Below are positions 1 to 64,000 of a stretch of 64,000 nucleotides of DNA, piece by piece. The stretch is from Sulfurimonas denitrificans DSM 1251 (GTDB lineage: Bacteria > Campylobacterota > Campylobacteria > Campylobacterales > Sulfurimonadaceae), in contig NC_007575.1 in the NCBI RefSeq assembly GCF_000012965.1, forward strand, positions 1,674,001-1,738,000, given 5' to 3'. The notes below the pieces were generated by a model, which worked only from the letters and a program-made list of their open reading frames with translations, did not search any database and was not told the origin of the DNA. A program made the position numbers and the translations under genes. Positions within the stretch are counted from its first letter, which is position 1. Each line of letters starts with the position of its first letter.

Positions 1-564
1 GAGATTCCATTGATAAGTGCTGGTGTGAAAAAAGACATAATGGGAACTATAAAAAGTTTATTGGGAAATAATAAATCTGAGCCTTTAAAACATTATGTAT
101 TTAATGACACTAAACAAAAATGGAACGAAGTAAAGCATTATATTGGAAAAAATTATTATACGCTAACAGCAGATGGAGAAGGTGGAAATATTACAAAAAG
201 AGCCAAAGAAAATTATCCAAAAGGGTTTTACACTACTAATATTTGTAAAACTTTAGAATTTAATGAGGCAGATATACAGGATGATTATTTCTATATGTCT
301 TATAAATTCACAAAATACAAATATAATTTTGATTTTGGTAATAAAGCAAATAACGATAATTTATCTTTCATAAAAATTACCTTACCTGAGAATCATAATC
401 TCTATTCATCTTTAGATTTACAAAAAATATTAATAGAATTTTGGAATAGTATTTTACAAAGTATAGATAATCAATTTGAAAAATTTGAAAATATTACTAT
501 ACTAACTGATAAAATAGATGAAGCTTTTTTATATAGAACTTTTAGCAAAATAGAATGGAGATAA
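1..564 (+). CDS. Hypothetical protein, 5' end outside the window
   Basis: The reading frame is open to the left window edge; three sense codons precede the first possible start, a TTG at 10, so the true start is probably upstream. About 187 residues are visible. They are rich in Lys, Asn, Tyr and Phe, with no membrane segment, signal peptide or motif that I recognise. The TAA stop at 562-564 overlaps the ATGATG of the next gene, which argues for translational coupling with the McrBC-like pair. It may be an accessory or specificity subunit of that locus, but that rests only on position. Base composition is very AT-rich, like the next two genes and unlike the chromosomal genes after 6600. Confidence 0.6.
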   Translation, partial: EIPLISAGVKKDIMGTIKSLLGNNKSEPLKHYVFNDTKQKWNEVKHYIGKNYYTLTADGEGGNITKRAKENYPKGFYTTNICKTLEFNEADIQDDYFYMSYKFTKYKYNFDFGNKANNDNLSFIKITLPENHNLYSSLDLQKILIEFWNSILQSIDNQFEKFENITILTDKIDEAFLYRTFSKIEWR

Positions 565-566
565 TG

Positions 567-2711
567 ATGACAAAAGAAGGAATATATAGCCAAATAGAGA
601 AATTCAATATTAATATAGCAAATTCAAAAGAAACTAAAAACAATAAATATTACTATATTAATTCAGATGAAGCATTACTAAAATCACAATTTATCAATGA
701 AATACAAAAAGATATAGTTATTAAAAATAAATTAGATTCTATTGAAACAGTGATGGATTTATGTTTTGGTAGTGGGAATTTAGCTTCACATATATTATTA
801 GAAAATCAAATACAATATAAAAATATTATTTTAAATGATTACTTTTTAGATGAATGTAATCAAGAATTAGAAAACTTATTAGAAAACTGTGAATTGAAAC
901 AATGTGATTTTTTTAATTCAGATTGTTTTGAAGAAAATAGTGTTGATTTGCTTATATTTAATCCTACCCATGGTGGTAAACCAACAATAAAAGATTTTGT
1001 TAATAAAGAAAATAAAGATTTTGATGCTTTAAATAAAACATTATCTAAAATATTAAAGCCTAATTCACTTGTTATTTTTCGAGGTTTGAAAGAAGATTTT
1101 CAAGAATTGATATTTTCTAAATTTAAATATAAAAAAATCTATTTAGAGGGGAGTCAGTCTTTATATGTTTGTTACGATATAGAGGCTGAAAAGAAAGATT
1201 GCTACGAATATACAAATAATCAATTTATAGAAAATGAAAATTGTGAAATAGAAAAAAGTTCTGATGAAGAAGATTTAGATATTGGAGAACTTATGCAAGA
1301 ATTAGAAGAAAATAAGATTGAAAATAGTTTCAATGGTGTTCTTCAATCTGAATCATCAATTGTAACTAATGCACAAAATGATAATGAAGAAAAATTTACG
1401 GAGTGGTGGTTAAGTAGTAGTTATCACTCTGTTGATGGAAAACCTTATGCAGAAAGTACTAAGAAAGGATATTTACGTGCTTTAAAACAATTAAAGACGG
1501 AGTTGATTACTTTTGGATTTGATAATATTGATATATTTAAACTTCAAGATTTAAAAGAAGTAAATGAACTATTAGATAGATTAGAATCAGGCGATTTATA
1601 TGATTATAATAAACGACATGATAACTCTGATACAAGTAATGGATTAAAGCAATATATAAAATTTTTAAAAGGTGAAAGTAATATAAATACCTTTAATAAT
1701 AGTAAAGAAGAAGAAGACAATATGAAAGATACAGAAATTATAAAAATAAAATTTTCAGATGAAGGAAAAGGAAACTTAGATTTTTCATATAAAAATATTC
1801 TTTTTAAAGGTGTTCCAGGTACTGGGAAAAGTAGGGCTATAAATGAGATTATAAAAAATCATTTAGAATTAGCAAAAAATGATAAAAATGCACTGCGTAT
1901 AAATATACATTCTGCATCTTCAAATAGTGATCTTATGCAAGGAATAGGAATATCAACAAGTGATAAAGGAAATATCAAATATAGTGAAAAGCAGGGGCTT
2001 ATATTAGATATTATAAAAAGAGCTACATTTCATCCAAATCAACCTTTTGTATTGATTCTTGAAGAGATACAAGAAAATAGCCTCAATGAGCTTATTGGGG
2101 ATTTAATCTACTTAATTGAAGATGATAAAAGAGCAAAATTAACCGCTGATAATAAAGAATATGATAACTATGAAGACCTTGTGGATAAATTGGTAGATGA
2201 AGATGATACTTTAGACTATGTTGAGATACCATATCTTGTAAATGATAGTACGAAGTATAAAAAAATGATAATGCCATATAATTTATATATATTTTGTACA
2301 TCTAATTATAGAGATGATAAAAAAGTGATAGAAGATAATCTCTTAAGAAGGTTTGAGGTTATTGAAATTTATCCAAAGGAAACTATCGTAAATGATTATG
2401 CAAAAGATTTTTTTGATAAATTGAATAAGTCTATTAATGCTGTTATGGAAAAGCAAGGCGAAATTCATCCTGATAGATTTTTAATAGGTCATGCTATATG
2501 GAAAGATGTTGAAAATAAAGAGTTATTTTATAAAGCATTTTCTAAATTGATAACAGAATTTAAAGATATAAGAGAAATAGAATTTGATGTTTTTAAATCT
2601 ATCATAGAAGGTATATCTTTACCTGAAGATGTTAGTATTGAGATTGAAAATAGCTATTATAAAATGATAAAAGATATTCAATCAAAAATTCACTATGACT
2701 TCCTTAGTTAA
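567..2711 (+). CDS. McrB-like AAA+ motor with methyltransferase-like N-terminal domain
   Basis: About 714 aa. Residues ~60-200 look like a Rossmann methyltransferase (DLCFGSGN as the SAM-binding motif, NPTHGG where motif IV is expected). Residues ~275-375 resemble an integrase core-binding helical domain. Residues ~410-690 form a McrB-type AAA+ module: Walker A GVPGTGKS (~415), Walker B-like LILEEIQ (~495), a sensor region TSNYRDD (~577) and a LLRRF finger (~593). In McrB the motor binds GTP and drives the McrC nuclease against modified DNA. The usual MNxxDRS GTP signature is replaced here by TSNYRDD. ATG 567 is preferred because GGAG (557-560) lies 6 nt before it; ATGs at 555 and 564 are also in frame. 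It overlaps the McrC-like gene by 17 nt. Whether the methyltransferase-like part is active or only reads DNA is unknown. Confidence 0.8.
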   Translation: MTKEGIYSQIEKFNINIANSKETKNNKYYYINSDEALLKSQFINEIQKDIVIKNKLDSIETVMDLCFGSGNLASHILLENQIQYKNIILNDYFLDECNQELENLLENCELKQCDFFNSDCFEENSVDLLIFNPTHGGKPTIKDFVNKENKDFDALNKTLSKILKPNSLVIFRGLKEDFQELIFSKFKYKKIYLEGSQSLYVCYDIEAEKKDCYEYTNNQFIENENCEIEKSSDEEDLDIGELMQELEENKIENSFNGVLQSESSIVTNAQNDNEEKFTEWWLSSSYHSVDGKPYAESTKKGYLRALKQLKTELITFGFDNIDIFKLQDLKEVNELLDRLESGDLYDYNKRHDNSDTSNGLKQYIKFLKGESNINTFNNSKEEEDNMKDTEIIKIKFSDEGKGNLDFSYKNILFKGVPGTGKSRAINEIIKNHLELAKNDKNALRINIHSASSNSDLMQGIGISTSDKGNIKYSEKQGLILDIIKRATFHPNQPFVLILEEIQENSLNELIGDLIYLIEDDKRAKLTADNKEYDNYEDLVDKLVDEDDTLDYVEIPYLVNDSTKYKKMIMPYNLYIFCTSNYRDDKKVIEDNLLRRFEVIEIYPKETIVNDYAKDFFDKLNKSINAVMEKQGEIHPDRFLIGHAIWKDVENKELFYKAFSKLITEFKDIREIEFDVFKSIIEGISLPEDVSIEIENSYYKMIKDIQSKIHYDFLS

Positions 2712-4905
2712 ACTAATATTCCTTAAAGAGAATGAAAAAGATATTTTTTATTCTCTTCAAAATCAAGGGATAAATTCTTCTAAATTTGAACATCATTTTA
2801 TTGATTTATTTAATAAAATGTATAACAATGAAGTGGGTTATTACATCTTCAAGCAAGATGAACAAATTTATAAAATTATCATATTACCTAAAACGATTGA
2901 TGAAAAAAGTCCAACTGCACAAAAAGATTTTGTGAATTATTTACTTCATTATCATAGAGTAAATAATAAATACAGATTTGACACAACAAAACAGATACCA
3001 AATTCACTTTTAAGTCTTGCATTTGAAGAAAACAATCAAGATGAAAACAACTCTCATAACCCAATTGAAGAGTTTGAATATTATAAGTACAAATCAATAC
3101 TTGAATCAATAGAGTACTTTTTTAAAAAGCATAAAAATTTTAGAAAAATTCATATAGATTATAAATCACAAGATATTAAATATAAACTTAATCTCTCAAA
3201 AAATATAAAAGAGTTAGACAAAACAAAAATACATCAAACACAATCGTTAGATGTACTGTATTCTCAAATAGCAACTATAACTTATGGTGCTTTAAAATTG
3301 TTTGCTAAAAGAAGAATAGATATTATCAAAGATGAAGAATATAAAAAGCAACTCATCCAAGAAGCAAGAGAACTGATAAGCTTTATCGCTAAAAAATATC
3401 CTATAGATAAGAATTACAAATTTAGTTTATCAAAATTGAATAATTCTAAAACAACAAAAGTGTATAGTAACAAGAGTGATACCAAGTTGTTGTTAGTGGA
3501 TATAAAATCATTGTTTGGTTTTGAGCAGATGTATCAAGATAATGAAGTGTATGTTAGCAATCGATATGATTTAACTACAACATCATTTTTTATAAATCCT
3601 TCAACATTCTATGAATGGTATATTTATGATATTTTTGAAAGTACTGTAGGTCATCAATATTCTGTACTTTTTGATAAGCACAAAGAAGCAAGTAAAAAAA
3701 CCCAGACACAATATGATTTAACCTCAAAATATGATGGTGATACAAAGAGAAATTCAAAACCTGACTATATTTTGATTGATGAAGAAAAGAAAATAAAAGT
3801 TGTACTTGATGCTAAATGGAAAAACATTCCTAAGTTTAATGAAATTGGATCTGAAGATTTTTTAAAGTTAAAGCTTGATACAGAGTTATTAAATAATAAC
3901 GGCTATTCAACATTGGCTTATTTGATTTATCCATATTATCCACATGAGAATGACCATATTAAAATTACAAAAGAAAGTAACCAATATTTTAACTTTGGTG
4001 TTTTGAAAATTGATATGAATTTCGATAAAGATAAAAATAGTATTAATTTTAAATATGATTTTGAAAGAATTGAAGAACAGATTAGAAAAGAAGAGAATGA
4101 CGCCATAATTCAATCAAGCTCTGAAAGATTTACAAGTGAAATAGATGTTCGCAGAAGTGAGTTAATTACTAAACTCTTAAACAGTGAAGATCTTGAAAAC
4201 AAAGAAGAAGTTTTTGCTGAACTTGATAATACACTTTTAGAATCAGCAACAAAATTAAGTGAAGAGATAGGAGAAAAAATATCTCCAGAAGTTCAAGAAG
4301 TTCTTGACCAATATAGTGATATTTTAGAGGAAGATAGTATAAAGTTTTTAAAATCTTCTTCTTCAATATACAACTATTACGTAGCTAGAAACTTTGAACA
4401 TTTTGATTATTCTATGCCCGCAAGTGGTTTATGGAAACTAGTTGAACTTGAGCTTAATACGTCTTTTTCATGGTTTCTAAGAATCAAAAGTAATGTTTGT
4501 AATAATACTTCTCCTTGGATAAATATATCAAACTCAAGACGAAGTATCACTCAAGATTTAGAGAATAGAAAGCAAGTGAAGTTAAATCAATTCGAACACA
4601 ATAATATAAGTAAACTTCAAGGCATAATGCTAGGTGGAATTATTTTGCTTCTTAAAGATGCAAAAACAATTGAGGAGTTTGATGAAATAGAAAATTTGAA
4701 TAGAGTATTTTTCACATCAGAATTAACTGGATTTCTCTCAGAAATTATTAACTTAAGAAATGAACATGCACATATAAAAGCAATGTCATTAGAAAAATTT
4801 GATGAACTTTATAAAAAATTATTTAACAATAATGATTTAACAAAAACAAACATTTACAAACTATTAAAATTTAAAAAATCAACCAAATCTTTTATTACAA
4901 AATAA
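2695..4905 (+). CDS. McrC-like nuclease (DUF2357/PD-(D/E)xK) with HEPN-like C-terminus
   Basis: 736 aa. Residues ~355-378 carry the PD-(D/E)xK nuclease core: KPDYILID followed by VVLDAKWK. This is the pattern of McrC/DUF2357 partners of McrB motors. The N-terminal ~250 residues would be the motor-contacting part by analogy with McrC. The last ~230 residues are not typical of McrC: they are helical and contain LRNEHAH near residue 687, an R-N-x3-H pattern like that of HEPN ribonucleases. It overlaps the McrB-like gene by 17 nt, so the two are co-translated. It converges with the next gene, their 3' ends overlapping by 11 bp. The nuclease assignment is solid; the HEPN reading is inference from one motif and helical context. 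Confidence 0.8.
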   Translation: MTSLVKLIFLKENEKDIFYSLQNQGINSSKFEHHFIDLFNKMYNNEVGYYIFKQDEQIYKIIILPKTIDEKSPTAQKDFVNYLLHYHRVNNKYRFDTTKQIPNSLLSLAFEENNQDENNSHNPIEEFEYYKYKSILESIEYFFKKHKNFRKIHIDYKSQDIKYKLNLSKNIKELDKTKIHQTQSLDVLYSQIATITYGALKLFAKRRIDIIKDEEYKKQLIQEARELISFIAKKYPIDKNYKFSLSKLNNSKTTKVYSNKSDTKLLLVDIKSLFGFEQMYQDNEVYVSNRYDLTTTSFFINPSTFYEWYIYDIFESTVGHQYSVLFDKHKEASKKTQTQYDLTSKYDGDTKRNSKPDYILIDEEKKIKVVLDAKWKNIPKFNEIGSEDFLKLKLDTELLNNNGYSTLAYLIYPYYPHENDHIKITKESNQYFNFGVLKIDMNFDKDKNSINFKYDFERIEEQIRKEENDAIIQSSSERFTSEIDVRRSELITKLLNSEDLENKEEVFAELDNTLLESATKLSEEIGEKISPEVQEVLDQYSDILEEDSIKFLKSSSSIYNYYVARNFEHFDYSMPASGLWKLVELELNTSFSWFLRIKSNVCNNTSPWINISNSRRSITQDLENRKQVKLNQFEHNNISKLQGIMLGGIILLLKDAKTIEEFDEIENLNRVFFTSELTGFLSEIINLRNEHAHIKAMSLEKFDELYKKLFNNNDLTKTNIYKLLKFKKSTKSFITK

Positions 4906-6571
4906 TTTTTTTCAAAACACTCTCACACCATCTCTCAACACTGTCATCGTCAACATCGCCTTTTTTATGCTCTTTTTGCTCAAATGAAAGAGAGTAGTTC
5001 TTTTCAACATACCTAGCAAGGTCTTTATACGGCAAATCTTCTTCAATGTAGTGTTCTATTATCTCTTGCATATCATGTTCAGTATACGGCTCCGTATCTT
5101 CACTTGTAAAAAATATCCAGGTTGATGGTCCCCAACTGCTGTCTTGCTCTATCTCAACAATGTATACAGCTTTTTGGTCATAAGCAAGCTCTCCAAACAG
5201 AAATCTTCTTTGCTTGTCCTCATCACCATGCAGTAGTGACCTTGACTTAGTTGACTTTCGTTTTTTGTTTTGAATCTTTTTTATTTTTAACGGTCCAACG
5301 AGTTCTGAACCCTCTACAAATGCAAAAGTCAGTAAAGCCTCATAAAACTGATAAAAGTTTTCTAAATTAAATATCTTCTTCTCTGTATTGTTTTCTTCTG
5401 AGTCGTTTGAGATTGCAACTTCACCAAGATTTTTATCTCCATCAGCTGTCGGAGTTTCAAAACTGTTCCCCACCGTTTTTGGAATATTATCAACAAGCAG
5501 TTCTGATTCATTCTCTAAATAGATAGTTGTTTCATGCATAGGTACTTTGTTTTTATAGTATTCATCTTCGTTTGTGCGTATGATATATGTTAGATACTCA
5601 CTAGATGGTGTGCCCGTATAAATCTTATTGCTTCTTTGAGGCTTTTTTCTTTTGAACTTTTTCTTAGGCGGCTTGGGAATATTATATTGCTCAGGACCAA
5701 TATCTCTAGGGTCTGCTTTGGCACTAAACTGTTTATAGTAAAGCTCTTCAAATCCTAGCGCTGAGTTATCCGAATGTATATTTAGGACCAAGTACTTAGG
5801 ATTACCTCTTTCATCGTCTCCTAGGTATATGTATGAAGCGTATATCTCGAAAGGATTTTTAACAGGGAATTGCGCCTTGATTTGTTGATACTCAAAGCTC
5901 GCACTTAAAGATTTTTGATTTGAAATATATTCAAGTCTTGCTCTTGCAAAAGAATTACCTATAAAACGACATAAAAAAGGCAGGTCTTTTTTTCCTGCTT
6001 TCTTTTTAATATGCAGCTTTATGACAGTTTCTCCTTTGGCATTTTTTTCATTATGGAAACTACCTTCATAATAAAGCTCTCCAAGCGTCTCACTCATAAT
6101 CGCATGTTTCATAGATGAAGATAAGAAGTAGAATCTATTTGCTATCGTATAGCACGGTATTATAAGTGTACATTCATCTTGTACTTCTACATGGGCATAT
6201 TGTCTCAACAGGTACTTAGCTACATCTTCATAATCTATTATGTTTTTAGCTTCTTCTTCACTAAGGACCGTTGATAAACGCACAAGATTTACATCAATAT
6301 TTTCATTGACTGTAAACTCACCCTTGAGCAAAGTTTTATTCTGACCAACATGCTCACCGTCAGTATATATATGACCGACTTTATACTTATATCTCATCAT
6401 TTCAGGGGCTATATGTTCTGAACGAAATCTGCCTGTTTTTATATTACGAAAAATTGCTTTGTAGTAGTTGGGGTGTTCTTTGATATTGATATCTGTAACT
6501 GTTACAAATTCAAACGGTTGGTTAGGAAATTTTGAGAAGAAATTGAGGATTGCTGAATTGTTTTGTGACAA
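4895..6571 (-). CDS. Large protein resembling Tn7 TnsE
   Basis: 558 aa, near the ~540 aa of Tn7 TnsE. From memory of that protein I see two corresponding regions. In the N-terminal half, IPCYTIANRFYFLSSS is followed by a helix and FSA/LYYEG-like text. The C-terminal ~150 residues (AVYIVEIEQDSS, ending VERWCESVLKKI) match the TnsE C-terminal domain layout. A charged, low-complexity linker (KPPKKKFKRKKPQR) joins the halves, as in TnsE. TnsE steers Tn7 to replicating DNA on mobile plasmids. No tnsA, tnsB or tnsC lies in this window, so this is either an orphan, the edge of an element continuing upstream, or a related protein recruited to a defence island. It converges on the McrC-like gene and lies 60 bp from argJ. 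Confidence 0.45.
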   Translation of the reverse strand: MSQNNSAILNFFSKFPNQPFEFVTVTDINIKEHPNYYKAIFRNIKTGRFRSEHIAPEMMRYKYKVGHIYTDGEHVGQNKTLLKGEFTVNENIDVNLVRLSTVLSEEEAKNIIDYEDVAKYLLRQYAHVEVQDECTLIIPCYTIANRFYFLSSSMKHAIMSETLGELYYEGSFHNEKNAKGETVIKLHIKKKAGKKDLPFLCRFIGNSFARARLEYISNQKSLSASFEYQQIKAQFPVKNPFEIYASYIYLGDDERGNPKYLVLNIHSDNSALGFEELYYKQFSAKADPRDIGPEQYNIPKPPKKKFKRKKPQRSNKIYTGTPSSEYLTYIIRTNEDEYYKNKVPMHETTIYLENESELLVDNIPKTVGNSFETPTADGDKNLGEVAISNDSEENNTEKKIFNLENFYQFYEALLTFAFVEGSELVGPLKIKKIQNKKRKSTKSRSLLHGDEDKQRRFLFGELAYDQKAVYIVEIEQDSSWGPSTWIFFTSEDTEPYTEHDMQEIIEHYIEEDLPYKDLARYVEKNYSLSFEQKEHKKGDVDDDSVERWCESVLKKIIL

Positions 6572-6631
6572 ATCTCAATCCTCCAGTAACATTTATTATT
6601 GTAGAGTAACTTTTGTTCTTGTAAATGACAT

Positions 6632-7810
6632 TTATGTTCTATAATCAGCGTTAATCTTAACATATTCATGACCTAAATCACAGCCATAAGCTTTAAAACT
6701 GCCCTCGCCTACGCCTAAATCACAGCTAATTGTGAATTTTTTATGCTGCATTATAACCGCACATTTTTTCTCCATCTCTGCGTCAAAGAGTATCTCGCCT
6801 CTATCATAAACACAAAGATTATCAAATGATATTTTTAGCTTCTCTTCATAAGCTTCAACTCCACTAGCTCCTATTGTAGAAGCAATTCTTCCCCAGTTTG
6901 GGTCTTCGCCAAATAGCGCAGTTTTAACAAGTAGTGAATCTGAGAGCGCTTTTGCAGCAATTTCTGCCTCTCTATCATCTCTAGCACCGCTTACTTTATA
7001 AGTTACAAGCTTTGTTGCACCCTCTCCATCTCTTACCATCTCTAGTGCCAAAAAGTGCATAACTTTAAAGAGAGCCTCTTTAAATGCCTCTTTATCATAA
7101 GCACCACTTCTTGAGTTTGCTAAAAGTAAAACCGTATCATTTGTTGAAGTATCTCCATCAACACTAATAGCGTTAAAGGTGGTTTTTACCACTTCATCTA
7201 AAATCTCTTGCATCTCGGCTCTGCTTACTTTTGCATCAGTTGTAATAAAACAGAGCATTGTTGCCATAGCAGGATTTATCATCCCAGCACCTTTTGCAAT
7301 TGCCCCTATGTTGAAACTGCTTCCATCGTCGAGCTTTACGTTAAAGGAGATTTCTTTGGGAAATGTATCAGTTGTCATAATAGCCCTTGAAGCGCTACTA
7401 GAATCTCGTTTTCTTAAATCAAAAAGTTTCATGCCCTCTATGATTTTAACTTTAGGAAGTCTAACCCCAATAACTCCTGTTGAGCTCATAATAGGATTCT
7501 TTACATGTAGAGGAGAGTTTGATAAAACCTCTTTTATATCTTCAATCCCTGCTTTGCCAGTCATTGCGTTTGCATTTTTTGAGTTTATGACTATAAAGTT
7601 TGATTTAACATTACCCATCTCTCTAAAATGTCTAATTGGCGCTGCGCACATCTTGTTTGTAGTAAAAACAGAAGCAACCTCACACTCATCTTCACTATAG
7701 ATAAATGCCATATCTTTAGCACCCTCTTTTTTAAGTCCTGCACTGATTCCATCAGCAAAAAAACCTTTACTAGCACATACTCCGAGGCTTGAATAGATTA
7801 TATTATACAA
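6632..7810 (-). CDS. argJ: Bifunctional ornithine acetyltransferase / N-acetylglutamate synthase ArgJ
   Basis: 392 aa, the usual ArgJ length. ArgJ moves the acetyl group from N-acetylornithine to glutamate in arginine synthesis. The self-cleavage site is clear near residue 180: GAGMINPAMATML, where the Thr after MA becomes the nucleophile of the beta chain. The N-terminus (GVCASKGFFADGISAGLKK) and INSKNANAMTG also fit. Its start overlaps the stop of the potassium-channel gene by 8 bp, so both are read from one leftward transcript that begins with rpmB. Whether it also makes N-acetylglutamate from acetyl-CoA cannot be told from sequence alone. Confidence 0.95.
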   Translation of the reverse strand: MYNIIYSSLGVCASKGFFADGISAGLKKEGAKDMAFIYSEDECEVASVFTTNKMCAAPIRHFREMGNVKSNFIVINSKNANAMTGKAGIEDIKEVLSNSPLHVKNPIMSSTGVIGVRLPKVKIIEGMKLFDLRKRDSSSASRAIMTTDTFPKEISFNVKLDDGSSFNIGAIAKGAGMINPAMATMLCFITTDAKVSRAEMQEILDEVVKTTFNAISVDGDTSTNDTVLLLANSRSGAYDKEAFKEALFKVMHFLALEMVRDGEGATKLVTYKVSGARDDREAEIAAKALSDSLLVKTALFGEDPNWGRIASTIGASGVEAYEEKLKISFDNLCVYDRGEILFDAEMEKKCAVIMQHKKFTISCDLGVGEGSFKAYGCDLGHEYVKINADYRT

Positions 7811-8939
7811 ATTTGAGCTCCTTTGGCTTATCTCTTTTTCTTAGTAAATCTTTTGTAACATTTATATCTTTATGCGTTCCAATTACAAGAAGTTTACACT
7901 CACTCGTAATTAAAACATCACCTTTTGGCATTGCCAAAAATTTCCCATCTTTTTTTGTAATACCTACAATTGAAGTGTTTGTTATCTCTCTTATATGTGT
8001 CTCTCTTAGTTTTTTAAGAACAGCCCAACTATATTTTGGAACTTCTATCTCTTCCATATCCAGAGGATTATCGCTCTTGTATAAAAACTCTTCAAGCAAA
8101 TTTTCCATATCAGGACGAGCAGCCATGGCGGTTATCCTCTGTGCTGTTAGTTTAGTTGGGGATATAACTGTATCTGCACCTAATTTTTTAAGTTTTTCAA
8201 CATCACTTACACTCTCAGCAGATGAGATTATATAGTAAGGTCGAGGCAAAAAATGCTCTTTTTCAAAAAGTCTAACCGAAGCTATAAGAGCTATATTATC
8301 AGACATAGAGCTAGACAAAGTAATAAGCCCTTTAGCGGAAGCAAGATGTGCTTTTAGCATAGTAAGTTCTGCGTGTGGTTCTGCCTTTAAGTATGTTGCA
8401 TAATTATACTCTTGAGCCCACTCATGTATCTCTTCTCTTGGGTCAACCACAATAAAAGGGATATGATTTTCTCTCAACTGTTTAGTAACCTCAAGAGTAT
8501 AATCATTATGATAACAGACTACATAATGTTTTTTGAGCCTTGCTATGCTGTATAACATTCTTCGCTCCTTTAATATTTTAGATAATTTCCCTCTTCTTAC
8601 AACCTCAACAACAATACCGATTGCAAAAGTAAATACAGTAAATCCCAAAATAATAAGAGTTACTGTAAAAATTTGACCCTCAGGTGAGAACTCTCCCTCA
8701 TTCATTGAACCAAATCCAACCGTTGTAAAGGTGTAGCCAGCTTGAAAAATTGCATCCATTATCGAATAATTTTCCAGATAGTAGTAACCTAATGTTCCAA
8801 TCAGCATAAGAAGCTGGATTAATATTAGTGGTGTTCTAAAAGGGAGGAGTTGTGCATAAAGTTCATCATTAAGTGTGACAGCAGGCTTGGGAGAAGTCTC
8901 CCAATGTAAAAATTTTCGAATCTTCTCTAAGAGATTCAA
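7803..8939 (-). CDS. Two-helix potassium channel with RCK (TrkA-N/TrkA-C) domains
   Basis: 378 aa inner-membrane protein. A first helix (~35-55), a pore loop with the selectivity filter TTVGFG (~70-76) and a second helix (~90-112) make a minimal K+ channel pore. An RCK N-lobe starts at KHYVVCYHND (~135) and an RCK C-lobe (TrkA-C) covers the last ~85 residues. The Rossmann glycine motif GxGxxG expected in RCK domains is missing (VVCYHNDYT instead), so nucleotide binding may be lost or altered. It lies between rpmB and argJ on the same strand, a common arrangement of unrelated genes. It probably controls K+ flux; gating ligand unknown. Confidence 0.9.
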   Translation of the reverse strand: MNLLEKIRKFLHWETSPKPAVTLNDELYAQLLPFRTPLILIQLLMLIGTLGYYYLENYSIMDAIFQAGYTFTTVGFGSMNEGEFSPEGQIFTVTLIILGFTVFTFAIGIVVEVVRRGKLSKILKERRMLYSIARLKKHYVVCYHNDYTLEVTKQLRENHIPFIVVDPREEIHEWAQEYNYATYLKAEPHAELTMLKAHLASAKGLITLSSSMSDNIALIASVRLFEKEHFLPRPYYIISSAESVSDVEKLKKLGADTVISPTKLTAQRITAMAARPDMENLLEEFLYKSDNPLDMEEIEVPKYSWAVLKKLRETHIREITNTSIVGITKKDGKFLAMPKGDVLITSECKLLVIGTHKDINVTKDLLRKRDKPKELKFV

Positions 8940-8957
8940 GGCGGCGTCCTCTAAGAC

Positions 8958-9146
8958 TTAAGAATTTTTCTTAAGTGTACGCAACTCTCTTGCAGAGATT
9001 TTGATCTTACGAGTTGTACCGTCATCTAAAGCGATACGTACAGTTCTAAGATTTAATAAAAAACGACGTTTTGTTCTGTTCTTAGCGTGTGAAACATTGT
9101 TTCCACTCATTGGGCCTTTGCCACTAATAGCGCATTTTTTTGCCAT
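8958..9146 (-). CDS. rpmB: 50S ribosomal protein L28
   Basis: 62 aa, basic, starts [21 protein letters not shown] and contains [12 protein letters not shown], the standard L28 pattern. It belongs to the large ribosomal subunit. The start is preceded by AAGGAAG with good spacing. It is the first gene of a leftward run with the potassium channel and argJ, which follow after 18 bp and with an 8-bp overlap. Confidence 0.97.
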
Positions 9147-9293
9147 AATTAGCTTCCTTGTATTTAGGTTTTAAAAGTTGCGAATTATATCAATCCTAAA
9201 CAAAACTTCTGCTTAAGGGTATATTTACAATTAATATTTCTTTTATCGTTATGAGGATAAAATAGAGTAAATTTAATAGGCATAGATGAAAAA

Positions 9294-10091
9294 ATGATAA
9301 CAAAAGAGAATATTAATAGCTTTATAGAGAAGATACCGCCTTCGCCAAAAGTTTTAAATGAGGCGCTCTCTCTTTTAAAAATGGGTGAATTAGTAAAAGC
9401 AGCCAAAGTTGCAGAGAGTGATTTGACGCTAAAGTCATATCTTAAAAGTATTGTTAACAAGCCTATCTATGGATTTAGAAATGAGGTTAGCGATATAGGA
9501 CAAATCTTTGGAATCCTTGGTGTCTCTTTATCTCAACAGAGCGTATATAATTACATGGTAACTCTACTTAGCCCAAACAAGTGGTCTCTCTTCAAGCTCA
9601 ATCGTTCACTATTTTATGAACTTCAAGCAACTCTTTCAAAAAGATGGGAAGCTATTTTAATTCATCTTAATATCCATGATGACAATATCTATGCAGCCAT
9701 CTCTCTGCTTCCTGCTAGTATCATTGTAACAGAAGCCCTTTTTGCACAAAAAAAAGAGGATGTTGAACTTTTAAGAAGCACTAAAGCACTAGACTATAAT
9801 ACGATTTTAATGCGTTTATGTGGAGTAGATCTTTTTGATATATGTGAAGAGATTGCTAAAAAATGGGAAATGGATGATAGTGTAAGTGCGATAGTTCATG
9901 CAGCTTCAGGTATAAAAACCTCTGAGAATCAAGAGATAAACACTCTTGGAAAATGGATGCATCTTCTGCTCTTCTATAAATTATCACAACCAGAGTTTAT
10001 AAACGCTGGGCTAAATGATTTTGTTGATTTTAAAGTTGAGTATGTTAGTGATATATATGATGATTTTGCTTTGCTAATGGAGATTGAATGA
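9294..10091 (+). CDS. HDOD-domain protein
   Basis: 265 aa, soluble. The N-terminal ~200 residues match an HDOD domain: IPPSPKVLNEALSLL at the start, then repeated helices with DLTLKSYLKSIVN and DIGQIFGILG. HDOD proteins are non-catalytic relatives of HD phosphohydrolases and act in signalling, often with chemotaxis or c-di-GMP proteins. The stop overlaps the start of the STAS/CheX-like gene (ATGA), so the two are translationally coupled and probably work together. The intergenic region to rpmB (9147-9293) holds both divergent promoters; an AT-rich GATAAAAT about 25 bp before the start could be a -10 box. Confidence 0.85.
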   Translation: MITKENINSFIEKIPPSPKVLNEALSLLKMGELVKAAKVAESDLTLKSYLKSIVNKPIYGFRNEVSDIGQIFGILGVSLSQQSVYNYMVTLLSPNKWSLFKLNRSLFYELQATLSKRWEAILIHLNIHDDNIYAAISLLPASIIVTEALFAQKKEDVELLRSTKALDYNTILMRLCGVDLFDICEEIAKKWEMDDSVSAIVHAASGIKTSENQEINTLGKWMHLLLFYKLSQPEFINAGLNDFVDFKVEYVSDIYDDFALLMEIE

Positions 10092-11482
10092 AAGCTGTAG
10101 TAAAAGATGGGATTGCTGTATTTTCTCCTCAAGGATTTATAGATGCAAATAGCTCAAGCGCATTTATGAGCATAGAAGATATTGAAGCGGCAACAAACTT
10201 AAAAGCTGATATGATTTTAATTTCACTAAAAAAAGTTGTTTTTTTCAATCGTAATGGCTTAGATATTTTCATAAAACTATTCTCTAAAATCCGCAAAAAA
10301 AATCAAGCAATTGTTGGCTTTTGTGATTATGATAGAAAAAAATATGATGCAGTGAGAAAATTTTTTCAAGATGAACTCAACTTCTCACTCTTTAAAACAT
10401 TAGAGATAGCCTATCTTTTTTCTTCAAGCTTTAAAAACCAAAATAAAAATATATTGATTTACAGTACCGACAAATCCCAACGATCTGCCATGGCGATAGA
10501 GCTACGTGATGGAGGACACAACCCTACAGTTGCCCAGTCTATTGAAGATTTTGAAGATAAAAAAAACAGCGGCGCTGCTTATGACTATATTATTGACTCG
10601 ACATTTCTTGGACACATGGGACAAAAAGTTGCAGCTAGAGTAACTGGCAATGCAATTATCTATACAATCTCATCTTTTCTAGATGTTGAAATAGCTGAGC
10701 AGTTCAATATAGAGTATCATAACAACTCACTCAATGTTGGTTTTAGACTCTTTATATTTGATGCCTATAAAGTCCTTAGTATGAATATTCATGCCCTAAA
10801 TTTTTTCTCAAAACTTGCTAGTTCAGCAGCTGAATATAATGCTAGTATCTGCTTTGTAGGTATGAAATTTGATAAAACTCCAATAGTATTTAAAGAAACC
10901 ATGGAAGATGCAGGAATACTTTTTTATGCACAAATGGATGACATCCTTAAAAACAAAAACCTCCTAAAAGAGTTAGGTGCCAGCAGCGCTGCTAATATTA
11001 AAAATAAAAGAGTAATAAATAAAGAGACAATTTTAGAGTTACCAAAATTTATAGATGCCACTGTTGCTACATTAGAGATGATGACAAATGCAAAAGCAAC
11101 TAAAGAGTCTTTAAATGTTCGCAACTTAACTATTGAAGAAAAAAAGGACAAAATTGCAAGTTCTATTGGCTACTATGGTGATATGGACGGTATCATTATT
11201 TTAGTTTTTCCAAAAGAGATTGCGAAAAAAGCTTGTGAACTTCTAATTGGAGAGAGTACTGATGATTTGGAGATGATTTTAGATACGTTAGCGGAACTTG
11301 TAAATATTGTAGGCGGAAAGATAAAAACACTTCTTAGTGATGAAAATATCAGTGTAAATATAACTCTTCCTAGAACATATCAAGATATAGATAGTTTGAT
11401 GGAAGTTGTTGAGGGAAGAAAGGGTGTACAGGTAGATTTACTCTTTGGGAATGATAAATTTCTCTTCTTCTTAACAAGATAA
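10088..11482 (+). CDS. STAS-domain / CheX-like phosphatase fusion
   Basis: 464 aa. Residues 1-~110 look like a STAS (anti-sigma antagonist) domain (AVFSPQGFIDANSS; MILISLKKVVFFNRNGL). Residues ~120-230 resemble a degenerate receiver domain (NILIYSTDKSQRSAMAIELRDGG; YDYIIDSTFLG). Residues ~350-464 are CheX/CheC-like: GDMDGIIIL (~363) and AELVNIVGG (~402), which contains the ExxN phosphatase pair. CheX removes phosphate from CheY. The combination suggests control of a phospho-relay or of flagellar/chemotaxis output. It overlaps the HDOD gene by 4 nt and ends 43 bp before rpe. The CheX call is good, the receiver call is weak. Confidence 0.75.
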   Translation: MKAVVKDGIAVFSPQGFIDANSSSAFMSIEDIEAATNLKADMILISLKKVVFFNRNGLDIFIKLFSKIRKKNQAIVGFCDYDRKKYDAVRKFFQDELNFSLFKTLEIAYLFSSSFKNQNKNILIYSTDKSQRSAMAIELRDGGHNPTVAQSIEDFEDKKNSGAAYDYIIDSTFLGHMGQKVAARVTGNAIIYTISSFLDVEIAEQFNIEYHNNSLNVGFRLFIFDAYKVLSMNIHALNFFSKLASSAAEYNASICFVGMKFDKTPIVFKETMEDAGILFYAQMDDILKNKNLLKELGASSAANIKNKRVINKETILELPKFIDATVATLEMMTNAKATKESLNVRNLTIEEKKDKIASSIGYYGDMDGIIILVFPKEIAKKACELLIGESTDDLEMILDTLAELVNIVGGKIKTLLSDENISVNITLPRTYQDIDSLMEVVEGRKGVQVDLLFGNDKFLFFLTR

Positions 11483-11525
11483 AAGCAACAAAACTGTAAA
11501 ATCACAAAATAAAAAAGGAAAATAG

Positions 11526-12167
11526 ATGAAAGTAGCTCCAAGTATTTTATCAGCTGATTTTGGCAATTTACAAAGAGATGTTGAAGCTATTTGTGCTGCT
11601 GGTTGTGACTATGTACATGTAGATGTTATGGATGGGCATTTTGTTCCAAATCTTACAATTGGACCCGTAGTTGTCTCTGCCATTGCAGCGTGTGCAACAA
11701 AACCTCTTGACATTCATCTAATGGTTGAGAACAACACTTTCTTCGTGGACCTTTTTGCACCTTTAAAACCTGAATATATCTCTTTTCATATAGAAGAGGA
11801 GAAGCATCCGCATAGACTTATTCAAAAAATACGCTCTTTAGGCATCAAACCAGCAATTGTGTTAAATCCTCATACACCACCTGAAGCCATTGAGTATCTT
11901 TTGGCTGATTTGGATATGGTTCTGCTTATGAGTGTAAATCCTGGATTTGGTGGGCAAAGTTTTATAGAGAGTGTTGTGCCAAAAGCAAAAAAGCTAAGTG
12001 CGATGAGAGATGAAATAAATCCAAAATGCCTTATAGAAGTTGATGGTGGAGTAAGTGATAAAAACGTTAAACTTCTCAAAGAGGTCGGCGTAGATATTGT
12101 CGTTGCGGGAAGCTATGTATTTAACCATGAAAATAAAAAAACAGCAATTGAGTCTTTAAAAATATAA
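11526..12167 (+). CDS. rpe: Ribulose-phosphate 3-epimerase
   Basis: 213 aa TIM barrel. It interconverts ribulose-5-P and xylulose-5-P in the pentose-phosphate and Calvin pathways. Signature sequences are visible: MKVAPSILSADFGNL at the start, HVDVMDGHFVPNLTIGP, DIHLMVEN, MSVNPGFGGQSF and EVDGGV. A ribosome site (AAAAAGGAAAAT) precedes the ATG. It is followed 2 bp later by trpF, so the pair shares a transcript. Confidence 0.97.
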   Translation: MKVAPSILSADFGNLQRDVEAICAAGCDYVHVDVMDGHFVPNLTIGPVVVSAIAACATKPLDIHLMVENNTFFVDLFAPLKPEYISFHIEEEKHPHRLIQKIRSLGIKPAIVLNPHTPPEAIEYLLADLDMVLLMSVNPGFGGQSFIESVVPKAKKLSAMRDEINPKCLIEVDGGVSDKNVKLLKEVGVDIVVAGSYVFNHENKKTAIESLKI

Positions 12168-12169
12168 CC

Positions 12170-12754
12170 ATGCGCACTAAGATTTGTGGAATAACCTCTT
12201 ATGATGATGCTATGAGTGCGATTGATTCTGGTGCTGATGCTTTAGGATTCGTTTTTTATGAAGCCTCTGCGAGATATATCTCTCCAAGAGATGCAGCAGA
12301 GATTATAAAAAAGCTACCTCCATTTATAGAAAAAGTTGCTCTTTTTGTAAATAGCGATGCTCAAATAATAAACTCTTACTGCCAAGAAGCTGGTGCAACA
12401 TTGGCCCAGATTCACTTTGAAGCCCCACTCAGATTATATGAACAGTTGTTCGTCCCTTATATAAAAGTCATCAGAGCAAAAGAGCCACAAGATATTTTGC
12501 AATATGCTAATGAGTACCGTCTTGTGGATGCTTACTGCGAAACATACGGTGGAAGCGGAAAAAGATTAAATCTTGATTGGTTTGATGGAGTCGATTGCTC
12601 AAAAATTATTTTAGCTGGCGGATTAGACCCCAAAAATGTCTCTTCTCTTAAGAAATATGGTTTTTATGGTGTTGATGTTAGTAGTGGGGTTGAGATTTCG
12701 CAGGGCAAAAAAGATTATAAAAAAGTTAAAGAGTTTATTAGAAATGCAAAGTAA
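12170..12754 (+). CDS. trpF: Phosphoribosylanthranilate isomerase
   Basis: 194 aa TIM barrel. It catalyses the third step of tryptophan synthesis. It starts MRTKICGIT with the catalytic Cys, contains GADALGFVFY and the catalytic Asp region (VDAYCETYGGSGKRLNLDW), and ends with LAGGLDPKNV and GVDVSSGVE. It follows rpe by only 2 bp and shows no separate trp operon context here, as is common where trp genes are dispersed. The next gene, an exonuclease, starts 6 bp downstream. Confidence 0.95.
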   Translation: MRTKICGITSYDDAMSAIDSGADALGFVFYEASARYISPRDAAEIIKKLPPFIEKVALFVNSDAQIINSYCQEAGATLAQIHFEAPLRLYEQLFVPYIKVIRAKEPQDILQYANEYRLVDAYCETYGGSGKRLNLDWFDGVDCSKIILAGGLDPKNVSSLKKYGFYGVDVSSGVEISQGKKDYKKVKEFIRNAK

Positions 12755-12760
12755 TGATAT

Positions 12761-13561
12761 ATGATTTTTGATGAGCCAACTTTCTCCCTAGACGCAAAAA
12801 GTATCCATAAACTCTCAACTAAAGGTTTATCTATTAAGACGTTAAGGGAGCAGATACATGACGATTTGGATTTTTTACTTCAACTTTGGCATGCTCAGGG
12901 CTTGGAGATAGTAAAGCAATCTGGAAGTTTCTACTTTACCACTGCTTTTAAACCTATGAGTGAGAGTACTTTTTGTATTGTAGATATTGAGACAAACGGC
13001 TCAAAGATAGAGAAGCATCAAATCATAGAGATAGCTGCGCTAAAAGTTAAAAATGGTTTAGTAGTAGAGCGCTTTGAATCACTAGTAGAGTGCCATGAAA
13101 TAAATCCTCACATAACAGAAATAACAGGTATCTCTACCAATGAAACCATAGACGCACCAAATCTTAAAAAAGTTATGTATGATTTTAGAACATTTTTAGG
13201 TGACGCAGTTTTTATCGCTCATGATGTGAAATTTGATTATAAGTTTATATCTTTGAGTATGCAAAAGATTGGTCTGCCTCCACTTCTAAATAGAAGTTTA
13301 TGTTCACTCTCTCTAGCTGAGAGGACTATAGAATCTTATAGGTACGCTCTATCTTATCTAAATACAATATTCAATCTCCATCCAGAGGCTACCCATCATA
13401 GAGCGATGAGTGATGTTATAACAACATACGAACTTTTTAAATTATCATTAAATAGTGTTGATAAAGAAGTGAAAACAGTTGAAGATTTAATAAGATTTTC
13501 AAAAGAGGCAAAAAGACTAAAGCGACCAAAATTTGATCCTCGACTTGAGGATCAAGAGTAA
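12761..13561 (+). CDS. DEDDh 3'-5' exonuclease (DNA polymerase III epsilon-like)
   Basis: 266 aa. The exonuclease core spans ~70-235: Exo I FCIVDIETNG, Exo II FIAHDVKFDYKFI and Exo III HHRAMSDVITTYELF, so all four acidic residues and the general-base His are present. The first ~65 residues are an extra segment lacking in E. coli DnaQ. It may be the polymerase proofreading subunit or a DnaQ-related repair or RNA exonuclease. The 3' end contains a perfect inverted repeat that can serve as a terminator shared with convergent accA. It is the third gene of the rpe-trpF run. Confidence 0.88.
   Translation: MIFDEPTFSLDAKSIHKLSTKGLSIKTLREQIHDDLDFLLQLWHAQGLEIVKQSGSFYFTTAFKPMSESTFCIVDIETNGSKIEKHQIIEIAALKVKNGLVVERFESLVECHEINPHITEITGISTNETIDAPNLKKVMYDFRTFLGDAVFIAHDVKFDYKFISLSMQKIGLPPLLNRSLCSLSLAERTIESYRYALSYLNTIFNLHPEATHHRAMSDVITTYELFKLSLNSVDKEVKTVEDLIRFSKEAKRLKRPKFDPRLEDQE
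13533..13555. terminator. Perfect 9-bp stem hairpin between convergent genes
   Basis: TTGATCCTC and GAGGATCAA are perfect complements around a 5-nt loop. The hairpin lies inside the last codons of the exonuclease gene, just before the stop, and is followed on the + strand by AATTTTATT. accA ends 9 bp away on the other strand, so one hairpin could end both transcripts. Confidence 0.6.
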
Positions 13562-13563
13562 TT

Positions 13564-14499
13564 TTATTCGCTAAAAGCACCCACGCTTGTTAGTTTTTTA
13601 TATCTCTCTTCCATTCTCTGCTCGTTAGACATTTGACGCAATTTTTTAAGTTCACTTAAGAAATACTCTCCAATTGCAGCAGCAGCACTATCTCTATCTC
13701 TATGTGCTCCAATTAGTGGTTCTGCAATAATATCATCTATTAGATTTAACTCTTTCAAATCTCCACTTGTAATTTTCATGGCATTTGTTGCAGATTCCAC
13801 TTTTGCGGGGTCATTCCATAAAATAGCAGAGCATCCCTCTGGTGAAATAACACTAAAAACCGAATATCTCATCATTGCAAATCTATCCGCTACGCCTATT
13901 GCCAATGCTCCACCACTTCCGCCCTCACCAATAACTACAGAGATACTCTGAGTATTTAGTTGTGATAACTCTAAGAGATTTCTAGCTATAGCTTCACTCT
14001 GATTTCTCTCCTCAGCACCAATTCCAGGATATGCACCAGGAGTATCTACCAACATAAGAAGAGGAAGGTTAAACTTTTCAGCAAGCTTTGCAGCACGTAA
14101 AGCTTTACGATAACCTTCAGGATGAGGCATACCAAAGTTTCGTTTTATCTTATTTTTAGTTCCACGACCTTTTTGCTCACCTATTACAACAACCTTCTCT
14201 TCCCCAATGTAACCAATATAACAAAGGATAGCCGCATCATCACGAAAATGTCTATCTCCATGAATCTCATATTTATCTCTCATAAGAAGATTTATATAAT
14301 CAAGCGCATATGGTCTATCAACATGTCGTGCAAGTTGGAGTTGTTGAAAGGGAGAAAGATTTGTAAATATCTTTGAAACTTCTTTATCTAAGTTTTTCTT
14401 CAGTGATGCAACAAGTCCATCATCATGACGAACCTGTGCAGATATAATGTCTTCTTGGATTATTTTTATTTTCTGTTCAAAGTCTAAATATGTTGCCAA
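13564..14499 (-). CDS. accA: Acetyl-CoA carboxylase carboxyltransferase subunit alpha
   Basis: 311 aa, the normal AccA length. With AccD it moves carboxyl from biotin to acetyl-CoA to make malonyl-CoA, the first step of fatty acid synthesis. The crotonase-fold body has typical stretches: [58 protein letters not shown] and [15 protein letters not shown]. It lies 16 bp downstream of fabF in a leftward acpP-fabF-accA run, all for the same pathway. Confidence 0.97.
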
Positions 14500-14515
14500 T
14501 GTGGACTCCTTATAC

Positions 14516-15733
14516 TTAGATTTTTCTAAAAATTAAAACGCCATTTGTTCCACCAAAACCAAATGAGTTGCTCATTACAGTATTTAACTCGGCACGTCTA
14601 GCCTTGTTTGGAACAATATCTAAATCACAATCCTGATCTGGTGTTTCATGGTTTATAGTTGGAGGGATGATTCCATCACGCATTGCCATTAAACATACAA
14701 CAGCCTCGATTCCGCCAGCTGCACCAAGGCAGTGACCTATTTGACCCTTAATTGAACTCATTGGAGGACAGTTCTCTTTTCCGCCAAGAAGCTCTTTTAC
14801 TGCTTCTGTTTCATTTTTATCATTAATTGGCGTACTTGTTCCATGAGCATTTACATAATCTAGTTTAGGTTTTCCTGCCATTGCGTAAGCTGCCTTCATA
14901 GCACGAGCAGGGCCATCAAGGCTTGGAGTAGTAATATGACTTGCATCTCCACTCTCTCCAAAACCTATAATCTCTCCATAGATCTTTGCCCCACGTGCAA
15001 TAGCGTCTTCATATACCTCAAGAATTAGTGCCGCAGCGCCTTCTCCCATTACAAACCCATCACGATTAGCGTCAAATGGACGAGAAGCTTTTTTTGGCTC
15101 TTCATTTCTTGTTGAGAGTGCTTTCATAGCAGCAAATCCGCCAACACCCGCGCCAGTTACAGCGCACTCTGCAGAGACTACTAACATCTTATCTGCACCA
15201 CCACACATAATAGTCTTTACCGCTTCGCTTATCGCATGAGTTCCAGCAGCACATGCTGTAACACTAGATAAATTTGGACCTTTTGTTCCATGCTCAATTG
15301 AGACAAAACCACCAAGCATATTCACAAGTGCACCTGGAATAAAAAATGGGCTTATTCTTCGTGGACCTTTTGTCTCTATAATAATAGAATTTTTTTCAAT
15401 GGAAGGCAGTCCGCCAATACCAGAGCCAGCGCTTATACCAAATCTATCCATATCAATTTCTTGAGAAAAATTTGCATCAGCCATTGCCTCTTGAGCCGCT
15501 TTTAATCCAAGATGGATAAATCTATCAGCTTTTTTAACCTCTTTTGGCGACATTACTGTCTCAGGATCAAAATTTTTAACTTCTCCTGCAATTTTTACGC
15601 TGTAATTTTCTGGGTCAAAAAGAGTAATAATATCTATTCCACACTCGCCCTCACAGATAGCTTTAAAAGAGCTCTCTTTATCATTTCCAACTGCATTTAT
15701 CATTCCCAATCCAGTAACTACAACTCTTTTCAT
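14516..15733 (-). CDS. fabF: 3-oxoacyl-ACP synthase II (FabF)
   Basis: About 405 aa. It condenses malonyl-ACP with the growing acyl chain. The thiolase fold shows the catalytic triad: Cys in [10 protein letters not shown], His in [11 protein letters not shown] and His in [12 protein letters not shown]. The N-terminus is [16 protein letters not shown]. An in-frame ATG four codons earlier (15745) exists, but its own GGAG sits 8 nt before the ATG at 15733, so I take the shorter start. It lies between acpP and accA, with a stem-loop upstream that may tune expression relative to acpP. Confidence 0.96.
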
Positions 15734-15797
15734 AAAAATCTCCATATAAAATATAAAATACTTTTAAAAATTTAGTTTGCTAAACTTTAAAAAGTAT

Positions 15798-15823
15798 TTC
15801 TACCGAGTATATTCTCGGTAGAA
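15798..15823 (-). terminator. Stem-loop between acpP and fabF
   Basis: A 10-bp perfect stem (TTCTACCGAG / CTCGGTAGAA, 6-nt loop) sits between acpP and fabF. On the minus strand it is followed by ATACTTTTT. It probably acts as a partial terminator or RNA-stability element that leaves the abundant acpP message in excess over fabF. Confidence 0.6.
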
Positions 15824-15833
15824 TCTTAGATAA

Positions 15834-16061
15834 TTATTTACTTTCGATATAGTTAACTACATCTTTAACAGTTCTAATTTTTTCTGCTTCATCATCAGGA
15901 ATTTCGATATCAAATTTCTCTTCAAGAGCCATTACCAATTCAACTACATCAAGGCTATCAGCACCTAAATCCTCAACAAACTTTGAGTCCTCTTTAACTT
16001 CATCAGCGCTTACGCTTAATTGTTCAACTACTACCGCTTTAATATCGTCTAAAAGTGCCAT
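15834..16061 (-). CDS. acpP: Acyl carrier protein
   Basis: 75 aa, acidic four-helix protein that carries acyl chains on a 4'-phosphopantetheine arm. The attachment Ser lies in [10 protein letters not shown]. The start at MALLDDIKA (16061) is preferred over an ATG 15 codons earlier because AGGAG lies 6 nt before it and the length is then standard. First gene of the acpP-fabF-accA run. The 167 bp upstream, to the photolyase end, is AT-rich and must hold the promoter. Confidence 0.97.
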
Positions 16062-16228
16062 TCTAGCTCCTATGTTTATGTGTAAAATCTTGGAATTGTA
16101 GCACATTTAACTTAAATAAACTCTCTTGCTATCAAATAAAAAGAGGTTCTCTAGGCTCTAATAAGCGATTATTTATAACTATTTTTATTAAACCAGAAAC
16201 CTTGCATTTGCCTATTTTGAGCCTATTT

Positions 16229-17566
16229 TTATCTTTTTTTAAAAAGCTCTACTGCTCTTTTTGATGCCTCTTTGTGAGTAACTATTGGTTTTGGATAATC
16301 TTTTATATCGGCACAAAGAAGGTACTCTTCTTTGTGAATATTTTTTATCTCAATTGTAGAGAGTTCACTAACATATCTCTTTATATAAAGAGCCTCTTTA
16401 TCAAATTTTTTACTCTGCAAATATGGATTAAAAATTCTAAAATATGGCTGTGGATCCACCCCAGTTCCTGCACTCCATTGCCACGAAAGTACATTACTTG
16501 CTTTATCATAATCAAGCAGATGTTCTGCAAAAAATCTCTCTCCCCACTGCCATGGAAGAAGTAAATCTTTTGTAAAAAAAGAGGCTACCACCATTCGAAC
16601 TCTGTTGTGCATGTAACCAGTTTTTAAAAGTTCTCTAACTCCAGCATCCACTATTGGCACGCCTGTTTTAGCGCTGCAAAAGGCTATAAATTTCTCTTTA
16701 TCTTCTATACCATTGAAGCTATATTTATAGTTTTCACTCTCTACATGTGGTGTATGAAAAAGTGCGTAAGCGTAAAAATCTCTAAAAATAAGCTGTCTTA
16801 TAAATGGCTCACTAACTTCTGCGAGCTTTAGTACTTCAAGTAAAACTTCTCTAATAGAGATAGTACCAAAACGTAAATCAACGCTTAAGCTTGAAGAGAT
16901 ATCAACATCTAAAAAATCTCTCATCTGGCTATATTTTGAGATATTTTTTTTAAAATTCTCAAGCTTTTTTTGAGGAGCTATAATATTTAAGTTTTGAGCT
17001 TTAAATCCAATTGATTCTATAGCTAAAGATAGTTTTGTTATGCCTATATCTACTTTTGTAATTCCCTCATAATCACTACCGATTAAAATATTTTGAGCAA
17101 TTTTTTTCTCTTGCAAATCTTTTACATGTAGTGCAACTCTTGCTTTTTTATAAAAAGGAGTAAAGACAAAATATGGAGAGCCATCATCTTTTAGAATCTC
17201 TTTGGGCTTAAATATATATGTGTCATGCAGGTATCTAAAGTGTAGTTTGTGTGAGATATGCAAATCTCTACTCTTTGCATAACTATCATAATCTCCAGAT
17301 GCCACAACCTCATCAAACTTACTTAAATGCTCAAAAACAGCCTCTGGAGTTCCATAAAATATCTTTAAATCTAGTCCGATGTGTTGTAAATCACTCTTTA
17401 GTTTTAAAAGATAATGAAATATAAAAGTTACTCTCTTATCATCTTGCGATAACTCTTTTAATATATTTTCATCAAATATAAAGATAGGTAAAACCTCTCC
17501 ACCAAGAGTTAGCAGAGGATTATCTTTTACTCTTAAATCTCGTCTAAACCAAAGTACTCTCTTCAA
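16229..17566 (-). CDS. phr: Deoxyribodipyrimidine (CPD) photolyase
   Basis: About 445 aa from a TTG start at 17566, which opens the family N-terminus KRVLWFRRDLRVKDNPLL. The frame is open further upstream but that would overlap the previous gene, whose stop lies 7 bp before this TTG. The flavin-binding C-terminal half has GVPIVDAGVRELLKTGYMHNRVRM, WQWGERFF and NVLSWQWSAGTGVDPQPYFRIFNP, diagnostic for class I photolyases. It repairs UV-induced cyclobutane dimers with blue light. The upstream partner (DUF523/DUF1722) is a frequent neighbour of photolyase genes. The start codon is the only uncertain point. Confidence 0.93.
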   Translation of the reverse strand: MKRVLWFRRDLRVKDNPLLTLGGEVLPIFIFDENILKELSQDDKRVTFIFHYLLKLKSDLQHIGLDLKIFYGTPEAVFEHLSKFDEVVASGDYDSYAKSRDLHISHKLHFRYLHDTYIFKPKEILKDDGSPYFVFTPFYKKARVALHVKDLQEKKIAQNILIGSDYEGITKVDIGITKLSLAIESIGFKAQNLNIIAPQKKLENFKKNISKYSQMRDFLDVDISSSLSVDLRFGTISIREVLLEVLKLAEVSEPFIRQLIFRDFYAYALFHTPHVESENYKYSFNGIEDKEKFIAFCSAKTGVPIVDAGVRELLKTGYMHNRVRMVVASFFTKDLLLPWQWGERFFAEHLLDYDKASNVLSWQWSAGTGVDPQPYFRIFNPYLQSKKFDKEALYIKRYVSELSTIEIKNIHKEEYLLCADIKDYPKPIVTHKEASKRAVELFKKR

Positions 17567-17573
17567 GGCTGCT

Positions 17574-18521
17574 CTACTTTGAGCTAAGCAAACTTGAGCG
17601 TAAAGCCAACTCTTTTGGGTATGGATCAAGAAAAGCTTGCCCTAAGAGATAGCTAGTATTGTATTTTTTAGCATAGAGTTTTATGGTTGAGAGCGGAACA
17701 ACAATAGGCACTATTTTTTGCGCATACTCTTCTATCTGCTCATGCAGTGTCTCTTTTTCAACACTGCTTAGCTCATTTTTAAAAAAACCGCTCATATGTT
17801 CTAGTACATTTCTATTTCTTCCAATGGAGCTTTTTTTGGAGATAGCCACCTTAAAGTTGTACTCATAGTTTGAGAGAAGTTCATCAAATGGCAGTTTTTC
17901 ATGGTTTCCAACAATATTTCCAAGAACTCTATAAATTTTCTCATCTTTTGCTTGAAGCAGAAACTTATTTTTTGTATGAAAATCAACAACCATTTTTATT
18001 GTTGGATTACTCTTTTTTAAAACTTCAAATGAGTTGTACGCAAAGAGTTGCATGATAAAATTTTCTCTTAGCCAATCATCTTGAAGCCTTCCCTCCTCCT
18101 CCATTGGAAGCAGTGGAAACTTCTCTTTGCAGATAGTTACAAACAATCCATCTGCTTTTGAATCAGCAAAACCATTCTCTAGATAAGCTTTTGCACTTCC
18201 CATCCCACAACTAGGCGATTTTGACTTAAAAATTATCCCACTTAAATCATTTTGTACGATTTTACGAAACTCTTGATATGATTTATCCTGAAGCTCATTA
18301 GTCAAATCATCGCCGTTTTTGTTTGAAATTATACGGTAACTATCTTCTTTGTTTACAAGTCTGATAGAAGGTCGAGGCACTCCAAAGGCTATAATTTCAG
18401 GGCAAAAAGGAGCAAAAGAGGCATATTTTCCAAGCTCATCAGTTATGAATCTATCATGTTTGTGCCCACCATCAAATCTCACTTTTTCACCAAGCAAACA
18501 TGCCGATACAGCTATTTTCAT
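17574..18521 (-). CDS. DUF523/DUF1722 (YbgA-like) protein
   Basis: 315 aa. Residues 1-~150 are DUF523: MKIAVSACLLGEKVRFDGGHKHD, CPEIIAFGVPRPSIRL and SPSCGMG, with conserved cysteines. Residues ~190-310 are DUF1722 (VDFHTKNKFLLQAKDE; EYAQKIVPIVVPLSTIKLYAKKY). E. coli YbgA sits beside phrB, and the same pairing holds here with a 7-bp gap, which suggests a role tied to photolyase or the response to light damage. No biochemical function is known to me. Confidence 0.9.
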   Translation of the reverse strand: MKIAVSACLLGEKVRFDGGHKHDRFITDELGKYASFAPFCPEIIAFGVPRPSIRLVNKEDSYRIISNKNGDDLTNELQDKSYQEFRKIVQNDLSGIIFKSKSPSCGMGSAKAYLENGFADSKADGLFVTICKEKFPLLPMEEEGRLQDDWLRENFIMQLFAYNSFEVLKKSNPTIKMVVDFHTKNKFLLQAKDEKIYRVLGNIVGNHEKLPFDELLSNYEYNFKVAISKKSSIGRNRNVLEHMSGFFKNELSSVEKETLHEQIEEYAQKIVPIVVPLSTIKLYAKKYNTSYLLGQAFLDPYPKELALRSSLLSSK

Positions 18522-18548
18522 ATAGTGCCTTTTTTAAATCTTTTTATA

Positions 18549-18571
18549 ACAAAAACATGGCATTACGCCAT
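18549..18571 (-). terminator. Hairpin overlapping the fabG stop codon
   Basis: ATGGC-(5 nt)-GCCAT forms a stem read on the minus strand and is followed by GTTTTTG. It begins within the final codons of fabG and would end the gpmI-fabG transcript before the DUF523 gene. The stem is short, so strength is uncertain. Confidence 0.5.
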
Positions 18572-19309
18572 ATTCATTCCACCATTTACTTTTAGCGTTT
18601 CACCTGTTATGTAACTTGAGTGATCAGAGAGTAAAAATGCAGTTGCTTCTGCTATTTCACTAGGATTTCCAAAACGACCCATCGGTATCTTTGATGTAAA
18701 GCTACCTTTAATCTCATCGCTCAACACATCCGTCATCTCTGTTGCTATAAAACCTGGAGTGATGGTGTTGTAACGGATACCGCTAGATGCTGCCTCAAGT
18801 GCAAAACTCTTAGTCATAGCGATAACTCCGCCTTTGCTTGCAGAGTAGTTAGTCTGTCCAGCGTTTCCAGTTTCACCTACAATTGAAGCGATATTTACAA
18901 CTGAGCCAGATTTTTTCTTTCTCATAACTTTCATAGCTTCACGACAACCCACAAAACATGAGAGAAGGTTGGCATTTATAACCGACATAAAATCTTCACT
19001 CTTCATACGGAGTGCTAATTTATCGTTTGTAATTCCTGCATTGTTTACTAGGTAGCTTAGTTCTCCATCACAGTCAACTATAGTTTTTATCGCATCAACA
19101 AATGCTTCTTCAGAGCTTACATCAAAGCCGATAACTGCGGCTCTTCCACCATTTGACTCAATCGCATCTTTTATAGCGTCTGCTTCTGTTGCACCGCTTC
19201 TGTAATTTATCCAAACCTTTAGTCCATAACCAGCTAAAACTTTTGCTATCTCTGCACCTATGCCACGACTAGAACCCGTTACTAAAACGTTTTTTCCACT
19301 AAATTTCAT
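18563..19309 (-). CDS. fabG: 3-oxoacyl-ACP reductase (FabG)
   Basis: 248 aa short-chain dehydrogenase. It reduces 3-oxoacyl-ACP with NADPH in fatty-acid elongation. The NADP site is VTGSSRGIGAEIA; the structural motif is NNAG; the catalytic Ser is in NIASIVGETGN, with Tyr and Lys in YSASKGG. The C-terminus GGMNMA is typical. It follows gpmI by 18 bp on the same strand and lies apart from acpP/fabF. Confidence 0.95.
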   Translation of the reverse strand: MKFSGKNVLVTGSSRGIGAEIAKVLAGYGLKVWINYRSGATEADAIKDAIESNGGRAAVIGFDVSSEEAFVDAIKTIVDCDGELSYLVNNAGITNDKLALRMKSEDFMSVINANLLSCFVGCREAMKVMRKKKSGSVVNIASIVGETGNAGQTNYSASKGGVIAMTKSFALEAASSGIRYNTITPGFIATEMTDVLSDEIKGSFTSKIPMGRFGNPSEIAEATAFLLSDHSSYITGETLKVNGGMNMA

Positions 19310-19327
19310 ACTATTTTTCCTTATTTT

Positions 19328-20803
19328 TTAAACTAAACTATGATCCATCTCTTTGGGAATCTCAAGCCCCATAAGCTTTAAGATAGTTGGCGCTATGTTA
19401 TTGAGTCCACCATCTTCTACTCTGCTTACTCCCTCTGCTTCAACAAAACACCAAACTTTTCCAGCTGTATGATTTGTTAAAATATTTCCATCATCATCTC
19501 TCATCTCTTCACAATTCCCATGATCTGAAGTGATAAGAACTGAGTAATCCATCTCTTTTGCTTTTTGTAAAATCTTGCCAAGTTCGCTATCTACCGTATT
19601 TACTGCAATTTTCGCTGCTTCAAGATTACCAGTATGTCCGACCATATCGCCATTTGCAAAGTTTACAACTATAAAGTCATACGCCTCATCCATGCCCTTT
19701 AGTACAACTTCACCAACCTCTTTTGCGCTCATCTGCGGCTTTTCATCGTAAGTTCTAACATTTGGCGAGGGGATGAGAACTCTTGTCTCATTCTCGTATG
19801 GCTCATCAATGCCACCATTAAAAAAGAATGTTACATGCGCATATTTTTCTGTCTCGGCAGTGTGAAGCTGTCTTAATCCAGCACTAGATATAACCTCACT
19901 GAGAGTGTTTTTTGGCGAATCTTTTTTAAAGAGCACAGGATAAGAGAAGTTTTTGTCATACTCTGTAATAGTTGCTACATGTAGCTTTATATCTGACTTT
20001 TCAAATGAGCTGAAATTACTCTCCCCAATAGCTGTTGTAATCTCACGCATTCTATCACTTCTAAAATTTATCATCAAAACGCTATCATTATCACTCATGC
20101 CATCATATCCATCAAATGCAATTGGCTCTATAAATTCATCCGTCTCATTTTTTGCGTATGAAGCGTCAATATATTCAGATGGATTTAGAGTGGTTTTTGG
20201 CTCTGCCTTTACTATCGCTTCGTACCCTTTTTGCACTCTCTCCCAACGGTTGTCTCTATCCATTGAGTAAAAACGACCAGATACAGTAGCTATCTTTATA
20301 TTTGCGCCTAAGTGTTTTTCAACCTGTGCAAGATACTTTTTTGCAGAAGTTGGAGAGACATCTCTACCATCTGTAATAAGATGTAAAAACACTTCTTTAC
20401 CCTCTTTTGCCGCAATATCTGCAATTCCCATAAAATGATCTATATGTGAATGAACTCCGCCATCGCTCATAAGTCCTATGAGATGAAGTCTGGAAGATTT
20501 TGCCAACAGTTCCCTAAAGGCTTCATTGTCTCTAAATCTATTTTCACTAAGAGAGAGAGAAATTTTTACCAAATCTTGATAAAGTACTCTGCCGCTGCCC
20601 ATGCTCATATGACCTACTTCAGAGTTACCCATCTGCCCCTCAGGAAGTCCAACACTAAGACCATGCGTTTCTATAAAAGAGTGAGGAGTATTTGAAAACA
20701 GCTTGTCGTATGTCGGCTTTTGAGCATTGTAAAATGCGTTATATTCCATCCCAGATGAGTAACCAATACCATCTGTGATGACTAAAATAGCTTTTTTTGC
20801 CAA
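19328..20803 (-). CDS. gpmI: 2,3-bisphosphoglycerate-independent phosphoglycerate mutase
   Basis: 491 aa alkaline-phosphatase-fold enzyme interconverting 3- and 2-phosphoglycerate with two Mn2+ ions. The N-terminus has VITDGIGYSS, the phospho-Ser is in GQMGNSEVGHMSMGSGR, and the metal-binding C-terminal motif is TSDHGNCEEM. The insert with HLITDGRDVSPTSA and SGRFYSMDRDNRWERV is typical. It is read divergently from mraY; the 73-bp gap contains a TATAAT-like box for the opposite gene and little else. Confidence 0.97.
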   Translation of the reverse strand: MAKKAILVITDGIGYSSGMEYNAFYNAQKPTYDKLFSNTPHSFIETHGLSVGLPEGQMGNSEVGHMSMGSGRVLYQDLVKISLSLSENRFRDNEAFRELLAKSSRLHLIGLMSDGGVHSHIDHFMGIADIAAKEGKEVFLHLITDGRDVSPTSAKKYLAQVEKHLGANIKIATVSGRFYSMDRDNRWERVQKGYEAIVKAEPKTTLNPSEYIDASYAKNETDEFIEPIAFDGYDGMSDNDSVLMINFRSDRMREITTAIGESNFSSFEKSDIKLHVATITEYDKNFSYPVLFKKDSPKNTLSEVISSAGLRQLHTAETEKYAHVTFFFNGGIDEPYENETRVLIPSPNVRTYDEKPQMSAKEVGEVVLKGMDEAYDFIVVNFANGDMVGHTGNLEAAKIAVNTVDSELGKILQKAKEMDYSVLITSDHGNCEEMRDDDGNILTNHTAGKVWCFVEAEGVSRVEDGGLNNIAPTILKLMGLEIPKEMDHSLV

Positions 20804-20876
20804 TACATTTCCTTCATAATAAAAGTTTTATGCAATTATACTATAATGTCATTTTTATTTATAAGGACTACCCACT

Positions 20877-21938
20877 TTGCTGTACTGGCTCTCAGAAATA
20901 CTTCATATAAACATACTTGGATACATAACAATACGCGCTGGGATAGCTTTCTTTTTAGCCCTATTTTTTACACTTTTTTTAATGCCTCGCTTTATAAGAT
21001 GGGCACAATCAACCTCTAGCCATCAACCTATTAATGAGTGGGCGCCACAGAGACATCAAGGCAAAGCAAAAACCCCTACTATGGGCGGAATTGTCTTTAT
21101 CTTCGCAACTATTTTAGCTTCACTAATTAGTATAAAATTTTCTAATCTTTATGCAGTTGGTGCAGTTTTAACACTCATATTTTTTTCTATTATTGGTTTT
21201 AAAGATGATATTGCAAAAATTAAAAAAAATGAGAACCTCGCTGGGTTAAAAGCTAAAACAAAGCTAATTTTACAAACTACTTTTGCACTTATAATCTCCA
21301 TATTTTTGTACACTCTCTCTGATTTCAACACCTCTTTATATGTTCCATTTTTAAAAAATCCTCTATTTGATATGGGTATTTTCGCTATCTTTTTTTGGGT
21401 GATTGTGATTATTGCAACATCAAATGCAGTAAACCTTACAGATGGACTTGATGGGCTAGCGACTGTTCCATCTATTACTGCCCTTGCATCTTTTAGCATT
21501 ATAATTTATATAACGGGCAACGTAACTATGAGCTCTTATCTTCTTATGCCAAATATAAACATAGGAGAAGTAGCCATAGTATCAAGTGCGCTGATTGGGG
21601 CTTTAAGCGGATTTTTGTGGTATAACTGCCACCCTGCTGAAGTTTTTATGGGAGATAGCGGTTCTCTTACTATTGGAGCTTTTTTAGGCTATCTTGCGAT
21701 TATCTCAAAGAGTGAGATTTTACTTCTTTTAATAGGCTCTATTTTTGTGATAGAGACGCTATCTGTAATCCTTCAAGTAGGAAGTTATAAACTAAGAAAA
21801 AAAAGAGTCTTTTTAATGGCTCCAATACATCACCATTTTGAGATGAAAAACTGGGCTGAAAATAAGATAATAGTCAGATTTTGGATTATTGCTACGCTAT
21901 CGAATGTTATAGCGCTTATTACTCTAAAGATTCGTTAA
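20877..21938 (+). CDS. mraY: Phospho-N-acetylmuramoyl-pentapeptide transferase
   Basis: 353 aa, about ten membrane helices. It makes lipid I from UDP-MurNAc-pentapeptide and undecaprenyl phosphate at the inner membrane. Diagnostic sequences: [42 protein letters not shown] and [11 protein letters not shown]. The start is TTG at 20877, 9 nt after AAGGA; the downstream protein begins LYWLSEILH as in relatives. Its stop overlaps the murD start by one base (TAATG). Confidence 0.97.
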
Positions 21939-23143
21939 TGCAAAGAGTATCACTGTTTGGTTATGGCAAAACTACAAAAGCGCTCTCAAAACTTTTTAAA
22001 AATCCCATCTTTTATGATGATAAGTGCACAAAACCTTTTATTGATGAAGATGGCTTTAGAGTAAAACCTGCATCTGAATTTAATCCCTCTTACTCTGATT
22101 TAGAGATACCCTCCCCTGGAATTGCACCCTCAAATGCACTTATCAAAAGAGCAAAAAATCTCATTAGTGAGTATGACTGTTTTGCTCATGCAGCGCCACT
22201 TTGCGTTTGGATAAGCGGAACAAACGGAAAAACTACAACTACTCAAATGATGCAACACCTACTCAAAGACAAAGGGTCTCTTGAGGGCGGAAATATAGGA
22301 ACTCCTTTAGCTGATTTGGATCAAAATGCTCAAATTTGGATACTAGAAACTAGCTCATTTACGATTCACTACACAAACAAAGCTTCGCCAAATATCTATG
22401 TTCTTCTCCCTATCACACCAGACCATTTAAGTTGGCATGGAGATATGGATGAGTATGTAAAGGCAAAGCTAAAACCGCTCTCTAAGATGAGAGAAGGTGA
22501 AGTAGCAATCATTCCAAAAGCCTATAAAGATGTAGTGACTTCTTCTGCTTATACTATTTTTTATGAAGATGAGAAAGATTTAGCAAAACACTTTGATATA
22601 GATACAAAAAGAGTGAATTTCAAAGGTGCTTTTTTGATGGACGCACTTTTGGCTATGGCAGTTGATAAGATACTTTTTGACAGAGTTAATTATGAAAAAA
22701 TAAACTCTTTTGTTATAGATCCACATAGGCAAGAAGAGCTTAGCGACATCAAAGGTCGCCTATGGGTAAATGACACAAAAGCGACAAATCTAGATGCAAC
22801 CATTGTAGCCATGAAACGATACAATGATTTTTTTGTTCATCTTATTTTAGGCGGCGATGATAAGGGTGTGGATTTAAATGAGCTTTTTATTTTTCTAAAA
22901 AATTGTAATGTTAAGATTTATAACATCGGCTCAAACAAAGATAAGCTCTCAGATCTTGCAAAAAAGTATGCTGTTGAGTTTGAGCTTTGTAAAAATCTCT
23001 CAGACGCAGTTGCGAAAATTGATAGGAGTCTAAAGAATGGTGAAGTGGCTCTTCTCTCTCCAGCAGCTGCAAGTCTTGATGAGTTCAAATCTTACGCACA
23101 CAGAGGGGATCAATTTAAAGATGCCATCAAAGAGCTAAGATGA
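21938..23143 (+). CDS. murD: UDP-N-acetylmuramoylalanine--D-glutamate ligase
   Basis: 401 aa. It adds D-Glu to UDP-MurNAc-Ala. The ATP loop is GTNGKTTTTQ, followed by EGGNIGTP, ETSSF, PDHLSWHGDMDEYVKAK and VNDTKATNLDATI. The start is taken at the ATG overlapping the mraY stop; the frame is open 19 codons further upstream but inside mraY. It overlaps purN by 4 nt, so mraY-murD-purN are read together. At ~400 aa it is shorter than the E. coli enzyme, mostly in the first domain. Confidence 0.94.
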   Translation: MQRVSLFGYGKTTKALSKLFKNPIFYDDKCTKPFIDEDGFRVKPASEFNPSYSDLEIPSPGIAPSNALIKRAKNLISEYDCFAHAAPLCVWISGTNGKTTTTQMMQHLLKDKGSLEGGNIGTPLADLDQNAQIWILETSSFTIHYTNKASPNIYVLLPITPDHLSWHGDMDEYVKAKLKPLSKMREGEVAIIPKAYKDVVTSSAYTIFYEDEKDLAKHFDIDTKRVNFKGAFLMDALLAMAVDKILFDRVNYEKINSFVIDPHRQEELSDIKGRLWVNDTKATNLDATIVAMKRYNDFFVHLILGGDDKGVDLNELFIFLKNCNVKIYNIGSNKDKLSDLAKKYAVEFELCKNLSDAVAKIDRSLKNGEVALLSPAAASLDEFKSYAHRGDQFKDAIKELR

Positions 23144-23697
23144 AGAGAGTAGCAATCCTTGCTTCATACAATGGAAGCGGTTTTGATGCGCTACATGTAG
23201 CGCTTAAAAATGGTGAACTCTCTATAGAAATCCCATTAGTTATATCAAATAACAGTAGCGCCAAAGTCTTAAAAAATGCTATAAATTACGGCATTGACAA
23301 TTTTGTTGTTAACTCGAAAACAGACCAAAATCCAGATGAAAAAATAGAAGAGCTATTAAATGAGTATCAATGCGAATATCTATTTCTATCTGGTTATATG
23401 AAAAAAGTCGGTATCAATATCTCAAAAAATTTCAAAGTTATAAACTCACACCCCGCCCTACTTCCAAATTATGGCGGCAAGGGAATGTATGGCCGATTTG
23501 TACATGAAGCTGTTATAAAAAACAGTGAAAAAACCAGCGGTGTAACTATTCATGAAGTGAATGAAAATTATGACGAGGGAAAGATTATTTTACAAAAAGA
23601 GCTTATATTAGATAAAGATGAAAGTGTTGACTCACTAGAAAAAAAAATTAAAGAACTTGAACAAATTACAATAGTAGAAGCATTTAAAAACATCTAA
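23140..23697 (+). CDS. purN: Phosphoribosylglycinamide formyltransferase
   Basis: 185 aa. It formylates GAR with 10-formyl-THF in purine synthesis. The N-terminus (VAILASYNGSGFDAL), SGYMKKVG and the catalytic stretch NSHPALLPNYGGKGMYG with Asn and His, then SGVTIHEVNENYDEG with the catalytic Asp, all fit. It is slightly shorter than the E. coli enzyme (~212 aa). It overlaps murD by 4 nt and ends 58 bp before tRNA-Phe. Confidence 0.92.
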   Translation: MKRVAILASYNGSGFDALHVALKNGELSIEIPLVISNNSSAKVLKNAINYGIDNFVVNSKTDQNPDEKIEELLNEYQCEYLFLSGYMKKVGINISKNFKVINSHPALLPNYGGKGMYGRFVHEAVIKNSEKTSGVTIHEVNENYDEGKIILQKELILDKDESVDSLEKKIKELEQITIVEAFKNI

Positions 23698-23754
23698 ACT
23701 CATTTGTAAGCTAACTTTCAGCCCCCCTTAGATAAAATCACGCTCTTAAAAGAT

Positions 23755-23830
23755 GGCCAATTAGCTCAGTCGGTAGAGCAAATGACTGAAAATCATTGTG
23801 TCCTTGGTTCGATTCCGAGATTGGCCACCA
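23755..23830 (+). tRNA. tRNA-Phe (GAA), copy 1, integration site
   Basis: 76 nt including an encoded CCA. Acceptor stem GGCCAAT pairs with ATTGGCC; D-loop TAGCTCAGTCGGTAGAGC; anticodon loop CTGAAAA (anticodon GAA) on stem AATGA/TCATT; T-arm GGTTCGATTCC. A TAAAAT box lies at 23733-23738, but I see no good -35. From the anticodon stem to just past the CCA, 49 nt are repeated at 42306, so this gene is the left attachment site of the element. Confidence 0.98.
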
Positions 23831-23831
23831 C
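23783..23831 (+). repeat. attL: 49-bp direct repeat, left copy
   Basis: The 3' 48 nt of tRNA-Phe copy 1 plus one base are identical to 42306-42354. Integration into the 3' part of a tRNA, leaving the gene whole, is the usual habit of tyrosine integrases. The intact integrase lies next to the other copy. Confidence 0.93.
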
Positions 23832-23900
23832 TTTAAAACCCCAAAAATATGAGGTTTCAGAGGCTTTTAAAAAGTTCTTTAAGTTTTGTTAAAAAACTTT

Positions 23901-23921
23901 TTTTACTACAATTTTACTACA
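23901..23921 (+). repeat. Paired TTTTACTACA sites, left end
   Basis: TTTTACTACA occurs twice, 11 bp apart, 70 bp inside attL. The same 10-mer occurs twice, 12 bp apart, near the other end (42157-42178). Such paired short repeats inside both ends are what arm-type integrase binding sites look like. Binding itself is inferred. Confidence 0.5.
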
Positions 23922-23923
23922 GC

Positions 23924-23952
23924 TTGATTTTTACTGCTAAAATGGATAAAAT
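23924..23952 (+). promoter_or_regulatory. Sigma-70-type promoter of tRNA-Phe copy 2
   Basis: TTGATT (23924) and TAAAAT (23947) are separated by exactly 17 bp, and the second box ends 13 bp before the tRNA. This suggests the second tRNA gene is expressed. Confidence 0.65.
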
Positions 23953-23965
23953 TCAAACAATTTAT

Positions 23966-24041
23966 GGCTAATTAGCTCAGTCGGTAGAGCAGTTGACTGA
24001 AAATCAACGTGTCCTTGGTTCGATTCCGAGATTAGCCACCA
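23966..24041 (+). tRNA. tRNA-Phe (GAA), copy 2, inside the element
   Basis: 76 nt with encoded CCA. Acceptor GGCTAAT/ATTAGCC, anticodon stem GTTGA/TCAAC, anticodon GAA. D-arm, T-arm and loops equal those of copy 1, but both variable stems differ with pairing kept, so this is a functional, diverged gene and not a decayed duplicate. It has its own promoter and is followed by an integrase remnant. It lies inside the att boundaries, so it is either element-borne or left over from an earlier integration. Confidence 0.97.
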
Positions 24042-24096
24042 CTTCATAATCTCTAAAATACGAACTTTAAACTACTTTTAACCAACACTTTAAGAT

Positions 24097-24549
24097 ATGT
24101 TTCTTTTAAGAGGACGCAGGAGCAATGAAGTGAGAACTCTTCACTTTGAGGATATTGATTTTGAAAACAAACTCTATACAGTAAGAGACAAAAACAACAA
24201 AACCCGTAAAAATATGACTTATATGTTAGACGATGAACTCATAGAACATCTTGAAATTATAAGAGAAAGTAAAGGCTTAATTTTTAAGTCACCGATAACA
24301 GGTGAAAAATTAACAGCTATTCCAAAAAAGCTATGGGCTCGAATACAGGAAGAAGTCGGTATTAAAATGCGCATTCATGATTTTAGGCATCTACTAGGCT
24401 TTACGCTTGTAAATAATAATGTACCGTTAGAGTATATATCCAAAGCTTTGGGACACTCTAAAATAACTACCACGCAAAGATACTCAAATCAAAAAGAGTT
24501 AATGGCAAAAGAAGCTGTTGATGTGTTTTTGGGGATTGTTAAAAAATGA
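24097..24549 (+). pseudogene. Tyrosine recombinase remnant, catalytic domain only
   Basis: 150 codons covering only the C-terminal catalytic domain: the first Arg in GRRSNEVRTL, a basic hairpin NKTRKNM, HDFRH (HxxR), LGHSKITTTQ and the Tyr in RYSN. The core-binding half is missing; an in-frame stop lies just before the ATG at 24097. It starts 55 bp after tRNA-Phe copy 2, the usual place for an integrase of an element in that tRNA. It is not closely similar to the intact integrase at 40292. Probably the relic of an older element. Confidence 0.85.
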
Positions 24550-24645
24550 AGATTAGGGGGCAAAAAAAAGGCTAGAGGTTAATTACTCTCTTGAGCTATG
24601 AAAAAGTCAATTATCAACTACCTTTGTAGTATCATTTTGCATTTG

Positions 24646-24815
24646 TCTCTTTGCTCTTAAAAAAAATCCCCGCTCTTGAACTCTATCGAAAAACACTGGC
24701 TACTTCAATAACCTTTCAAATGTTCAAAGCATGTGAATTTTAACCGAGTTCGGACGAGGTGGTCGGCAAAGCCGAAATATTCATGTGCGAAAATGTATTT
24801 GTGTCTTTGGCTCTT
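24646..24815. repeat. RNA-like structured repeat, copy 1
   Basis: This ~170-bp unit occurs again at 25518. Shared blocks: TCTCTTTGCTCTTAAAAA at the left, a 46-bp identical core (24718-24763), then AATATTCAT and GCGAAAATGT, then GCTCTT. GCATGTGAAT (24729) can pair with ATTCATGTGC (24779) as a 10-bp RNA stem with two G-U pairs; inside it are CCG-AGTT-CGG and the hairpin CGGC-AAA-GCCG (24764-24774). The strand that is active is unknown. No gene is seen in 24550-24889 apart from this unit; a short CTAC-CTTT-GTAG hairpin lies at its left. Confidence 0.7.
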
Positions 24816-24889
24816 GCCCCGTTTTTTTATTTAACTTTTTTGGATTATTAAGAGAGAGAATAAGTAGTTATAAGAGGGTAAAATCCCTC

Positions 24890-25072
24890 TTAAGAAAGTT
24901 TTTTGAGGAAGTTTGTAGCTGTTTTTCTATGAACTCCAGCTTCTTGCGCTAGAGAGTGAGGGTTAATATCTTTTCCATATAGTCTTAAAATATTAATCGC
25001 CATTTGACATTTAGAGTTTGCTTTTGAAGATCTTGCTTTTGTAGCTTTAGCAGCTGCATCTGTTCTTGTCAT
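24890..25072 (-). CDS. Small helix-turn-helix DNA-binding protein
   Basis: 60 aa. The start at 25072 has AGGAG 6 nt upstream and is preferred over an ATG eight codons earlier. The basic N-terminus (MTRTDAAAKATKARSSKANSK) precedes a helix-turn-helix-like segment (INPHSLAQEAGVHRKTATNFLKKL). It lies at the left end of the leftward transfer-gene run, between the two structured repeats. A role in regulating the run or in binding the repeats is possible but not shown. Confidence 0.6.
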   Translation of the reverse strand: MTRTDAAAKATKARSSKANSKCQMAINILRLYGKDINPHSLAQEAGVHRKTATNFLKKLS

Positions 25073-25120
25073 TATATACTCCTTTTGAGTGTACACTTCT
25101 GTTAAGTGAAATGTACAGTG

Positions 25121-25459
25121 CTAATCATCCACTTTTTTTTCATCTGGGAAAAGCTCTTTTCCTTTAAAAAGATAATATCCAGCTCTTGCTATTAACTCAA
25201 GAGAAGATAAAGCAACTATCACAAAAAATGTTAACAGTAGTAAGATACCTAATATTGAAAATATTTCTGCACCGCCCCACATCAAAAATATTGATAATAT
25301 CGGGAATATGATATATATTGAGAACTTCAAAGCTTTTTTTGCAAATTCTGATTTAAAATGATATGAGTTTTCCTTGATAACAGTAGTTCCGCAATGCGGA
25401 CACTGCATTGCATTTGTTGATATCTTTTTTCCACATTCGTGACACATAATTAACGCCAT
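25121..25459 (-). CDS. Zinc-ribbon membrane protein
   Basis: 112 aa. The first 25 residues form a zinc ribbon with two CxxC pairs (MCHECGKK and QCPHCG). Two hydrophobic helices follow (~45-65 and ~68-92), then a short charged tail ending DEKKVDD. Such zinc_ribbon_2-plus-TM proteins are common and mostly uncharacterised. Upstream on its strand lies structured repeat copy 2, which would be in its 5' region. Confidence 0.6.
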   Translation of the reverse strand: MALIMCHECGKKISTNAMQCPHCGTTVIKENSYHFKSEFAKKALKFSIYIIFPILSIFLMWGGAEIFSILGILLLLTFFVIVALSSLELIARAGYYLFKGKELFPDEKKVDD

Positions 25460-25517
25460 TATTTTTCCTTTATGTTTTTGTGAAAGAAGCAGCTTGAGCC
25501 GCCTCTTTTTTTCTCGC

Positions 25518-25690
25518 TCTCTTTGCTCTTAAAAACCCTCGCTCTGAAATTTTAAATAAAAAAACGAACTGCGTATATGATGCTAGAAATGTTCAAAGCA
25601 TGTGAATTTTAACCGAGTTCGGACGAGGTGGTTTTGAACTCGTTCAAAAAATATTCATTTGCGAAAATGTGTTTGCGTTCACTCGCTCTT
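25518..25690. repeat. RNA-like structured repeat, copy 2
   Basis: Second copy of the unit at 24646, same orientation, with the 46-bp identical core at 25587-25632. Where copy 1 has CGGC-AAA-GCCG, this copy has TTTTGAA-CTCG-TTCAAAA (25632-25649): unrelated sequence, but again a perfect hairpin. The outer stem GCATGTGAAT/ATTCATTTGC is kept with one mismatch. The unit touches the coupling-protein stop codon at 25689. It fills most of the 229-bp gap to the zinc-ribbon gene. Confidence 0.7.
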
Positions 25691-27197
25691 AAGATGCTTG
25701 AGCCGCTTGCATTGTTGCACTTGCACCGTTTGACTTTTTGTTTTTGGTCTTTTGATACTCTTCGTTCTGCCATCTGTAGAAATCGTCCACTTTTGTATCA
25801 TAGATAAAATCTTTGTGTATCATAGGATAATCCACATAATCACTTTTACCGACATAGAGTGCGCCGCTCTCCGGTAGATATGTCACATGATGAAAATTAG
25901 CAGATAGTTTATCCATCTCCGACCAGTCTAATATATTTGACTCTTTTGTGGTTTCGCTTTGGTGGTTGTTTACTGTTTTGTAAATACCATATTCCCATTT
26001 ACCTATTTTTTTATCCAAAATCTCTCTTGTGCTAATATCTTGAACAGAAAATATCATTAAACCAAAACATGTTGAAATTAGCAGATCTCTTTCTTCTTCA
26101 TCTGATGGTAGCTTTTGAAGAGCAGAAAGAATTGCAGAGCCTTTTGAGCGTGTCATAGTGTGCAGAATCTTTCTCGCTTCCATTATTAAATTTATTGATA
26201 GGTACTCATCGAGCAAAAACGCCGTGATTGATTTTGAAACAACATACTCCGGTTGTGATGCTTGATGCATCGCAACGCAAGCAGTAAAACCTGTAAAAAG
26301 TGGGTTCAAGCTGATTCTATATGTATTTTTCATCAACATCCAAATTTTACTTTGATGTTTTCTCTCGTACCAGTCGCTAATTGTAAAGCTTTTTTTGCCT
26401 TGCTCTATTAAAAAAGCCGTCATTTGAAGAGGCTCTAATATGAGTTTCATAGTGGATGCTACATCTTTTGCACTCTTTTGATTTCCTGTTTCAATCTCTT
26501 TAAACATGTACTCAAGCTCTGCTAGAAAAACTTTCCATTTTTCTTTTGGGTCTTGAATATCAATAGTTAGCTTTGCGATTTGTGAGTATCTTTCTCTTGC
26601 AGAACTGCTGAAAAAACTTTCATCTTTTGTGGCTTCATTAAGAGCGTTTACGATATAAAACTCTATTATAGGTATGGGTTCTGACATCAAATCCCAGCAT
26701 GACCCTCTTTCATCAAAAGGATTTAAAATAAAGTCCTTTCGCTTGTTGTAAAACTTAGTCAACATATCGCCTTTTTGCTCATTCACGAGCATTCTGTCGT
26801 AAAAATCGTTATCTATCCAATTCATAAGAGTAGTGGTTTTGCCGCCTTTCATCGGAGCTATGAGAAGAAAACTCTCAACAAAAGACAAAGCTGGGATATG
26901 AATTTGAGCAGGTTTAAAAAATGGGAATTTTAATGGCGATAGCTCTCTTTTAAATCTATCGCTAAAAACAAAATTATCAAGCTTTATATTATTTTTTGCA
27001 CTCTTTTTAAATCTGTTTTTTAAATTGGTGTTGTTCCACCAAAAGTTACCTTTCAATCTTTTTGAGGGATTTGGAAAACTGCTATCCGAGAACGGATGCC
27101 AATTTATGCCCTCGATATCAAATCGTTTTTTTTCGTAATACCACATTAGTGTCAATATTGGCACTAATATATACATCGCAAATTCAAACATATTCAT
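25689..27197 (-). CDS. Type IV coupling protein (TraD/TrwB family)
   Basis: 502 aa. One N-terminal membrane helix (MNMFEFAMYILVPILTLMWYY), then a RecA/FtsK-type ATPase. Walker A is IAPMKGGKTTTL, with Ala in place of the first Gly; the downstream ILNPFDERGSCWDLM is the conserved NPFD.R..WD block of TrwB/TraD; Walker B is AFLLDEYLS. Coupling proteins bring the relaxase-DNA complex to the mating pore. It follows the relaxase gene by 10 bp. It is shorter than E. coli TraD because the C-terminal tail is minimal. Confidence 0.88.
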   Translation of the reverse strand: MNMFEFAMYILVPILTLMWYYEKKRFDIEGINWHPFSDSSFPNPSKRLKGNFWWNNTNLKNRFKKSAKNNIKLDNFVFSDRFKRELSPLKFPFFKPAQIHIPALSFVESFLLIAPMKGGKTTTLMNWIDNDFYDRMLVNEQKGDMLTKFYNKRKDFILNPFDERGSCWDLMSEPIPIIEFYIVNALNEATKDESFFSSSARERYSQIAKLTIDIQDPKEKWKVFLAELEYMFKEIETGNQKSAKDVASTMKLILEPLQMTAFLIEQGKKSFTISDWYERKHQSKIWMLMKNTYRISLNPLFTGFTACVAMHQASQPEYVVSKSITAFLLDEYLSINLIMEARKILHTMTRSKGSAILSALQKLPSDEEERDLLISTCFGLMIFSVQDISTREILDKKIGKWEYGIYKTVNNHQSETTKESNILDWSEMDKLSANFHHVTYLPESGALYVGKSDYVDYPMIHKDFIYDTKVDDFYRWQNEEYQKTKNKKSNGASATMQAAQAS

Positions 27198-27207
27198 AAT
27201 TTACCCC

Positions 27208-30200
27208 TCATCTTTCATTTTCTATTTCTCTGGTATGTTTTAACTGTTTATCAAACAGATTAGACATATCAACCGCTTTGTGCATTGCATCCTTGAATAT
27301 TTCAAGAGTAGGATTTTCAAGTACTTCTACTACATCTTGAGCTAGGTGTTTGAATGATTCTAACGCCTCTTGAGTGATTTCACGCATATCATAGTTTAAT
27401 GCCATGTCCTCAAGAACTCCTAAATCTTGCTCACTTGTGATAATATCTTTGATGCCTGTTTCATCTGATAGATATCTTTGGATATCCTCAACTCTTTCGT
27501 ACAGTTCACTTGCTTTATCGATTTTATCAATAAAGCTTTCTTTTTCTTGTTCCCTTGCTAAGTTTTGTTTTTCTCCCTCTTGATTGTTGATTTCTTGTGT
27601 TGCCTCTTGATACTTAGCATTTTCTTCTCTTCGTTTGTCATAAACGGTTTGCATACTTTCCCCTTTTATTTGGATGGTTGGCTGTTGAGTTCTGCCAACG
27701 ACATTAATCTCTGGTCGCACTGTAATATTTGCATCTCTTCTGAACCTGTTTGCCAAGTTATTGAGTGTATCGCTCTGCAAAAGCAAGTCACTGAGTCGCT
27801 TGATGTTTGATACCACAACGCTGTTGGACAACTTGTGCAGCAGGTTAATGGTCTTTTGTTCTCTTGCAGTGCTTCTATCACTGGACTTATGTAACCCTTG
27901 AATTTTTGTGAGCTCATTTGCTCTCCTTTTTAAAATTTCTTCTGTGTTGTAATCTAGCGTACTTCGTTTTACTTGTCTTTCCGCCACTGCATCCCTGAAC
28001 TGTTCTTTGTCTTGAGTGTAAATAGATATATGAGCTTTTGCCCTTGTAAGAGCTACATAAAAAGCATTTTGACTGCTGAGGCGGCTATCGCCTACAAATA
28101 TACTTCTCTCGCTTGTTTGCCCTTGCGCTTTATGATTTGTGATTGCGTATGCGTGGTCAATGTAGTTGTACTCCTTTGTGTTGATTTTTATCTCTTTTTT
28201 ACCTGTATCAACGGTTAAAAAGCCGTCTTTTATCTCTTTAACCGTTCCGATATCGCCGTTATTTAATCCGAGTGATTTATCTTTTTTAGTGAAGATGATT
28301 TTGTCATTTTGGCTAAACTCCTTTTGAGTGGTTTTATATAAGTTGAGCTTGTCGCCATGCTCGCCTAGATTTACTTCTTTACTATTGCCTTTGGCATCTT
28401 GCAAAGTGATAGAGTTTAATTCTTCATTTACGGATGCAATGACTGCCTCTGTACCGCTTTTTAAGCTCCCCTTGTAACTTCCTGCTTGCTGCACCATATC
28501 GCCTACCTCATAGCTCGTATAATGATGAACTGATATGCTGTCTAGTTGTTGTTTTTCCTGAATATGCAAAATTTGATGACTTGAAATAGAGTTGTCTTTT
28601 TTCAGCTCATCTCTTATAAGTTCGTTGAGTTCTTGTCTTGTTTGATTTTTCATAACAAGTAATAAAGTGTTGTCTTTATCTTGAAGATACTCTTTTACAA
28701 CGCTTGAATAATCCTCTGCTTCGATTGTTTGAAACTGATTTTTACTCTCAAGAATGTCAAGCACTGCATCAGTTTTTTGCTCTTTTGTGAGCTTGTAAAG
28801 CTCTTTCATATCTGCTGTTTTTGCTCGCATGCTCTCTGCCATAACTGCAACTTCAATAGCACCTTTTGCTTGAAGCTGCTCGAAAATTGCACCTGCACCG
28901 ATTGAAGTGAACTGTTTAGTATCCCCCATCAAAACAAGCTTTGAATTTGTTTGTTGTGCTATGTCTGTGAGCTTTTGCATTTTACGACTGTCTACCATTG
29001 AGGCTTCGTCCACTATGATGATTTGATTTTGCTTGTGTTGTCTTTGATGTATGAAGCTGTCTATCGTTTGCCCTTTTATACCGCTCTCTTTTGAGATTTC
29101 ATCGGCTGCCTTGTTTGTAGGTGCTAAACCTATCAAATTATCTTTTTTATGCAGCTTTTGAAACTCTTTAACGGCTTTGAGCATAAAAGTTTTACCTACC
29201 CCTGCATCTCCTTGAATTCCTAAAATTGCATCTTTGGAAGTTAGAACATGACTAAAAGCTTCTTTTTGCCCTGCGGTCATAGTAGAGAAATTTTCAGACA
29301 AGAATTGCTCTGCTTTGTCTAGCGTAGTTTCAGCTTGTGCTGTATTTTTACTCTCTTGCGCATAGGTTAAAATCTCTCTCTCAATATTTATCATCTCTTG
29401 TGTTGTATAAATATTCTCATCGAGTTTGATGATGTCTGAATTTAATACCGCATTTTCAAGCGTAGATAAATCGTAGGTATAAGATTGAATTGCATTTAGT
29501 TTTATCGCTCTTGATAGTATCTCTTCACTCGTAAAAGTTGACTCATGCTCGGTTGTGAGCTGTGCAGCTTTTTGAGTTAGCTCGTCAAGAGATAAGATTT
29601 TTTGATTTGATTTTTCAAGGTTTTGGATTTGATGGATAGTTTCTTTTGTGAAGCCTGTATTCTCAACTAAGTTTTTATTTTTTAGCTCTATTTCTTCTAA
29701 CTCACTATAAGAATGTGATTGCTTATAGTTTCTAGTTTCCAGTGTTGCGATTTGTCTAAGTTGTGACTCGTTGGCATTTGGATATTTTCTCAAAAGCTCT
29801 TTTCTATTTTCTAAAAGCCATTTTTCAATTTCTGCGGTTCTTGTCGATATCGAGTTTCTAGCTTCTTGAGTTACTCCCTTTATTTCTAAGATGTCTTTTT
29901 GGATATCTAAAACCTCGCTTTGAAAACCTAACTTTTGCATCTCTTGAAAAAGCTCTTGATGATAGATTTGAGTAATGAGCTTTTGATTATCGTATAGCTG
30001 CTTATTGTCTATACTTACGAGTTCGCCTTTTGAGTTTATAGTTTGGTTTGCGATGAAACAATGAGTATGGATTTTTATCTCTTCATTGCGATTGCTAAGA
30101 TGTTGAAACTTAGCGATTGCAAGTCCGTTATTTTGAAAGTGCTCTCTGCCATTTTCGTTTCTCATTCTGTAGGTTATATATCTACTTGCTTTTTCAAGTG

Positions 30201-30546
30201 CAAGATTTACAGCTCTGTCTTGAGCTTGTAGAATTGATTTTTTAAGCTCATCGTTTGCGACTGCATAAATTACATCTATACTTTTGCTCGGACTAAAAGT
30301 AATATCAAAACCAGCACGCTGATTTCCAGTTGCATTGCCTTTGAGATTTTGATTTATAAGGTCTGCAAAATCTTGATAACTCTCTTTTGTAATTGCTGAT
30401 TGATGAGCAATGTTTTGATAGCGATTTGACATTTCACCAGTGATATGCCACTCGCCCAACTCTTGGTTTTTTTGATAGTAATCAAGATCTTGTTGAAAGT
30501 AGTTTTCGGCTTGAGCTGAACTTTGCCAGCTTGATATTGACATCAT
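27208..30546 (-). CDS. MobF conjugative relaxase-helicase (TrwC/TraI family)
   Basis: 1112 aa. The N-terminal ~290 residues are a TrwC relaxase: Tyr residues in YFQQDLDYYQK, GFDITFSPSKSIDVIYA, and the metal site HTHCFIANQT. A RecD-like helicase follows: Walker A GDAGVGKTFML, Walker B IIIVDEASMVD, a C-terminal motif AYAITNHKAQGQT. The last ~200 residues are charged and probably coiled. It nicks one strand at oriT and unwinds it during transfer. GGAGG lies 7 nt before the first of two adjacent ATGs. It is the key gene that marks the element as mobilizable. Confidence 0.93.
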   Translation of the reverse strand: MMSISSWQSSAQAENYFQQDLDYYQKNQELGEWHITGEMSNRYQNIAHQSAITKESYQDFADLINQNLKGNATGNQRAGFDITFSPSKSIDVIYAVANDELKKSILQAQDRAVNLALEKASRYITYRMRNENGREHFQNNGLAIAKFQHLSNRNEEIKIHTHCFIANQTINSKGELVSIDNKQLYDNQKLITQIYHQELFQEMQKLGFQSEVLDIQKDILEIKGVTQEARNSISTRTAEIEKWLLENRKELLRKYPNANESQLRQIATLETRNYKQSHSYSELEEIELKNKNLVENTGFTKETIHQIQNLEKSNQKILSLDELTQKAAQLTTEHESTFTSEEILSRAIKLNAIQSYTYDLSTLENAVLNSDIIKLDENIYTTQEMINIEREILTYAQESKNTAQAETTLDKAEQFLSENFSTMTAGQKEAFSHVLTSKDAILGIQGDAGVGKTFMLKAVKEFQKLHKKDNLIGLAPTNKAADEISKESGIKGQTIDSFIHQRQHKQNQIIIVDEASMVDSRKMQKLTDIAQQTNSKLVLMGDTKQFTSIGAGAIFEQLQAKGAIEVAVMAESMRAKTADMKELYKLTKEQKTDAVLDILESKNQFQTIEAEDYSSVVKEYLQDKDNTLLLVMKNQTRQELNELIRDELKKDNSISSHQILHIQEKQQLDSISVHHYTSYEVGDMVQQAGSYKGSLKSGTEAVIASVNEELNSITLQDAKGNSKEVNLGEHGDKLNLYKTTQKEFSQNDKIIFTKKDKSLGLNNGDIGTVKEIKDGFLTVDTGKKEIKINTKEYNYIDHAYAITNHKAQGQTSERSIFVGDSRLSSQNAFYVALTRAKAHISIYTQDKEQFRDAVAERQVKRSTLDYNTEEILKRRANELTKIQGLHKSSDRSTAREQKTINLLHKLSNSVVVSNIKRLSDLLLQSDTLNNLANRFRRDANITVRPEINVVGRTQQPTIQIKGESMQTVYDKRREENAKYQEATQEINNQEGEKQNLAREQEKESFIDKIDKASELYERVEDIQRYLSDETGIKDIITSEQDLGVLEDMALNYDMREITQEALESFKHLAQDVVEVLENPTLEIFKDAMHKAVDMSNLFDKQLKHTREIENER

Positions 30547-30573
30547 GTGATTACCTCCTTTTTTTGAAATTTA

Positions 30574-31317
30574 CTAGATAGCGTTTTTTCTTTCTATGAT
30601 TGTCTGCAAATCCTTTTTAAGTTCTTTGAGCTTGGTTTCAGAGAATTGATGAATTTGGCTGTTGTGTTTGTTTGTTTCTTCAACTTGGTTACTGATAACT
30701 TTCCACAAAAAATCTCTTTTATCTTCTATAGATTTTGTGATAGAAATATACATTTTTTGAATTGTTGGCTCTTCTATACTATCAACTAGAGCCTTGTTTA
30801 AAACAAGCAAACCATCCAGCTCAGTGTTTAATAAATTTTTTAAGGCTCCAACTACTTTCTCGTTTAATTCTGAAAAATCAGAAATCGTTTCTAAAGTTGC
30901 TTCTTGTCTTCTTTCTATATAGTGTTGTTGTTCCCGAACATAATTTAAAACGTTTCCATCAATAGCTTTTTCCTGTAAAATATGTATAGCGTATTTTTCC
31001 ATCTCTATAAAATACTTACGAACTTCTTTACCTTTTGAACTTCTTGAGGACATGGCTATATGCTTTGCTGCATCAAGTGTAATGATGTAATCAAATTCAG
31101 GTCTTCCGCCTTGTTGTAGGTTTTTCGGATTTTTCCGAATAACCTCAAAATCTAGTTTTTCTTCTAGGTCTAAAGTTTCAATCTGATACTTTATCCAGTT
31201 TGAATATTTGTCTTGACTTCCTAACTCTTCCCACAACTCCCTTGAATTCACTGTTTGAAGCTTTTCTTCGCCTATTTTATTATTTGTAACTTTTATTATT
31301 TGCACTGGTTTTTTCAT
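30574..31317 (-). CDS. Phage-type antirepressor (AntA/AntB-like)
   Basis: 247 aa. Residues ~20-115 match the AntA/AntB antirepressor domain: TVNSRELWEELGSQDKYSNWI and FDYIITLDAAKHIAMSSRSSKGKEVRKYFIEMEK. The rest is helical, with no other domain that I recognise. Antirepressors inactivate repressors, releasing a lytic or transfer programme. It sits just upstream of the relaxase in the same direction, with the 22-bp shared motif and the iteron array before it. A role in switching transfer on is a fair inference. Confidence 0.85.
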   Translation of the reverse strand: MKKPVQIIKVTNNKIGEEKLQTVNSRELWEELGSQDKYSNWIKYQIETLDLEEKLDFEVIRKNPKNLQQGGRPEFDYIITLDAAKHIAMSSRSSKGKEVRKYFIEMEKYAIHILQEKAIDGNVLNYVREQQHYIERRQEATLETISDFSELNEKVVGALKNLLNTELDGLLVLNKALVDSIEEPTIQKMYISITKSIEDKRDFLWKVISNQVEETNKHNSQIHQFSETKLKELKKDLQTIIERKNAI

Positions 31318-31347
31318 TTTGGTTTCCTGAATTGGTCTTGGTTTTTA

Positions 31348-31369
31348 ATGGTAGGTATTAAGTATTAAA
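31348..31369 (-). promoter_or_regulatory. 22-bp shared upstream motif, copy A
   Basis: 19 of 22 bases match a site at 33510-33531. Copy A lies 30 bp before the antirepressor start, copy B 29 bp before the start of the coiled-coil gene. Equal position and sequence (core TTAATACCTAC-like on the minus strand) suggest a common operator or promoter. Confidence 0.55.
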
Positions 31370-31464
31370 CGAAAATTAAAGTGAATTTGAGAAAAAAACG
31401 ATAATTTTCACCGATTTTTAAAGCAGCTCACCCAAATGGGCGTGGGGTGTGTCTCTTCTTTTGT

Positions 31465-31530
31465 TTCTCAATATGTTCTCAAAACATTCTCAATATGTTC
31501 TCAATATGTTCTCAAAACATTCTCAATATG
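31465..31530. repeat. Six 11-bp iterons in pattern ABAABA
   Basis: Six head-to-tail 11-bp units: A = TTCTCAATATG, B = TTCTCAAAACA, in the order A B A A B A, i.e. a 33-bp block repeated twice. An 11-bp period puts units on one face of the helix. They lie between the TraK-like gene and the antirepressor. They may be a partition centromere, an oriT accessory site or an operator. No spacers are present, so it is not a CRISPR. Confidence 0.85.
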
Positions 31531-31555
31531 TTCCTATGCCCTAGAATAGGGCTTT

Positions 31556-31873
31556 TCAGCTATCACTTGGAAAAAAGTCACTCATCATCTCGAATGGGTC
31601 TTTTTGATCAGTGGCTTCTTTTTTTTGAATTGTTTTTGGTGCAACATAAATATTTTTGATTGGTGTGCTCGGCTTGACTGATTGAATATTTTGTCGCTTT
31701 AACCAGTAATTTAAATTACGGCTCGTCACATTTACATTTAGCTCTTTGAGGTAAGTACATATCTTAGCTGCTGAATAGCCTCGTCTTTTGAGCTCAAAAA
31801 TATCATCTTTATACTCATGCAAAACCGACTTATACGGTTTTGTATTTTTCAAAAACTTTTCAAGCTTTGACAT
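31556..31873 (-). CDS. TraK-like HTH DNA-binding protein
   Basis: 105 aa. Residues ~18-62 (SVLHEYKDDIFELKRRGYSA followed by AKICTYLKEL and a second helix ending NYWLKRQ) look like the KfrB/TraK-type HTH found in RP4 TraK, which binds oriT. The C-terminal third is basic and disordered. It follows the ParA-like gene by 8 bp, the same order relation as traK and traL in RP4 transfer operons, and the iteron array starts 25 bp beyond its stop. It is the best candidate for the iteron-binding partner of the ATPase. Confidence 0.6.
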   Translation of the reverse strand: MSKLEKFLKNTKPYKSVLHEYKDDIFELKRRGYSAAKICTYLKELNVNVTSRNLNYWLKRQNIQSVKPSTPIKNIYVAPKTIQKKEATDQKDPFEMMSDFFPSDS

Positions 31874-31881
31874 TTTTTAGC

Positions 31882-32637
31882 TCACAAAAGTGAAAGTACA
31901 TGATGACTCAAGGTACTTTTACCCACCCCACCCTTTGTCGAACACACGGCTATGTTTGAAGGTTGTCCGAGCGTGTCTGCTATTTGAGGCATGAATTTGT
32001 CAAGTGTGTTTTTAGCCTCAACTGATTGACAATATTGCCCCCAAAGTTTTAAATATTTATTTTTATCTCGTCCCGATTTTTCAAACATAACTTCTCTGAT
32101 GTCTGGCATTTCGAGAAAAGGCTCACAAATTTGAGCGAACTCGCCGACTGTGTATCCAGCAGTCGCAGCGATCTCAAAAAATGGATTAAGTGGAATCATT
32201 ATTGTTTTTGGATTGTTGAGCTCTTCGAAAAGTGAAGATATACCTAGCGCCTTGTTGCCAAACCAGAACATCCAATCTTTGCGAATTGTTGACATGTCAT
32301 AGACTTGATTTAGAGCAAAAACAGTGTTTTCGGGTCTTCCGATTAACTCAAAAGTATCTTTTGCATTTTTCGCGCTTGATAATGAATTGCCGACAGGAAC
32401 GATATACGTCCAGTCGCCCCTATCGGCTTTTTTGATAATTTCGAGCCCTTTTTTAGAGTCATTTCCACCACCGAGATCAACTATAAGATTTGAACCAGTT
32501 GACATCTGTTCAAAGAGCATCTCCCCGAACGCTTCCTCGCCGTCAGATATTACAACTGATTTTGACTCGATTACTTGTGATTTATGAAACACGTTTGAGT
32601 TGTTGTTATCATCTATTTCTAAAATTATTGTTTTCAT
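31882..32637 (-). CDS. ParA/TraL-like ATPase with C-terminal Walker A (circular permutation)
   Basis: 251 aa. The protein opens with MKTIILEIDDNNNS, which corresponds to the strand after the Walker A helix in ParA proteins. Walker B is LIVDLGGG (~55), then IVPVGNSLSSAKNAKDT (~82) and IMIPLNPFFEI. The deviant Walker A motif that normally starts a ParA, here IAVCSTKGGVGKSTLSHH, lies at residues ~229-246, right before the stop. The upstream gene ends 15 bp before this start, so no missing N-terminus is hidden there; the next gene starts 8 bp after the stop. All ParA motifs are present once, in rotated order. RP4 TraL is a ParA-like protein of similar length (~241 aa) but normal order. Confidence 0.8.
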   Translation of the reverse strand: MKTIILEIDDNNNSNVFHKSQVIESKSVVISDGEEAFGEMLFEQMSTGSNLIVDLGGGNDSKKGLEIIKKADRGDWTYIVPVGNSLSSAKNAKDTFELIGRPENTVFALNQVYDMSTIRKDWMFWFGNKALGISSLFEELNNPKTIMIPLNPFFEIAATAGYTVGEFAQICEPFLEMPDIREVMFEKSGRDKNKYLKLWGQYCQSVEAKNTLDKFMPQIADTLGQPSNIAVCSTKGGVGKSTLSHHVLSLL

Positions 32638-32652
32638 TGTTTTTGCCTTTTT

Positions 32653-33480
32653 TTAATTTTTTGGATTTTTAGCTATCGCTTTTAATGGTATATAATAAAT
32701 ACCATCTTTTTTTTGGGTAACTTCACCCAAATTTTTTAAATAAATCAGAGATTTATCACCATTTGGATTATCAAATATACCAAGGTTGTTGGTATTAACA
32801 CATGGCTCTTTTACCTCTTTTTCAACATAAAAAGGCTTCTCAACATATATTGGTTTTTCGACAATCACCTGTTTTTCAACTATTTTTATCTCTTTTTTGG
32901 CGACTTCGCCCAAGAAAGGTAATGTTACATTGAGGTATGGAGCGACATAAGGCGCTGACATACCCATCCCAAACGCAAAGAGAGCGACCCAAAAGATTTG
33001 ATGGCTTTTGGCTTTTTTTACGTTATTGTTAACGTCTTGAAGAGATTTTTTAATCTCATCTAATTCACTAAAATCAAAATCATTTTTGATTTGAGCTGCT
33101 TTTGTTTTTAAATCTTGAGAAATTAAATTAATTTCACTCTCGATTTTAGAGATGAGAGGTGCAACATCTATGTTTATCTCTTTGTTTTTTATACTTTCGA
33201 GATTTGATATAACTTTGCCCATTCCCTCAAATTTTTTGAGCTCATCAGTATCTTTTTGTATTTGAATAGATATAAAACTAAGCTCTGACAGCAGCTCTTG
33301 CAAGCTTTGTGTGTTTACTATACTTTCACCGACTGGTGGACTTGTAGAGCCTTTGTTTGGAGTGTATTTTTTTGGTGGTTTTTTAGGCTCTTCCAATTTT
33401 TCATTATCTTTATCAAAGATTAAATCGCCCTCTTGAGGCATATTGCTATCTTCTTCTAATATAAAATCATCATCTTTCAT
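32653..33480 (-). CDS. Coiled-coil, single-span membrane protein
   Basis: 275 aa. An acidic, Pro-rich start (residues 1-55) is followed by ~100 residues of predicted coiled coil, one membrane helix (IFWVALFAFGMGMSAPYVAPYL, ~163-184) and an outside part with a repeated EKPxYVEKP motif and one Cys. It is the first gene of a run with the permuted ATPase and the TraK-like gene, behind copy B of the 22-bp motif. A membrane anchor for the DNA-processing complex, comparable in place to RP4 TraM, is possible. No family recognised. Confidence 0.6.
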   Translation of the reverse strand: MKDDDFILEEDSNMPQEGDLIFDKDNEKLEEPKKPPKKYTPNKGSTSPPVGESIVNTQSLQELLSELSFISIQIQKDTDELKKFEGMGKVISNLESIKNKEINIDVAPLISKIESEINLISQDLKTKAAQIKNDFDFSELDEIKKSLQDVNNNVKKAKSHQIFWVALFAFGMGMSAPYVAPYLNVTLPFLGEVAKKEIKIVEKQVIVEKPIYVEKPFYVEKEVKEPCVNTNNLGIFDNPNGDKSLIYLKNLGEVTQKKDGIYYIPLKAIAKNPKN

Positions 33481-33509
33481 TTTTTTTGTATCTCCTTTTG
33501 ATGTTTAAA

Positions 33510-33531
33510 ATAGTAGGTATTTAATATTAAA
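33510..33531 (-). promoter_or_regulatory. 22-bp shared upstream motif, copy B
   Basis: Partner of 31348-31369 (19/22 identical), 29 bp before the coiled-coil gene. On the minus strand it reads TTTAATATTAAATACCTACT and two more bases. Same spacing to the start codon as copy A. Confidence 0.55.
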
Positions 33532-33565
33532 GTTTTTTTAAGCTTCAGTGGCTTGAAAAAATTCA

Positions 33566-33618
33566 ATGCAATCGCCATAGGCGATTGCATATCTTTCGTA
33601 ATCGCATAAGGCGATTAC
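33566..33618 (-). terminator. Two tandem hairpins after the large membrane protein gene
   Basis: ATGCAATCGCC-ATA-GGCGATTGCAT is a perfect 11-bp stem; beside it GTAATCGC-(5)-GCGATTAC is an 8-bp stem that overlaps the stop codon of the 926-aa gene. Both share AATCGC/GCGATT. On the minus strand the outer one is followed by TTGAATTTTTTC, so it probably ends that transcript. Confidence 0.65.
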
Positions 33619-36395
33619 ACACGCATTACTGTTTTTTCGTTCACGCTTTGTAGCGTCTCTCCTACACTATCGCTTACGCTGCTGACTTTCTCATATATCA
33701 GCTCATACATAAAGCCAGGCATCTTCCAAATCATCTGAACAACAAGTATAATTTTAATGATCATAAACGTTACACTGACTAGCCCAAAAACGATATATTT
33801 GTCTAAGAATAGTTTGATGAGTGAAAACAAATTACTAAACTCAAAACTACTAAACATATAGCTCCAGCTCGCATTTTCGATTGAGTCAAGGCTATTAAAT
33901 ACGTTATTTAGAAGTGAAAACTCTAAAAAATTAAGAAGTGAAATTGAGAACATCGATAAAATGACACATACAACAATTAGAATAGTTTTGAAGGCTATTG
34001 CGATAATTTTCGCAAATGCAACTCCCATGCGCTCTTCTTGATTTTTCGCAAAAGCGTAAATCAGTAAAAACATACTTGCAACAAAAGCAAAAAGTTTCTC
34101 GACAAATAAAAGCGTGAAAACAAGTATCGCACTGCCCAAAAATATGGTCATTACTAAACTTGACATAACACTCTTTATTAAAATTGCAGCGATTTTTAAA
34201 TCTATGACGTCATAATCATTGTTGATTTTTGTTTTTTCAGTTATATAATTTAAAGCTTTTCGGCTTAAATTTATGCCTTTTCCTATCGGACCGGAAACAG
34301 TTGAGAGTTGATTAAATAACCAATTTGTGATTGGTTCTTTGACAACATGCACCATTTTTGCGATGTTATGCCCCCCGAAGAGCATTAAAACGGGGATATC
34401 AGTTGCAAGCTCTTTCATTTTCGACTCTGCGAAATCTGTAATAGCATTTTCATTGTTGTCATCGATTTTAGTGGCTTGTTCGAGATCATCCAAAATTCCC
34501 AAATTTTGCAAAACTAGATTGATCACCGGAAGATAAACAATACTTAAGTAGCCCTGCTCTGCAAACATTTTCCACTGAATTTCGTTTACGACTTTCATAT
34601 ATTCAACTTTAGCATCCTTCACAGAAGGGTCTTTAAGCTTCGCAAATTGCGCATCAATCTCTCCTATTCTCTGTTTCGCCGCAATCCATTTTTTAGTGTT
34701 TTCGTAACATCCACTCAAACTCATAGGCGCAAAATTCGGGTCTCTGAACTTCTCTTTTGCGCTCTCTTTAACAAACCCGCTGTCGCTATTTGCAGCAACA
34801 CTGTTGTAAGGACTTATAACAGCTTGATTTGAACTTTGCGCATATTTCATAATCGCTAGCGCTTCCGCCTCACTCTTTGGCCAAGGATTCGCATCTAATG
34901 ACGAAACTTTGCTATCAAACAGCACGGATGAAAAGGTGTTCGCACCGTCGTTTTTGCTCAATGTTGAGGATCTGTATGTTTCTAAAGCACTTTTAATGGC
35001 ATCAACATCATAATTCGCATAACACATCTCTGTGTCAATCGTGCTATAAGACTCCATACTTTTTTGTAGAACTTTCCTCTCAGTCGTCATGGCGTCTATC
35101 TGTTTTTCATTAAAAAGCCCCGTGCTTCCATTCAGACTGTTAAGATAAGCCCGTATCCCAATCTCTGCAAAAGCATCCGCCCAATAGTTCGTTTCACTAT
35201 ATAAAAACTGTATCGCCGCCTGAATATTAGTCTGTTGAATAATCAGTTCGTTTTTTGCAACGCCTTGAGCTTTACTTTCATATTGTATATTTAGCTTTTG
35301 AACATCACCAGCAAACAACATAATTATCGTTAAAAAGCCGACTGTGGTACGTTGAATATGATTACTGTCATAATCCCTTTTTTGCATGATTTTATTGCTT
35401 ATCGCAGGCATAGCCCAAGTCAATATGACGTTATTGACAATAAACACAAACGCAAGAGCTTGCGCCAAAATAACAATAATATCGTTCGCCTTTAGCCAAA
35501 AGTCTAACAGCATAAAATAACTAGAATTTGCGACGGCATCTGCGGCATTTTTAATGCTCACTTGATTAGCGGAATTAGATAGAAACTCGTTTTCACTTTG
35601 AGAGTCAAAGCCCGTGAGCAGTCCTACGAGGTTGCTGAAACTCTTCTCCATCTTTGTAACAATCATTTCATTAGGAAGAGTGGTATATCCGCTTCTCGTT
35701 TTTAACTTTTGAGTTAAAAGCGTCTGCTCAAAGTCAAATATATCAACATTGAAACTAACTATCCCATCCAAAATATCCGCCAAATCCAAAAATTTGGCAT
35801 CTTTGCTATGCTTGTAATCAACCGTATATTTATACTCTTGAGCCTTTAGCTCATTCATATAATCACTGTTCGTTCTTTTAAGCTGCTGCGTTTCCTCGTC
35901 TGTATCTTTATTTTGAGCATCCGAATATTTATCCAAACAACTTTTATTTACAAAAACCTCTGAATATTCAGTGACTTGATTTGTATTCTTTATAGCATCA
36001 GAACTTGAAAAGTTATTAAGATGAACAGAACACCCGATTCTACCGCTTACTAAATCAAAAAAATTCACCCTCGTTGTATATCCGGCATTCACTCTCTCAG
36101 GTGTAAGAGGCGGACAAACATAATCCTTTGGCGAGTCACATGAAGTAAAACTTAAAGGAGTGAACCACGGTTGCTCAGTCTTTATCTTTCCCGCTCTACT
36201 TTCTTCAAACTCTTTCTTATAAGCACTGTCTTCGCCAACCACCGTAACGTCGGTATTTATTTCAACGTTATTTACCCTCTCATCTGCAAAGCTCGTGCTT
36301 CCGCTCGGAAGGTCTTTATTTGCAGCCAATGGGTCATACGCCCAAGCGGTTGCCGTCAAAGCAACCGCAAAAAGTAAAAAAGGTAACTTTTTCAT
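33615..36395 (-). CDS. Large exported multi-span membrane protein (TraG/DotA-TraY-like layout)
   Basis: 926 aa. A signal peptide (MKKLPFLLFAVALTATAWAYD) leads to a ~280-residue outside domain with several cysteines (CDSPKDYVCPP, GCSVHL, KSCLDKYS). Two membrane helices follow near 305-360, then a second long soluble stretch with Cys (CYANYD, CYENTKKW), then ~5 helices in the last 230 residues. The pattern is that of conjugation membrane proteins such as DotA/TraY or TraG, not of transporters. It is the only candidate mating-pore subunit in the element. Family membership is inferred from layout, not from a motif. Confidence 0.55.
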   Translation of the reverse strand: MKKLPFLLFAVALTATAWAYDPLAANKDLPSGSTSFADERVNNVEINTDVTVVGEDSAYKKEFEESRAGKIKTEQPWFTPLSFTSCDSPKDYVCPPLTPERVNAGYTTRVNFFDLVSGRIGCSVHLNNFSSSDAIKNTNQVTEYSEVFVNKSCLDKYSDAQNKDTDEETQQLKRTNSDYMNELKAQEYKYTVDYKHSKDAKFLDLADILDGIVSFNVDIFDFEQTLLTQKLKTRSGYTTLPNEMIVTKMEKSFSNLVGLLTGFDSQSENEFLSNSANQVSIKNAADAVANSSYFMLLDFWLKANDIIVILAQALAFVFIVNNVILTWAMPAISNKIMQKRDYDSNHIQRTTVGFLTIIMLFAGDVQKLNIQYESKAQGVAKNELIIQQTNIQAAIQFLYSETNYWADAFAEIGIRAYLNSLNGSTGLFNEKQIDAMTTERKVLQKSMESYSTIDTEMCYANYDVDAIKSALETYRSSTLSKNDGANTFSSVLFDSKVSSLDANPWPKSEAEALAIMKYAQSSNQAVISPYNSVAANSDSGFVKESAKEKFRDPNFAPMSLSGCYENTKKWIAAKQRIGEIDAQFAKLKDPSVKDAKVEYMKVVNEIQWKMFAEQGYLSIVYLPVINLVLQNLGILDDLEQATKIDDNNENAITDFAESKMKELATDIPVLMLFGGHNIAKMVHVVKEPITNWLFNQLSTVSGPIGKGINLSRKALNYITEKTKINNDYDVIDLKIAAILIKSVMSSLVMTIFLGSAILVFTLLFVEKLFAFVASMFLLIYAFAKNQEERMGVAFAKIIAIAFKTILIVVCVILSMFSISLLNFLEFSLLNNVFNSLDSIENASWSYMFSSFEFSNLFSLIKLFLDKYIVFGLVSVTFMIIKIILVVQMIWKMPGFMYELIYEKVSSVSDSVGETLQSVNEKTVMRV

Positions 36396-36398
36396 TTT

Positions 36399-37124
36399 TT
36401 ACTCTTTTGAAAATTGGAGCTTTTCAGCAACTTCTATTTTTTTAGAAGTGACGAGATAGCCCATGCTTGCCATTGTTACGCTTGTTAGAAGCGCACTTAT
36501 AGTGAAAAATACAATGAGTATTTTTTTGAGTTTTGATAGTTTTGAGCTTGAGCGAGCAAGATAGAAATTTTTATCTTTGTACCAAATTTTTGCGAAATTA
36601 GCAGATAAAAAGATGTCTTTTATCAAATAAAATAAAATCATAAAAAATGTAAGACTATAAGAAAAGTGATACATGAACTTATCAATCGAAAAAATACCGA
36701 TTGACAGATTGAAAAATGTCGAAAATGCAAGACTTACAAATATAAGAATTGTCACTTTAAGCATGAAATTTTTAATTTTGTTTATCCTAAAAAATAGATA
36801 TAAACATAACAATATTGCGAGTGAATTACTATAAAAGTAAACATCACTTAAGCCTTTAGTTTCGATTGTGCTTAAAATAATTAAACCTAAAATTGGTATA
36901 ATATACCTGATAAAAAATACCCAAAGTTGCAAAATCATGAGCTTTGCGCTTGATTTTTTGAGTTGAAAAAGATTAGAAAAAACCGCAATTTTTTCTAACT
37001 TTTCGACTTTTACGATTTGTGCATTTTGAAAAATAGGTAAAAACTTGTAGTCGTTTTTAACCGCATTTTCTGGGATTTTGTCGGTTTTTTGAAGTTCCTT
37101 AAAAACTTTTTCGGTCATTTTCAT
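36399..37124 (-). CDS. Polytopic inner-membrane protein
   Basis: 241 aa. After ~60 soluble residues come about six hydrophobic helices (LMILQLWVFFIRYIIPILGL, IFVSLAFSTFFNLSIG, YSLTFFMILFYLI and others), ending with a basic tail. No motif recognised. Its stop lies 4 bp before the start of the 926-aa protein and its start overlaps the lipoprotein gene by 4 nt, so it belongs to the same envelope-protein operon. Possibly an accessory transfer or entry-exclusion protein. Confidence 0.6.
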   Translation of the reverse strand: MKMTEKVFKELQKTDKIPENAVKNDYKFLPIFQNAQIVKVEKLEKIAVFSNLFQLKKSSAKLMILQLWVFFIRYIIPILGLIILSTIETKGLSDVYFYSNSLAILLCLYLFFRINKIKNFMLKVTILIFVSLAFSTFFNLSIGIFSIDKFMYHFSYSLTFFMILFYLIKDIFLSANFAKIWYKDKNFYLARSSSKLSKLKKILIVFFTISALLTSVTMASMGYLVTSKKIEVAEKLQFSKE

Positions 37125-37345
37125 TTTAAAATCCTTCTTTTGCGTTTTACGACTGAACCAGAGCTGTCGCCTGTGGCGATTGCGCCCAACTTAGTTATTG
37201 ATTGTGCGGCGTGTTGTTGGTGTGTCGGTTTTTGAGCTTGATGTTGCTCGTACCCTGAGAGATTAACTCCTCGGGGCTTTTTTTCGGGCTTATTGCATCC
37301 TGAAAAAATTAATAAAACGGGTAAAAGTAGAAGTATCTTTCTCAT
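37121..37345 (-). CDS. Small lipoprotein
   Basis: 74 aa. The signal peptide MRKILLLLPVLLIFSGC ends in a lipobox (LIFSGC), so the protein is lipidated on Cys17. The rest is Gln/His/Lys rich with a basic tail (VVKRKRRILK). Size, lipobox and position resemble VirB7/TrbH-type or entry-exclusion lipoproteins, but no family can be named. AAGGAG precedes the start. It overlaps the upstream exported-protein gene by 56 nt in another frame and the downstream membrane gene by 4 nt. Confidence 0.6.
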   Translation of the reverse strand: MRKILLLLPVLLIFSGCNKPEKKPRGVNLSGYEQHQAQKPTHQQHAAQSITKLGAIATGDSSGSVVKRKRRILK

Positions 37346-37784
37346 TTTTCGGCTCCTTTTTGTTTAGCAAAAGCTGTTTTGTATTGAAAATAGGGTCGTA
37401 TTTGTAGTCGTTACGAACGCAAAAGTAACGATTATCACCTATCGTGATTGTTTCACTATTGATTGAGTAGTGACTTAGACTCACAGACAATTTATCGCGC
37501 TTCGCTAGCAATAGGTATAAATCGCGATCAATCATAAACTGATAGTCAGAGAACAATCTCGCACGTGAGATATATATGTTTTTAGGCATATCAGTTCTCT
37601 CGCCGCTCTCGCATGAGAGGGCATCTCGTGGGAGTGGTATAATTACCTTTTGCAGGGCTTCCCGCAGAGCTTCAAGCTCTTTTGGGCTTGTAGAATTTTC
37701 GTCGTACTGAATGGGTAACGAGATAGTCAATGCGTGAGCCGCAGTTACAGCGATTAGCGCGATAGCTACTATTGTTTTTCTCAT
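37290..37784 (-). CDS. Exported hypothetical protein
   Basis: 164 aa from the ATG at 37784, which has AAGGAGAG upstream; the frame is open 35 codons earlier but without a better start. Signal peptide MRKTIVAIALIAVTAAHA. The mature part contains two Cys (ALSCESGE; RYFCVRND) and YDPIFNTKQLLLN. No family recognised. The unusually long 56-nt overlap with the lipoprotein gene means both proteins are read from the same message in different frames. Confidence 0.6.
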   Translation of the reverse strand: MRKTIVAIALIAVTAAHALTISLPIQYDENSTSPKELEALREALQKVIIPLPRDALSCESGERTDMPKNIYISRARLFSDYQFMIDRDLYLLLAKRDKLSVSLSHYSINSETITIGDNRYFCVRNDYKYDPIFNTKQLLLNKKEPKNEKDTSTFTRFINFFRMQ

Positions 37785-37795
37785 TTTTTCTCTCC

Positions 37796-37963
37796 TTAAA
37801 ATAAATTTAAAATAAACTCGCGAACCGCGCGAGGTCTGTCTTCGCTTGATGTTACAAGCACAAAAACAAGCACCACAATTAAAAACCATTTAATTTTTTT
37901 CAGGTGTTTAGATACAAAACTTGGAAGAGGTATGTATAACAGATTAGATAGAAACTCTTTCAT
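37796..37963 (-). CDS. Small single-span membrane protein
   Basis: 55 aa: MKEFLSNLLYIPLPSF, a basic stretch (KHLKKIKW), one membrane helix (FLIVVLVFVLVTS) and a charged tail (SEDRPRAVREF). AAGGAG lies just before the ATG at 37963. It overlaps the upstream gene by 20 nt and ends 11 bp before the next start, so it fills a gap in a tightly packed operon, which supports it being real. Confidence 0.6.
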   Translation of the reverse strand: MKEFLSNLLYIPLPSFVSKHLKKIKWFLIVVLVFVLVTSSEDRPRAVREFILNLF

Positions 37964-38297
37964 TTTTTACTCCTTTTTTTTTCAATTTTTTAAAATATTT
38001 CCGCATTTTTTTAAGCACCCGCTCTTCTTTTTTTCTCTTTTTTAATCTCGATTTGTCGTTCTTGAACTCGACGAGAACGTCAAGAAATAGCTGTGCTTTT
38101 GATTTTAAATCTTCGCTTAAATCTTCAATTTTTAAGAAATTTTTAAGTACTCGCTCGCTTAAACACCAATAACTTTCGCACCTAGTGCGTTGTAAGCCAG
38201 CGACAAGCAACGTGTACATGTCGCATCGCTCAAGCCCTATATTGTTCTCTTTTGCGTAGATGAACAATTCAATCGTTCGAACATATTCTTCTTGCAT
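37944..38297 (-). CDS. Hypothetical basic protein
   Basis: 117 aa. N-terminal ~75 residues are helical with three Cys (LERCDMY, TRCESYWCLS); the C-terminal 40 are extremely basic (KSRLKKRKKEERVLKKMRKY and following). No domain recognised. First gene of the small-protein run 38297-36399. Nucleic-acid binding is plausible from charge only. Confidence 0.5.
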   Translation of the reverse strand: MQEEYVRTIELFIYAKENNIGLERCDMYTLLVAGLQRTRCESYWCLSERVLKNFLKIEDLSEDLKSKAQLFLDVLVEFKNDKSRLKKRKKEERVLKKMRKYFKKLKKKGVKNERVSI

Positions 38298-38542
38298 TTT
38301 TGCTCCTTATTGTTAAATTTTGTTTTACACTTTTTCAAGTAAAATGCAAAATCAAATTTAAAAAAAATAATACCGTTGCTCCACGGCTCAGTCACCTTCA
38401 CGGCAACTCATCCCACACCAGCACCACCGCTCAACGGTTACTTTTCACTGTAGGGTTCTCAGGGCAACTCGCCCCGTGAGGTCAATCCTCGTTTAAGCCC
38501 TACATTTGATAGGACTTAGATGAAGATAGATTTAGAGTGAGA
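38298..38542. other. GC-richer intergenic region with inverted repeats
   Basis: The left part is AT-rich promoter-like DNA before the 117-aa gene. The middle (about 38370-38500) is strikingly richer in C and G than its surroundings and has no ORF. It contains ACCGTTG (38372) and CAACGGT (38432) as perfect inverted arms, plus repeated GGCAACTC (38402 and 38464). It may be a small RNA, a replication or transfer origin. Confidence 0.45.
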
Positions 38543-39274
38543 CTAACTCACCCTCTGGTAGTAGTTATAGAGATAATCCCATACCTCAAGAGCTTGCTCT
38601 CTACTCAGTACCTTGTTATTTTTCATGTTTTCAATATATCCGTGAACATTAACCTTGAAACCTGTTGTAGGTTCATACCCTATACCCTGAGTGTAGAAGG
38701 GTACATTTGTGTTTTTCTGAATGAAGTGTTTTTTGAAACTCTGTAGATTTGAAAAAATATCTCTCTCTGCTCTGCTCTCTTGAGAGAGAGTTTCTTTTTC
38801 TTTACTTTCTTTTTCTTTACTTTCTTTTTCTTTACTTGGTTCACCATCGGTTGTCCGATGGTTTGTTGAGTCTATTACACTCAGCTCTAAAAGCAGCTGT
38901 TCTTGCTTTGCTCTTTTGGCTGCAACTCCCTTATGAGAGGCAGCAACAATCTTTTCTCTTTTTTGAGCTAAAAAGCTCATGCGGCGGTTTAGAGAATGGC
39001 TAAAAAAGAAGCTTTGCATGTCAATCTCAAATAATTCGTATTTTTCAATTACATCTATTATTTTTGATGGTGTTGTGTTGTATTTTCTGGCAATACTAGG
39101 TATTAATCGTAACGGATATCTATAATCTTTTTGCTCACGCAGAGTTTCAACCAAAATCCAAAAAATACCATACCCTTCAAGTCCCATTTCATCTATCATG
39201 TACATACATTTGTAATCATCTTTTGCATTTGCATCGTGAGAAAAATAACATGTGTCTTTTTGTATTGCACTCAT
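38543..39274 (-). CDS. DUF4373-type replication/DNA-binding protein
   Basis: 243 aa. Residues ~8-105 match the Lin1244/Lin1753 (DUF4373) domain found at the N-terminus of phage and plasmid replication proteins: FSHDANAKDDYKCMYMIDEM, GYGIFWILVETL, then a winged-helix-like part. The middle has SKEKE repeated three times from a perfect 15-bp tandem repeat (38792-38836), a length-variable linker. The C-terminal ~60 residues contain GYIENMKNNKVLSREQALEVWDYLYN-like text. It may help autonomous replication of the excised element. Confidence 0.65.
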   Translation of the reverse strand: MSAIQKDTCYFSHDANAKDDYKCMYMIDEMGLEGYGIFWILVETLREQKDYRYPLRLIPSIARKYNTTPSKIIDVIEKYELFEIDMQSFFFSHSLNRRMSFLAQKREKIVAASHKGVAAKRAKQEQLLLELSVIDSTNHRTTDGEPSKEKESKEKESKEKETLSQESRAERDIFSNLQSFKKHFIQKNTNVPFYTQGIGYEPTTGFKVNVHGYIENMKNNKVLSREQALEVWDYLYNYYQRVS

Positions 39275-39418
39275 TTTTTTATACCTCTAATAATCATTTT
39301 AAGGCACTTTATAAGGGTTTGTGGGGTAAAATTGCAGTACCGCGCTAATACCTTATTAGTGTGTGTTCTAGCCTTTTGCTCTTTACTTAGTTTGGCGACA
39401 GGGTAAGAGCTAAGGCGA

Positions 39419-39661
39419 CTATGCTATTTGTTTACTTTTTATTTGTTTTTTAAAATCTAAAAAAGTTGCAACATCTTCAACGTGAAACTCAATACCCCCG
39501 CCGCTTTCGTTTTTGGTAAACATTGGTATTTTTTCCAATCTGTTTTGATGGATTGCTTGATCGATAAAAGCTACACTTTTACCAATTAATGGTGCTACCT
39601 GTTTTTTGTTTAATATTAATGAGCCAGTATGCTCAAAAATCATTTTTGCTAATTCTGTCAT
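39419..39661 (-). CDS. Excisionase-like (AlpA-type) small DNA-binding protein
   Basis: 80 aa. LILNKKQVAPLIGKSVAFID followed by EFHVEDVATFLDFKK is a MerR/AlpA-type winged helix, as used by recombination directionality factors. The start at 39661 has GGAG 6 nt upstream; an ATG four codons earlier is the less likely start. It faces the divergent regulator across a 150-bp region with mirrored operators, so it is probably repressed by that regulator and promotes excision when expressed. Confidence 0.6.
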   Translation of the reverse strand: MTELAKMIFEHTGSLILNKKQVAPLIGKSVAFIDQAIHQNRLEKIPMFTKNESGGGIEFHVEDVATFLDFKKQIKSKQIA

Positions 39662-39678
39662 TTTTTTCTCCATTTTTT

Positions 39679-39807
39679 CTCGTATATAAGATTATATTCT
39701 TTTATATTTTGATAATGTATTGTATGTGAGATAAGCTTAAAAAAAGCTTTAATTTCTTATAATTGAGTATTTATTTTATTATTTATTTTTAAAATCTTAT
39801 ATATGAG
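39679..39807. promoter_or_regulatory. Divergent control region with mirrored operator arms
   Basis: CTCGTATATAAGATT (39679-39693) and AATCTTATATATGAG (39793-39807) are inverted copies, 14 of 15 bases matching. Each lies directly upstream of the ribosome site of one of the two divergent genes. A single dimeric regulator could silence both genes. A further AAGCTTAAAAAAAGCTT inverted repeat lies between them. Confidence 0.7.
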
Positions 39808-39813
39808 GTATTT

Positions 39814-40287
39814 ATGTCTTCTTATGCCACGATTTTTTCTCAAATTCTAGAAATTTCAGAAAAAAGTTTTTACAGATGGAAAAACAAAGACCATGTTGTA
39901 TTAGTTACTTTGCTTGAAAAATATTTCACAAAAGAAGATCTAGAGGAATTTTTTGAGAGCGGTAAAATTGAAAGGCTTGATTTTTTTAAAAAACTTGATT
40001 CGTTTTTTAATTCATTTTCACTACAAATTGAACAAAAAATGAGTTTAAAACTTAACATTACTAATAATAATTATTCGTTTGGTGAGCTTGATGAGTATGT
40101 AAGTTTATTTTTTTTAAGACAAAAAGAGTTAAAAATTGAAGATCTTCAATTAAAAATTTTAAAATATATAAGTGACGATGACAAATTATCATCAGATCGT
40201 AAAATATCATATATTGCAGCGATTAGCTCATTAAATGAGATAGAGTTTTTTATTATTTCAAAAGAGCTTTTTCTTTTAAAAATTTAG
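39814..40287 (+). CDS. Divergent regulator, HTH-like N-terminus
   Basis: 157 aa. The first ~30 residues (YATIFSQILEISEKSFYRWK) look like an HTH of the repressor type. The rest is helical (FTKEDLEEFFESGKIERLDF; LFFLRQKELKIEDLQ) with no domain that I recognise. It is the only rightward gene of the main element body and sits opposite the excisionase-like gene, the classical place of an element's repressor. It could be the target of the antirepressor at 30574. Confidence 0.55.
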   Translation: MSSYATIFSQILEISEKSFYRWKNKDHVVLVTLLEKYFTKEDLEEFFESGKIERLDFFKKLDSFFNSFSLQIEQKMSLKLNITNNNYSFGELDEYVSLFFLRQKELKIEDLQLKILKYISDDDKLSSDRKISYIAAISSLNEIEFFIISKELFLLKI

Positions 40288-40291
40288 CTTT

Positions 40292-41398
40292 TTAAAGCAA
40301 CTCCGTCGCCTCATGCCTCTTATTTGGTATGAGGTGAGAGTACCTCATAGTCATTTCAAGGGTCTTGTGCCCTAGTTGCTCTTTTATATGTAAAATATCA
40401 AGCCCTGCCATAGCTAACCAGCTCGCATGAGTGTGTCTTAAGCTATGCACCGTTACTCTTTGCTTTGCGTCTGCTTCTTTGTTTTCATCTATTATATTAT
40501 CAACGACAATCTGCCAGCTGTGCAGCATACGCTCCATCTGTTTGCCTTTTGTATTGGCGATAATGAGATTATTGTTTTTGTCTGCCTTTAATTGCTCTAT
40601 TACTTCTTTTACTAACTCATTCATAAATACCCATCGAGCATTACCGTTTTTTGTAGCTTTAAAATAAATCATATTTGTTTCAAAATTAATGTTGTTCCAT
40701 GTAAGTGATGCGACTTCACTAAATCTTGCACCTGTGTAAAGTAATAAAATCGTAAGCTGATAAAGTTGCGGGTTCTCATATTGCAAGAGCTCATCTAATA
40801 TAACCCTCGCCTGCTCTTTAGATAAAAAAGCTTGTCTTGCGTTGTCTATAGTGGGTAATTTTACTTTGCCACCAGATATTGGGTTTGCATAGTTTTTAAT
40901 GAGGTCGTTTTTGATGGCGTAATTGATGATGTGGCGCATTAAACCGATATAGTGCTTAACTGATTGAGCTGCATAGCCTTTTGAGGTGTAGAGCTGCTTA
41001 AACTGCTCTATATCTTTTGATTTTATTGATTTGATATCTTTGTTTGCAAAAGTAGGGGCGATATGTAGTCTATAATATTGTTCGTCTGAGATATATGTTT
41101 TTTTATTCACTTTAGCCCATTCATAATAAGCTAGCCACGCATCCTCAAAAGTAAACTTTTTAGCTCTTTGAGATTTAAAAGGAGACTCTTCACCGGTCAT
41201 AAGATGATGTTTTGCTTGTATCAATCTATCATAAGCATCTTTAACAGTAAAGTTTGATTGTTTAGTTTTTACGCCTACTTTCTTTTTTACGGGTTTGCCG
41301 TGTTCGTCTCTGTAGTTTATATAATAAGCAATATTACCGTTTTTGAGTTCGTTTATCCAAACACCCTCATATCTTCCGCCAGCTGGTTTTAGTGCCAT
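40292..41398 (-). CDS. int: Site-specific tyrosine integrase
   Basis: 368 aa. An Arm-type DNA-binding domain (residues ~1-65, GVWINELKNGNIAYYINYRD), a core-binding domain (~85-175) and a catalytic domain with Arg in TGARFSEVASL, Lys in KNGNARWV, HSLRHTHAS, GHKTLEMTM and Tyr in RYSHL. It inserts and excises the element at tRNA-Phe. It ends about 1 kb from attR and overlaps the Abi gene start/stop by 1 bp. It ends 4 bp from the convergent regulator gene. Confidence 0.96.
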   Translation of the reverse strand: MALKPAGGRYEGVWINELKNGNIAYYINYRDEHGKPVKKKVGVKTKQSNFTVKDAYDRLIQAKHHLMTGEESPFKSQRAKKFTFEDAWLAYYEWAKVNKKTYISDEQYYRLHIAPTFANKDIKSIKSKDIEQFKQLYTSKGYAAQSVKHYIGLMRHIINYAIKNDLIKNYANPISGGKVKLPTIDNARQAFLSKEQARVILDELLQYENPQLYQLTILLLYTGARFSEVASLTWNNINFETNMIYFKATKNGNARWVFMNELVKEVIEQLKADKNNNLIIANTKGKQMERMLHSWQIVVDNIIDENKEADAKQRVTVHSLRHTHASWLAMAGLDILHIKEQLGHKTLEMTMRYSHLIPNKRHEATELL

Positions 41399-41982
41399 TA
41401 TTCATTCGCTTTTAGTGTAAAAGAATATAGTTGAGTATCAAAATATTTTAGAATCTCATATATCTCATCAAATATAATCTCAAAATTATTTTTATTTATT
41501 ACTTTTTCATAATGAAAAACTCTATTTCTAAAGTTTCTTATATGGTCAAGTTCTTTATACAGAATATCTCTAGTTATAAATTTTTTGTTTTTGTTAGGTA
41601 AATTTGGAAAGATTTTTTTCAAATCATTTATGCGCAGTTTCTTATCATATGGCTTTTTGAATAAATTCACCCAAAAACCTAAAGAAAGTTCAGCAATTAC
41701 TTTATGTTTTGTAGTTGCCTCTCTTCGTTTTTCTAGTACTTCTATCGCTTGTTTTATTTTTTGAATACTGTCTTGAGTTAAGAAAGTTTCATCTAAATAC
41801 CAATCATTACTAATTTTATTTGTCAAATGATTATCGATAGAATTTCTTAAGGCAATTTCTAATACAGATAGAGGTATATATGATTTTTTAGAAAAGTGTA
41901 AATTAGCTCTATATTCCTCAATACTTCTGTAGCTATTAAACCTTTTTTCACTTATAAACTCATTTATTAAGCTGTCTTTCAT
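41398..41982 (-). CDS. Abi-like protein (Abi_2, HEPN fold)
   Basis: 194 aa. The pattern matches AbiD/AbiF-type Abi_2 proteins: YIPLSVLEIALRNSIDNHL in the first half, SLGFWVNLFKK in the middle and IRNFRNRVFHYE near 165, where RNRVFH is the HEPN R-x4-H active site. Such proteins stop phage growth by cutting RNA. Its stop codon overlaps the integrase start by one base, so immunity and integration genes share one message. Upstream lies a hairpin CTACA...TGTAG at 42024-42042. Confidence 0.8.
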   Translation of the reverse strand: MKDSLINEFISEKRFNSYRSIEEYRANLHFSKKSYIPLSVLEIALRNSIDNHLTNKISNDWYLDETFLTQDSIQKIKQAIEVLEKRREATTKHKVIAELSLGFWVNLFKKPYDKKLRINDLKKIFPNLPNKNKKFITRDILYKELDHIRNFRNRVFHYEKVINKNNFEIIFDEIYEILKYFDTQLYSFTLKANE

Positions 41983-42305
41983 ATTTTTTTACCTATAGTG
42001 CGTATTGTAATTCTCTTGTAAGCCTACATCCTAGAGGTGTAGCCTAGAGTTTTAAAAACATTTCTTCTTTCTTAATTATATTTCTCAAAATTTGTTTACC
42101 GCTTCTAAAACTATTATAACTTATGAAACATTGTATTGTATCTAAATATATATTTTTTTTACTACAGTTTTTACTACAAATTTTAAAAAAGCATATATAA
42201 ATATAAAAGAATATAAAAAAGTGACACCTCATTTAAAGCCCTTAAAATAGGTACTTTTCAAAGGATTTGTACGATTTTAAGAAATATTAAAAAACACTAT
42301 TTAAG
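41983..42305. other. AT-rich right end of the element, no gene
   Basis: 323 bp with no credible gene. It holds the Abi promoter region, a hairpin (CTACATCC-TAGA-GGTGTAG, 42024-42042) and the paired TTTTACTACA sites. A 62-codon reading frame on the minus strand (42044-42232) is low-complexity and has no ribosome site. Confidence 0.6.
42157..42178 (+). repeat. Paired TTTTACTACA sites, right end
   Basis: Two copies of TTTTACTACA, 12 bp apart, ending 127 bp before attR. They mirror the pair near attL and have the same orientation on the + strand. Likely arm-type integrase sites. Confidence 0.5.
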
Positions 42306-42354
42306 TGACTGAAAATCATTGTGTCCTTGGTTCGATTCCGAGATTGGCCACCAC
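42306..42354 (+). repeat. attR: 49-bp direct repeat, right copy
   Basis: Identical to 23783-23831. It is the 3' part of tRNA-Phe copy 1 with no D-arm or 5' acceptor strand, hence a tRNA fragment and not a gene. It marks the right boundary of the element. Confidence 0.93.
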
Positions 42355-42429
42355 CACTTCAACAAACATTTCCATAACAATAATTAAATTTTAAGCAATT
42401 AGAAAAATACTAATCTATTTTGTGATTAT

Positions 42430-42452
42430 AAAAAATAAAGATTAGGGGGCAA
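42430..42452 (+). pseudogene. Relic of an integrase tail beyond attR
   Basis: 22 of 23 bases match 24541-24563, which covers the last codons, the stop and the trailing AGATTAGGGGGCAA of the integrase remnant beside tRNA-Phe copy 2. Translated, both end in Lys-Lys-stop. Both also follow a tRNA-Phe 3' end and CACTTCA. It is probably the last trace of a second, related integrase outside the present element. Confidence 0.55.
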
Positions 42453-42500
42453 GGGGTAAAAGCCCCCTTGCGTTACCTAGGTAACGGTGCAAAGATGCAC
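42449..42500. other. Three consecutive hairpins
   Basis: CAAGGGG...CCCCTTG, then the perfect 16-bp palindrome CGTTACCTAGGTAACG (42471-42486), then GTGCA-AAGA-TGCAC (42487-42500). They lie between the integrase-tail relic and the end of the cytosine deaminase gene, in an otherwise empty 215-bp gap. They could end the deaminase transcript, though the nearby A-run (42518-42527) is 18 bp away. Confidence 0.55.
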
Positions 42501-42569
42501 ATAAGCTGCTATTCGCAAAAAAAAATATACCACAAAAAAAATTAACTTTGATTTTGGCGTTATATTAAT

Positions 42570-43007
42570 TTACTCTCCTATATCTTCATTCCAGAGTTGT
42601 GGGTTTTTTTGGATAAAACTTTGCATCATATCGAAGCACTCTTGATTGTCTAAAATTTCAACTTCAACTCCACAAGAGCGGACATACTCCTCTGGACCTT
42701 TAAAAGTACGATTTTCACCTATGATAATTTTAGGTATCTTATATAAAAGTGCCGCACCACTACACATACTACAAGGCGAAAGCGTTGAGTAGAGTATTGC
42801 TTTTTTGTACTCTGAGGCAGCCATTCTTCCAGCATTTTCAAGACAATCCATCTCCGCATGAAGAATTGCGCTACTATCTTGAACTCGTCTGTTATGTCCA
42901 CGACCAACAATCTTGCCATCAATCACAAGTACTGAACCTATTGGAATCCCACCCTCTTTGAGACCTTTTTTTGCCTCTTCTATTGCTGCTTGCAAAAATT
43001 TATCCAT
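42570..43007 (-). CDS. Cytosine deaminase, fungal (Fcy1) type
   Basis: 145 aa. The zinc site is HAEMDCLENAG and PCSMCSG. It is closer to yeast Fcy1 than to TadA or CodA: GGIPIGSVLV, GRGHNRR, YSTLSPCSMCSGA, IGENRTFKG, and the C-terminus NPQLWNEDIGE, in which the yeast substrate-binding Phe, Trp and Asp positions are kept. It would convert cytosine to uracil in pyrimidine salvage. The start at 43007 has AGGA upstream and matches the family; an ATG 14 codons earlier is unlikely. A general tRNA-adenosine deaminase role is the alternative. Confidence 0.8.
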   Translation of the reverse strand: MDKFLQAAIEEAKKGLKEGGIPIGSVLVIDGKIVGRGHNRRVQDSSAILHAEMDCLENAGRMAASEYKKAILYSTLSPCSMCSGAALLYKIPKIIIGENRTFKGPEEYVRSCGVEVEILDNQECFDMMQSFIQKNPQLWNEDIGE

Positions 43008-43095
43008 GTTGCATCCTATAATTAGAGTTATTGAAACTAACTGCCACATTTATACCAAAATAATCCTATTTACACAATATTGTTTAAAACACTGA

Positions 43096-43101
43096 TATAA
43101 T
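43096..43101 (+). promoter_or_regulatory. -10 box of ssrA
   Basis: A perfect TATAAT ends 10 bp before the mature 5' end of tmRNA. No matching -35 is evident, as is usual in this group. Confidence 0.6.
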
Positions 43102-43111
43102 TTCATCCAAT

Positions 43112-43497
43112 GGGGCTGACCTGGTTTCGACGGGACCTTGTAGCTTCTAACTGCATGTCGGACTGAGCATTTCCGTTACGCGGCTCAACTTGCTTAAACG
43201 CAAACAATACAAATTATCGCCCAGCTTACGCAGTAGCTTAAGTTTTAACCCCTTTCACTAAGACTGGAAGGCGGGCTGCTTCACCTGTTGACTCTAGATA
43301 GGCAGGATTCGAAGTATCACCCTTATGTAGATATATTTTACGTCTGTCTCGAGCGTAAAACGAACCCAAGAGGCTCGTCTTGTCTAACTTTGCAAGCTGT
43401 GTGAAGCAAGATTAAAAAACAAACAACTTCTCTAAACATGTAGACGTTAGGAGTAGCGTGGTTTCGGACTGGAGTTCGATCCTCCACAGCTCCACCA
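43112..43497 (+). ncRNA. ssrA: tmRNA
   Basis: 386 nt. The 5' end GGGGCUG pairs with CAGCUCC near the 3' end, followed by A and CCA; the T-arm is GGAGTTCGATCCTCC. The tag reading frame starts at GCA 43200 and ends with TAA at 43239: ANNTNYRPAYAVA. tmRNA rescues stalled ribosomes and marks the broken protein. It is a common site for integrated elements, but none is inserted here. Confidence 0.97.
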
Positions 43498-43575
43498 TAA
43501 TAAACTCATTAAATTTTAACAACTCCTCAGCACTTATTTTGTATAATCCCCAATAATTTTTTTAAAAGGTATAAC

Positions 43576-44502
43576 ATGCGAGGTTATAAGATTTTTGCTG
43601 GTTCTGCTAGTGTTGAATTTGCAAAAGAGGTGTGTCAAATTTTAGATGTTCCATTGGCTAAAGCTACTGTTAAAAAGTTTAGTGATGGTGAAATTTCTGT
43701 TCAAATTGCAGAGAGTGTTCGTGGGCGGGATGTATTTATTATCCAATCAACTGGCGCTCCATCAAACGACAACTTAATGGAACTTCTAATCATGACTGAC
43801 GCTCTTCGACGCTCTTCTGCTTCAAGTATTACAGCTGTTGTACCTTACTATGGATATGCTAGACAAGATCGTAAAGCTGCGCCTCGTGTTCCAATTACTG
43901 CAAGACTTGTAGCCGACATGTATGAAGCTGCTGGGATTGACAGAGTTGTAACAATTGACCTTCATGCTGGACAAATTCAAGGATTCTTCAACATTCCAGT
44001 TGACAATCTTTATGGCTCTGTAACTTTTGAAAACTACATAAGAAGCAAAAATCTAAAAAACCCAATAATTGCTTCTCCAGATATCGGCGGTGTTGCTCGT
44101 GCTAGATACTTTGCTTCACGCATGGGACTTGATATGGTCATAGTTGATAAAAGACGTGAAAAAGCCAATGAGAGTGAAGTTATGAATATTATCGGTAACG
44201 TTGAGGGCAAAGATGTAATCATGATTGATGACATGGTTGACACTGCAGGGACTATGATAAAAGCGGCAACTGCTCTTAAAAACAAGGGTGCCTCCTCTGT
44301 AATGGCATGTGCTACACATGCTGTACTAAGTGGTAAAGCTTACGAAAATATCGAAAATGGCGAATTAGACGAATTAATCATTACAAACACTCTTGAGTCA
44401 AAACCTCATAAAAAAATCATTGTTTTAACTGTTGCACCTCTTTTTGCAGAGGTTATACGCAGAGTTTATCACAATGAGAGCGTAAATAGTCTCTTTGCGT
44501 AA
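43576..44502 (+). CDS. prs: Ribose-phosphate pyrophosphokinase
   Basis: 308 aa. It makes PRPP from ribose-5-P and ATP. Visible motifs: KKFSDGEISVQI, SVRGRDVFIIQ, PYYGYARQDRK, TIDLHAGQIQGFF, the PRPP loop DIGGVARARYFA and DDMVDTAGTM. AAAAGGT precedes the ATG. Next gene lepA starts 13 bp later, suggesting one transcript with comF. Confidence 0.97.
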   Translation: MRGYKIFAGSASVEFAKEVCQILDVPLAKATVKKFSDGEISVQIAESVRGRDVFIIQSTGAPSNDNLMELLIMTDALRRSSASSITAVVPYYGYARQDRKAAPRVPITARLVADMYEAAGIDRVVTIDLHAGQIQGFFNIPVDNLYGSVTFENYIRSKNLKNPIIASPDIGGVARARYFASRMGLDMVIVDKRREKANESEVMNIIGNVEGKDVIMIDDMVDTAGTMIKAATALKNKGASSVMACATHAVLSGKAYENIENGELDELIITNTLESKPHKKIIVLTVAPLFAEVIRRVYHNESVNSLFA

Positions 44503-44515
44503 TTAAAGGAATCAA

Positions 44516-46306
44516 TTGAAAAACATTAGAAATTTTTCTATCATCGCACATATAGACCATGGTAAAAGCACCTTAGCAGATCGCATTATTCAAGAGTGTG
44601 GCTCGGTGAGCGATAGAGAGCTTGGCAAGCAGATGATGGACACAATGGACATCGAAAAAGAGCGTGGAATTACCATAAAAGCACAAAGTGTAAGACTTGA
44701 CTACGTAAAAGATGGTGAGCACTACATTCTAAATCTTATTGACACTCCAGGACATGTTGACTTCTCTTATGAGGTAAGTAAATCTTTAGCTTCAAGTGAT
44801 GGCGCTCTTCTTATCGTTGATGCTGCCCAAGGAGTTGAAGCTCAAACTATTGCGAATGTTTATCTAGCTATGGAGAATAATTTAACGCTTATCCCCGTCA
44901 TAAATAAGATAGATTTACCAGCCGCCGACCCAACAAAAGTTGCAGAAGAGATAGAGACTAGCATCGGCATAGATGCTACAGATGCTGTTTTGGTATCTGC
45001 GAAAACTGGTGTTGGTATACGCGCACTTATAGATGCCATTGTAGATAGAATACCTGCTCCTGTAGGAGATTCAAATGCTCCGACAAAAGCTATCATATAT
45101 GATTCGTGGTTTGACCCGTATTTAGGGGCGCTGGGTCTTGTTCGTGTTTTTGATGGTGAGATAAAAGTAAACCAACTTGTAAAAATTATGAGTAATGGCG
45201 AAGAACATCAAGTTCTTGATTTGATGTACCCGCATCCACTTAAACGTAAAAAGACTCCCGTTATAAAAACTGGAGAGATTGGCATAGTAGTACTTGGACT
45301 AAAAGAGGTACATGTAGTAAATGTTGGTGACACTATTACTGATGCCAAAAATCCTACGTGCGAACCTGTTGTAGAGTATGAACCAGCAAAGCCTTTTGTT
45401 TTTGCAGGAATATATCCAATAGATACGGACGAATTTGAAAATTTACGTGATGCGCTTGATAAGCTCAGATTAAATGACAGTTCTCTCTCTTTTCAGCCAG
45501 AGACCTCGTTAGCTCTTGGTTTTGGTTTTCGTGTCGGATTTTTAGGAATGCTTCATATGGAAGTTGTAAAAGAGAGACTTGAGCGTGAGTTCAATCTTGA
45601 TTTAATCGCTTCTGCGCCATCTGTTATTTATAAAGTTTATCTAAACAACGGCGAAGAGATTCATGTTCATAATCCTTCAGAGTTGCCAGAAGTGAATCGT
45701 ATAGATAGAATTGAAGAGCCATATATAAAAGCCACAGTTATTACTCCGAGTGAATATCTTGGAAATATTATAACTCTGCTAATAAATAAGCGTGGAACTC
45801 AAACAAAAATGACATACCTCAACCAAGACAGAGTTATGCTTGAGTATGAAGTACCGATGAATGAAATTGTCATGGACTTTTACGACAAACTAAAATCAAT
45901 CTCTAAAGGTTATGCTTCATTTGATTATGAGCCGATTGAGTTTAGAGTTGGAGATCTTGTCAAGCTTGACATAAAAGTAGCTGGAGAGGCAGTTGATGCG
46001 TTAAGTATCGTTGTTCCTCGCAATCAAGCACTTCCACGTGGTCGTGTTTTAGTAAAAAATATGAAAGAGATTATACCTCGTCAACTTTTTGAAGTAGCCG
46101 TCCAAGCATCTTTAGGTTCTCAAGTTATAGCACGTGAGACTGTAAAGAGCATGGGCAAGAATGTTACTGCTAAGTGTTATGGTGGAGACATTACAAGAAA
46201 AAGAAAACTCTTAGAGAAACAAAAAGAGGGTAAAAAAAGAATGAAATCTATCGGAAAAGTGCAACTGCCGCAAGAAGCATTTATGTCCGTTTTAAAGATG
46301 GACTGA
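44516..46306 (+). CDS. lepA: Elongation factor 4 (LepA)
   Basis: 596 aa translation GTPase, the normal length. G1 [10 protein letters not shown]2 [10 protein letters not shown]3 [10 protein letters not shown]4 [11 protein letters not shown]5 SAKTG. The unique C-terminal domain ends [16 protein letters not shown]. It can back-translocate stalled ribosomes and helps ribosome assembly. The start is TTG at 44516, 7 nt after AAAGGA. comF follows 13 bp later. Confidence 0.97.
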
Positions 46307-46319
46307 GGAAGCAAAAAAA

Positions 46320-46895
46320 ATGCGCTGCTTGATGTGTGAAAATCTATCTTTTTCACATATCTGCAATAATTGTCAGACTACTTTTTTAACACCTTCTCTT
46401 TATAGAAGAAAAATTTTAGGGGATATAGAAGTTATCTCTTTTTATAAATATAGTGATATAAAAAATCTCCTTCACACCAAACATACTGATTTAGGCTATT
46501 ACATGTACACTATTTTGGCAAAAAACTCACTTGAGAAGTTTGCCGCCCAATTCTCTTACACTCAACATGTAGTCTCAATTGCCATAGATGATACACTAAG
46601 TTCTGGATACTCCCATACTGCCATATTAAACAGAGCCTTAAAGAGCGATTTTATAACGCCTAAGTTTAATAAATTAAGAGCAAAAAACAGAGTTACTTAC
46701 TCTGGTAAAAGTAGAGAATTTAGAATGTTGAATCCTAGAAATTTTGAACTTAAAGAGTTTAAAGAAAAAGAGCTTATATTGGTAGATGACATAGTAACAA
46801 CTGGCTCAACTCTTACCCAAGCAATCAAGTTACTGCACTCAAATAATAAAAACACTCTTTTTTGCCTCTCTCTAACAGATGCAAGTATAAAATAA
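46320..46895 (+). CDS. ComF-family phosphoribosyltransferase
   Basis: 191 aa. An N-terminal zinc-finger-like region (MRCLMCENLSFSHICNNCQ) is followed by a PRTase domain with the PRPP loop LILVDDIVTTGSTL near 155. ComF proteins act in DNA uptake in some bacteria (a motor-like role at the membrane) but are also found in non-competent ones. It sits behind lepA in the prs-lepA-comF run. Confidence 0.85.
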   Translation: MRCLMCENLSFSHICNNCQTTFLTPSLYRRKILGDIEVISFYKYSDIKNLLHTKHTDLGYYMYTILAKNSLEKFAAQFSYTQHVVSIAIDDTLSSGYSHTAILNRALKSDFITPKFNKLRAKNRVTYSGKSREFRMLNPRNFELKEFKEKELILVDDIVTTGSTLTQAIKLLHSNNKNTLFCLSLTDASIK

Positions 46896-46942
46896 GCAAC
46901 GGGTATATATACTTATATATATTATAAATCCAAAGGTTAAGT

Positions 46943-48805
46943 TTGAAAATTTTTACTCTTTTATCTCTAATCTTCTCTATTGTTTTTGCTAGTGAGAGCA
47001 ACCTTGATGACCTTTTATCAAAGTATCGCAAAGCAAATGAACTTCATAATCAAACAAAAGATGAGAGTGCGGGGCATGTTAGTGTATTTTCTCGCTCTGA
47101 TTTAGATAAAATGCAGGCATACACTCTTAATGATGTTCTAAAAACTATTAAGCTATTTACTTTAAAAAACACAAATTTTGGATTTACCTCTTTAGTTAAA
47201 ACGCCCTATTCAGAAAACTCTATGTCCTCTATAAAAATTTATATAAACTCTTATGAATTAGCCTCTGTTACTTCTGGTTCTGGATTGGCACAGTTTGGTA
47301 AAATGGGACTTAACCATATAGATCACATTGAGATATACCAAGCTTCTAATGCTATAGCTTTTCATGGTGAAGCAGGAAATATGGTTATAAAGCTCTACAC
47401 GAAAAATCCATCACGTGAAAATGCAACAGTAGCGCAAGCTGCTGCGGACTCAAAAGGTGGAGCTAGAGGACAGGTTATAGATGCTCAAAGTTTTGGTGAG
47501 TACTCTTATCTTGCAAATGCTGATGTCAGCAGCAATAAGTACGATAAGAAGCAAAGCCCAAATGGAAGCATTTTCTCAAGAGATGGAGATAGAGGACAGT
47601 TCTATTTTAATTTTGCAAAAAGAGATGATTACACTATTGAAGCTGGGGTTGCAGTTGAGAGTTATGACCTTTATAGCGGATTTGGCAACAAAATAAATGA
47701 TGGCGATATAAAATCAAAATATAGCTATCTAAATTTTACAAAACAGCTCCCACAAAATATAGAGCTTATCTTCAGCACAACTTACGAAACAATAGAGATT
47801 GAAAACTCAGATTTTTCTGGGATAAAACTCTTTGATGGCAGTTTGAGTAAGAATATGCAAGTAGAAAATGGTTCGTATGTATATGATTTTATACTACAAA
47901 AAAGAGATACTTATAAAGATAACAGATTCTTTTATGGTGTTCAGGTAAAACAAAAAACTTTTTTCTTAGATAAGCTAAAAAGCAATGGTGTTGAAAAATC
48001 AGTTATACTTGGTCCAAAAAATCTTGATATCTACATGTTGTTTTTTGAAGATACTTACAGCATAAATGAGAGCAACAAAATTATATTTGGTGCAAAGCTT
48101 GATTATTTTAAAAACCACACTACACCCTCAGATATACAAAACATAATGCGCCTTGCATATATCTCAAACCTAACTAATGAGCTATCTTTTAAAACATTCA
48201 TTCAAAATATGTATGTTTACCCACAAATAGCACAAACAACGTTCTCTCCCATATATGATGCTAACCCAAACCTAAAGCCTTCAAAATCACATGTAATGAA
48301 AGCAGAGCTAGAATATGAGAAAGATGATATAACTATAACTTTAAGCGGAGGAAAAGCAAAAGCCAAAGATGGTATTGTTTTTAATCGCACATTAAACATG
48401 TTTGTAAATAATGATGGCAATTCAAACTTTTCACAAGTATCACTAAATGCAGAGTATAGATTTAGCACTGAGAATAAAATCATAGCAGAGTATTTCAAAG
48501 CGTTTAAAGAGAATGCAAATCTCTCTCCAGACTCTGGTGTGCTTCTTCAACTCTACACTACTTTTGGCAAGTTTGATATCTATAATGAACTTGTATATAG
48601 GTCATCTTACACAGGAATAGATAACGTTTATATAGCTGAGGGTTATGACTACACGGCGGGTGCAATTTATCACTATAACAAAAAAATAAATATAAAACTA
48701 AAGGGTGAGAATATTTTTGACAAGGCGATACAAAGCAGCATAAAAGGAACAACTCTTCCCTCTCTTGAGAGAAGAGCAATTTTAACCATGGAGTACATTT
48801 TTTAG
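46943..48805 (+). CDS. TonB-dependent outer-membrane receptor-like protein
   Basis: 620 aa from a TTG start at 46943. Signal peptide MKIFTLLSLIFSIVFA. A plug domain (~45-160: VFSRSDLDKMQAYTLNDVLK, then GLNHIDHIEIYQASNAIAFHGEAGNMVI) is followed by beta-rich strands and an aromatic C-terminal end (LERRAILTMEYIF) typical of outer-membrane barrels. It would take up or sense an unknown ligand. It is followed directly by a small periplasmic protein and a membrane GGDEF-EAL protein, with adjacent or overlapping ends, so the three form one unit. At ~600 aa the barrel is a little short. Confidence 0.82.
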   Translation: MKIFTLLSLIFSIVFASESNLDDLLSKYRKANELHNQTKDESAGHVSVFSRSDLDKMQAYTLNDVLKTIKLFTLKNTNFGFTSLVKTPYSENSMSSIKIYINSYELASVTSGSGLAQFGKMGLNHIDHIEIYQASNAIAFHGEAGNMVIKLYTKNPSRENATVAQAAADSKGGARGQVIDAQSFGEYSYLANADVSSNKYDKKQSPNGSIFSRDGDRGQFYFNFAKRDDYTIEAGVAVESYDLYSGFGNKINDGDIKSKYSYLNFTKQLPQNIELIFSTTYETIEIENSDFSGIKLFDGSLSKNMQVENGSYVYDFILQKRDTYKDNRFFYGVQVKQKTFFLDKLKSNGVEKSVILGPKNLDIYMLFFEDTYSINESNKIIFGAKLDYFKNHTTPSDIQNIMRLAYISNLTNELSFKTFIQNMYVYPQIAQTTFSPIYDANPNLKPSKSHVMKAELEYEKDDITITLSGGKAKAKDGIVFNRTLNMFVNNDGNSNFSQVSLNAEYRFSTENKIIAEYFKAFKENANLSPDSGVLLQLYTTFGKFDIYNELVYRSSYTGIDNVYIAEGYDYTAGAIYHYNKKINIKLKGENIFDKAIQSSIKGTTLPSLERRAILTMEYIF

Positions 48806-49237
48806 ATGAAAATATTTCTTCTCTCTATACTCTTAGCACTATCACTCTTTTCAAATGAGAGCAAAGAGGCTATTCAAGTAGAAATTTTAGAGAAAATTTT
48901 TCAAAATATCTCACTAGATGAGAAAATAATAATCTACTCAGATAATGAAAAAATAATTCAAGAGTTTAATAAAAATGCTAACTTCTCCACTACTCAAGAG
49001 TGTCGCAAAGCTTCAATAATCGTACTTGAAGATAAAAAAAACTTAAAAGATGATTTTTGCAAAAAAGCTATCTTTGTACTTAAATATGAACTTTTGAAAG
49101 AGATTCCAAAAAGTTTTGGTTCAATGTTTTGGAAAAAAGGCAGACCAAATATTGTACTAATAGAATCAAGAATAAAAGAGCAGAAAATCTCAATATCTAA
49201 AGAGCTTGAGATTTATATAGAAGAAAGAATATGGTAA
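48806..49237 (+). CDS. Small periplasmic protein (YfiR-like position)
   Basis: 143 aa. Signal peptide MKIFLLSILLALSLFS. The mature part is alpha/beta with two Cys (TQECRKAS; DDFCKKAI) and ends with GRPNIVLIESRIKEQKISIS and a helix, a layout like YfiR/DUF4154 proteins. YfiR proteins restrain a membrane diguanylate cyclase from the periplasm. It starts right behind the TonB receptor stop and overlaps the GGDEF-EAL gene by 7 nt. The YfiR comparison is weak in sequence and rests mainly on context. Confidence 0.6.
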   Translation: MKIFLLSILLALSLFSNESKEAIQVEILEKIFQNISLDEKIIIYSDNEKIIQEFNKNANFSTTQECRKASIIVLEDKKNLKDDFCKKAIFVLKYELLKEIPKSFGSMFWKKGRPNIVLIESRIKEQKISISKELEIYIEERIW

Positions 49238-51153
49238 AAAAAAGAGAGTTAGCAATCTTTTTTCTACTTTTTGTGCTTGGGCTATTTTTAGCATATACAT
49301 ATAATGACATCACTAAAGCAAAAGAGACTATCTTTGAGACAATAGAAAAACATGAGATAGAACAAATCTCTTTAGTTTTACAAAATATACAAAAAGATAT
49401 CCATACAAACTATCAAATAAAAGATAAAGATGATTTAATCTCTGTTTTTAAAGAACAAAACAATAGAGAAAGATATGAACAAATCCTCTCCATAATGTTA
49501 TCTTCAGATGTAAAATATTCATACATTCTTTATAAAGATGATACAAATAAATTTAGATTTTTACTCGATGCATCAAAAACCGATAAAGCAAACTTCAACC
49601 AAAAATTTGATATTGATTCAAAAGAGTATGAGATTATCTACGACCTCAAAGAGCCTCAAATTATAAAACAGAAAAATGTTGAAAATCTTTATGTAACTTA
49701 TCTCTACCCAATTATCAGCAATGGCGTTGTTGTTGGATTTTTCAATATAGACTTTACTACAGATATAAAGATGATTATTTTAGAGTCCATAAAACCATTA
49801 GAGGCCTTTTTTACAATTCTTACTATTTTTATATTTATATTTATGGGTGTAACACTTATACAAATTTTTCACTACTTTATGACTAAAAAAAAGATTTTTA
49901 CAGATCCACTTACAGGTACATTTAATAGAAATTATCTCGATGAGATAGAGCATGTATTAAACCTTGAAAAATATAGTGTTGCCATGCTTGATTTGGACAA
50001 ATTTAAGATAATAAACGATACTTATGGTCATAAAACTGGGGATTATGTCCTCTCACATGTAAGTACTTTATTTAAGAATTCAATTAGAGAGAGCGATATT
50101 TTAGTTCGTTATGGCGGTGAAGAGTTTTTACTTCTTATAAACAAAAGAGACAAAACAGAGCCAAAAACAAATATTTGTGAAAGAATAAGAAGCAATGTCG
50201 CTAAAGAGAACTTTTCGTATGATGGACATGATATAAAAGTGACTGTATCAATTGGTGTTCACAAACACCCAGCCTTAGAGAAAAATCTCCAAGAGGCGAT
50301 AAAAATAGCAGACAAAATGCTCTATGAAGCAAAAAGCAGTGGCAGAAACAAAATAGTAATTTACGATGAAAAACTAAACTCTCTCTCCTTATCATCTTCA
50401 TCATCAAAACATTTGAGTTTTGTAAAAGAGGCACTTGAAGAAGATAGAGTTACATGTTATTATCAACCTATCTATAACCATCATACAGGAGAGATTTTTA
50501 AGTATGAAGCCCTTGTAAGAATCATCGCAAAAGATGGAAAAGTTATTCCACCTATGAGTTTTATGCCTCACATAAAACTTACAAATATGCACTATAAGCT
50601 TACACAAAGAGTTCTATCTACTGTTTTTGAGAAATTTAAAGATAATAAAAGCCTTGTAAGTATAAATATAAATTTCTCAGATTTAATAAATCCAGATATT
50701 GAAGAGAGCATAGTAAAAGCACTAAAATCTAATCACCACTTAGCTTCTAGGGTAACTTTTGAGATACTTGAGAGTGATGAGATTGAAAATATTGAGCTAT
50801 TTAAACAGAAGATTCATCTTCTTCATTCACTTAAGGCAAAAGTATCTATTGATGATTTTGGAAGTGGTTACTCAAACTTTAAGAGCGTTATTGATATTGA
50901 AGCAAATTTCTTAAAGATTGACGGCTCTTTGATTAAGAACATAGATGTAAATGGCAAAGATTTTAAAGTAGTTAAGAGCATTGTTCACTTCGCTGCACAG
51001 AGCAATATGCAGACAATTGCAGAGTTTGTACACTCAAAAGAGGTTTATGAGAAGCTTCTGCTCTTAGACATAGACTATATGCAAGGTTACTACATCTCTA
51101 AGCCAGAAGCTCATTTAATTTTAAAAGATGAGCTTTTTAAAACAGTTTCTTAA
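49231..51153 (+). CDS. Membrane GGDEF-EAL protein
   Basis: 640 aa. Two membrane helices (~7-25 and ~188-212) frame a periplasmic sensor of ~160 residues. GGDEF: DKFKIINDTYGHKTGDYVL and VRYGGEEFLLL (~294), so the cyclase is likely active. EAL: YEALVR (~425), NINFSDL, FEILESDE, IDDFGSGYSN, LKIDGS, AEFVHSKE and MQGYYISKP, so catalytic residues for c-di-GMP hydrolysis are present too. It can thus make or break c-di-GMP depending on the sensor signal. It follows a periplasmic protein and a TonB receptor that may supply that signal. Confidence 0.92.
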   Translation: MVKKRELAIFFLLFVLGLFLAYTYNDITKAKETIFETIEKHEIEQISLVLQNIQKDIHTNYQIKDKDDLISVFKEQNNRERYEQILSIMLSSDVKYSYILYKDDTNKFRFLLDASKTDKANFNQKFDIDSKEYEIIYDLKEPQIIKQKNVENLYVTYLYPIISNGVVVGFFNIDFTTDIKMIILESIKPLEAFFTILTIFIFIFMGVTLIQIFHYFMTKKKIFTDPLTGTFNRNYLDEIEHVLNLEKYSVAMLDLDKFKIINDTYGHKTGDYVLSHVSTLFKNSIRESDILVRYGGEEFLLLINKRDKTEPKTNICERIRSNVAKENFSYDGHDIKVTVSIGVHKHPALEKNLQEAIKIADKMLYEAKSSGRNKIVIYDEKLNSLSLSSSSSKHLSFVKEALEEDRVTCYYQPIYNHHTGEIFKYEALVRIIAKDGKVIPPMSFMPHIKLTNMHYKLTQRVLSTVFEKFKDNKSLVSININFSDLINPDIEESIVKALKSNHHLASRVTFEILESDEIENIELFKQKIHLLHSLKAKVSIDDFGSGYSNFKSVIDIEANFLKIDGSLIKNIDVNGKDFKVVKSIVHFAAQSNMQTIAEFVHSKEVYEKLLLLDIDYMQGYYISKPEAHLILKDELFKTVS

Positions 51154-53134
51154 ATAGCTTCTCAACTTTATCTATCACTTTTTTGCCAGTCTCAGATTTT
51201 AAAAATTTCTCTAAATCAATGCTAACTTTTGGAGAATCCATACTTCCACTAAGGTTTGCATTTATTGTATCATTTTTTATAACTATACTCAAATCAGAGT
51301 TCATCTGATTCGTTTTTGTGTTTAGCTTTGCATCTTTTGTCTTAAGTGCTGTCTCTTTTGAGTGTAAATCAAGAGAAGCTAAAATATTCTCTTTTTCTAT
51401 CTTTGCACCAATTTTTCCATTAAAATTTTCTCTGTACATATCAACTTTTGTAAACTGCTTGATTAAATCAAATGTCTGATTTTTTGCAAACATTAAATTT
51501 ATTAACTCTCCATCAAAAGTGCCCTTACTTTGTGCTAAGTTATAATCTATTTTTGCGTTTAGTGTACCATCAAAAAGCTCTGGATGCATTAACATGTAAA
51601 GCAGTTTTGTTGTCTTTATATCACTTAGAGTTGCACTAAAATCATCATTATGAAGTTTTGCTTCTAATTTTCCGCCAGAACTATTTGAATAGAGCGTAAA
51701 GTCCAAATTTTTCGCCTTTGATATCTCTCCATTTGCTATGAAACTTCCTCTTAGATGCTGAGCGGTTACGAAATATAGGCTATTTAAATCACTTATGCTA
51801 ACTACATAATCACTCTTAAGTGAGGCATCTTTCATATTTAATTTGGCGCTTTTAATGTCAAGATTTGCAAGATTTGATTTAAAATCCACCTTTGTATCAG
51901 CAATACCATCTCCTAAAATTGTAGTAGTGTTTGAACTAAATGTACTCTTTGGCATAGGTGATGAAAACTTATATGCTTTAGTAAGATAAGCAGAGTCAAA
52001 AACTCCATTTCTTAGAGTGCTCTTTACTTCACCCCTTAATGAGTCTGTTCTTGCATCGCTAATATCTGCCTCCATCGAGAAAAGCGCATCTGCGTAGTGT
52101 GGTTGTTTTATCATGTAGAGAAGCTTTGCAATATCCAGGTCTGTAATTTTTGCCCTTAATGAGATTGGCGTAAAATCTTTTAGCACAGCTTCAAGTGTAG
52201 TTTGTGAAGCTGCTACATCGCTATTTGCACGAACTAGAAGTCTATTTCTATCTCCGCTTAGTGTTCCATTTAACTTTAGCGCCCCTCTTATATCTGCGTT
52301 TGTGATAGGTTTTAAAACTTCTAAATTCTCTACATCAAGTGCATATTTCAAATCAGCTTTAAATGGCTCTGGGGTAAGGTTTCCTGAACTATTTATTTTA
52401 AAGAGATTTGACGTTAAATCACAACTATAAACCAAATCATCTCCCTTTAATTTTGCATCAAGGCTCATATCAAAAGAGCTCTTTGGAACAGTTACATTAA
52501 AGTCGCTCTTCATAAATTCTGGATTTATAACTCCATTTTTTGTAACTAGCTTCACATCTCCATCAAGCTTATGAGGAGTTATACTTTTAAGATTTATGTC
52601 AAGATTTACATCTGCTGCTGCATATGGATTTTTAGCCCCAAGATAGAGCAGCAAAGAGAGTTTTGCATTTTTCATGTTTGCAATAATTGAGGTTGGATTC
52701 AAATCACTCAACTCAACATGGTAAGAGGTATCACTCTGCGCAACATCACTTTTTCCATCTATCTTCATAAAAGCCAAATCACCTCTTACTACTCCATCTG
52801 TTTTAAATGCTCCATTAAGAGGCATCTCCAAGAGTGGCTTTAATGTTTTGAGATTTTTAAAATCTATCTCATAATTAAAATCAAATGATTTTGCAAATAT
52901 AGAGTAAATCCCCTCTGCCTTTATAAAATTCCCTTTATCAAGTTCTAGCGTTATCTTAAAATCACTCATACTAAGTGAGAAGTTCTCCATCTTAGTAGTA
53001 ACTTTAATCCGCTCTTGTATCTTTGCCTCTATTATGGGCTTGATTAAGTTATTTCCAACAGGCGTAAATGCAACTACATAGACACTTACCACAAAAAAGA
53101 GTATGATAGCACTGATCCAAGCTAAATATTTCAT
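51137..53134 (-). CDS. AsmA-like protein
   Basis: 665 aa. An N-terminal membrane helix (WISAIILFFVVSVYVVAF) is followed by PVGNNLIKPIIEAKIQERIK and long repeats of short beta strands with LDLKS-, GxLxxx-type spacing, as in AsmA and TamB-like envelope proteins. The last part (NINANLSGSMDSPKVSIDLE) is like AsmA ends. These proteins bridge inner and outer membrane and move phospholipid. It converges on the GGDEF-EAL gene, overlapping it by 17 bp at the 3' end. Confidence 0.65.
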   Translation of the reverse strand: MKYLAWISAIILFFVVSVYVVAFTPVGNNLIKPIIEAKIQERIKVTTKMENFSLSMSDFKITLELDKGNFIKAEGIYSIFAKSFDFNYEIDFKNLKTLKPLLEMPLNGAFKTDGVVRGDLAFMKIDGKSDVAQSDTSYHVELSDLNPTSIIANMKNAKLSLLLYLGAKNPYAAADVNLDINLKSITPHKLDGDVKLVTKNGVINPEFMKSDFNVTVPKSSFDMSLDAKLKGDDLVYSCDLTSNLFKINSSGNLTPEPFKADLKYALDVENLEVLKPITNADIRGALKLNGTLSGDRNRLLVRANSDVAASQTTLEAVLKDFTPISLRAKITDLDIAKLLYMIKQPHYADALFSMEADISDARTDSLRGEVKSTLRNGVFDSAYLTKAYKFSSPMPKSTFSSNTTTILGDGIADTKVDFKSNLANLDIKSAKLNMKDASLKSDYVVSISDLNSLYFVTAQHLRGSFIANGEISKAKNLDFTLYSNSSGGKLEAKLHNDDFSATLSDIKTTKLLYMLMHPELFDGTLNAKIDYNLAQSKGTFDGELINLMFAKNQTFDLIKQFTKVDMYRENFNGKIGAKIEKENILASLDLHSKETALKTKDAKLNTKTNQMNSDLSIVIKNDTINANLSGSMDSPKVSIDLEKFLKSETGKKVIDKVEKLFKKLF

Positions 53135-53250
53135 ATAATCTCCAGTTATTTTATATGGATAATAATACTATAAAAAGACATATCTTAAGCAACTGCAAAC
53201 TTGACAGCAATAGACTAAACTTAATTGATATAAAAACATTTAGCTTTTAC

Positions 53251-53279
53251 TTGACATTGTTACACTCAATATGTATAAT
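53251..53279 (+). promoter_or_regulatory. Consensus sigma-70 promoter of grpE-dnaK
   Basis: TTGACA (53251) and TATAAT (53274) are both perfect and are separated by exactly 17 bp. No CIRCE inverted repeat is visible nearby. Confidence 0.85.
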
Positions 53280-53314
53280 TGTACCATCTTTTAAAAAGGA
53301 GTAATTTAACAGCT

Positions 53315-53872
53315 ATGTCACAAGAAAAAAAAGAAGAGCTTCAAAGTGAAGCTCAAGTTACAAAAGAGGAGACTCCACAAGCAAACGAAGCTGCTGCGGA
53401 AGCAGAAGCAATAGTGAATGAGTTTGATCTTTTGCAAGAGGAGCTGAACTCTCTAAAAGACAAGTACGCAAGAGTACATGCTGATTTTGAAAATATCAAA
53501 AAAAGATTAGAGAGAGAAAAATACTCTGCAGTTGAATATGCAAATGAAAAATTTGCAAAAGATATGATTCCTGTTATGGACGCACTGCATATGGCTCTCT
53601 CATCTTCATCATCAATTATTGATTCAGCTGAGCATCTTGAGAAATTAAAAGAGGGTATTGAGCTAACTCTTAAACAACTCAGCACCGCTTTGGAAAAACA
53701 TGGAATAACTATGGTCTCTCATGATGCACCATTTGATCCAAATATTCACAACGCCATACAGAGCGTTGATAGCGACACAGTAGAGAGCGGACAAATCGTT
53801 CAAACCTTTCAAACTGGTTATAAGTACAAAGACAGACCTTTGCGTGAAGCAATGGTAGTTGTAGCGAATTAA
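53315..53872 (+). CDS. grpE: Nucleotide exchange factor GrpE
   Basis: 185 aa. Long N-terminal coiled coil, then DFENIKKRLEREKYSAVEYANEKFAKDMIPVMDAL and the C-terminal beta domain HDAPFDPNIHNAI, TGYKYKDRPLREAMVVVAN. It swaps ADP on DnaK. The only nearby ATG that gives the family start (MSQEKKEELQ) is at 53315. The ribosome site GGAG lies about 13 nt away, longer than usual. It is 160 bp before dnaK, with hairpins between. Confidence 0.94.
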   Translation: MSQEKKEELQSEAQVTKEETPQANEAAAEAEAIVNEFDLLQEELNSLKDKYARVHADFENIKKRLEREKYSAVEYANEKFAKDMIPVMDALHMALSSSSSIIDSAEHLEKLKEGIELTLKQLSTALEKHGITMVSHDAPFDPNIHNAIQSVDSDTVESGQIVQTFQTGYKYKDRPLREAMVVVAN

Positions 53873-53901
53873 CATTCGTTCATAATAAATCAAAAAAAAT
53901 C

Positions 53902-53990
53902 TGACACTTTTGTGTCAAGCTTTAGTGCCATAGCGGCTAGCGAAAGTAAAAGGGACTCGTTCCTTTTACGACAAATAAGATGGAGGTCTC
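53902..53990 (+). promoter_or_regulatory. Hairpins between grpE and dnaK
   Basis: Three perfect stems in the 160-bp gap: TGACAC-TTTT-GTGTCA (53902-53917), GTAAAAGG-(8)-CCTTTTAC (53946-53969) and GGAG-GT-CTCC (53982-53991). They may process or stabilise the message so that dnaK is made in excess over grpE, or attenuate read-through. The 53 bp before dnaK contain its AAGGA site. Confidence 0.5.
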
Positions 53991-54032
53991 CTTCATTTTA
54001 TTTTAGAATAAAATCAAATTAAGGAAAATAAT

Positions 54033-55919
54033 ATGTCAAAAGTAATAGGTATAGATTTAGGAACAACAAATTCATGTGTGGCAGTTTATGAGGGTGGAGA
54101 AGCAAAAATCATCCCTAATAAAGAGGGAAAAAACACAACTCCTTCAATTGTTGCATTTACAGATAAAGGTGAGGTTTTAGTAGGAGACCCTGCAAAACGT
54201 CAAGCAATCACAAATCCAAACAAAACTATCTCTTCAATCAAGAGAATTATGGGTCTTATGATGAGTGAAGAAAATGCAAAAGCGGCACACGATAAAGTAA
54301 CTTACAATATCGTAGATAAAGATGGAATGGCAGCGGTTGATGTGGCTGGTAAAATCTACACTCCTCAAGAGATTTCAGCAAAAATTCTATCAAAATTAAA
54401 AGAAGATGCTGAAGCCTATATTGGTTCAAGCGTAACTGACGCTGTTATTACAGTTCCAGCTTACTTTAATGATGCTCAAAGAAAAGCAACAAAAGATGCA
54501 GGAACAATCGCAGGACTTAATGTTTTACGTATCATCAATGAGCCAACAGCGTCAGCACTTGCTTATGGACTAGAGAGCAAAAGCGATGAAAATGTACTTG
54601 TTTACGACCTTGGAGGCGGAACTTTTGACGTTACGGTACTAGAGATTAGTGATGGTACTTTTGAAGTTCTCTCAACTGATGGTAACGCATTTTTAGGTGG
54701 AGATGACTTTGACAACAAAATTGTTGATTATCTAAACGCTGAATTTAAATCTTCTCATGGGATTGATCTTAAAAATGACAAAATGGCTCTTCAACGTCTA
54801 AAAGATGCGGCTGAGAATGCTAAAAAAGAGCTCTCAAGCTCAACAGAAACAGAGATAAACCTACCGTTTATAACTATGACAGAAGCTGGACCTCAGCATT
54901 TAGTACTAAAACTTACTCGTGCAAAATTTGAGAGCATGATTGAAAAACTTGTTGAAGAGACTATAGCTCATATTAAAACAGCTATGAAAGAGTCTGGCTT
55001 AGATAATGACGCTATTAAAGAGATTATCATGGTTGGTGGTTCAACTCGTGTTCCTCTTGCTCAAGAGATGGTATCTAAATTCTTTGGTGGCAAAAAACTA
55101 AACAAAGGTGTTAACCCTGATGAAGTTGTAGCAGCAGGTGCGGCAATTCAAGGTGGTGTTTTAAGAGGAGATGTTAAAGATGTTCTTTTACTAGACGTTA
55201 CTCCACTCTCACTTGGAATTGAGACATTAGGTGGTGTTGCTACTAAAATCATCGAAAAAGGAACAACGATTCCAGTTAAGAAGTCTCAAATCTTCTCAAC
55301 AGCTGAAGATAACCAACCAGCTGTGAGCATCTCAGTTGTTCAAGGAGAGAGAGAATTTGCAAGAGATAACAAATCTTTAGGTCTATTTGAACTAGGAAAT
55401 ATTGCTGCAGCTCCAAGAGGTGTACCTCAAATTGAAGTGACTTTTGACATAGATGCAAACGGTATTTTAACTGTTAGCTCAACTGACAAAGGAACAGGCA
55501 AATCTCAATCAATCACTATTAGTGGCTCTTCAGGATTAAGTGAAGAGGAGATTAACAAAATGGTTAAAGATGCAGAACTTCACAAAGCTGAAGATTCAAA
55601 AAGAAAAGAGTTAGTTGAGCTTAAAAACCAAGCTGACGCACTTATTGCACAAACTGAAAAATCAATAGGTGAGATGGGTGATAAAATTGAAGCTGATGAA
55701 AAAGCAAAAATTGAAGCTGCTATAACTGAACTTAAAGATGTTCTAAAAGATACAAATGCTACAAAAGAGAAGATTGAACCTAAAGTAAAAACGTTAACTG
55801 AAGCAAGCCACAAAATGGCTGAGCAGATGTATAAAGGTGAGCAAGGTGCTCAAGGCGGAGCTGCTGATACTTCAAAGAAAAAAAGTGACGATGACGTAAT
55901 CGACGCAGAAATCGAGTAA
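54033..55919 (+). CDS. dnaK: Chaperone DnaK (Hsp70)
   Basis: 628 aa. ATPase domain starts [22 protein letters not shown]; phosphate loops [15 protein letters not shown] and [13 protein letters not shown]; linker [12 protein letters not shown]; substrate domain [30 protein letters not shown]-terminal tail [10 protein letters not shown]. It folds and holds client proteins with DnaJ and GrpE. It lies behind grpE with no hrcA or dnaJ in the window, so their control genes are elsewhere. Confidence 0.98.
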
Positions 55920-55927
55920 GTTCTCTA

Positions 55928-55957
55928 CTCTCTCACATCGTGAGAGAGCTCTATTTT
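55928..55957 (+). terminator. dnaK terminator
   Basis: CTCTCTCAC-ATC-GTGAGAGAG is a perfect 9-bp stem, followed by CTCTATTTT. It begins 9 bp after the dnaK stop and separates it from the lipoprotein gene. Confidence 0.8.
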
Positions 55958-55989
55958 AAAATCCCAAACTACTATTTTAAAGGTACCTC

Positions 55990-56982
55990 GTGGTTTACAA
56001 AACTCTCTTTTATACACTTATACTCTCTTTGTTTATCTCTGGCTGTTCTTCACAACAATCTTTACATGTACCTAAAGTACCTCAAACAAAAAGTGATTAT
56101 CTTCCTGATAGCGGCTACTATTTTGTACTTATAGAAAAAGAGCAGCAAAAATGGAAGATTATTCAAATAGAGGACAAACCTACTCTAAAAAGAGCAAATA
56201 ACAATCAAGAGCTTCTTCTTGTAGCACAATCATATAACAATGTTTACCCATACTTCGATGAGACACTAAAGCCCCAAAGAGACAACGAATATCTGTGTGA
56301 TGACTCAAATGTAACCACAAGCTATACTCCATGTTCAAGTGCTTTATCGCTTAATTCAAAGTCAAGAAATTTAAGTGATTATTTTAACAATATGAAAAAA
56401 GATTCAAAAAAATACAGATATGTAAGTAAAAGTTTAATAAATCAAGCCATAAGTGATACTAACCTTTACAAAGCAATTGAAAATAAAAAAAATATCTTTA
56501 AATATGCACAGTGTGAAGAAAATTTTTACAAAGCAAACTCTGTTGAAGATTTTAATGAGTTTGTCAAAAACTATGCCGATTATGAAGAGGCAAAAAATCT
56601 GCTTATTTTAGCACTTCAAAATCTTCAGAATTTGAAAGATGAAGATGAAAAAAATCATCAAAAAGCTCAATTATCACAAAAAAATTATCAAGACAGCTAT
56701 CTCAAAAGCGAGCAACAACAAGAGAGAGAAAATCTCTTTCTAACAAAAAAAGAGCAAAGCAGTATTGATGATTATGCTAAAAAACTAACTAATTTTAGAA
56801 AAACTCTTAAAATAGGAACAGAAACCAATTGCGGAACTATTGTTGAGATGGACTCAAAAAAAGCAAATATATCACTCAACGATAAAAAAAACAGCGTATG
56901 GATTGAGAAAAATAAAATATTTCCAAAAGGCGATGGTTGTCGCTTTGTTAAAGGTAGATATATCGTCCCACCATCTTTTTAG
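55990..56982 (+). CDS. Lipoprotein of unknown function
   Basis: 330 aa from a GTG at 55990. Signal peptide with lipobox LFISGC, so lipidated Cys near residue 19. The rest is charged, with a coiled-coil middle (NLKDEDEKNHQKAQLSQKNY; EQQQERENL) and a small C-terminal part with two Cys (ETNCGTIV; GDGCRFVKG) that looks like an SH3-like fold. No family recognised. It is monocistronic between the dnaK terminator and a Cache-GGDEF gene. Confidence 0.7.
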   Translation: MVYKTLFYTLILSLFISGCSSQQSLHVPKVPQTKSDYLPDSGYYFVLIEKEQQKWKIIQIEDKPTLKRANNNQELLLVAQSYNNVYPYFDETLKPQRDNEYLCDDSNVTTSYTPCSSALSLNSKSRNLSDYFNNMKKDSKKYRYVSKSLINQAISDTNLYKAIENKKNIFKYAQCEENFYKANSVEDFNEFVKNYADYEEAKNLLILALQNLQNLKDEDEKNHQKAQLSQKNYQDSYLKSEQQQERENLFLTKKEQSSIDDYAKKLTNFRKTLKIGTETNCGTIVEMDSKKANISLNDKKNSVWIEKNKIFPKGDGCRFVKGRYIVPPSF

Positions 56983-57104
56983 TGTTACTTTTCGTTACTA
57001 AACAGAGTATGTTTAAATGATTTTTTAAATATACTTTAGATTCAATCCTTTTATTTAACAATTTTTGAAGTACTCTTTATCTATACCATGTTAAAGATTT
57101 TAAA

Positions 57105-58847
57105 ATGAATGATAAAAATATCATCAGATTTGTCACTTTTGCACCAATTATTACTATTCCAGTAATTGTCTCTCTTTTTTTCTACATGAGCATATACCAT
57201 ACTGAAGAGATTTTTAACAACAGCACCAAAAACCTAAAACAAGAGTTGATTTTAAAAGAAAAAAACAACACAATATCCAAAGTAAAAATGGCAGTTGAAA
57301 TCTTAAAATATGAGAACTCAACACTAGAAGAGAGATTAAAATATAAAATCAGCGACAGAGTAAACAAAGCATTTATTATAGGCTCAAATATCTATGCTCA
57401 AAACAGAGAGTTCAAAAGCGAAAAAGAGATAAAAAAAATGATTGTCGATGTTCTTCGTACAATGATTTGGAATAATGGAGAGAGTTTTATCTTTATCTTA
57501 GATAAAAAAGGTACTTTTATACTTGCTCCCCAATATCTTAAGCATAAAGAGAATAAGAGTGTTATAGATTTTCAAGATAGTTCTGGGCGTTATGTAATTA
57601 AAGAGGAGATAAACCTTGTAAATAGCTCTGGCGAGGGATATTTGTGGGATACATTTACAAGACCTAACAAAGACCAAAATATGCAATACAAGCAGATGAC
57701 ATTTGTAAAAGATTTTGAAATTTATGATTGGTATTTAGGCTCATCTGAATATCTTGATATTGTAGAAGAGGAGATACAACAGAGTTCTGTTACAATTCTT
57801 CGCAATATAAATAAAAATGAAAACGATTACTTTTTCATCTATGATATGAATGGCAAAATAATACTTCACTCTCAAAACCCAGAACTAGAAGGAAAGAATT
57901 TTTTAGATGAAAAAGACAAAACTAGTATAGATGTAGCAAAAAAACTTTTGCAAAGCATAAAAATAGAGGGTAGTAATTTTGCTTCATATAATTGGAAAAA
58001 TCCTAAGAGTGGTCTTATTGAAGAAAAAATCTCCTATTTTGAAAAAATTCCAAATACAAATCTAATGATAGGAAGTGGTTTTTATACAAAAGAGATAAAT
58101 GCAATAGCAGATGAAAAAAATAGAGAGCTTGAGAAGATAAACAGAGAAGAGCTTGGCGCTATAAAAATTTATTCACTGATTTTCATAGTATTATCTATAT
58201 TTATTGCACTATTTATCTCAAGAAAACTTCAAGAAAAATTTACCCTTCTTAAAAAAAATCTTGAACAAAAGAGCGATGAACTTATCCTTTTAAATGAGGA
58301 ACTTGAAGAGAAAGTAGAAGCAAGGACTACCGAGCTTAGAGATGCCTATGAAAAAATGCGCCAACTTGCAAATACAGATTCGCTAACCCAGATAAACAAC
58401 CGCTTCTCTTTTTTAAATCAATTTAACTCTCTACTTGAGAGATACTCCAAAGAGAGTAAAGCAGAGTTTTCTCTTATCATGATAGATATAGACTTCTTTA
58501 AAAAGATAAATGATAGTTACGGACACCATGTAGGAGATTATGTAATTGTAGAGGTGACAAAATTAACTAAAGCGTGTCTAAGAGAGAGTGATATCTTTGG
58601 TCGCGTTGGTGGGGAGGAGTTTATGGTACTACTTCTACATACATCACTCGAAGCTGCCAAAGAGACCGCTCAAAGAATAAGAAAAACGATAGATGAATAT
58701 AAGTTTGAATTTATAGGGCATGCAACGGTAAGTATTGGAGTAATATCTTACGATAACAAAGAAAAGAGTGCAGATATGCTAAAGAGGGTAGATATTGCTC
58801 TTTATGAGGCAAAAAACGGCGGCAGAAACAGAGTTTGTTCCATATAA
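57105..58847 (+). CDS. Cache-domain diguanylate cyclase
   Basis: 580 aa. Membrane helices at ~10-30 and ~345-365 enclose a ~310-residue periplasmic part with two Cache-type repeats (ESFIFILDKKGTFILAPQYL; YFFIYDMNGKIILHSQNPEL), a small-ligand sensor. After a coiled coil (EELEEKVEARTTELRDAYEK) comes a GGDEF domain: DFFKKINDSYGHHVGDYV and GRVGGEEFMVLL (~502). It should make c-di-GMP in response to an external ligand. There is no EAL domain. Confidence 0.92.
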   Translation: MNDKNIIRFVTFAPIITIPVIVSLFFYMSIYHTEEIFNNSTKNLKQELILKEKNNTISKVKMAVEILKYENSTLEERLKYKISDRVNKAFIIGSNIYAQNREFKSEKEIKKMIVDVLRTMIWNNGESFIFILDKKGTFILAPQYLKHKENKSVIDFQDSSGRYVIKEEINLVNSSGEGYLWDTFTRPNKDQNMQYKQMTFVKDFEIYDWYLGSSEYLDIVEEEIQQSSVTILRNINKNENDYFFIYDMNGKIILHSQNPELEGKNFLDEKDKTSIDVAKKLLQSIKIEGSNFASYNWKNPKSGLIEEKISYFEKIPNTNLMIGSGFYTKEINAIADEKNRELEKINREELGAIKIYSLIFIVLSIFIALFISRKLQEKFTLLKKNLEQKSDELILLNEELEEKVEARTTELRDAYEKMRQLANTDSLTQINNRFSFLNQFNSLLERYSKESKAEFSLIMIDIDFFKKINDSYGHHVGDYVIVEVTKLTKACLRESDIFGRVGGEEFMVLLLHTSLEAAKETAQRIRKTIDEYKFEFIGHATVSIGVISYDNKEKSADMLKRVDIALYEAKNGGRNRVCSI

Positions 58848-58863
58848 AATGTTATGAATTTAT

Positions 58864-60006
58864 CTATATCTCATCAAGTGCTTTTTTTACTTTAAGTGCT
58901 TGTACATGTTTATAAACATCATGGACACGAAGCATAGAAGCTCCGTTTTTAGCAGCTTCCAAATGAAGAGCTAGAGTTCCTGCGACTCTTTGGCTTACGT
59001 GTGAGGGTGAAATTTTATCAATCATAGACTTTCTTGAAGCACCAACTAGTAAAGGTTGTCCTAATGTTGAGAAGTGTTTAAGATGTTTTATCAACTTCAA
59101 GTTATGCTCTAGTGTTTTTCCAAAACCTATTCCGACATCCAAAACTATATCTTTTACTCCAAAAGATTTTGCCTTATCTATTCTTTGTTCAAAAAAAGTA
59201 TAAACATCACTTAAAATATTTTCATACTCTGGTTTTTCTTGCATAGTTTGAGGTGTTCCTTGCATATGCATGATAATAGCTCTTATATCGTTACTTGCAC
59301 AAAGTTTACAAACCTCATCATTACTAAGCCCTGTAATATCATTTACAATTCTAAAGCCACATTTTATAGCATACTCAATCACCAAAGGCTCATAACTATC
59401 TATGCTAAATTGCGTCTCTTTATAGAGTTTTTTAGCATGTATTGCCTCAAGTATGGGCTTTACTCTTGCTAACTCCTCCTCTTTAGAGACAACTTTAGCT
59501 GATGGAGCAGATGAGACTCCGCCTATATCTATAATATCCGCACCATCAGCTATCATCTTTTTTATAGCTTCTATTGCATCTTTTTCACTAAATCTTGAAC
59601 CTGAGAAAAAACTATCATCATTAGCATTGATAACTCCCATCACTTCTACTTTTGATGGAGTTTTAATCTTTAGAATCTCTTGTAGTTTTTTTGCAACCTC
59701 TTTTAAACCAAAAGGTTGTGCTAGCTCTTTTCTGGAGAGTTTTTCTAGTTCCCTTGAAGTTGCTATCAAAATAGCATCAACATAAGGAGTTTGTGCGGTA
59801 ACTGTCCCACGAGGAACTGCCAAATCTGCGCCAACACTTAGAGCATCCTGTTTTAAAATATTTGCACCGCCTACATGTAACTCTCTTATCATTATTATGT
59901 GATGCTCTGCTTTTGCACTCATAATAGCAATTCCGCCACTATCAACATTTAAATTTTTAAGATATTTTTTTATATCTATATCATTAGATAAAAGTTCAAC
60001 TTCCAT
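58864..60006 (-). CDS. folP: Dihydropteroate synthase
   Basis: 380 aa. The TIM-barrel core begins at MGVINANDDSFFSGSRF (~123) and has GADIIDIGGVSSAPSA, FSIDSYEPLV, VNDITG, MHMQGTPQTMQ, DVGIGFGKTLEHN and GASRKSM. It condenses p-aminobenzoate with the pterin precursor in folate synthesis and is the sulfonamide target. The first ~120 residues are an extra domain, also present in Helicobacter FolP of about the same length. It overlaps holB by 11 bp. Confidence 0.94.
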   Translation of the reverse strand: MEVELLSNDIDIKKYLKNLNVDSGGIAIMSAKAEHHIIMIRELHVGGANILKQDALSVGADLAVPRGTVTAQTPYVDAILIATSRELEKLSRKELAQPFGLKEVAKKLQEILKIKTPSKVEVMGVINANDDSFFSGSRFSEKDAIEAIKKMIADGADIIDIGGVSSAPSAKVVSKEEELARVKPILEAIHAKKLYKETQFSIDSYEPLVIEYAIKCGFRIVNDITGLSNDEVCKLCASNDIRAIIMHMQGTPQTMQEKPEYENILSDVYTFFEQRIDKAKSFGVKDIVLDVGIGFGKTLEHNLKLIKHLKHFSTLGQPLLVGASRKSMIDKISPSHVSQRVAGTLALHLEAAKNGASMLRVHDVYKHVQALKVKKALDEI

Positions 60007-60625
60007 TTCTATCTCCTGCGAAACTCATTAATAAAAGTGCAAAAACACTCTGAGGTCTTGCGTTTAAATCTAGGAGCCTAAATGCTCTATCGAAATTATC
60101 AAGTTGTGCTTTTGTAAGGATTAGCTTATCTATAACTGTTGCTCTATAATAGAGCGCTTCAACTTGCTCTTTTGCCTCACTCTTTTTAAATTTTACAACC
60201 TTTTTCAAAAACTCAAAAATATCATTATAATTTATTCGCATAAGGCTAAAGTCTATCTCGTAAACTTTATGCTCTTTTTTGCCTTTAAATATTGGAAGTC
60301 TTGAGCGAACTGTTGGAAGAAGATTTGATGTTGAGTTTGAGAGAATTATAAACTCTATATTTCGTGGAGGCTCTTCAAGAGCTTTTAAAAGAGAGTTTTG
60401 TGAAACTGTATTAAAGTTATTTGCCCCTAAAATTATATATTTTGTCTCTGATTCGCTTATATATGCTTCTGCTACAGCTGCTTTTGCATGTTCTATTTTG
60501 AACTCATCTTCTACTATAAAGCCAACCACCCTCTTTGGCTTTAACTCATCATTTAATCTCTCAAATTCTGCTGCTATATCTGATGTGATTATAATATGAC
60601 TCTTTATAGAATCAGGCTCCAACAT
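59996..60625 (-). CDS. holB: DNA polymerase III delta-prime subunit
   Basis: 209 aa, short for the family as is usual in Campylobacterota. It shows NTVSQNSLLKALEEPPRNIEFIILSNSTSNLLPTVRSRL, the AAA+ sensor region typical of HolB; the Walker A is absent, as in delta-prime. It helps to load the sliding clamp. The start at 60625 has GGAG 6 nt upstream; an ATG eight codons earlier is in the hobA frame overlap. It overlaps hobA by 14 bp and folP by 11 bp. Confidence 0.88.
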   Translation of the reverse strand: MLEPDSIKSHIIITSDIAAEFERLNDELKPKRVVGFIVEDEFKIEHAKAAVAEAYISESETKYIILGANNFNTVSQNSLLKALEEPPRNIEFIILSNSTSNLLPTVRSRLPIFKGKKEHKVYEIDFSLMRINYNDIFEFLKKVVKFKKSEAKEQVEALYYRATVIDKLILTKAQLDNFDRAFRLLDLNARPQSVFALLLMSFAGDRNGS

Positions 60626-61169
60626 CAACTTCTCCAAACATCGCCGCATTTAACGAGGCGTTAAAGAGACGATAGAGCTGAAGCAGCTTTATATCTAAGA
60701 GTTTATCATAAGATTTTAAGTGAAGAGCGTTTAAATACTCTTCATCAAAAATCCAAAAATAACTTGTATCTTTTCTCTTGGCAATATCCGCTCTTCTATC
60801 ATCCCCTCTACCTATATACCAATAAAAGTAGTCATCCTTATGTGCCAAAGAGATAACATCTTCTACTGTATCTATCATATCTCCACCGCTAACGCTGTTA
60901 AAATGTCTATAGATACTATCTATACTTATGATTGGCAGAAGTGGTCTATCCATCTGAGTAGAGTTTAAAAAGTCTAAAAGATAAGTTTCAAACCATTTTC
61001 TTTTCTCATCAGTAATTAAAATAACTGTCTTGCCATTAAGAATCTGCTCTAATGCTTGAGAGGTTGTAATAGTCCAGTCAAAACGTTGCTCTTCAAGCCA
61101 ACTAAAACAGCCGCCCTCTTCTCTGATGGCATCTAAACTCCATTGAGCGAATTCAGGCATATCTCTCAC
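60612..61169 (-). CDS. hobA: DnaA-binding initiation factor HobA
   Basis: 185 aa. It matches Helicobacter HobA in length and pattern, especially near the C-terminus (LLDIKLLQLYRLFNASLNAAMF) and the N-terminal FAQWSLDAIREEGG. HobA is an SIS-fold tetramer that gathers DnaA at the origin and is known only from Campylobacterota, so it fixes the phylum. The start is GTG 61169 or ATG 61160. Its neighbours lysC, holB and folP are in the same order as in Helicobacter pylori. Confidence 0.88.
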   Translation of the reverse strand: MRDMPEFAQWSLDAIREEGGCFSWLEEQRFDWTITTSQALEQILNGKTVILITDEKRKWFETYLLDFLNSTQMDRPLLPIISIDSIYRHFNSVSGGDMIDTVEDVISLAHKDDYFYWYIGRGDDRRADIAKRKDTSYFWIFDEEYLNALHLKSYDKLLDIKLLQLYRLFNASLNAAMFGEVDVGA

Positions 61170-61239
61170 ACCACTTTCATGAAGTTAAAATAATCTCTAA
61201 TTATTAAAACTTTACTTTTTGTGAGAATATAGTTGTTCA

Positions 61240-62451
61240 TTATTTATCTAACTCATAAGCACTATGAAGCGCTCTCACTGCGAGTTCTGCATATTTCTCA
61301 GCAATAATCATAGAGATTTTTATCTCAGAGGTTGAAATCATATTTATGTTTATATTCTCAGCAGCCATGACAGAAAATGCCTTTGCTGCGACACCTGTAT
61401 GAGATTTCATTCCAACGCCAACTATTGATACTTTACAGATATTTTCATCATAAGAGACTTCGTCAACTTCTGACTCTTTTACAAATGAATCCATAACTTT
61501 TTTTGCGTCAGCCAAGTCATTTACGGGAACAGTAAAATCTATATTTGCTTTACCATCATGTCCTACGTTTTGAATTATCATATCTATATTTACGCTGTTG
61601 TTTGATAATTTTGTAAAGATATCAGACGCAATTCCTGGTCTATCTTTTACACCTACTAATGATACTCGTGCTTGATTTTTGTCCAATGCTATTCCGCTAA
61701 CTAATGGTTTTTCCATGATATTTTCTTCCTTGGTTATTAATGTTCCCTCTTCATTTGAGAAACTTGTTCTTGTTACTAAATTTACATTTAATTTTTTTGC
61801 TAACTCTACAGATCGGTTTTGAAGAACTTTTGCCCCTAAAGAAGCAAGTTCAAGCATCTCATCATAAGAGATTTTATCTAGTTTTTTAGCACGAGGCTCA
61901 ATACGTGGGTCTGTTGTAAAAATTCCACTTACATCGGTATATATTTCACATAAGTCAGCTTTTATGGCTCCTGCAATTGCAACAGCACTCAAATCACTTC
62001 CACCGCGTCCAAGTGTTGTTACATTTCCATCCTGAGAGATACCTTGAAAACCAGCAACAACAACTATTTTGCCATCTTTTATCGCCTTATTCATAGCAGT
62101 TGGATCTATCTCCTCAATACGAGCTTTTGTATGAATATTGTCTGTAACAATTCCAGCTTTTCTGCCCGTCATCGAGACTGCTTCACAACCCATCTCGCTT
62201 AGAGCAATAGCTAAAAGTGAAGCAGTTACTCTTTCCCCTGAACTAAGCAGCATATCTACCTCTGCTCTTTGTGGGTTTTTTGAGAAATGTTCAGCGTATG
62301 CCAAAAGTTTGTTAGTCTCTCCACTCATAGCAGATACAACTACAACAACATCATTTCCAGCTTTTTTTGTCTCGCATACCCGAGAAGCTACATTTTGGAT
62401 TCGCTCTAAATCACCTACGCTTGTTCCGCCAAATTTTTGAACTATCAACAT
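61240..62451 (-). CDS. lysC: Aspartate kinase
   Basis: 403 aa. The kinase domain starts MLIVQKFGGTSVGDLERI and has GRGGSDLSAVAIA and EIYTDVSGIFTTDPR. Two ACT domains follow (~265-403) with VSLVGVKDRPGIAS and VSIVGVGMKSHTGVA, for feedback control by lysine or threonine. It starts the pathway to lysine, threonine, methionine and diaminopimelate. It follows rppH with no gap (stop next to start) and precedes hobA by 70 bp. Confidence 0.96.
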   Translation of the reverse strand: MLIVQKFGGTSVGDLERIQNVASRVCETKKAGNDVVVVVSAMSGETNKLLAYAEHFSKNPQRAEVDMLLSSGERVTASLLAIALSEMGCEAVSMTGRKAGIVTDNIHTKARIEEIDPTAMNKAIKDGKIVVVAGFQGISQDGNVTTLGRGGSDLSAVAIAGAIKADLCEIYTDVSGIFTTDPRIEPRAKKLDKISYDEMLELASLGAKVLQNRSVELAKKLNVNLVTRTSFSNEEGTLITKEENIMEKPLVSGIALDKNQARVSLVGVKDRPGIASDIFTKLSNNSVNIDMIIQNVGHDGKANIDFTVPVNDLADAKKVMDSFVKESEVDEVSYDENICKVSIVGVGMKSHTGVAAKAFSVMAAENININMISTSEIKISMIIAEKYAELAVRALHSAYELDK

Positions 62452-62922
62452 CTACAATAATCCCTCTTTTTTAAAATAAGTTATCACACACTCATAAACA
62501 CTCTTTTTAAAACTTGCACTTAGACTTAATACTTCATCTACACTTACAAATTTATAATCACGAAACTCTGGCTCATCTGTTTGTATATTTATCACAGCAT
62601 CTTCATTTAACTTTACCAAAAAATATCTCTGCCTCTGCCCTATAAAAGGCTTCATACTCTGAGCTATTTTTGGAGGAAAATCATAAGATATCCACTCAGG
62701 AAATTCAGCGATAACTTCTACTTTATCGGTGCCAATCTCCTCTTTTAGCTCTCTAAAGAGGGCTTCATAAATCTCTTCTCCATCATCTATTCCACCTTGT
62801 GGGAATTGCCAAACATCAAGCAAATCATTTCTTTGTGCAAGAAAAATATCTCTTGAAGACGGATAAGCATTTGAGACGATAATCATCGCAACATTTGGAC
62901 GATACAACTCTTTTTTAATCAT
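62452..62922 (-). CDS. rppH: RNA pyrophosphohydrolase (Nudix)
   Basis: 156 aa. The Nudix box is GGIDDGEEIYEALFRELKEEIG (~38-59, G-x5-E-x7-REUXEEXGU). KKELYRPNVAMIIV, WQFPQGGID and the later KPFIGQRQRYFLVKL fit RppH, which removes pyrophosphate from mRNA 5' ends and starts decay. The start at 62922 gives the family N-terminus; the frame is open 12 codons upstream. First gene of the leftward run to folP. Confidence 0.93.
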   Translation of the reverse strand: MIKKELYRPNVAMIIVSNAYPSSRDIFLAQRNDLLDVWQFPQGGIDDGEEIYEALFRELKEEIGTDKVEVIAEFPEWISYDFPPKIAQSMKPFIGQRQRYFLVKLNEDAVINIQTDEPEFRDYKFVSVDEVLSLSASFKKSVYECVITYFKKEGLL

Positions 62923-63043
62923 AAGTTCACTTCGTATTATATTGGTGCAATTGTACAAAAGATGGTATTAAAATAAACTAATTTACAACTCAACATCCTC
63001 TTTACATGTTATAATTAGAGATATTCCAAAAAAAAGAGATAGA

Positions 63044-63427
63044 ATGAAAGAGTACGTTTTAAAAAATGATGATTTTTTAGTTTCTCAAACTGATTCCAAG
63101 GGAATCATACTCTTTGCAAATGATGATTTTTGCAAAGTTGCAGGTTATCCGCTTGAAGAGCTGGTTGGAAAACCGCATAATGTGGTTCGTCATAGAGATA
63201 TGCCAAAAGCAGCTTTTAAAGATTTGTGGGAAAATGTTAAGAGTGGTAAAGTTTGGAGTGGTTATGTTAAAAATATGACTAAAGATGGCGGATTTTACTG
63301 GGTTTATGCAACGGTTTATCCGATGTATGATGCCATAAGAAAAGAGCAAACATACCTCTCTTGCAGAAGAAAACCATCTACTCAAGAGATTCAAGAAGCT
63401 GAAATGCTATATAAAACATTAAAATAG
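63044..63427 (+). CDS. Aer-like PAS sensor protein
   Basis: 127 aa, a single PAS domain of the Aer type: FVSQTD-like start, ILFANDDFCKVAGYPLEELVGKPHNVVRHRDMP and GGFYWVYATVYPMYD. Such domains bind FAD or haem and report redox or oxygen. It has no signalling domain of its own, so it must pass the signal to a partner; the chemoreceptor gene that starts 8 bp later is the likely one. Confidence 0.88.
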   Translation: MKEYVLKNDDFLVSQTDSKGIILFANDDFCKVAGYPLEELVGKPHNVVRHRDMPKAAFKDLWENVKSGKVWSGYVKNMTKDGGFYWVYATVYPMYDAIRKEQTYLSCRRKPSTQEIQEAEMLYKTLK

Positions 63428-63435
63428 GAATCCAA

Positions 63436-64000
63436 ATGAGCAATAAAACAAAAAATATAATAGTTACTCTAGCTTTTGGTGCTTTGATTGCATCCCTGTT
63501 TTTAGTGGATAGCACTCTTGTTCATGTAGCAATAGCTACTTTAGGGTTTATAGTTATACTTGTAACAAATATAAAAACACTCTCCTCATCTAATACAAAT
63601 CTTTTAAATCAAAAGAGATTAGAACTTATAGAGCTGATGGAGTTTAAAAGAAACAAGGTAAAGATAGATGATACTACGACAAATGAAGCTGAAAAAAACT
63701 TCAACAAAATAGTAACAACATATCAGGCTTCTGTTCTTGAAGATACAAGAGTAGCTGGAGAGATGGTTTTATTGACAGACAAAGTTGCAAAAGGACACTA
63801 CTCATGCAGAATAGTATCTGATTCAAAAACTCCTTATGTTCATATATTACGAAATAGCCTAAACAATATGCTTAATTCATCTGAGCAGAACCTTGATATT
63901 GCTATAAATACACTTCAAAAGTTTTCGCAAGGTCTCTTTGCAACAAGAAGTGATATACATGTAGAGGCTAAGATGGCTGATTTATTAAACAATATCAATC
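63436..64000 (+). CDS. Methyl-accepting chemotaxis protein, 3' end outside the window
   Basis: The first 188 codons are seen, with no stop before the window end. Two hydrophobic helices lie close together (IIVTLAFGALIASLFLV and TLVHVAIATLGFIVILV), so little is outside the cell. Then comes a long helical stretch with HAMP-like text (TRVAGEMVLLTDKVAKGHYSC). This fits an Aer2/Aer-type receptor that uses the separate PAS protein next door as sensor. GGAA precedes the ATG. Confidence 0.75.
   Translation, partial: MSNKTKNIIVTLAFGALIASLFLVDSTLVHVAIATLGFIVILVTNIKTLSSSNTNLLNQKRLELIELMEFKRNKVKIDDTTTNEAEKNFNKIVTTYQASVLEDTRVAGEMVLLTDKVAKGHYSCRIVSDSKTPYVHILRNSLNNMLNSSEQNLDIAINTLQKFSQGLFATRSDIHVEAKMADLLNNIN

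Follow-up and report, generated by a model that had tools for sequence, protein, structure and literature searches.

A circularly permuted, StbB/TraL/VirC1-like ParA-superfamily ATPase in an integrated element of Sulfurimonas denitrificans

The stretch of Sulfurimonas denitrificans DNA analysed here (64,000 nucleotides, hereafter the window) encodes a 251-residue ATPase of the ParA superfamily in which each landmark of the family is present once and the order of the landmarks is rotated. The chain begins with the strand that usually comes after the Walker A helix, while the Walker A motif itself, STKGGVGKST, stands with one helix at the C-terminal end. ATPases of the ParA/MinD class position chromosomes, plasmids, division sites, flagella and conjugation complexes, and one of the commonest molecular switches of bacteria appears to have been rewired here with its fold unbroken. 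We consider it likely that the protein is a working ParA-superfamily ATPase of the StbB/TraL/VirC1 type, naturally circularly permuted, which positions DNA for conjugation in a mobilizable element. The rotated order, its conservation, the kinship of the protein, its predicted fold and its neighbourhood could all be demonstrated; activity, dimerisation, DNA positioning and origin are inferred, and there are no biochemical data.

The open reading frame reads MKTIILEIDDNNNSN...SNLIVDLGGGNDS...QPSNIAVCSTKGGVGKSTLSHHVLSLL and then stop, with the Walker A motif nine residues ahead of the stop codon (Table 1). The initial annotation had described a ParA/TraL-like frame on this strand with its motifs rotated, and had taken the tight flanks as a sign that nothing was lost through a missed start or a frameshift; both statements held. 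The gaps to the adjoining genes are 15 bp upstream (to 32653) and 8 bp downstream (to 31873). M1 lies only five codons from the preceding in-frame stop, which leaves no room for a hidden N-terminal Walker A, and a search of all six frames of 30400-33700 found no second Walker A-like motif, only the C-terminal one. An AAGG/AGGA-type ribosome site stands ahead of the ATG here and in the five other permuted copies described below. When the protein was compared with Pfam just the last ~20 residues were matched, and these correspond to the first ~20 of the CbiA/ParA models. No other member of the ATPase family was found in the source genome, so that no normal copy covers for the permuted one.

Table 1. 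Positions in the window of the permuted ATPase, its motifs and the surrounding element.
Feature	Position	Strand	Evidence or remarks
Circularly permuted ParA-superfamily (StbB/TraL/VirC1-like) ATPase, 251 aa	31882..32637	-	ORF (M1 at 32637, stop ending at 31882); six permuted homologues; AF2 pLDDT 92.2; hhalign E 1.2e-63
EIDDNN, residues 7-12, β2 end/switch I equivalent, now N-terminal	32602..32619	-	E7, D9, N11 and N12 invariant in permuted and normal homologues
Walker B LIVDLGGG, residues 51-58	32464..32487	-	D54, G56, G57 and G58 invariant
Deviant Walker A STKGGVGKST, residues 233-242, C-terminal	31912..31941	-	Core invariant in six permuted copies; sole Walker A in region; matches StbB residues 2-23
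Junction, residues ~223-227, old C-terminal helix joined directly to β1	31957..31971	-	Model H192-223 then E228-231; ~3-4 residues replacing MKK of normal homologues
Left attachment repeat, 3' end of tRNA-Phe	23991..24042	.	52-nt direct repeat family with 42303-42354
Right attachment repeat, 52-nt copy of tRNA-Phe 3' end	42303..42354	.	
Tyrosine integrase of element	40292..41398	-	PF00589 E 3.5e-26
TrwB-like coupling protein	25689..27197	-	PF10412 E 2.3e-19
MOBF (TrwC-type) relaxase-helicase	27208..30546	-	PF08751 E 3.9e-51; NF041492 MobF 185 bits vs cut-off 100
AntA-type antirepressor-domain protein	30574..31317	-	PF08346 E 3.4e-22
11-bp direct-repeat array, 6 units TTCTCAATATG/TTCTCAAAACA, candidate HTH-protein site	31465..31533	.	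Between HTH gene and AntA
TraK/StbA-like small HTH protein, 105 aa, next gene downstream	31556..31873	-	Custom HMM: adjoins most homologues
275-aa protein, upstream partner, StbC/TraM-like position	32653..33480	-	Same-position homologues in L034, L036, L037, L068, L069
926-aa apparent membrane protein of transfer operon	33615..36395	-	Homologues upstream in L068, L073, L039 and others

Homologues turned up in 72 of about 400 genomes of the order searched at the protein level, and wider sampling across the genus, two families and the phylum yielded more. Among the loci classified by motif position the Walker A is C-terminal in six and N-terminal in every other complete homologue, with more than 40 normal-order homologues in the order. 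The six permuted loci come from the source genome, three more Sulfurimonas genomes, an Aliarcobacter MAG and a Campylobacteraceae MAG. Homologues with the same motif order in other Campylobacterota, which the initial annotation had set as one of its tests, are thus represented by five further copies, which are intact, free of stops and 45-50% identical to the window copy. The S/K/GGVGK/T core, EID, DxGGG and many other positions are invariant across all six. Within the Walker A-α1 segment different codons encode 150 of the 250 residues that are identical in pairwise comparison, showing that the C-terminus is translated and its protein sequence held by selection. Single-sequence pattern scans of genomic and viral contigs gave no matches, and an alignment-based scan succeeded. 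Matches running as far as query residues 248-251 made three other loci seem permuted, the viral contigs L085 and L086 and the locus L080; all proved to be of normal order. In one Sulfurimonas genome (G114) two different elements (L032 and L041) hold homologues, one permuted and the other of normal order.

The rotated order, common to six genomes, is confirmed as real and beyond chance. One might have suspected a pseudogene produced by rearrangement, an assembly error or a wrongly annotated start or frame, given that the order is very rare and that most homologues have an N-terminal Walker A. However, the six intact copies were assembled separately, one of them in the single-contig source genome, and they combine the absence of stops with their own ribosome sites, tight operon flanks and no other Walker A in any frame. 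The conserved homologues and the selected C-terminus refute the pseudogene and mis-assembly readings, and we attach practically no weight to an artefact of any of these kinds.

AlphaFold2 was run on the window protein with an alignment to 12 relatives, so that only 13 sequences stand behind the models. The permuted protein gave a confident model (pLDDT 92.2, pTM 0.88), which starts at β2 and closes with a long C-terminal helix (192-223), β1 (228-231), the P-loop and α1 (240-250). The transferred β1 and α1 are predicted as strand and helix respectively, the block having a pLDDT of 85-93. A normal-order homologue modelled as a control contains the same elements in the standard order, and the permuted model is this order rotated. 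Using VIA-align, residues 1..227 of the permuted model were matched to chain residues 31..205 of ParF (5u1g_C; Z 10.9, rmsd 3.0, 167 residues), and residues 2..254 of the control to 1..201 (Z 17.4, rmsd 2.5, 190 residues). The match of the permuted model to MinD had a Z of 9.8, the range over ParF and MinD being 161-167 residues and rmsd 3.0-3.1, and MinD and FlhG both show the same pattern as ParF. The ParA fold, the other test set by the initial annotation, was therefore recovered, and both tests came out in favour of its interpretation. ParF/ParA (TP228) and MinD share the fold, and both models find them among their best matches to solved structures, but the permuted model aligns with them only from chain residue ~31, its Walker A segment being at the opposite chain end. 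Foldseek searches with the permuted model returned only arginases and other unrelated folds, none with an E below 0.001, whereas the control found ParF with an E of 1.6e-7. Foldseek is strictly sequential, and the null result reflects this limit of the search and is not counter-evidence to the ParA fold, which VIA-align and the control had given. This is also a practical blind spot, since most of such a permuted protein is missed by profile scans and by Foldseek. The confident model implies that the C-terminal P-loop would lie close to Walker B; the distance was not measured.

Profile comparison with hhalign equates permuted residues 3-226 with positions 34-261 of the normal family (E 1.2e-63). 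Rotated in silico, the permuted sequence reads MPSNIAVCSTKGGVGKSTLSHHVLSLL-KTIILEIDDNN, compared with MKKVFVIASTKGGVGKTTIASHIMSSVFPGCEILEIDDNN in a normal homologue (L006). The old ends are linked by only ~3-4 residues where MKK stood, and the new ends lie in the short connection between α1 and β2. It had been proposed that the new termini fall inside the nucleotide switch. We could not uphold this, as the cut leaves both switch I (EIDDNN) and Walker B uninterrupted and, inferred from the ParA/MinD fold, lies at the end of α1 farthest from the P-loop, off the face of the sandwich dimer and away from the nucleotide site.

The protein has the deviant Walker A with the signature lysine that marks the ParA/MinD class (KGGxGK[ST]), with its core invariant in the six copies, and the aspartates of Walker B (D54) and switch I (D9) are likewise invariant and sit at homologous places in the alignment with normal homologues. 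The linear order of the class, with Walker A near the N-terminus, is met in none of the six, and it is for this reason that we regard the protein as a permuted variant and not as a standard member. The normal-order family is homologous to R388 StbB over 175 columns (E 1.6e-7) and matches the NCBIfam StbB model (NF041292) with an E of 2.5e-8, at a score far below the cut-off for that family. This cut-off of 200 bits is reached neither by the window protein (16.9 bits) nor by the normal homologue L006 (33.6 bits), so we call the protein StbB-like without filing it as StbB. The C-terminal 22 residues of the permuted protein match StbB residues 2-23, and normal-order homologues give weak profile hits to TraL and VirC1. 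As judged from these profiles, R388 StbB, RP4 TraL and VirC1 are distant relatives of the family; TraL, the name used at the outset for its kin, is fair, though among curated models R388 StbB comes closest. StbB resembles the present ATPase in being a ParA-type ATPase encoded beside a small DNA-binding gene, a MOBF relaxase (TrwC) and a coupling protein (TrwB), and the stbDRs of R388 are also direct repeats with an 11-bp period. In contrast, StbB has the normal order and an SGxxGK motif, and the genes in R388 run stbA-stbB where the window has the ATPase and then the HTH gene. RP4 TraL and Agrobacterium VirC1 are, like the window protein, KGGxGK[ST] ParA/MinD ATPases of conjugation modules, but their motif order is normal and the similarity is weak and mostly N-terminal.

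The gene lies in an element of ~18.3 kb that is flanked by 52-nt repeats of the 3' end of a tRNA-Phe gene and carries a tyrosine integrase. The operon comprises, in order, the 926-aa protein, the 275-aa protein, the permuted ATPase, the 105-aa HTH protein, the AntA-type protein, the MOBF relaxase and the TrwB-like coupling protein. It meets the layout of a StbB/TraL module, in which an ATPase sits beside a small DNA-binding gene with a relaxase and a T4CP in the transfer operon. No credible Pfam or NCBIfam family was found for the 926-aa protein, which many such elements conserve upstream of the ATPase, or for the 275-aa protein, which appears to contain a coiled coil and a membrane segment. 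A Lin1244-type putative replication protein is also encoded inside the element. VirB4 was not found in the source genome; the element therefore looks mobilizable and not self-transmissible, and a helper T4SS must be assumed. Arrays phased at 11 bp directly after the HTH gene were seen in only three of the six permuted loci (the window, L068 at ~705-770 and L032 at ~6781-6855); they share the period of the R388 stbDRs but differ from them in sequence.

In R388, both conjugation and the presence of plasmid foci near the poles require StbB (PMC3098194). StbA binds 9-bp repeats with two bases between them, counts RP4 TraK among its homologues and has a role in stability, for which StbB is not needed (PMC3098194). 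The kinship with StbB and the same set of parts, including the TrwC/TrwB-type pair, make a StbB-like delivery of the DNA complex to the transfer channel the best-supported mechanism. With the old C-terminal helix fused head-to-tail to β1-P-loop-α1 and the new ends in the α1-β2 connection, the permuted parts would still assemble into the normal fold, and the protein should still bind ATP, dimerise as a sandwich and hydrolyse the nucleotide. We infer that the TraK/StbA-like HTH protein would bind the 11-bp repeat array near oriT, and that the ATPase, as it alternates between its ATP and ADP states, would bring the HTH-DNA complex to the membrane or the pole for uptake by the T4SS. The HTH protein is the weak link of this mechanism, its kinship with StbA not being established; hhalign gives only a weak profile match to R388 StbA (E 0.0045, probability 8%).

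It is possible that the main task of the ATPase, the HTH protein and the array is ParABS-like partition of the excised, circular element and not conjugation. A ParA fold together with a site-specific-looking array beside a small DNA-binding gene would fit such a role, as would the putative replication protein of the element and the part that StbA plays in the stability of R388 (PMC3098194). We nevertheless think it unlikely. StbB is the one curated family to match the normal homologue over most of its length and is dispensable for stability in R388, and relaxase and coupling-protein genes are present in the loci examined. The permuted protein might also fold but have lost its ATP switch, acting on the HTH-DNA complex as scaffold or regulator, given that the permutation alters chain connectivity beside α1 and that activity data are lacking. 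Yet none of the six copies varies at the signature lysine, the P-loop lysine or the aspartates of Walker B and switch I, and the Walker A segment shows synonymous turnover under a fixed protein sequence, which leaves this reading very improbable.

In a tree of 53 homologues, for which the permuted sequences were rotated back before alignment, the six permuted copies form one group (support 94/98) with long internal branches and one change of order. The group was kept, with weaker support of 64/97, once the Walker A columns and long branches were dropped. The simplest reading, which we favour without regarding it as proved, is a single old event followed by spread between genera. The HTH gene precedes the ATPase in most normal loci and directly follows it in all six permuted loci. 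Origin by simple rotation of the HTH-ATPase pair was rejected, as it predicts the order body-HTH-Walker A where body-Walker A-HTH is observed. The likely origin, by inference, is instead an in-frame tandem duplication of a normal copy, after which the leading Walker A segment and the final body segment were lost. Such a duplication in an ancestor with the ATPase before the HTH gene, the order seen in L028 and L080, is a better fit than rotation of the pair, although not proved. A few normal-order homologues, among them L028, L053, L054 and L080, have the HTH gene after the ATPase, as in the permuted loci.

Natural circular permutation is already known in P-loop switches, with the YRG GTPases broken at β3/α2 and cpRAS at β2/β3 (PMC2430557). 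The window protein resembles YRG (YjeQ/RsgA, YlqF/RbgA) and cpRAS in being a naturally permuted P-loop NTPase with its motifs kept, but these are GTPases with other break points, whereas here a ParA/MinD-class ATPase is broken between α1 and β2. No earlier permuted ParA/MinD protein was found in the literature searched, which mostly did not cover subscription journals; what is new is a StbB-like ParA-class ATPase with a rotated chain. This adds ParA-type ATPases, broken at a new point, to the naturally permuted P-loop switches, which include GTPases such as YjeQ and cpRAS. If the permuted form works, the ParA/MinD class tolerates its nucleotide-binding segment at the other chain end, and the protein offers a natural means of finding out which elements of the switch rely on how the chain is connected, with normal-order sisters in the same kind of elements for direct comparison. 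We advance only with considerable doubt the larger proposal that this is the first natural ParA/MinD permutation and a third break point in P-loop switches (between the G1 and G2 equivalents), and that the permutation matters for function, the site being completed only with the last residues made and the free α1 end or the closed old termini changing the contact with the HTH partner encoded directly downstream.

At the left end of the element two tandem tRNA-Phe genes occupy 23753-24101 (138-nt repeat, 81%), and a third, partial copy lies at 42303-42354. The third copy is 98% like the end of the first gene, and the end of the second gene matches that of the first at 90%. From the sequence alone, these copies suggest that there may have been more than one integration event. 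Beside the tRNA-Phe genes, 24097-24549 holds an integrase C-terminal remnant ~74% identical to an integrase in L040, probably a relic of an earlier element. A 102-nt direct repeat (77%) was also observed near this end, at 24662-24763 and 25531-25632.
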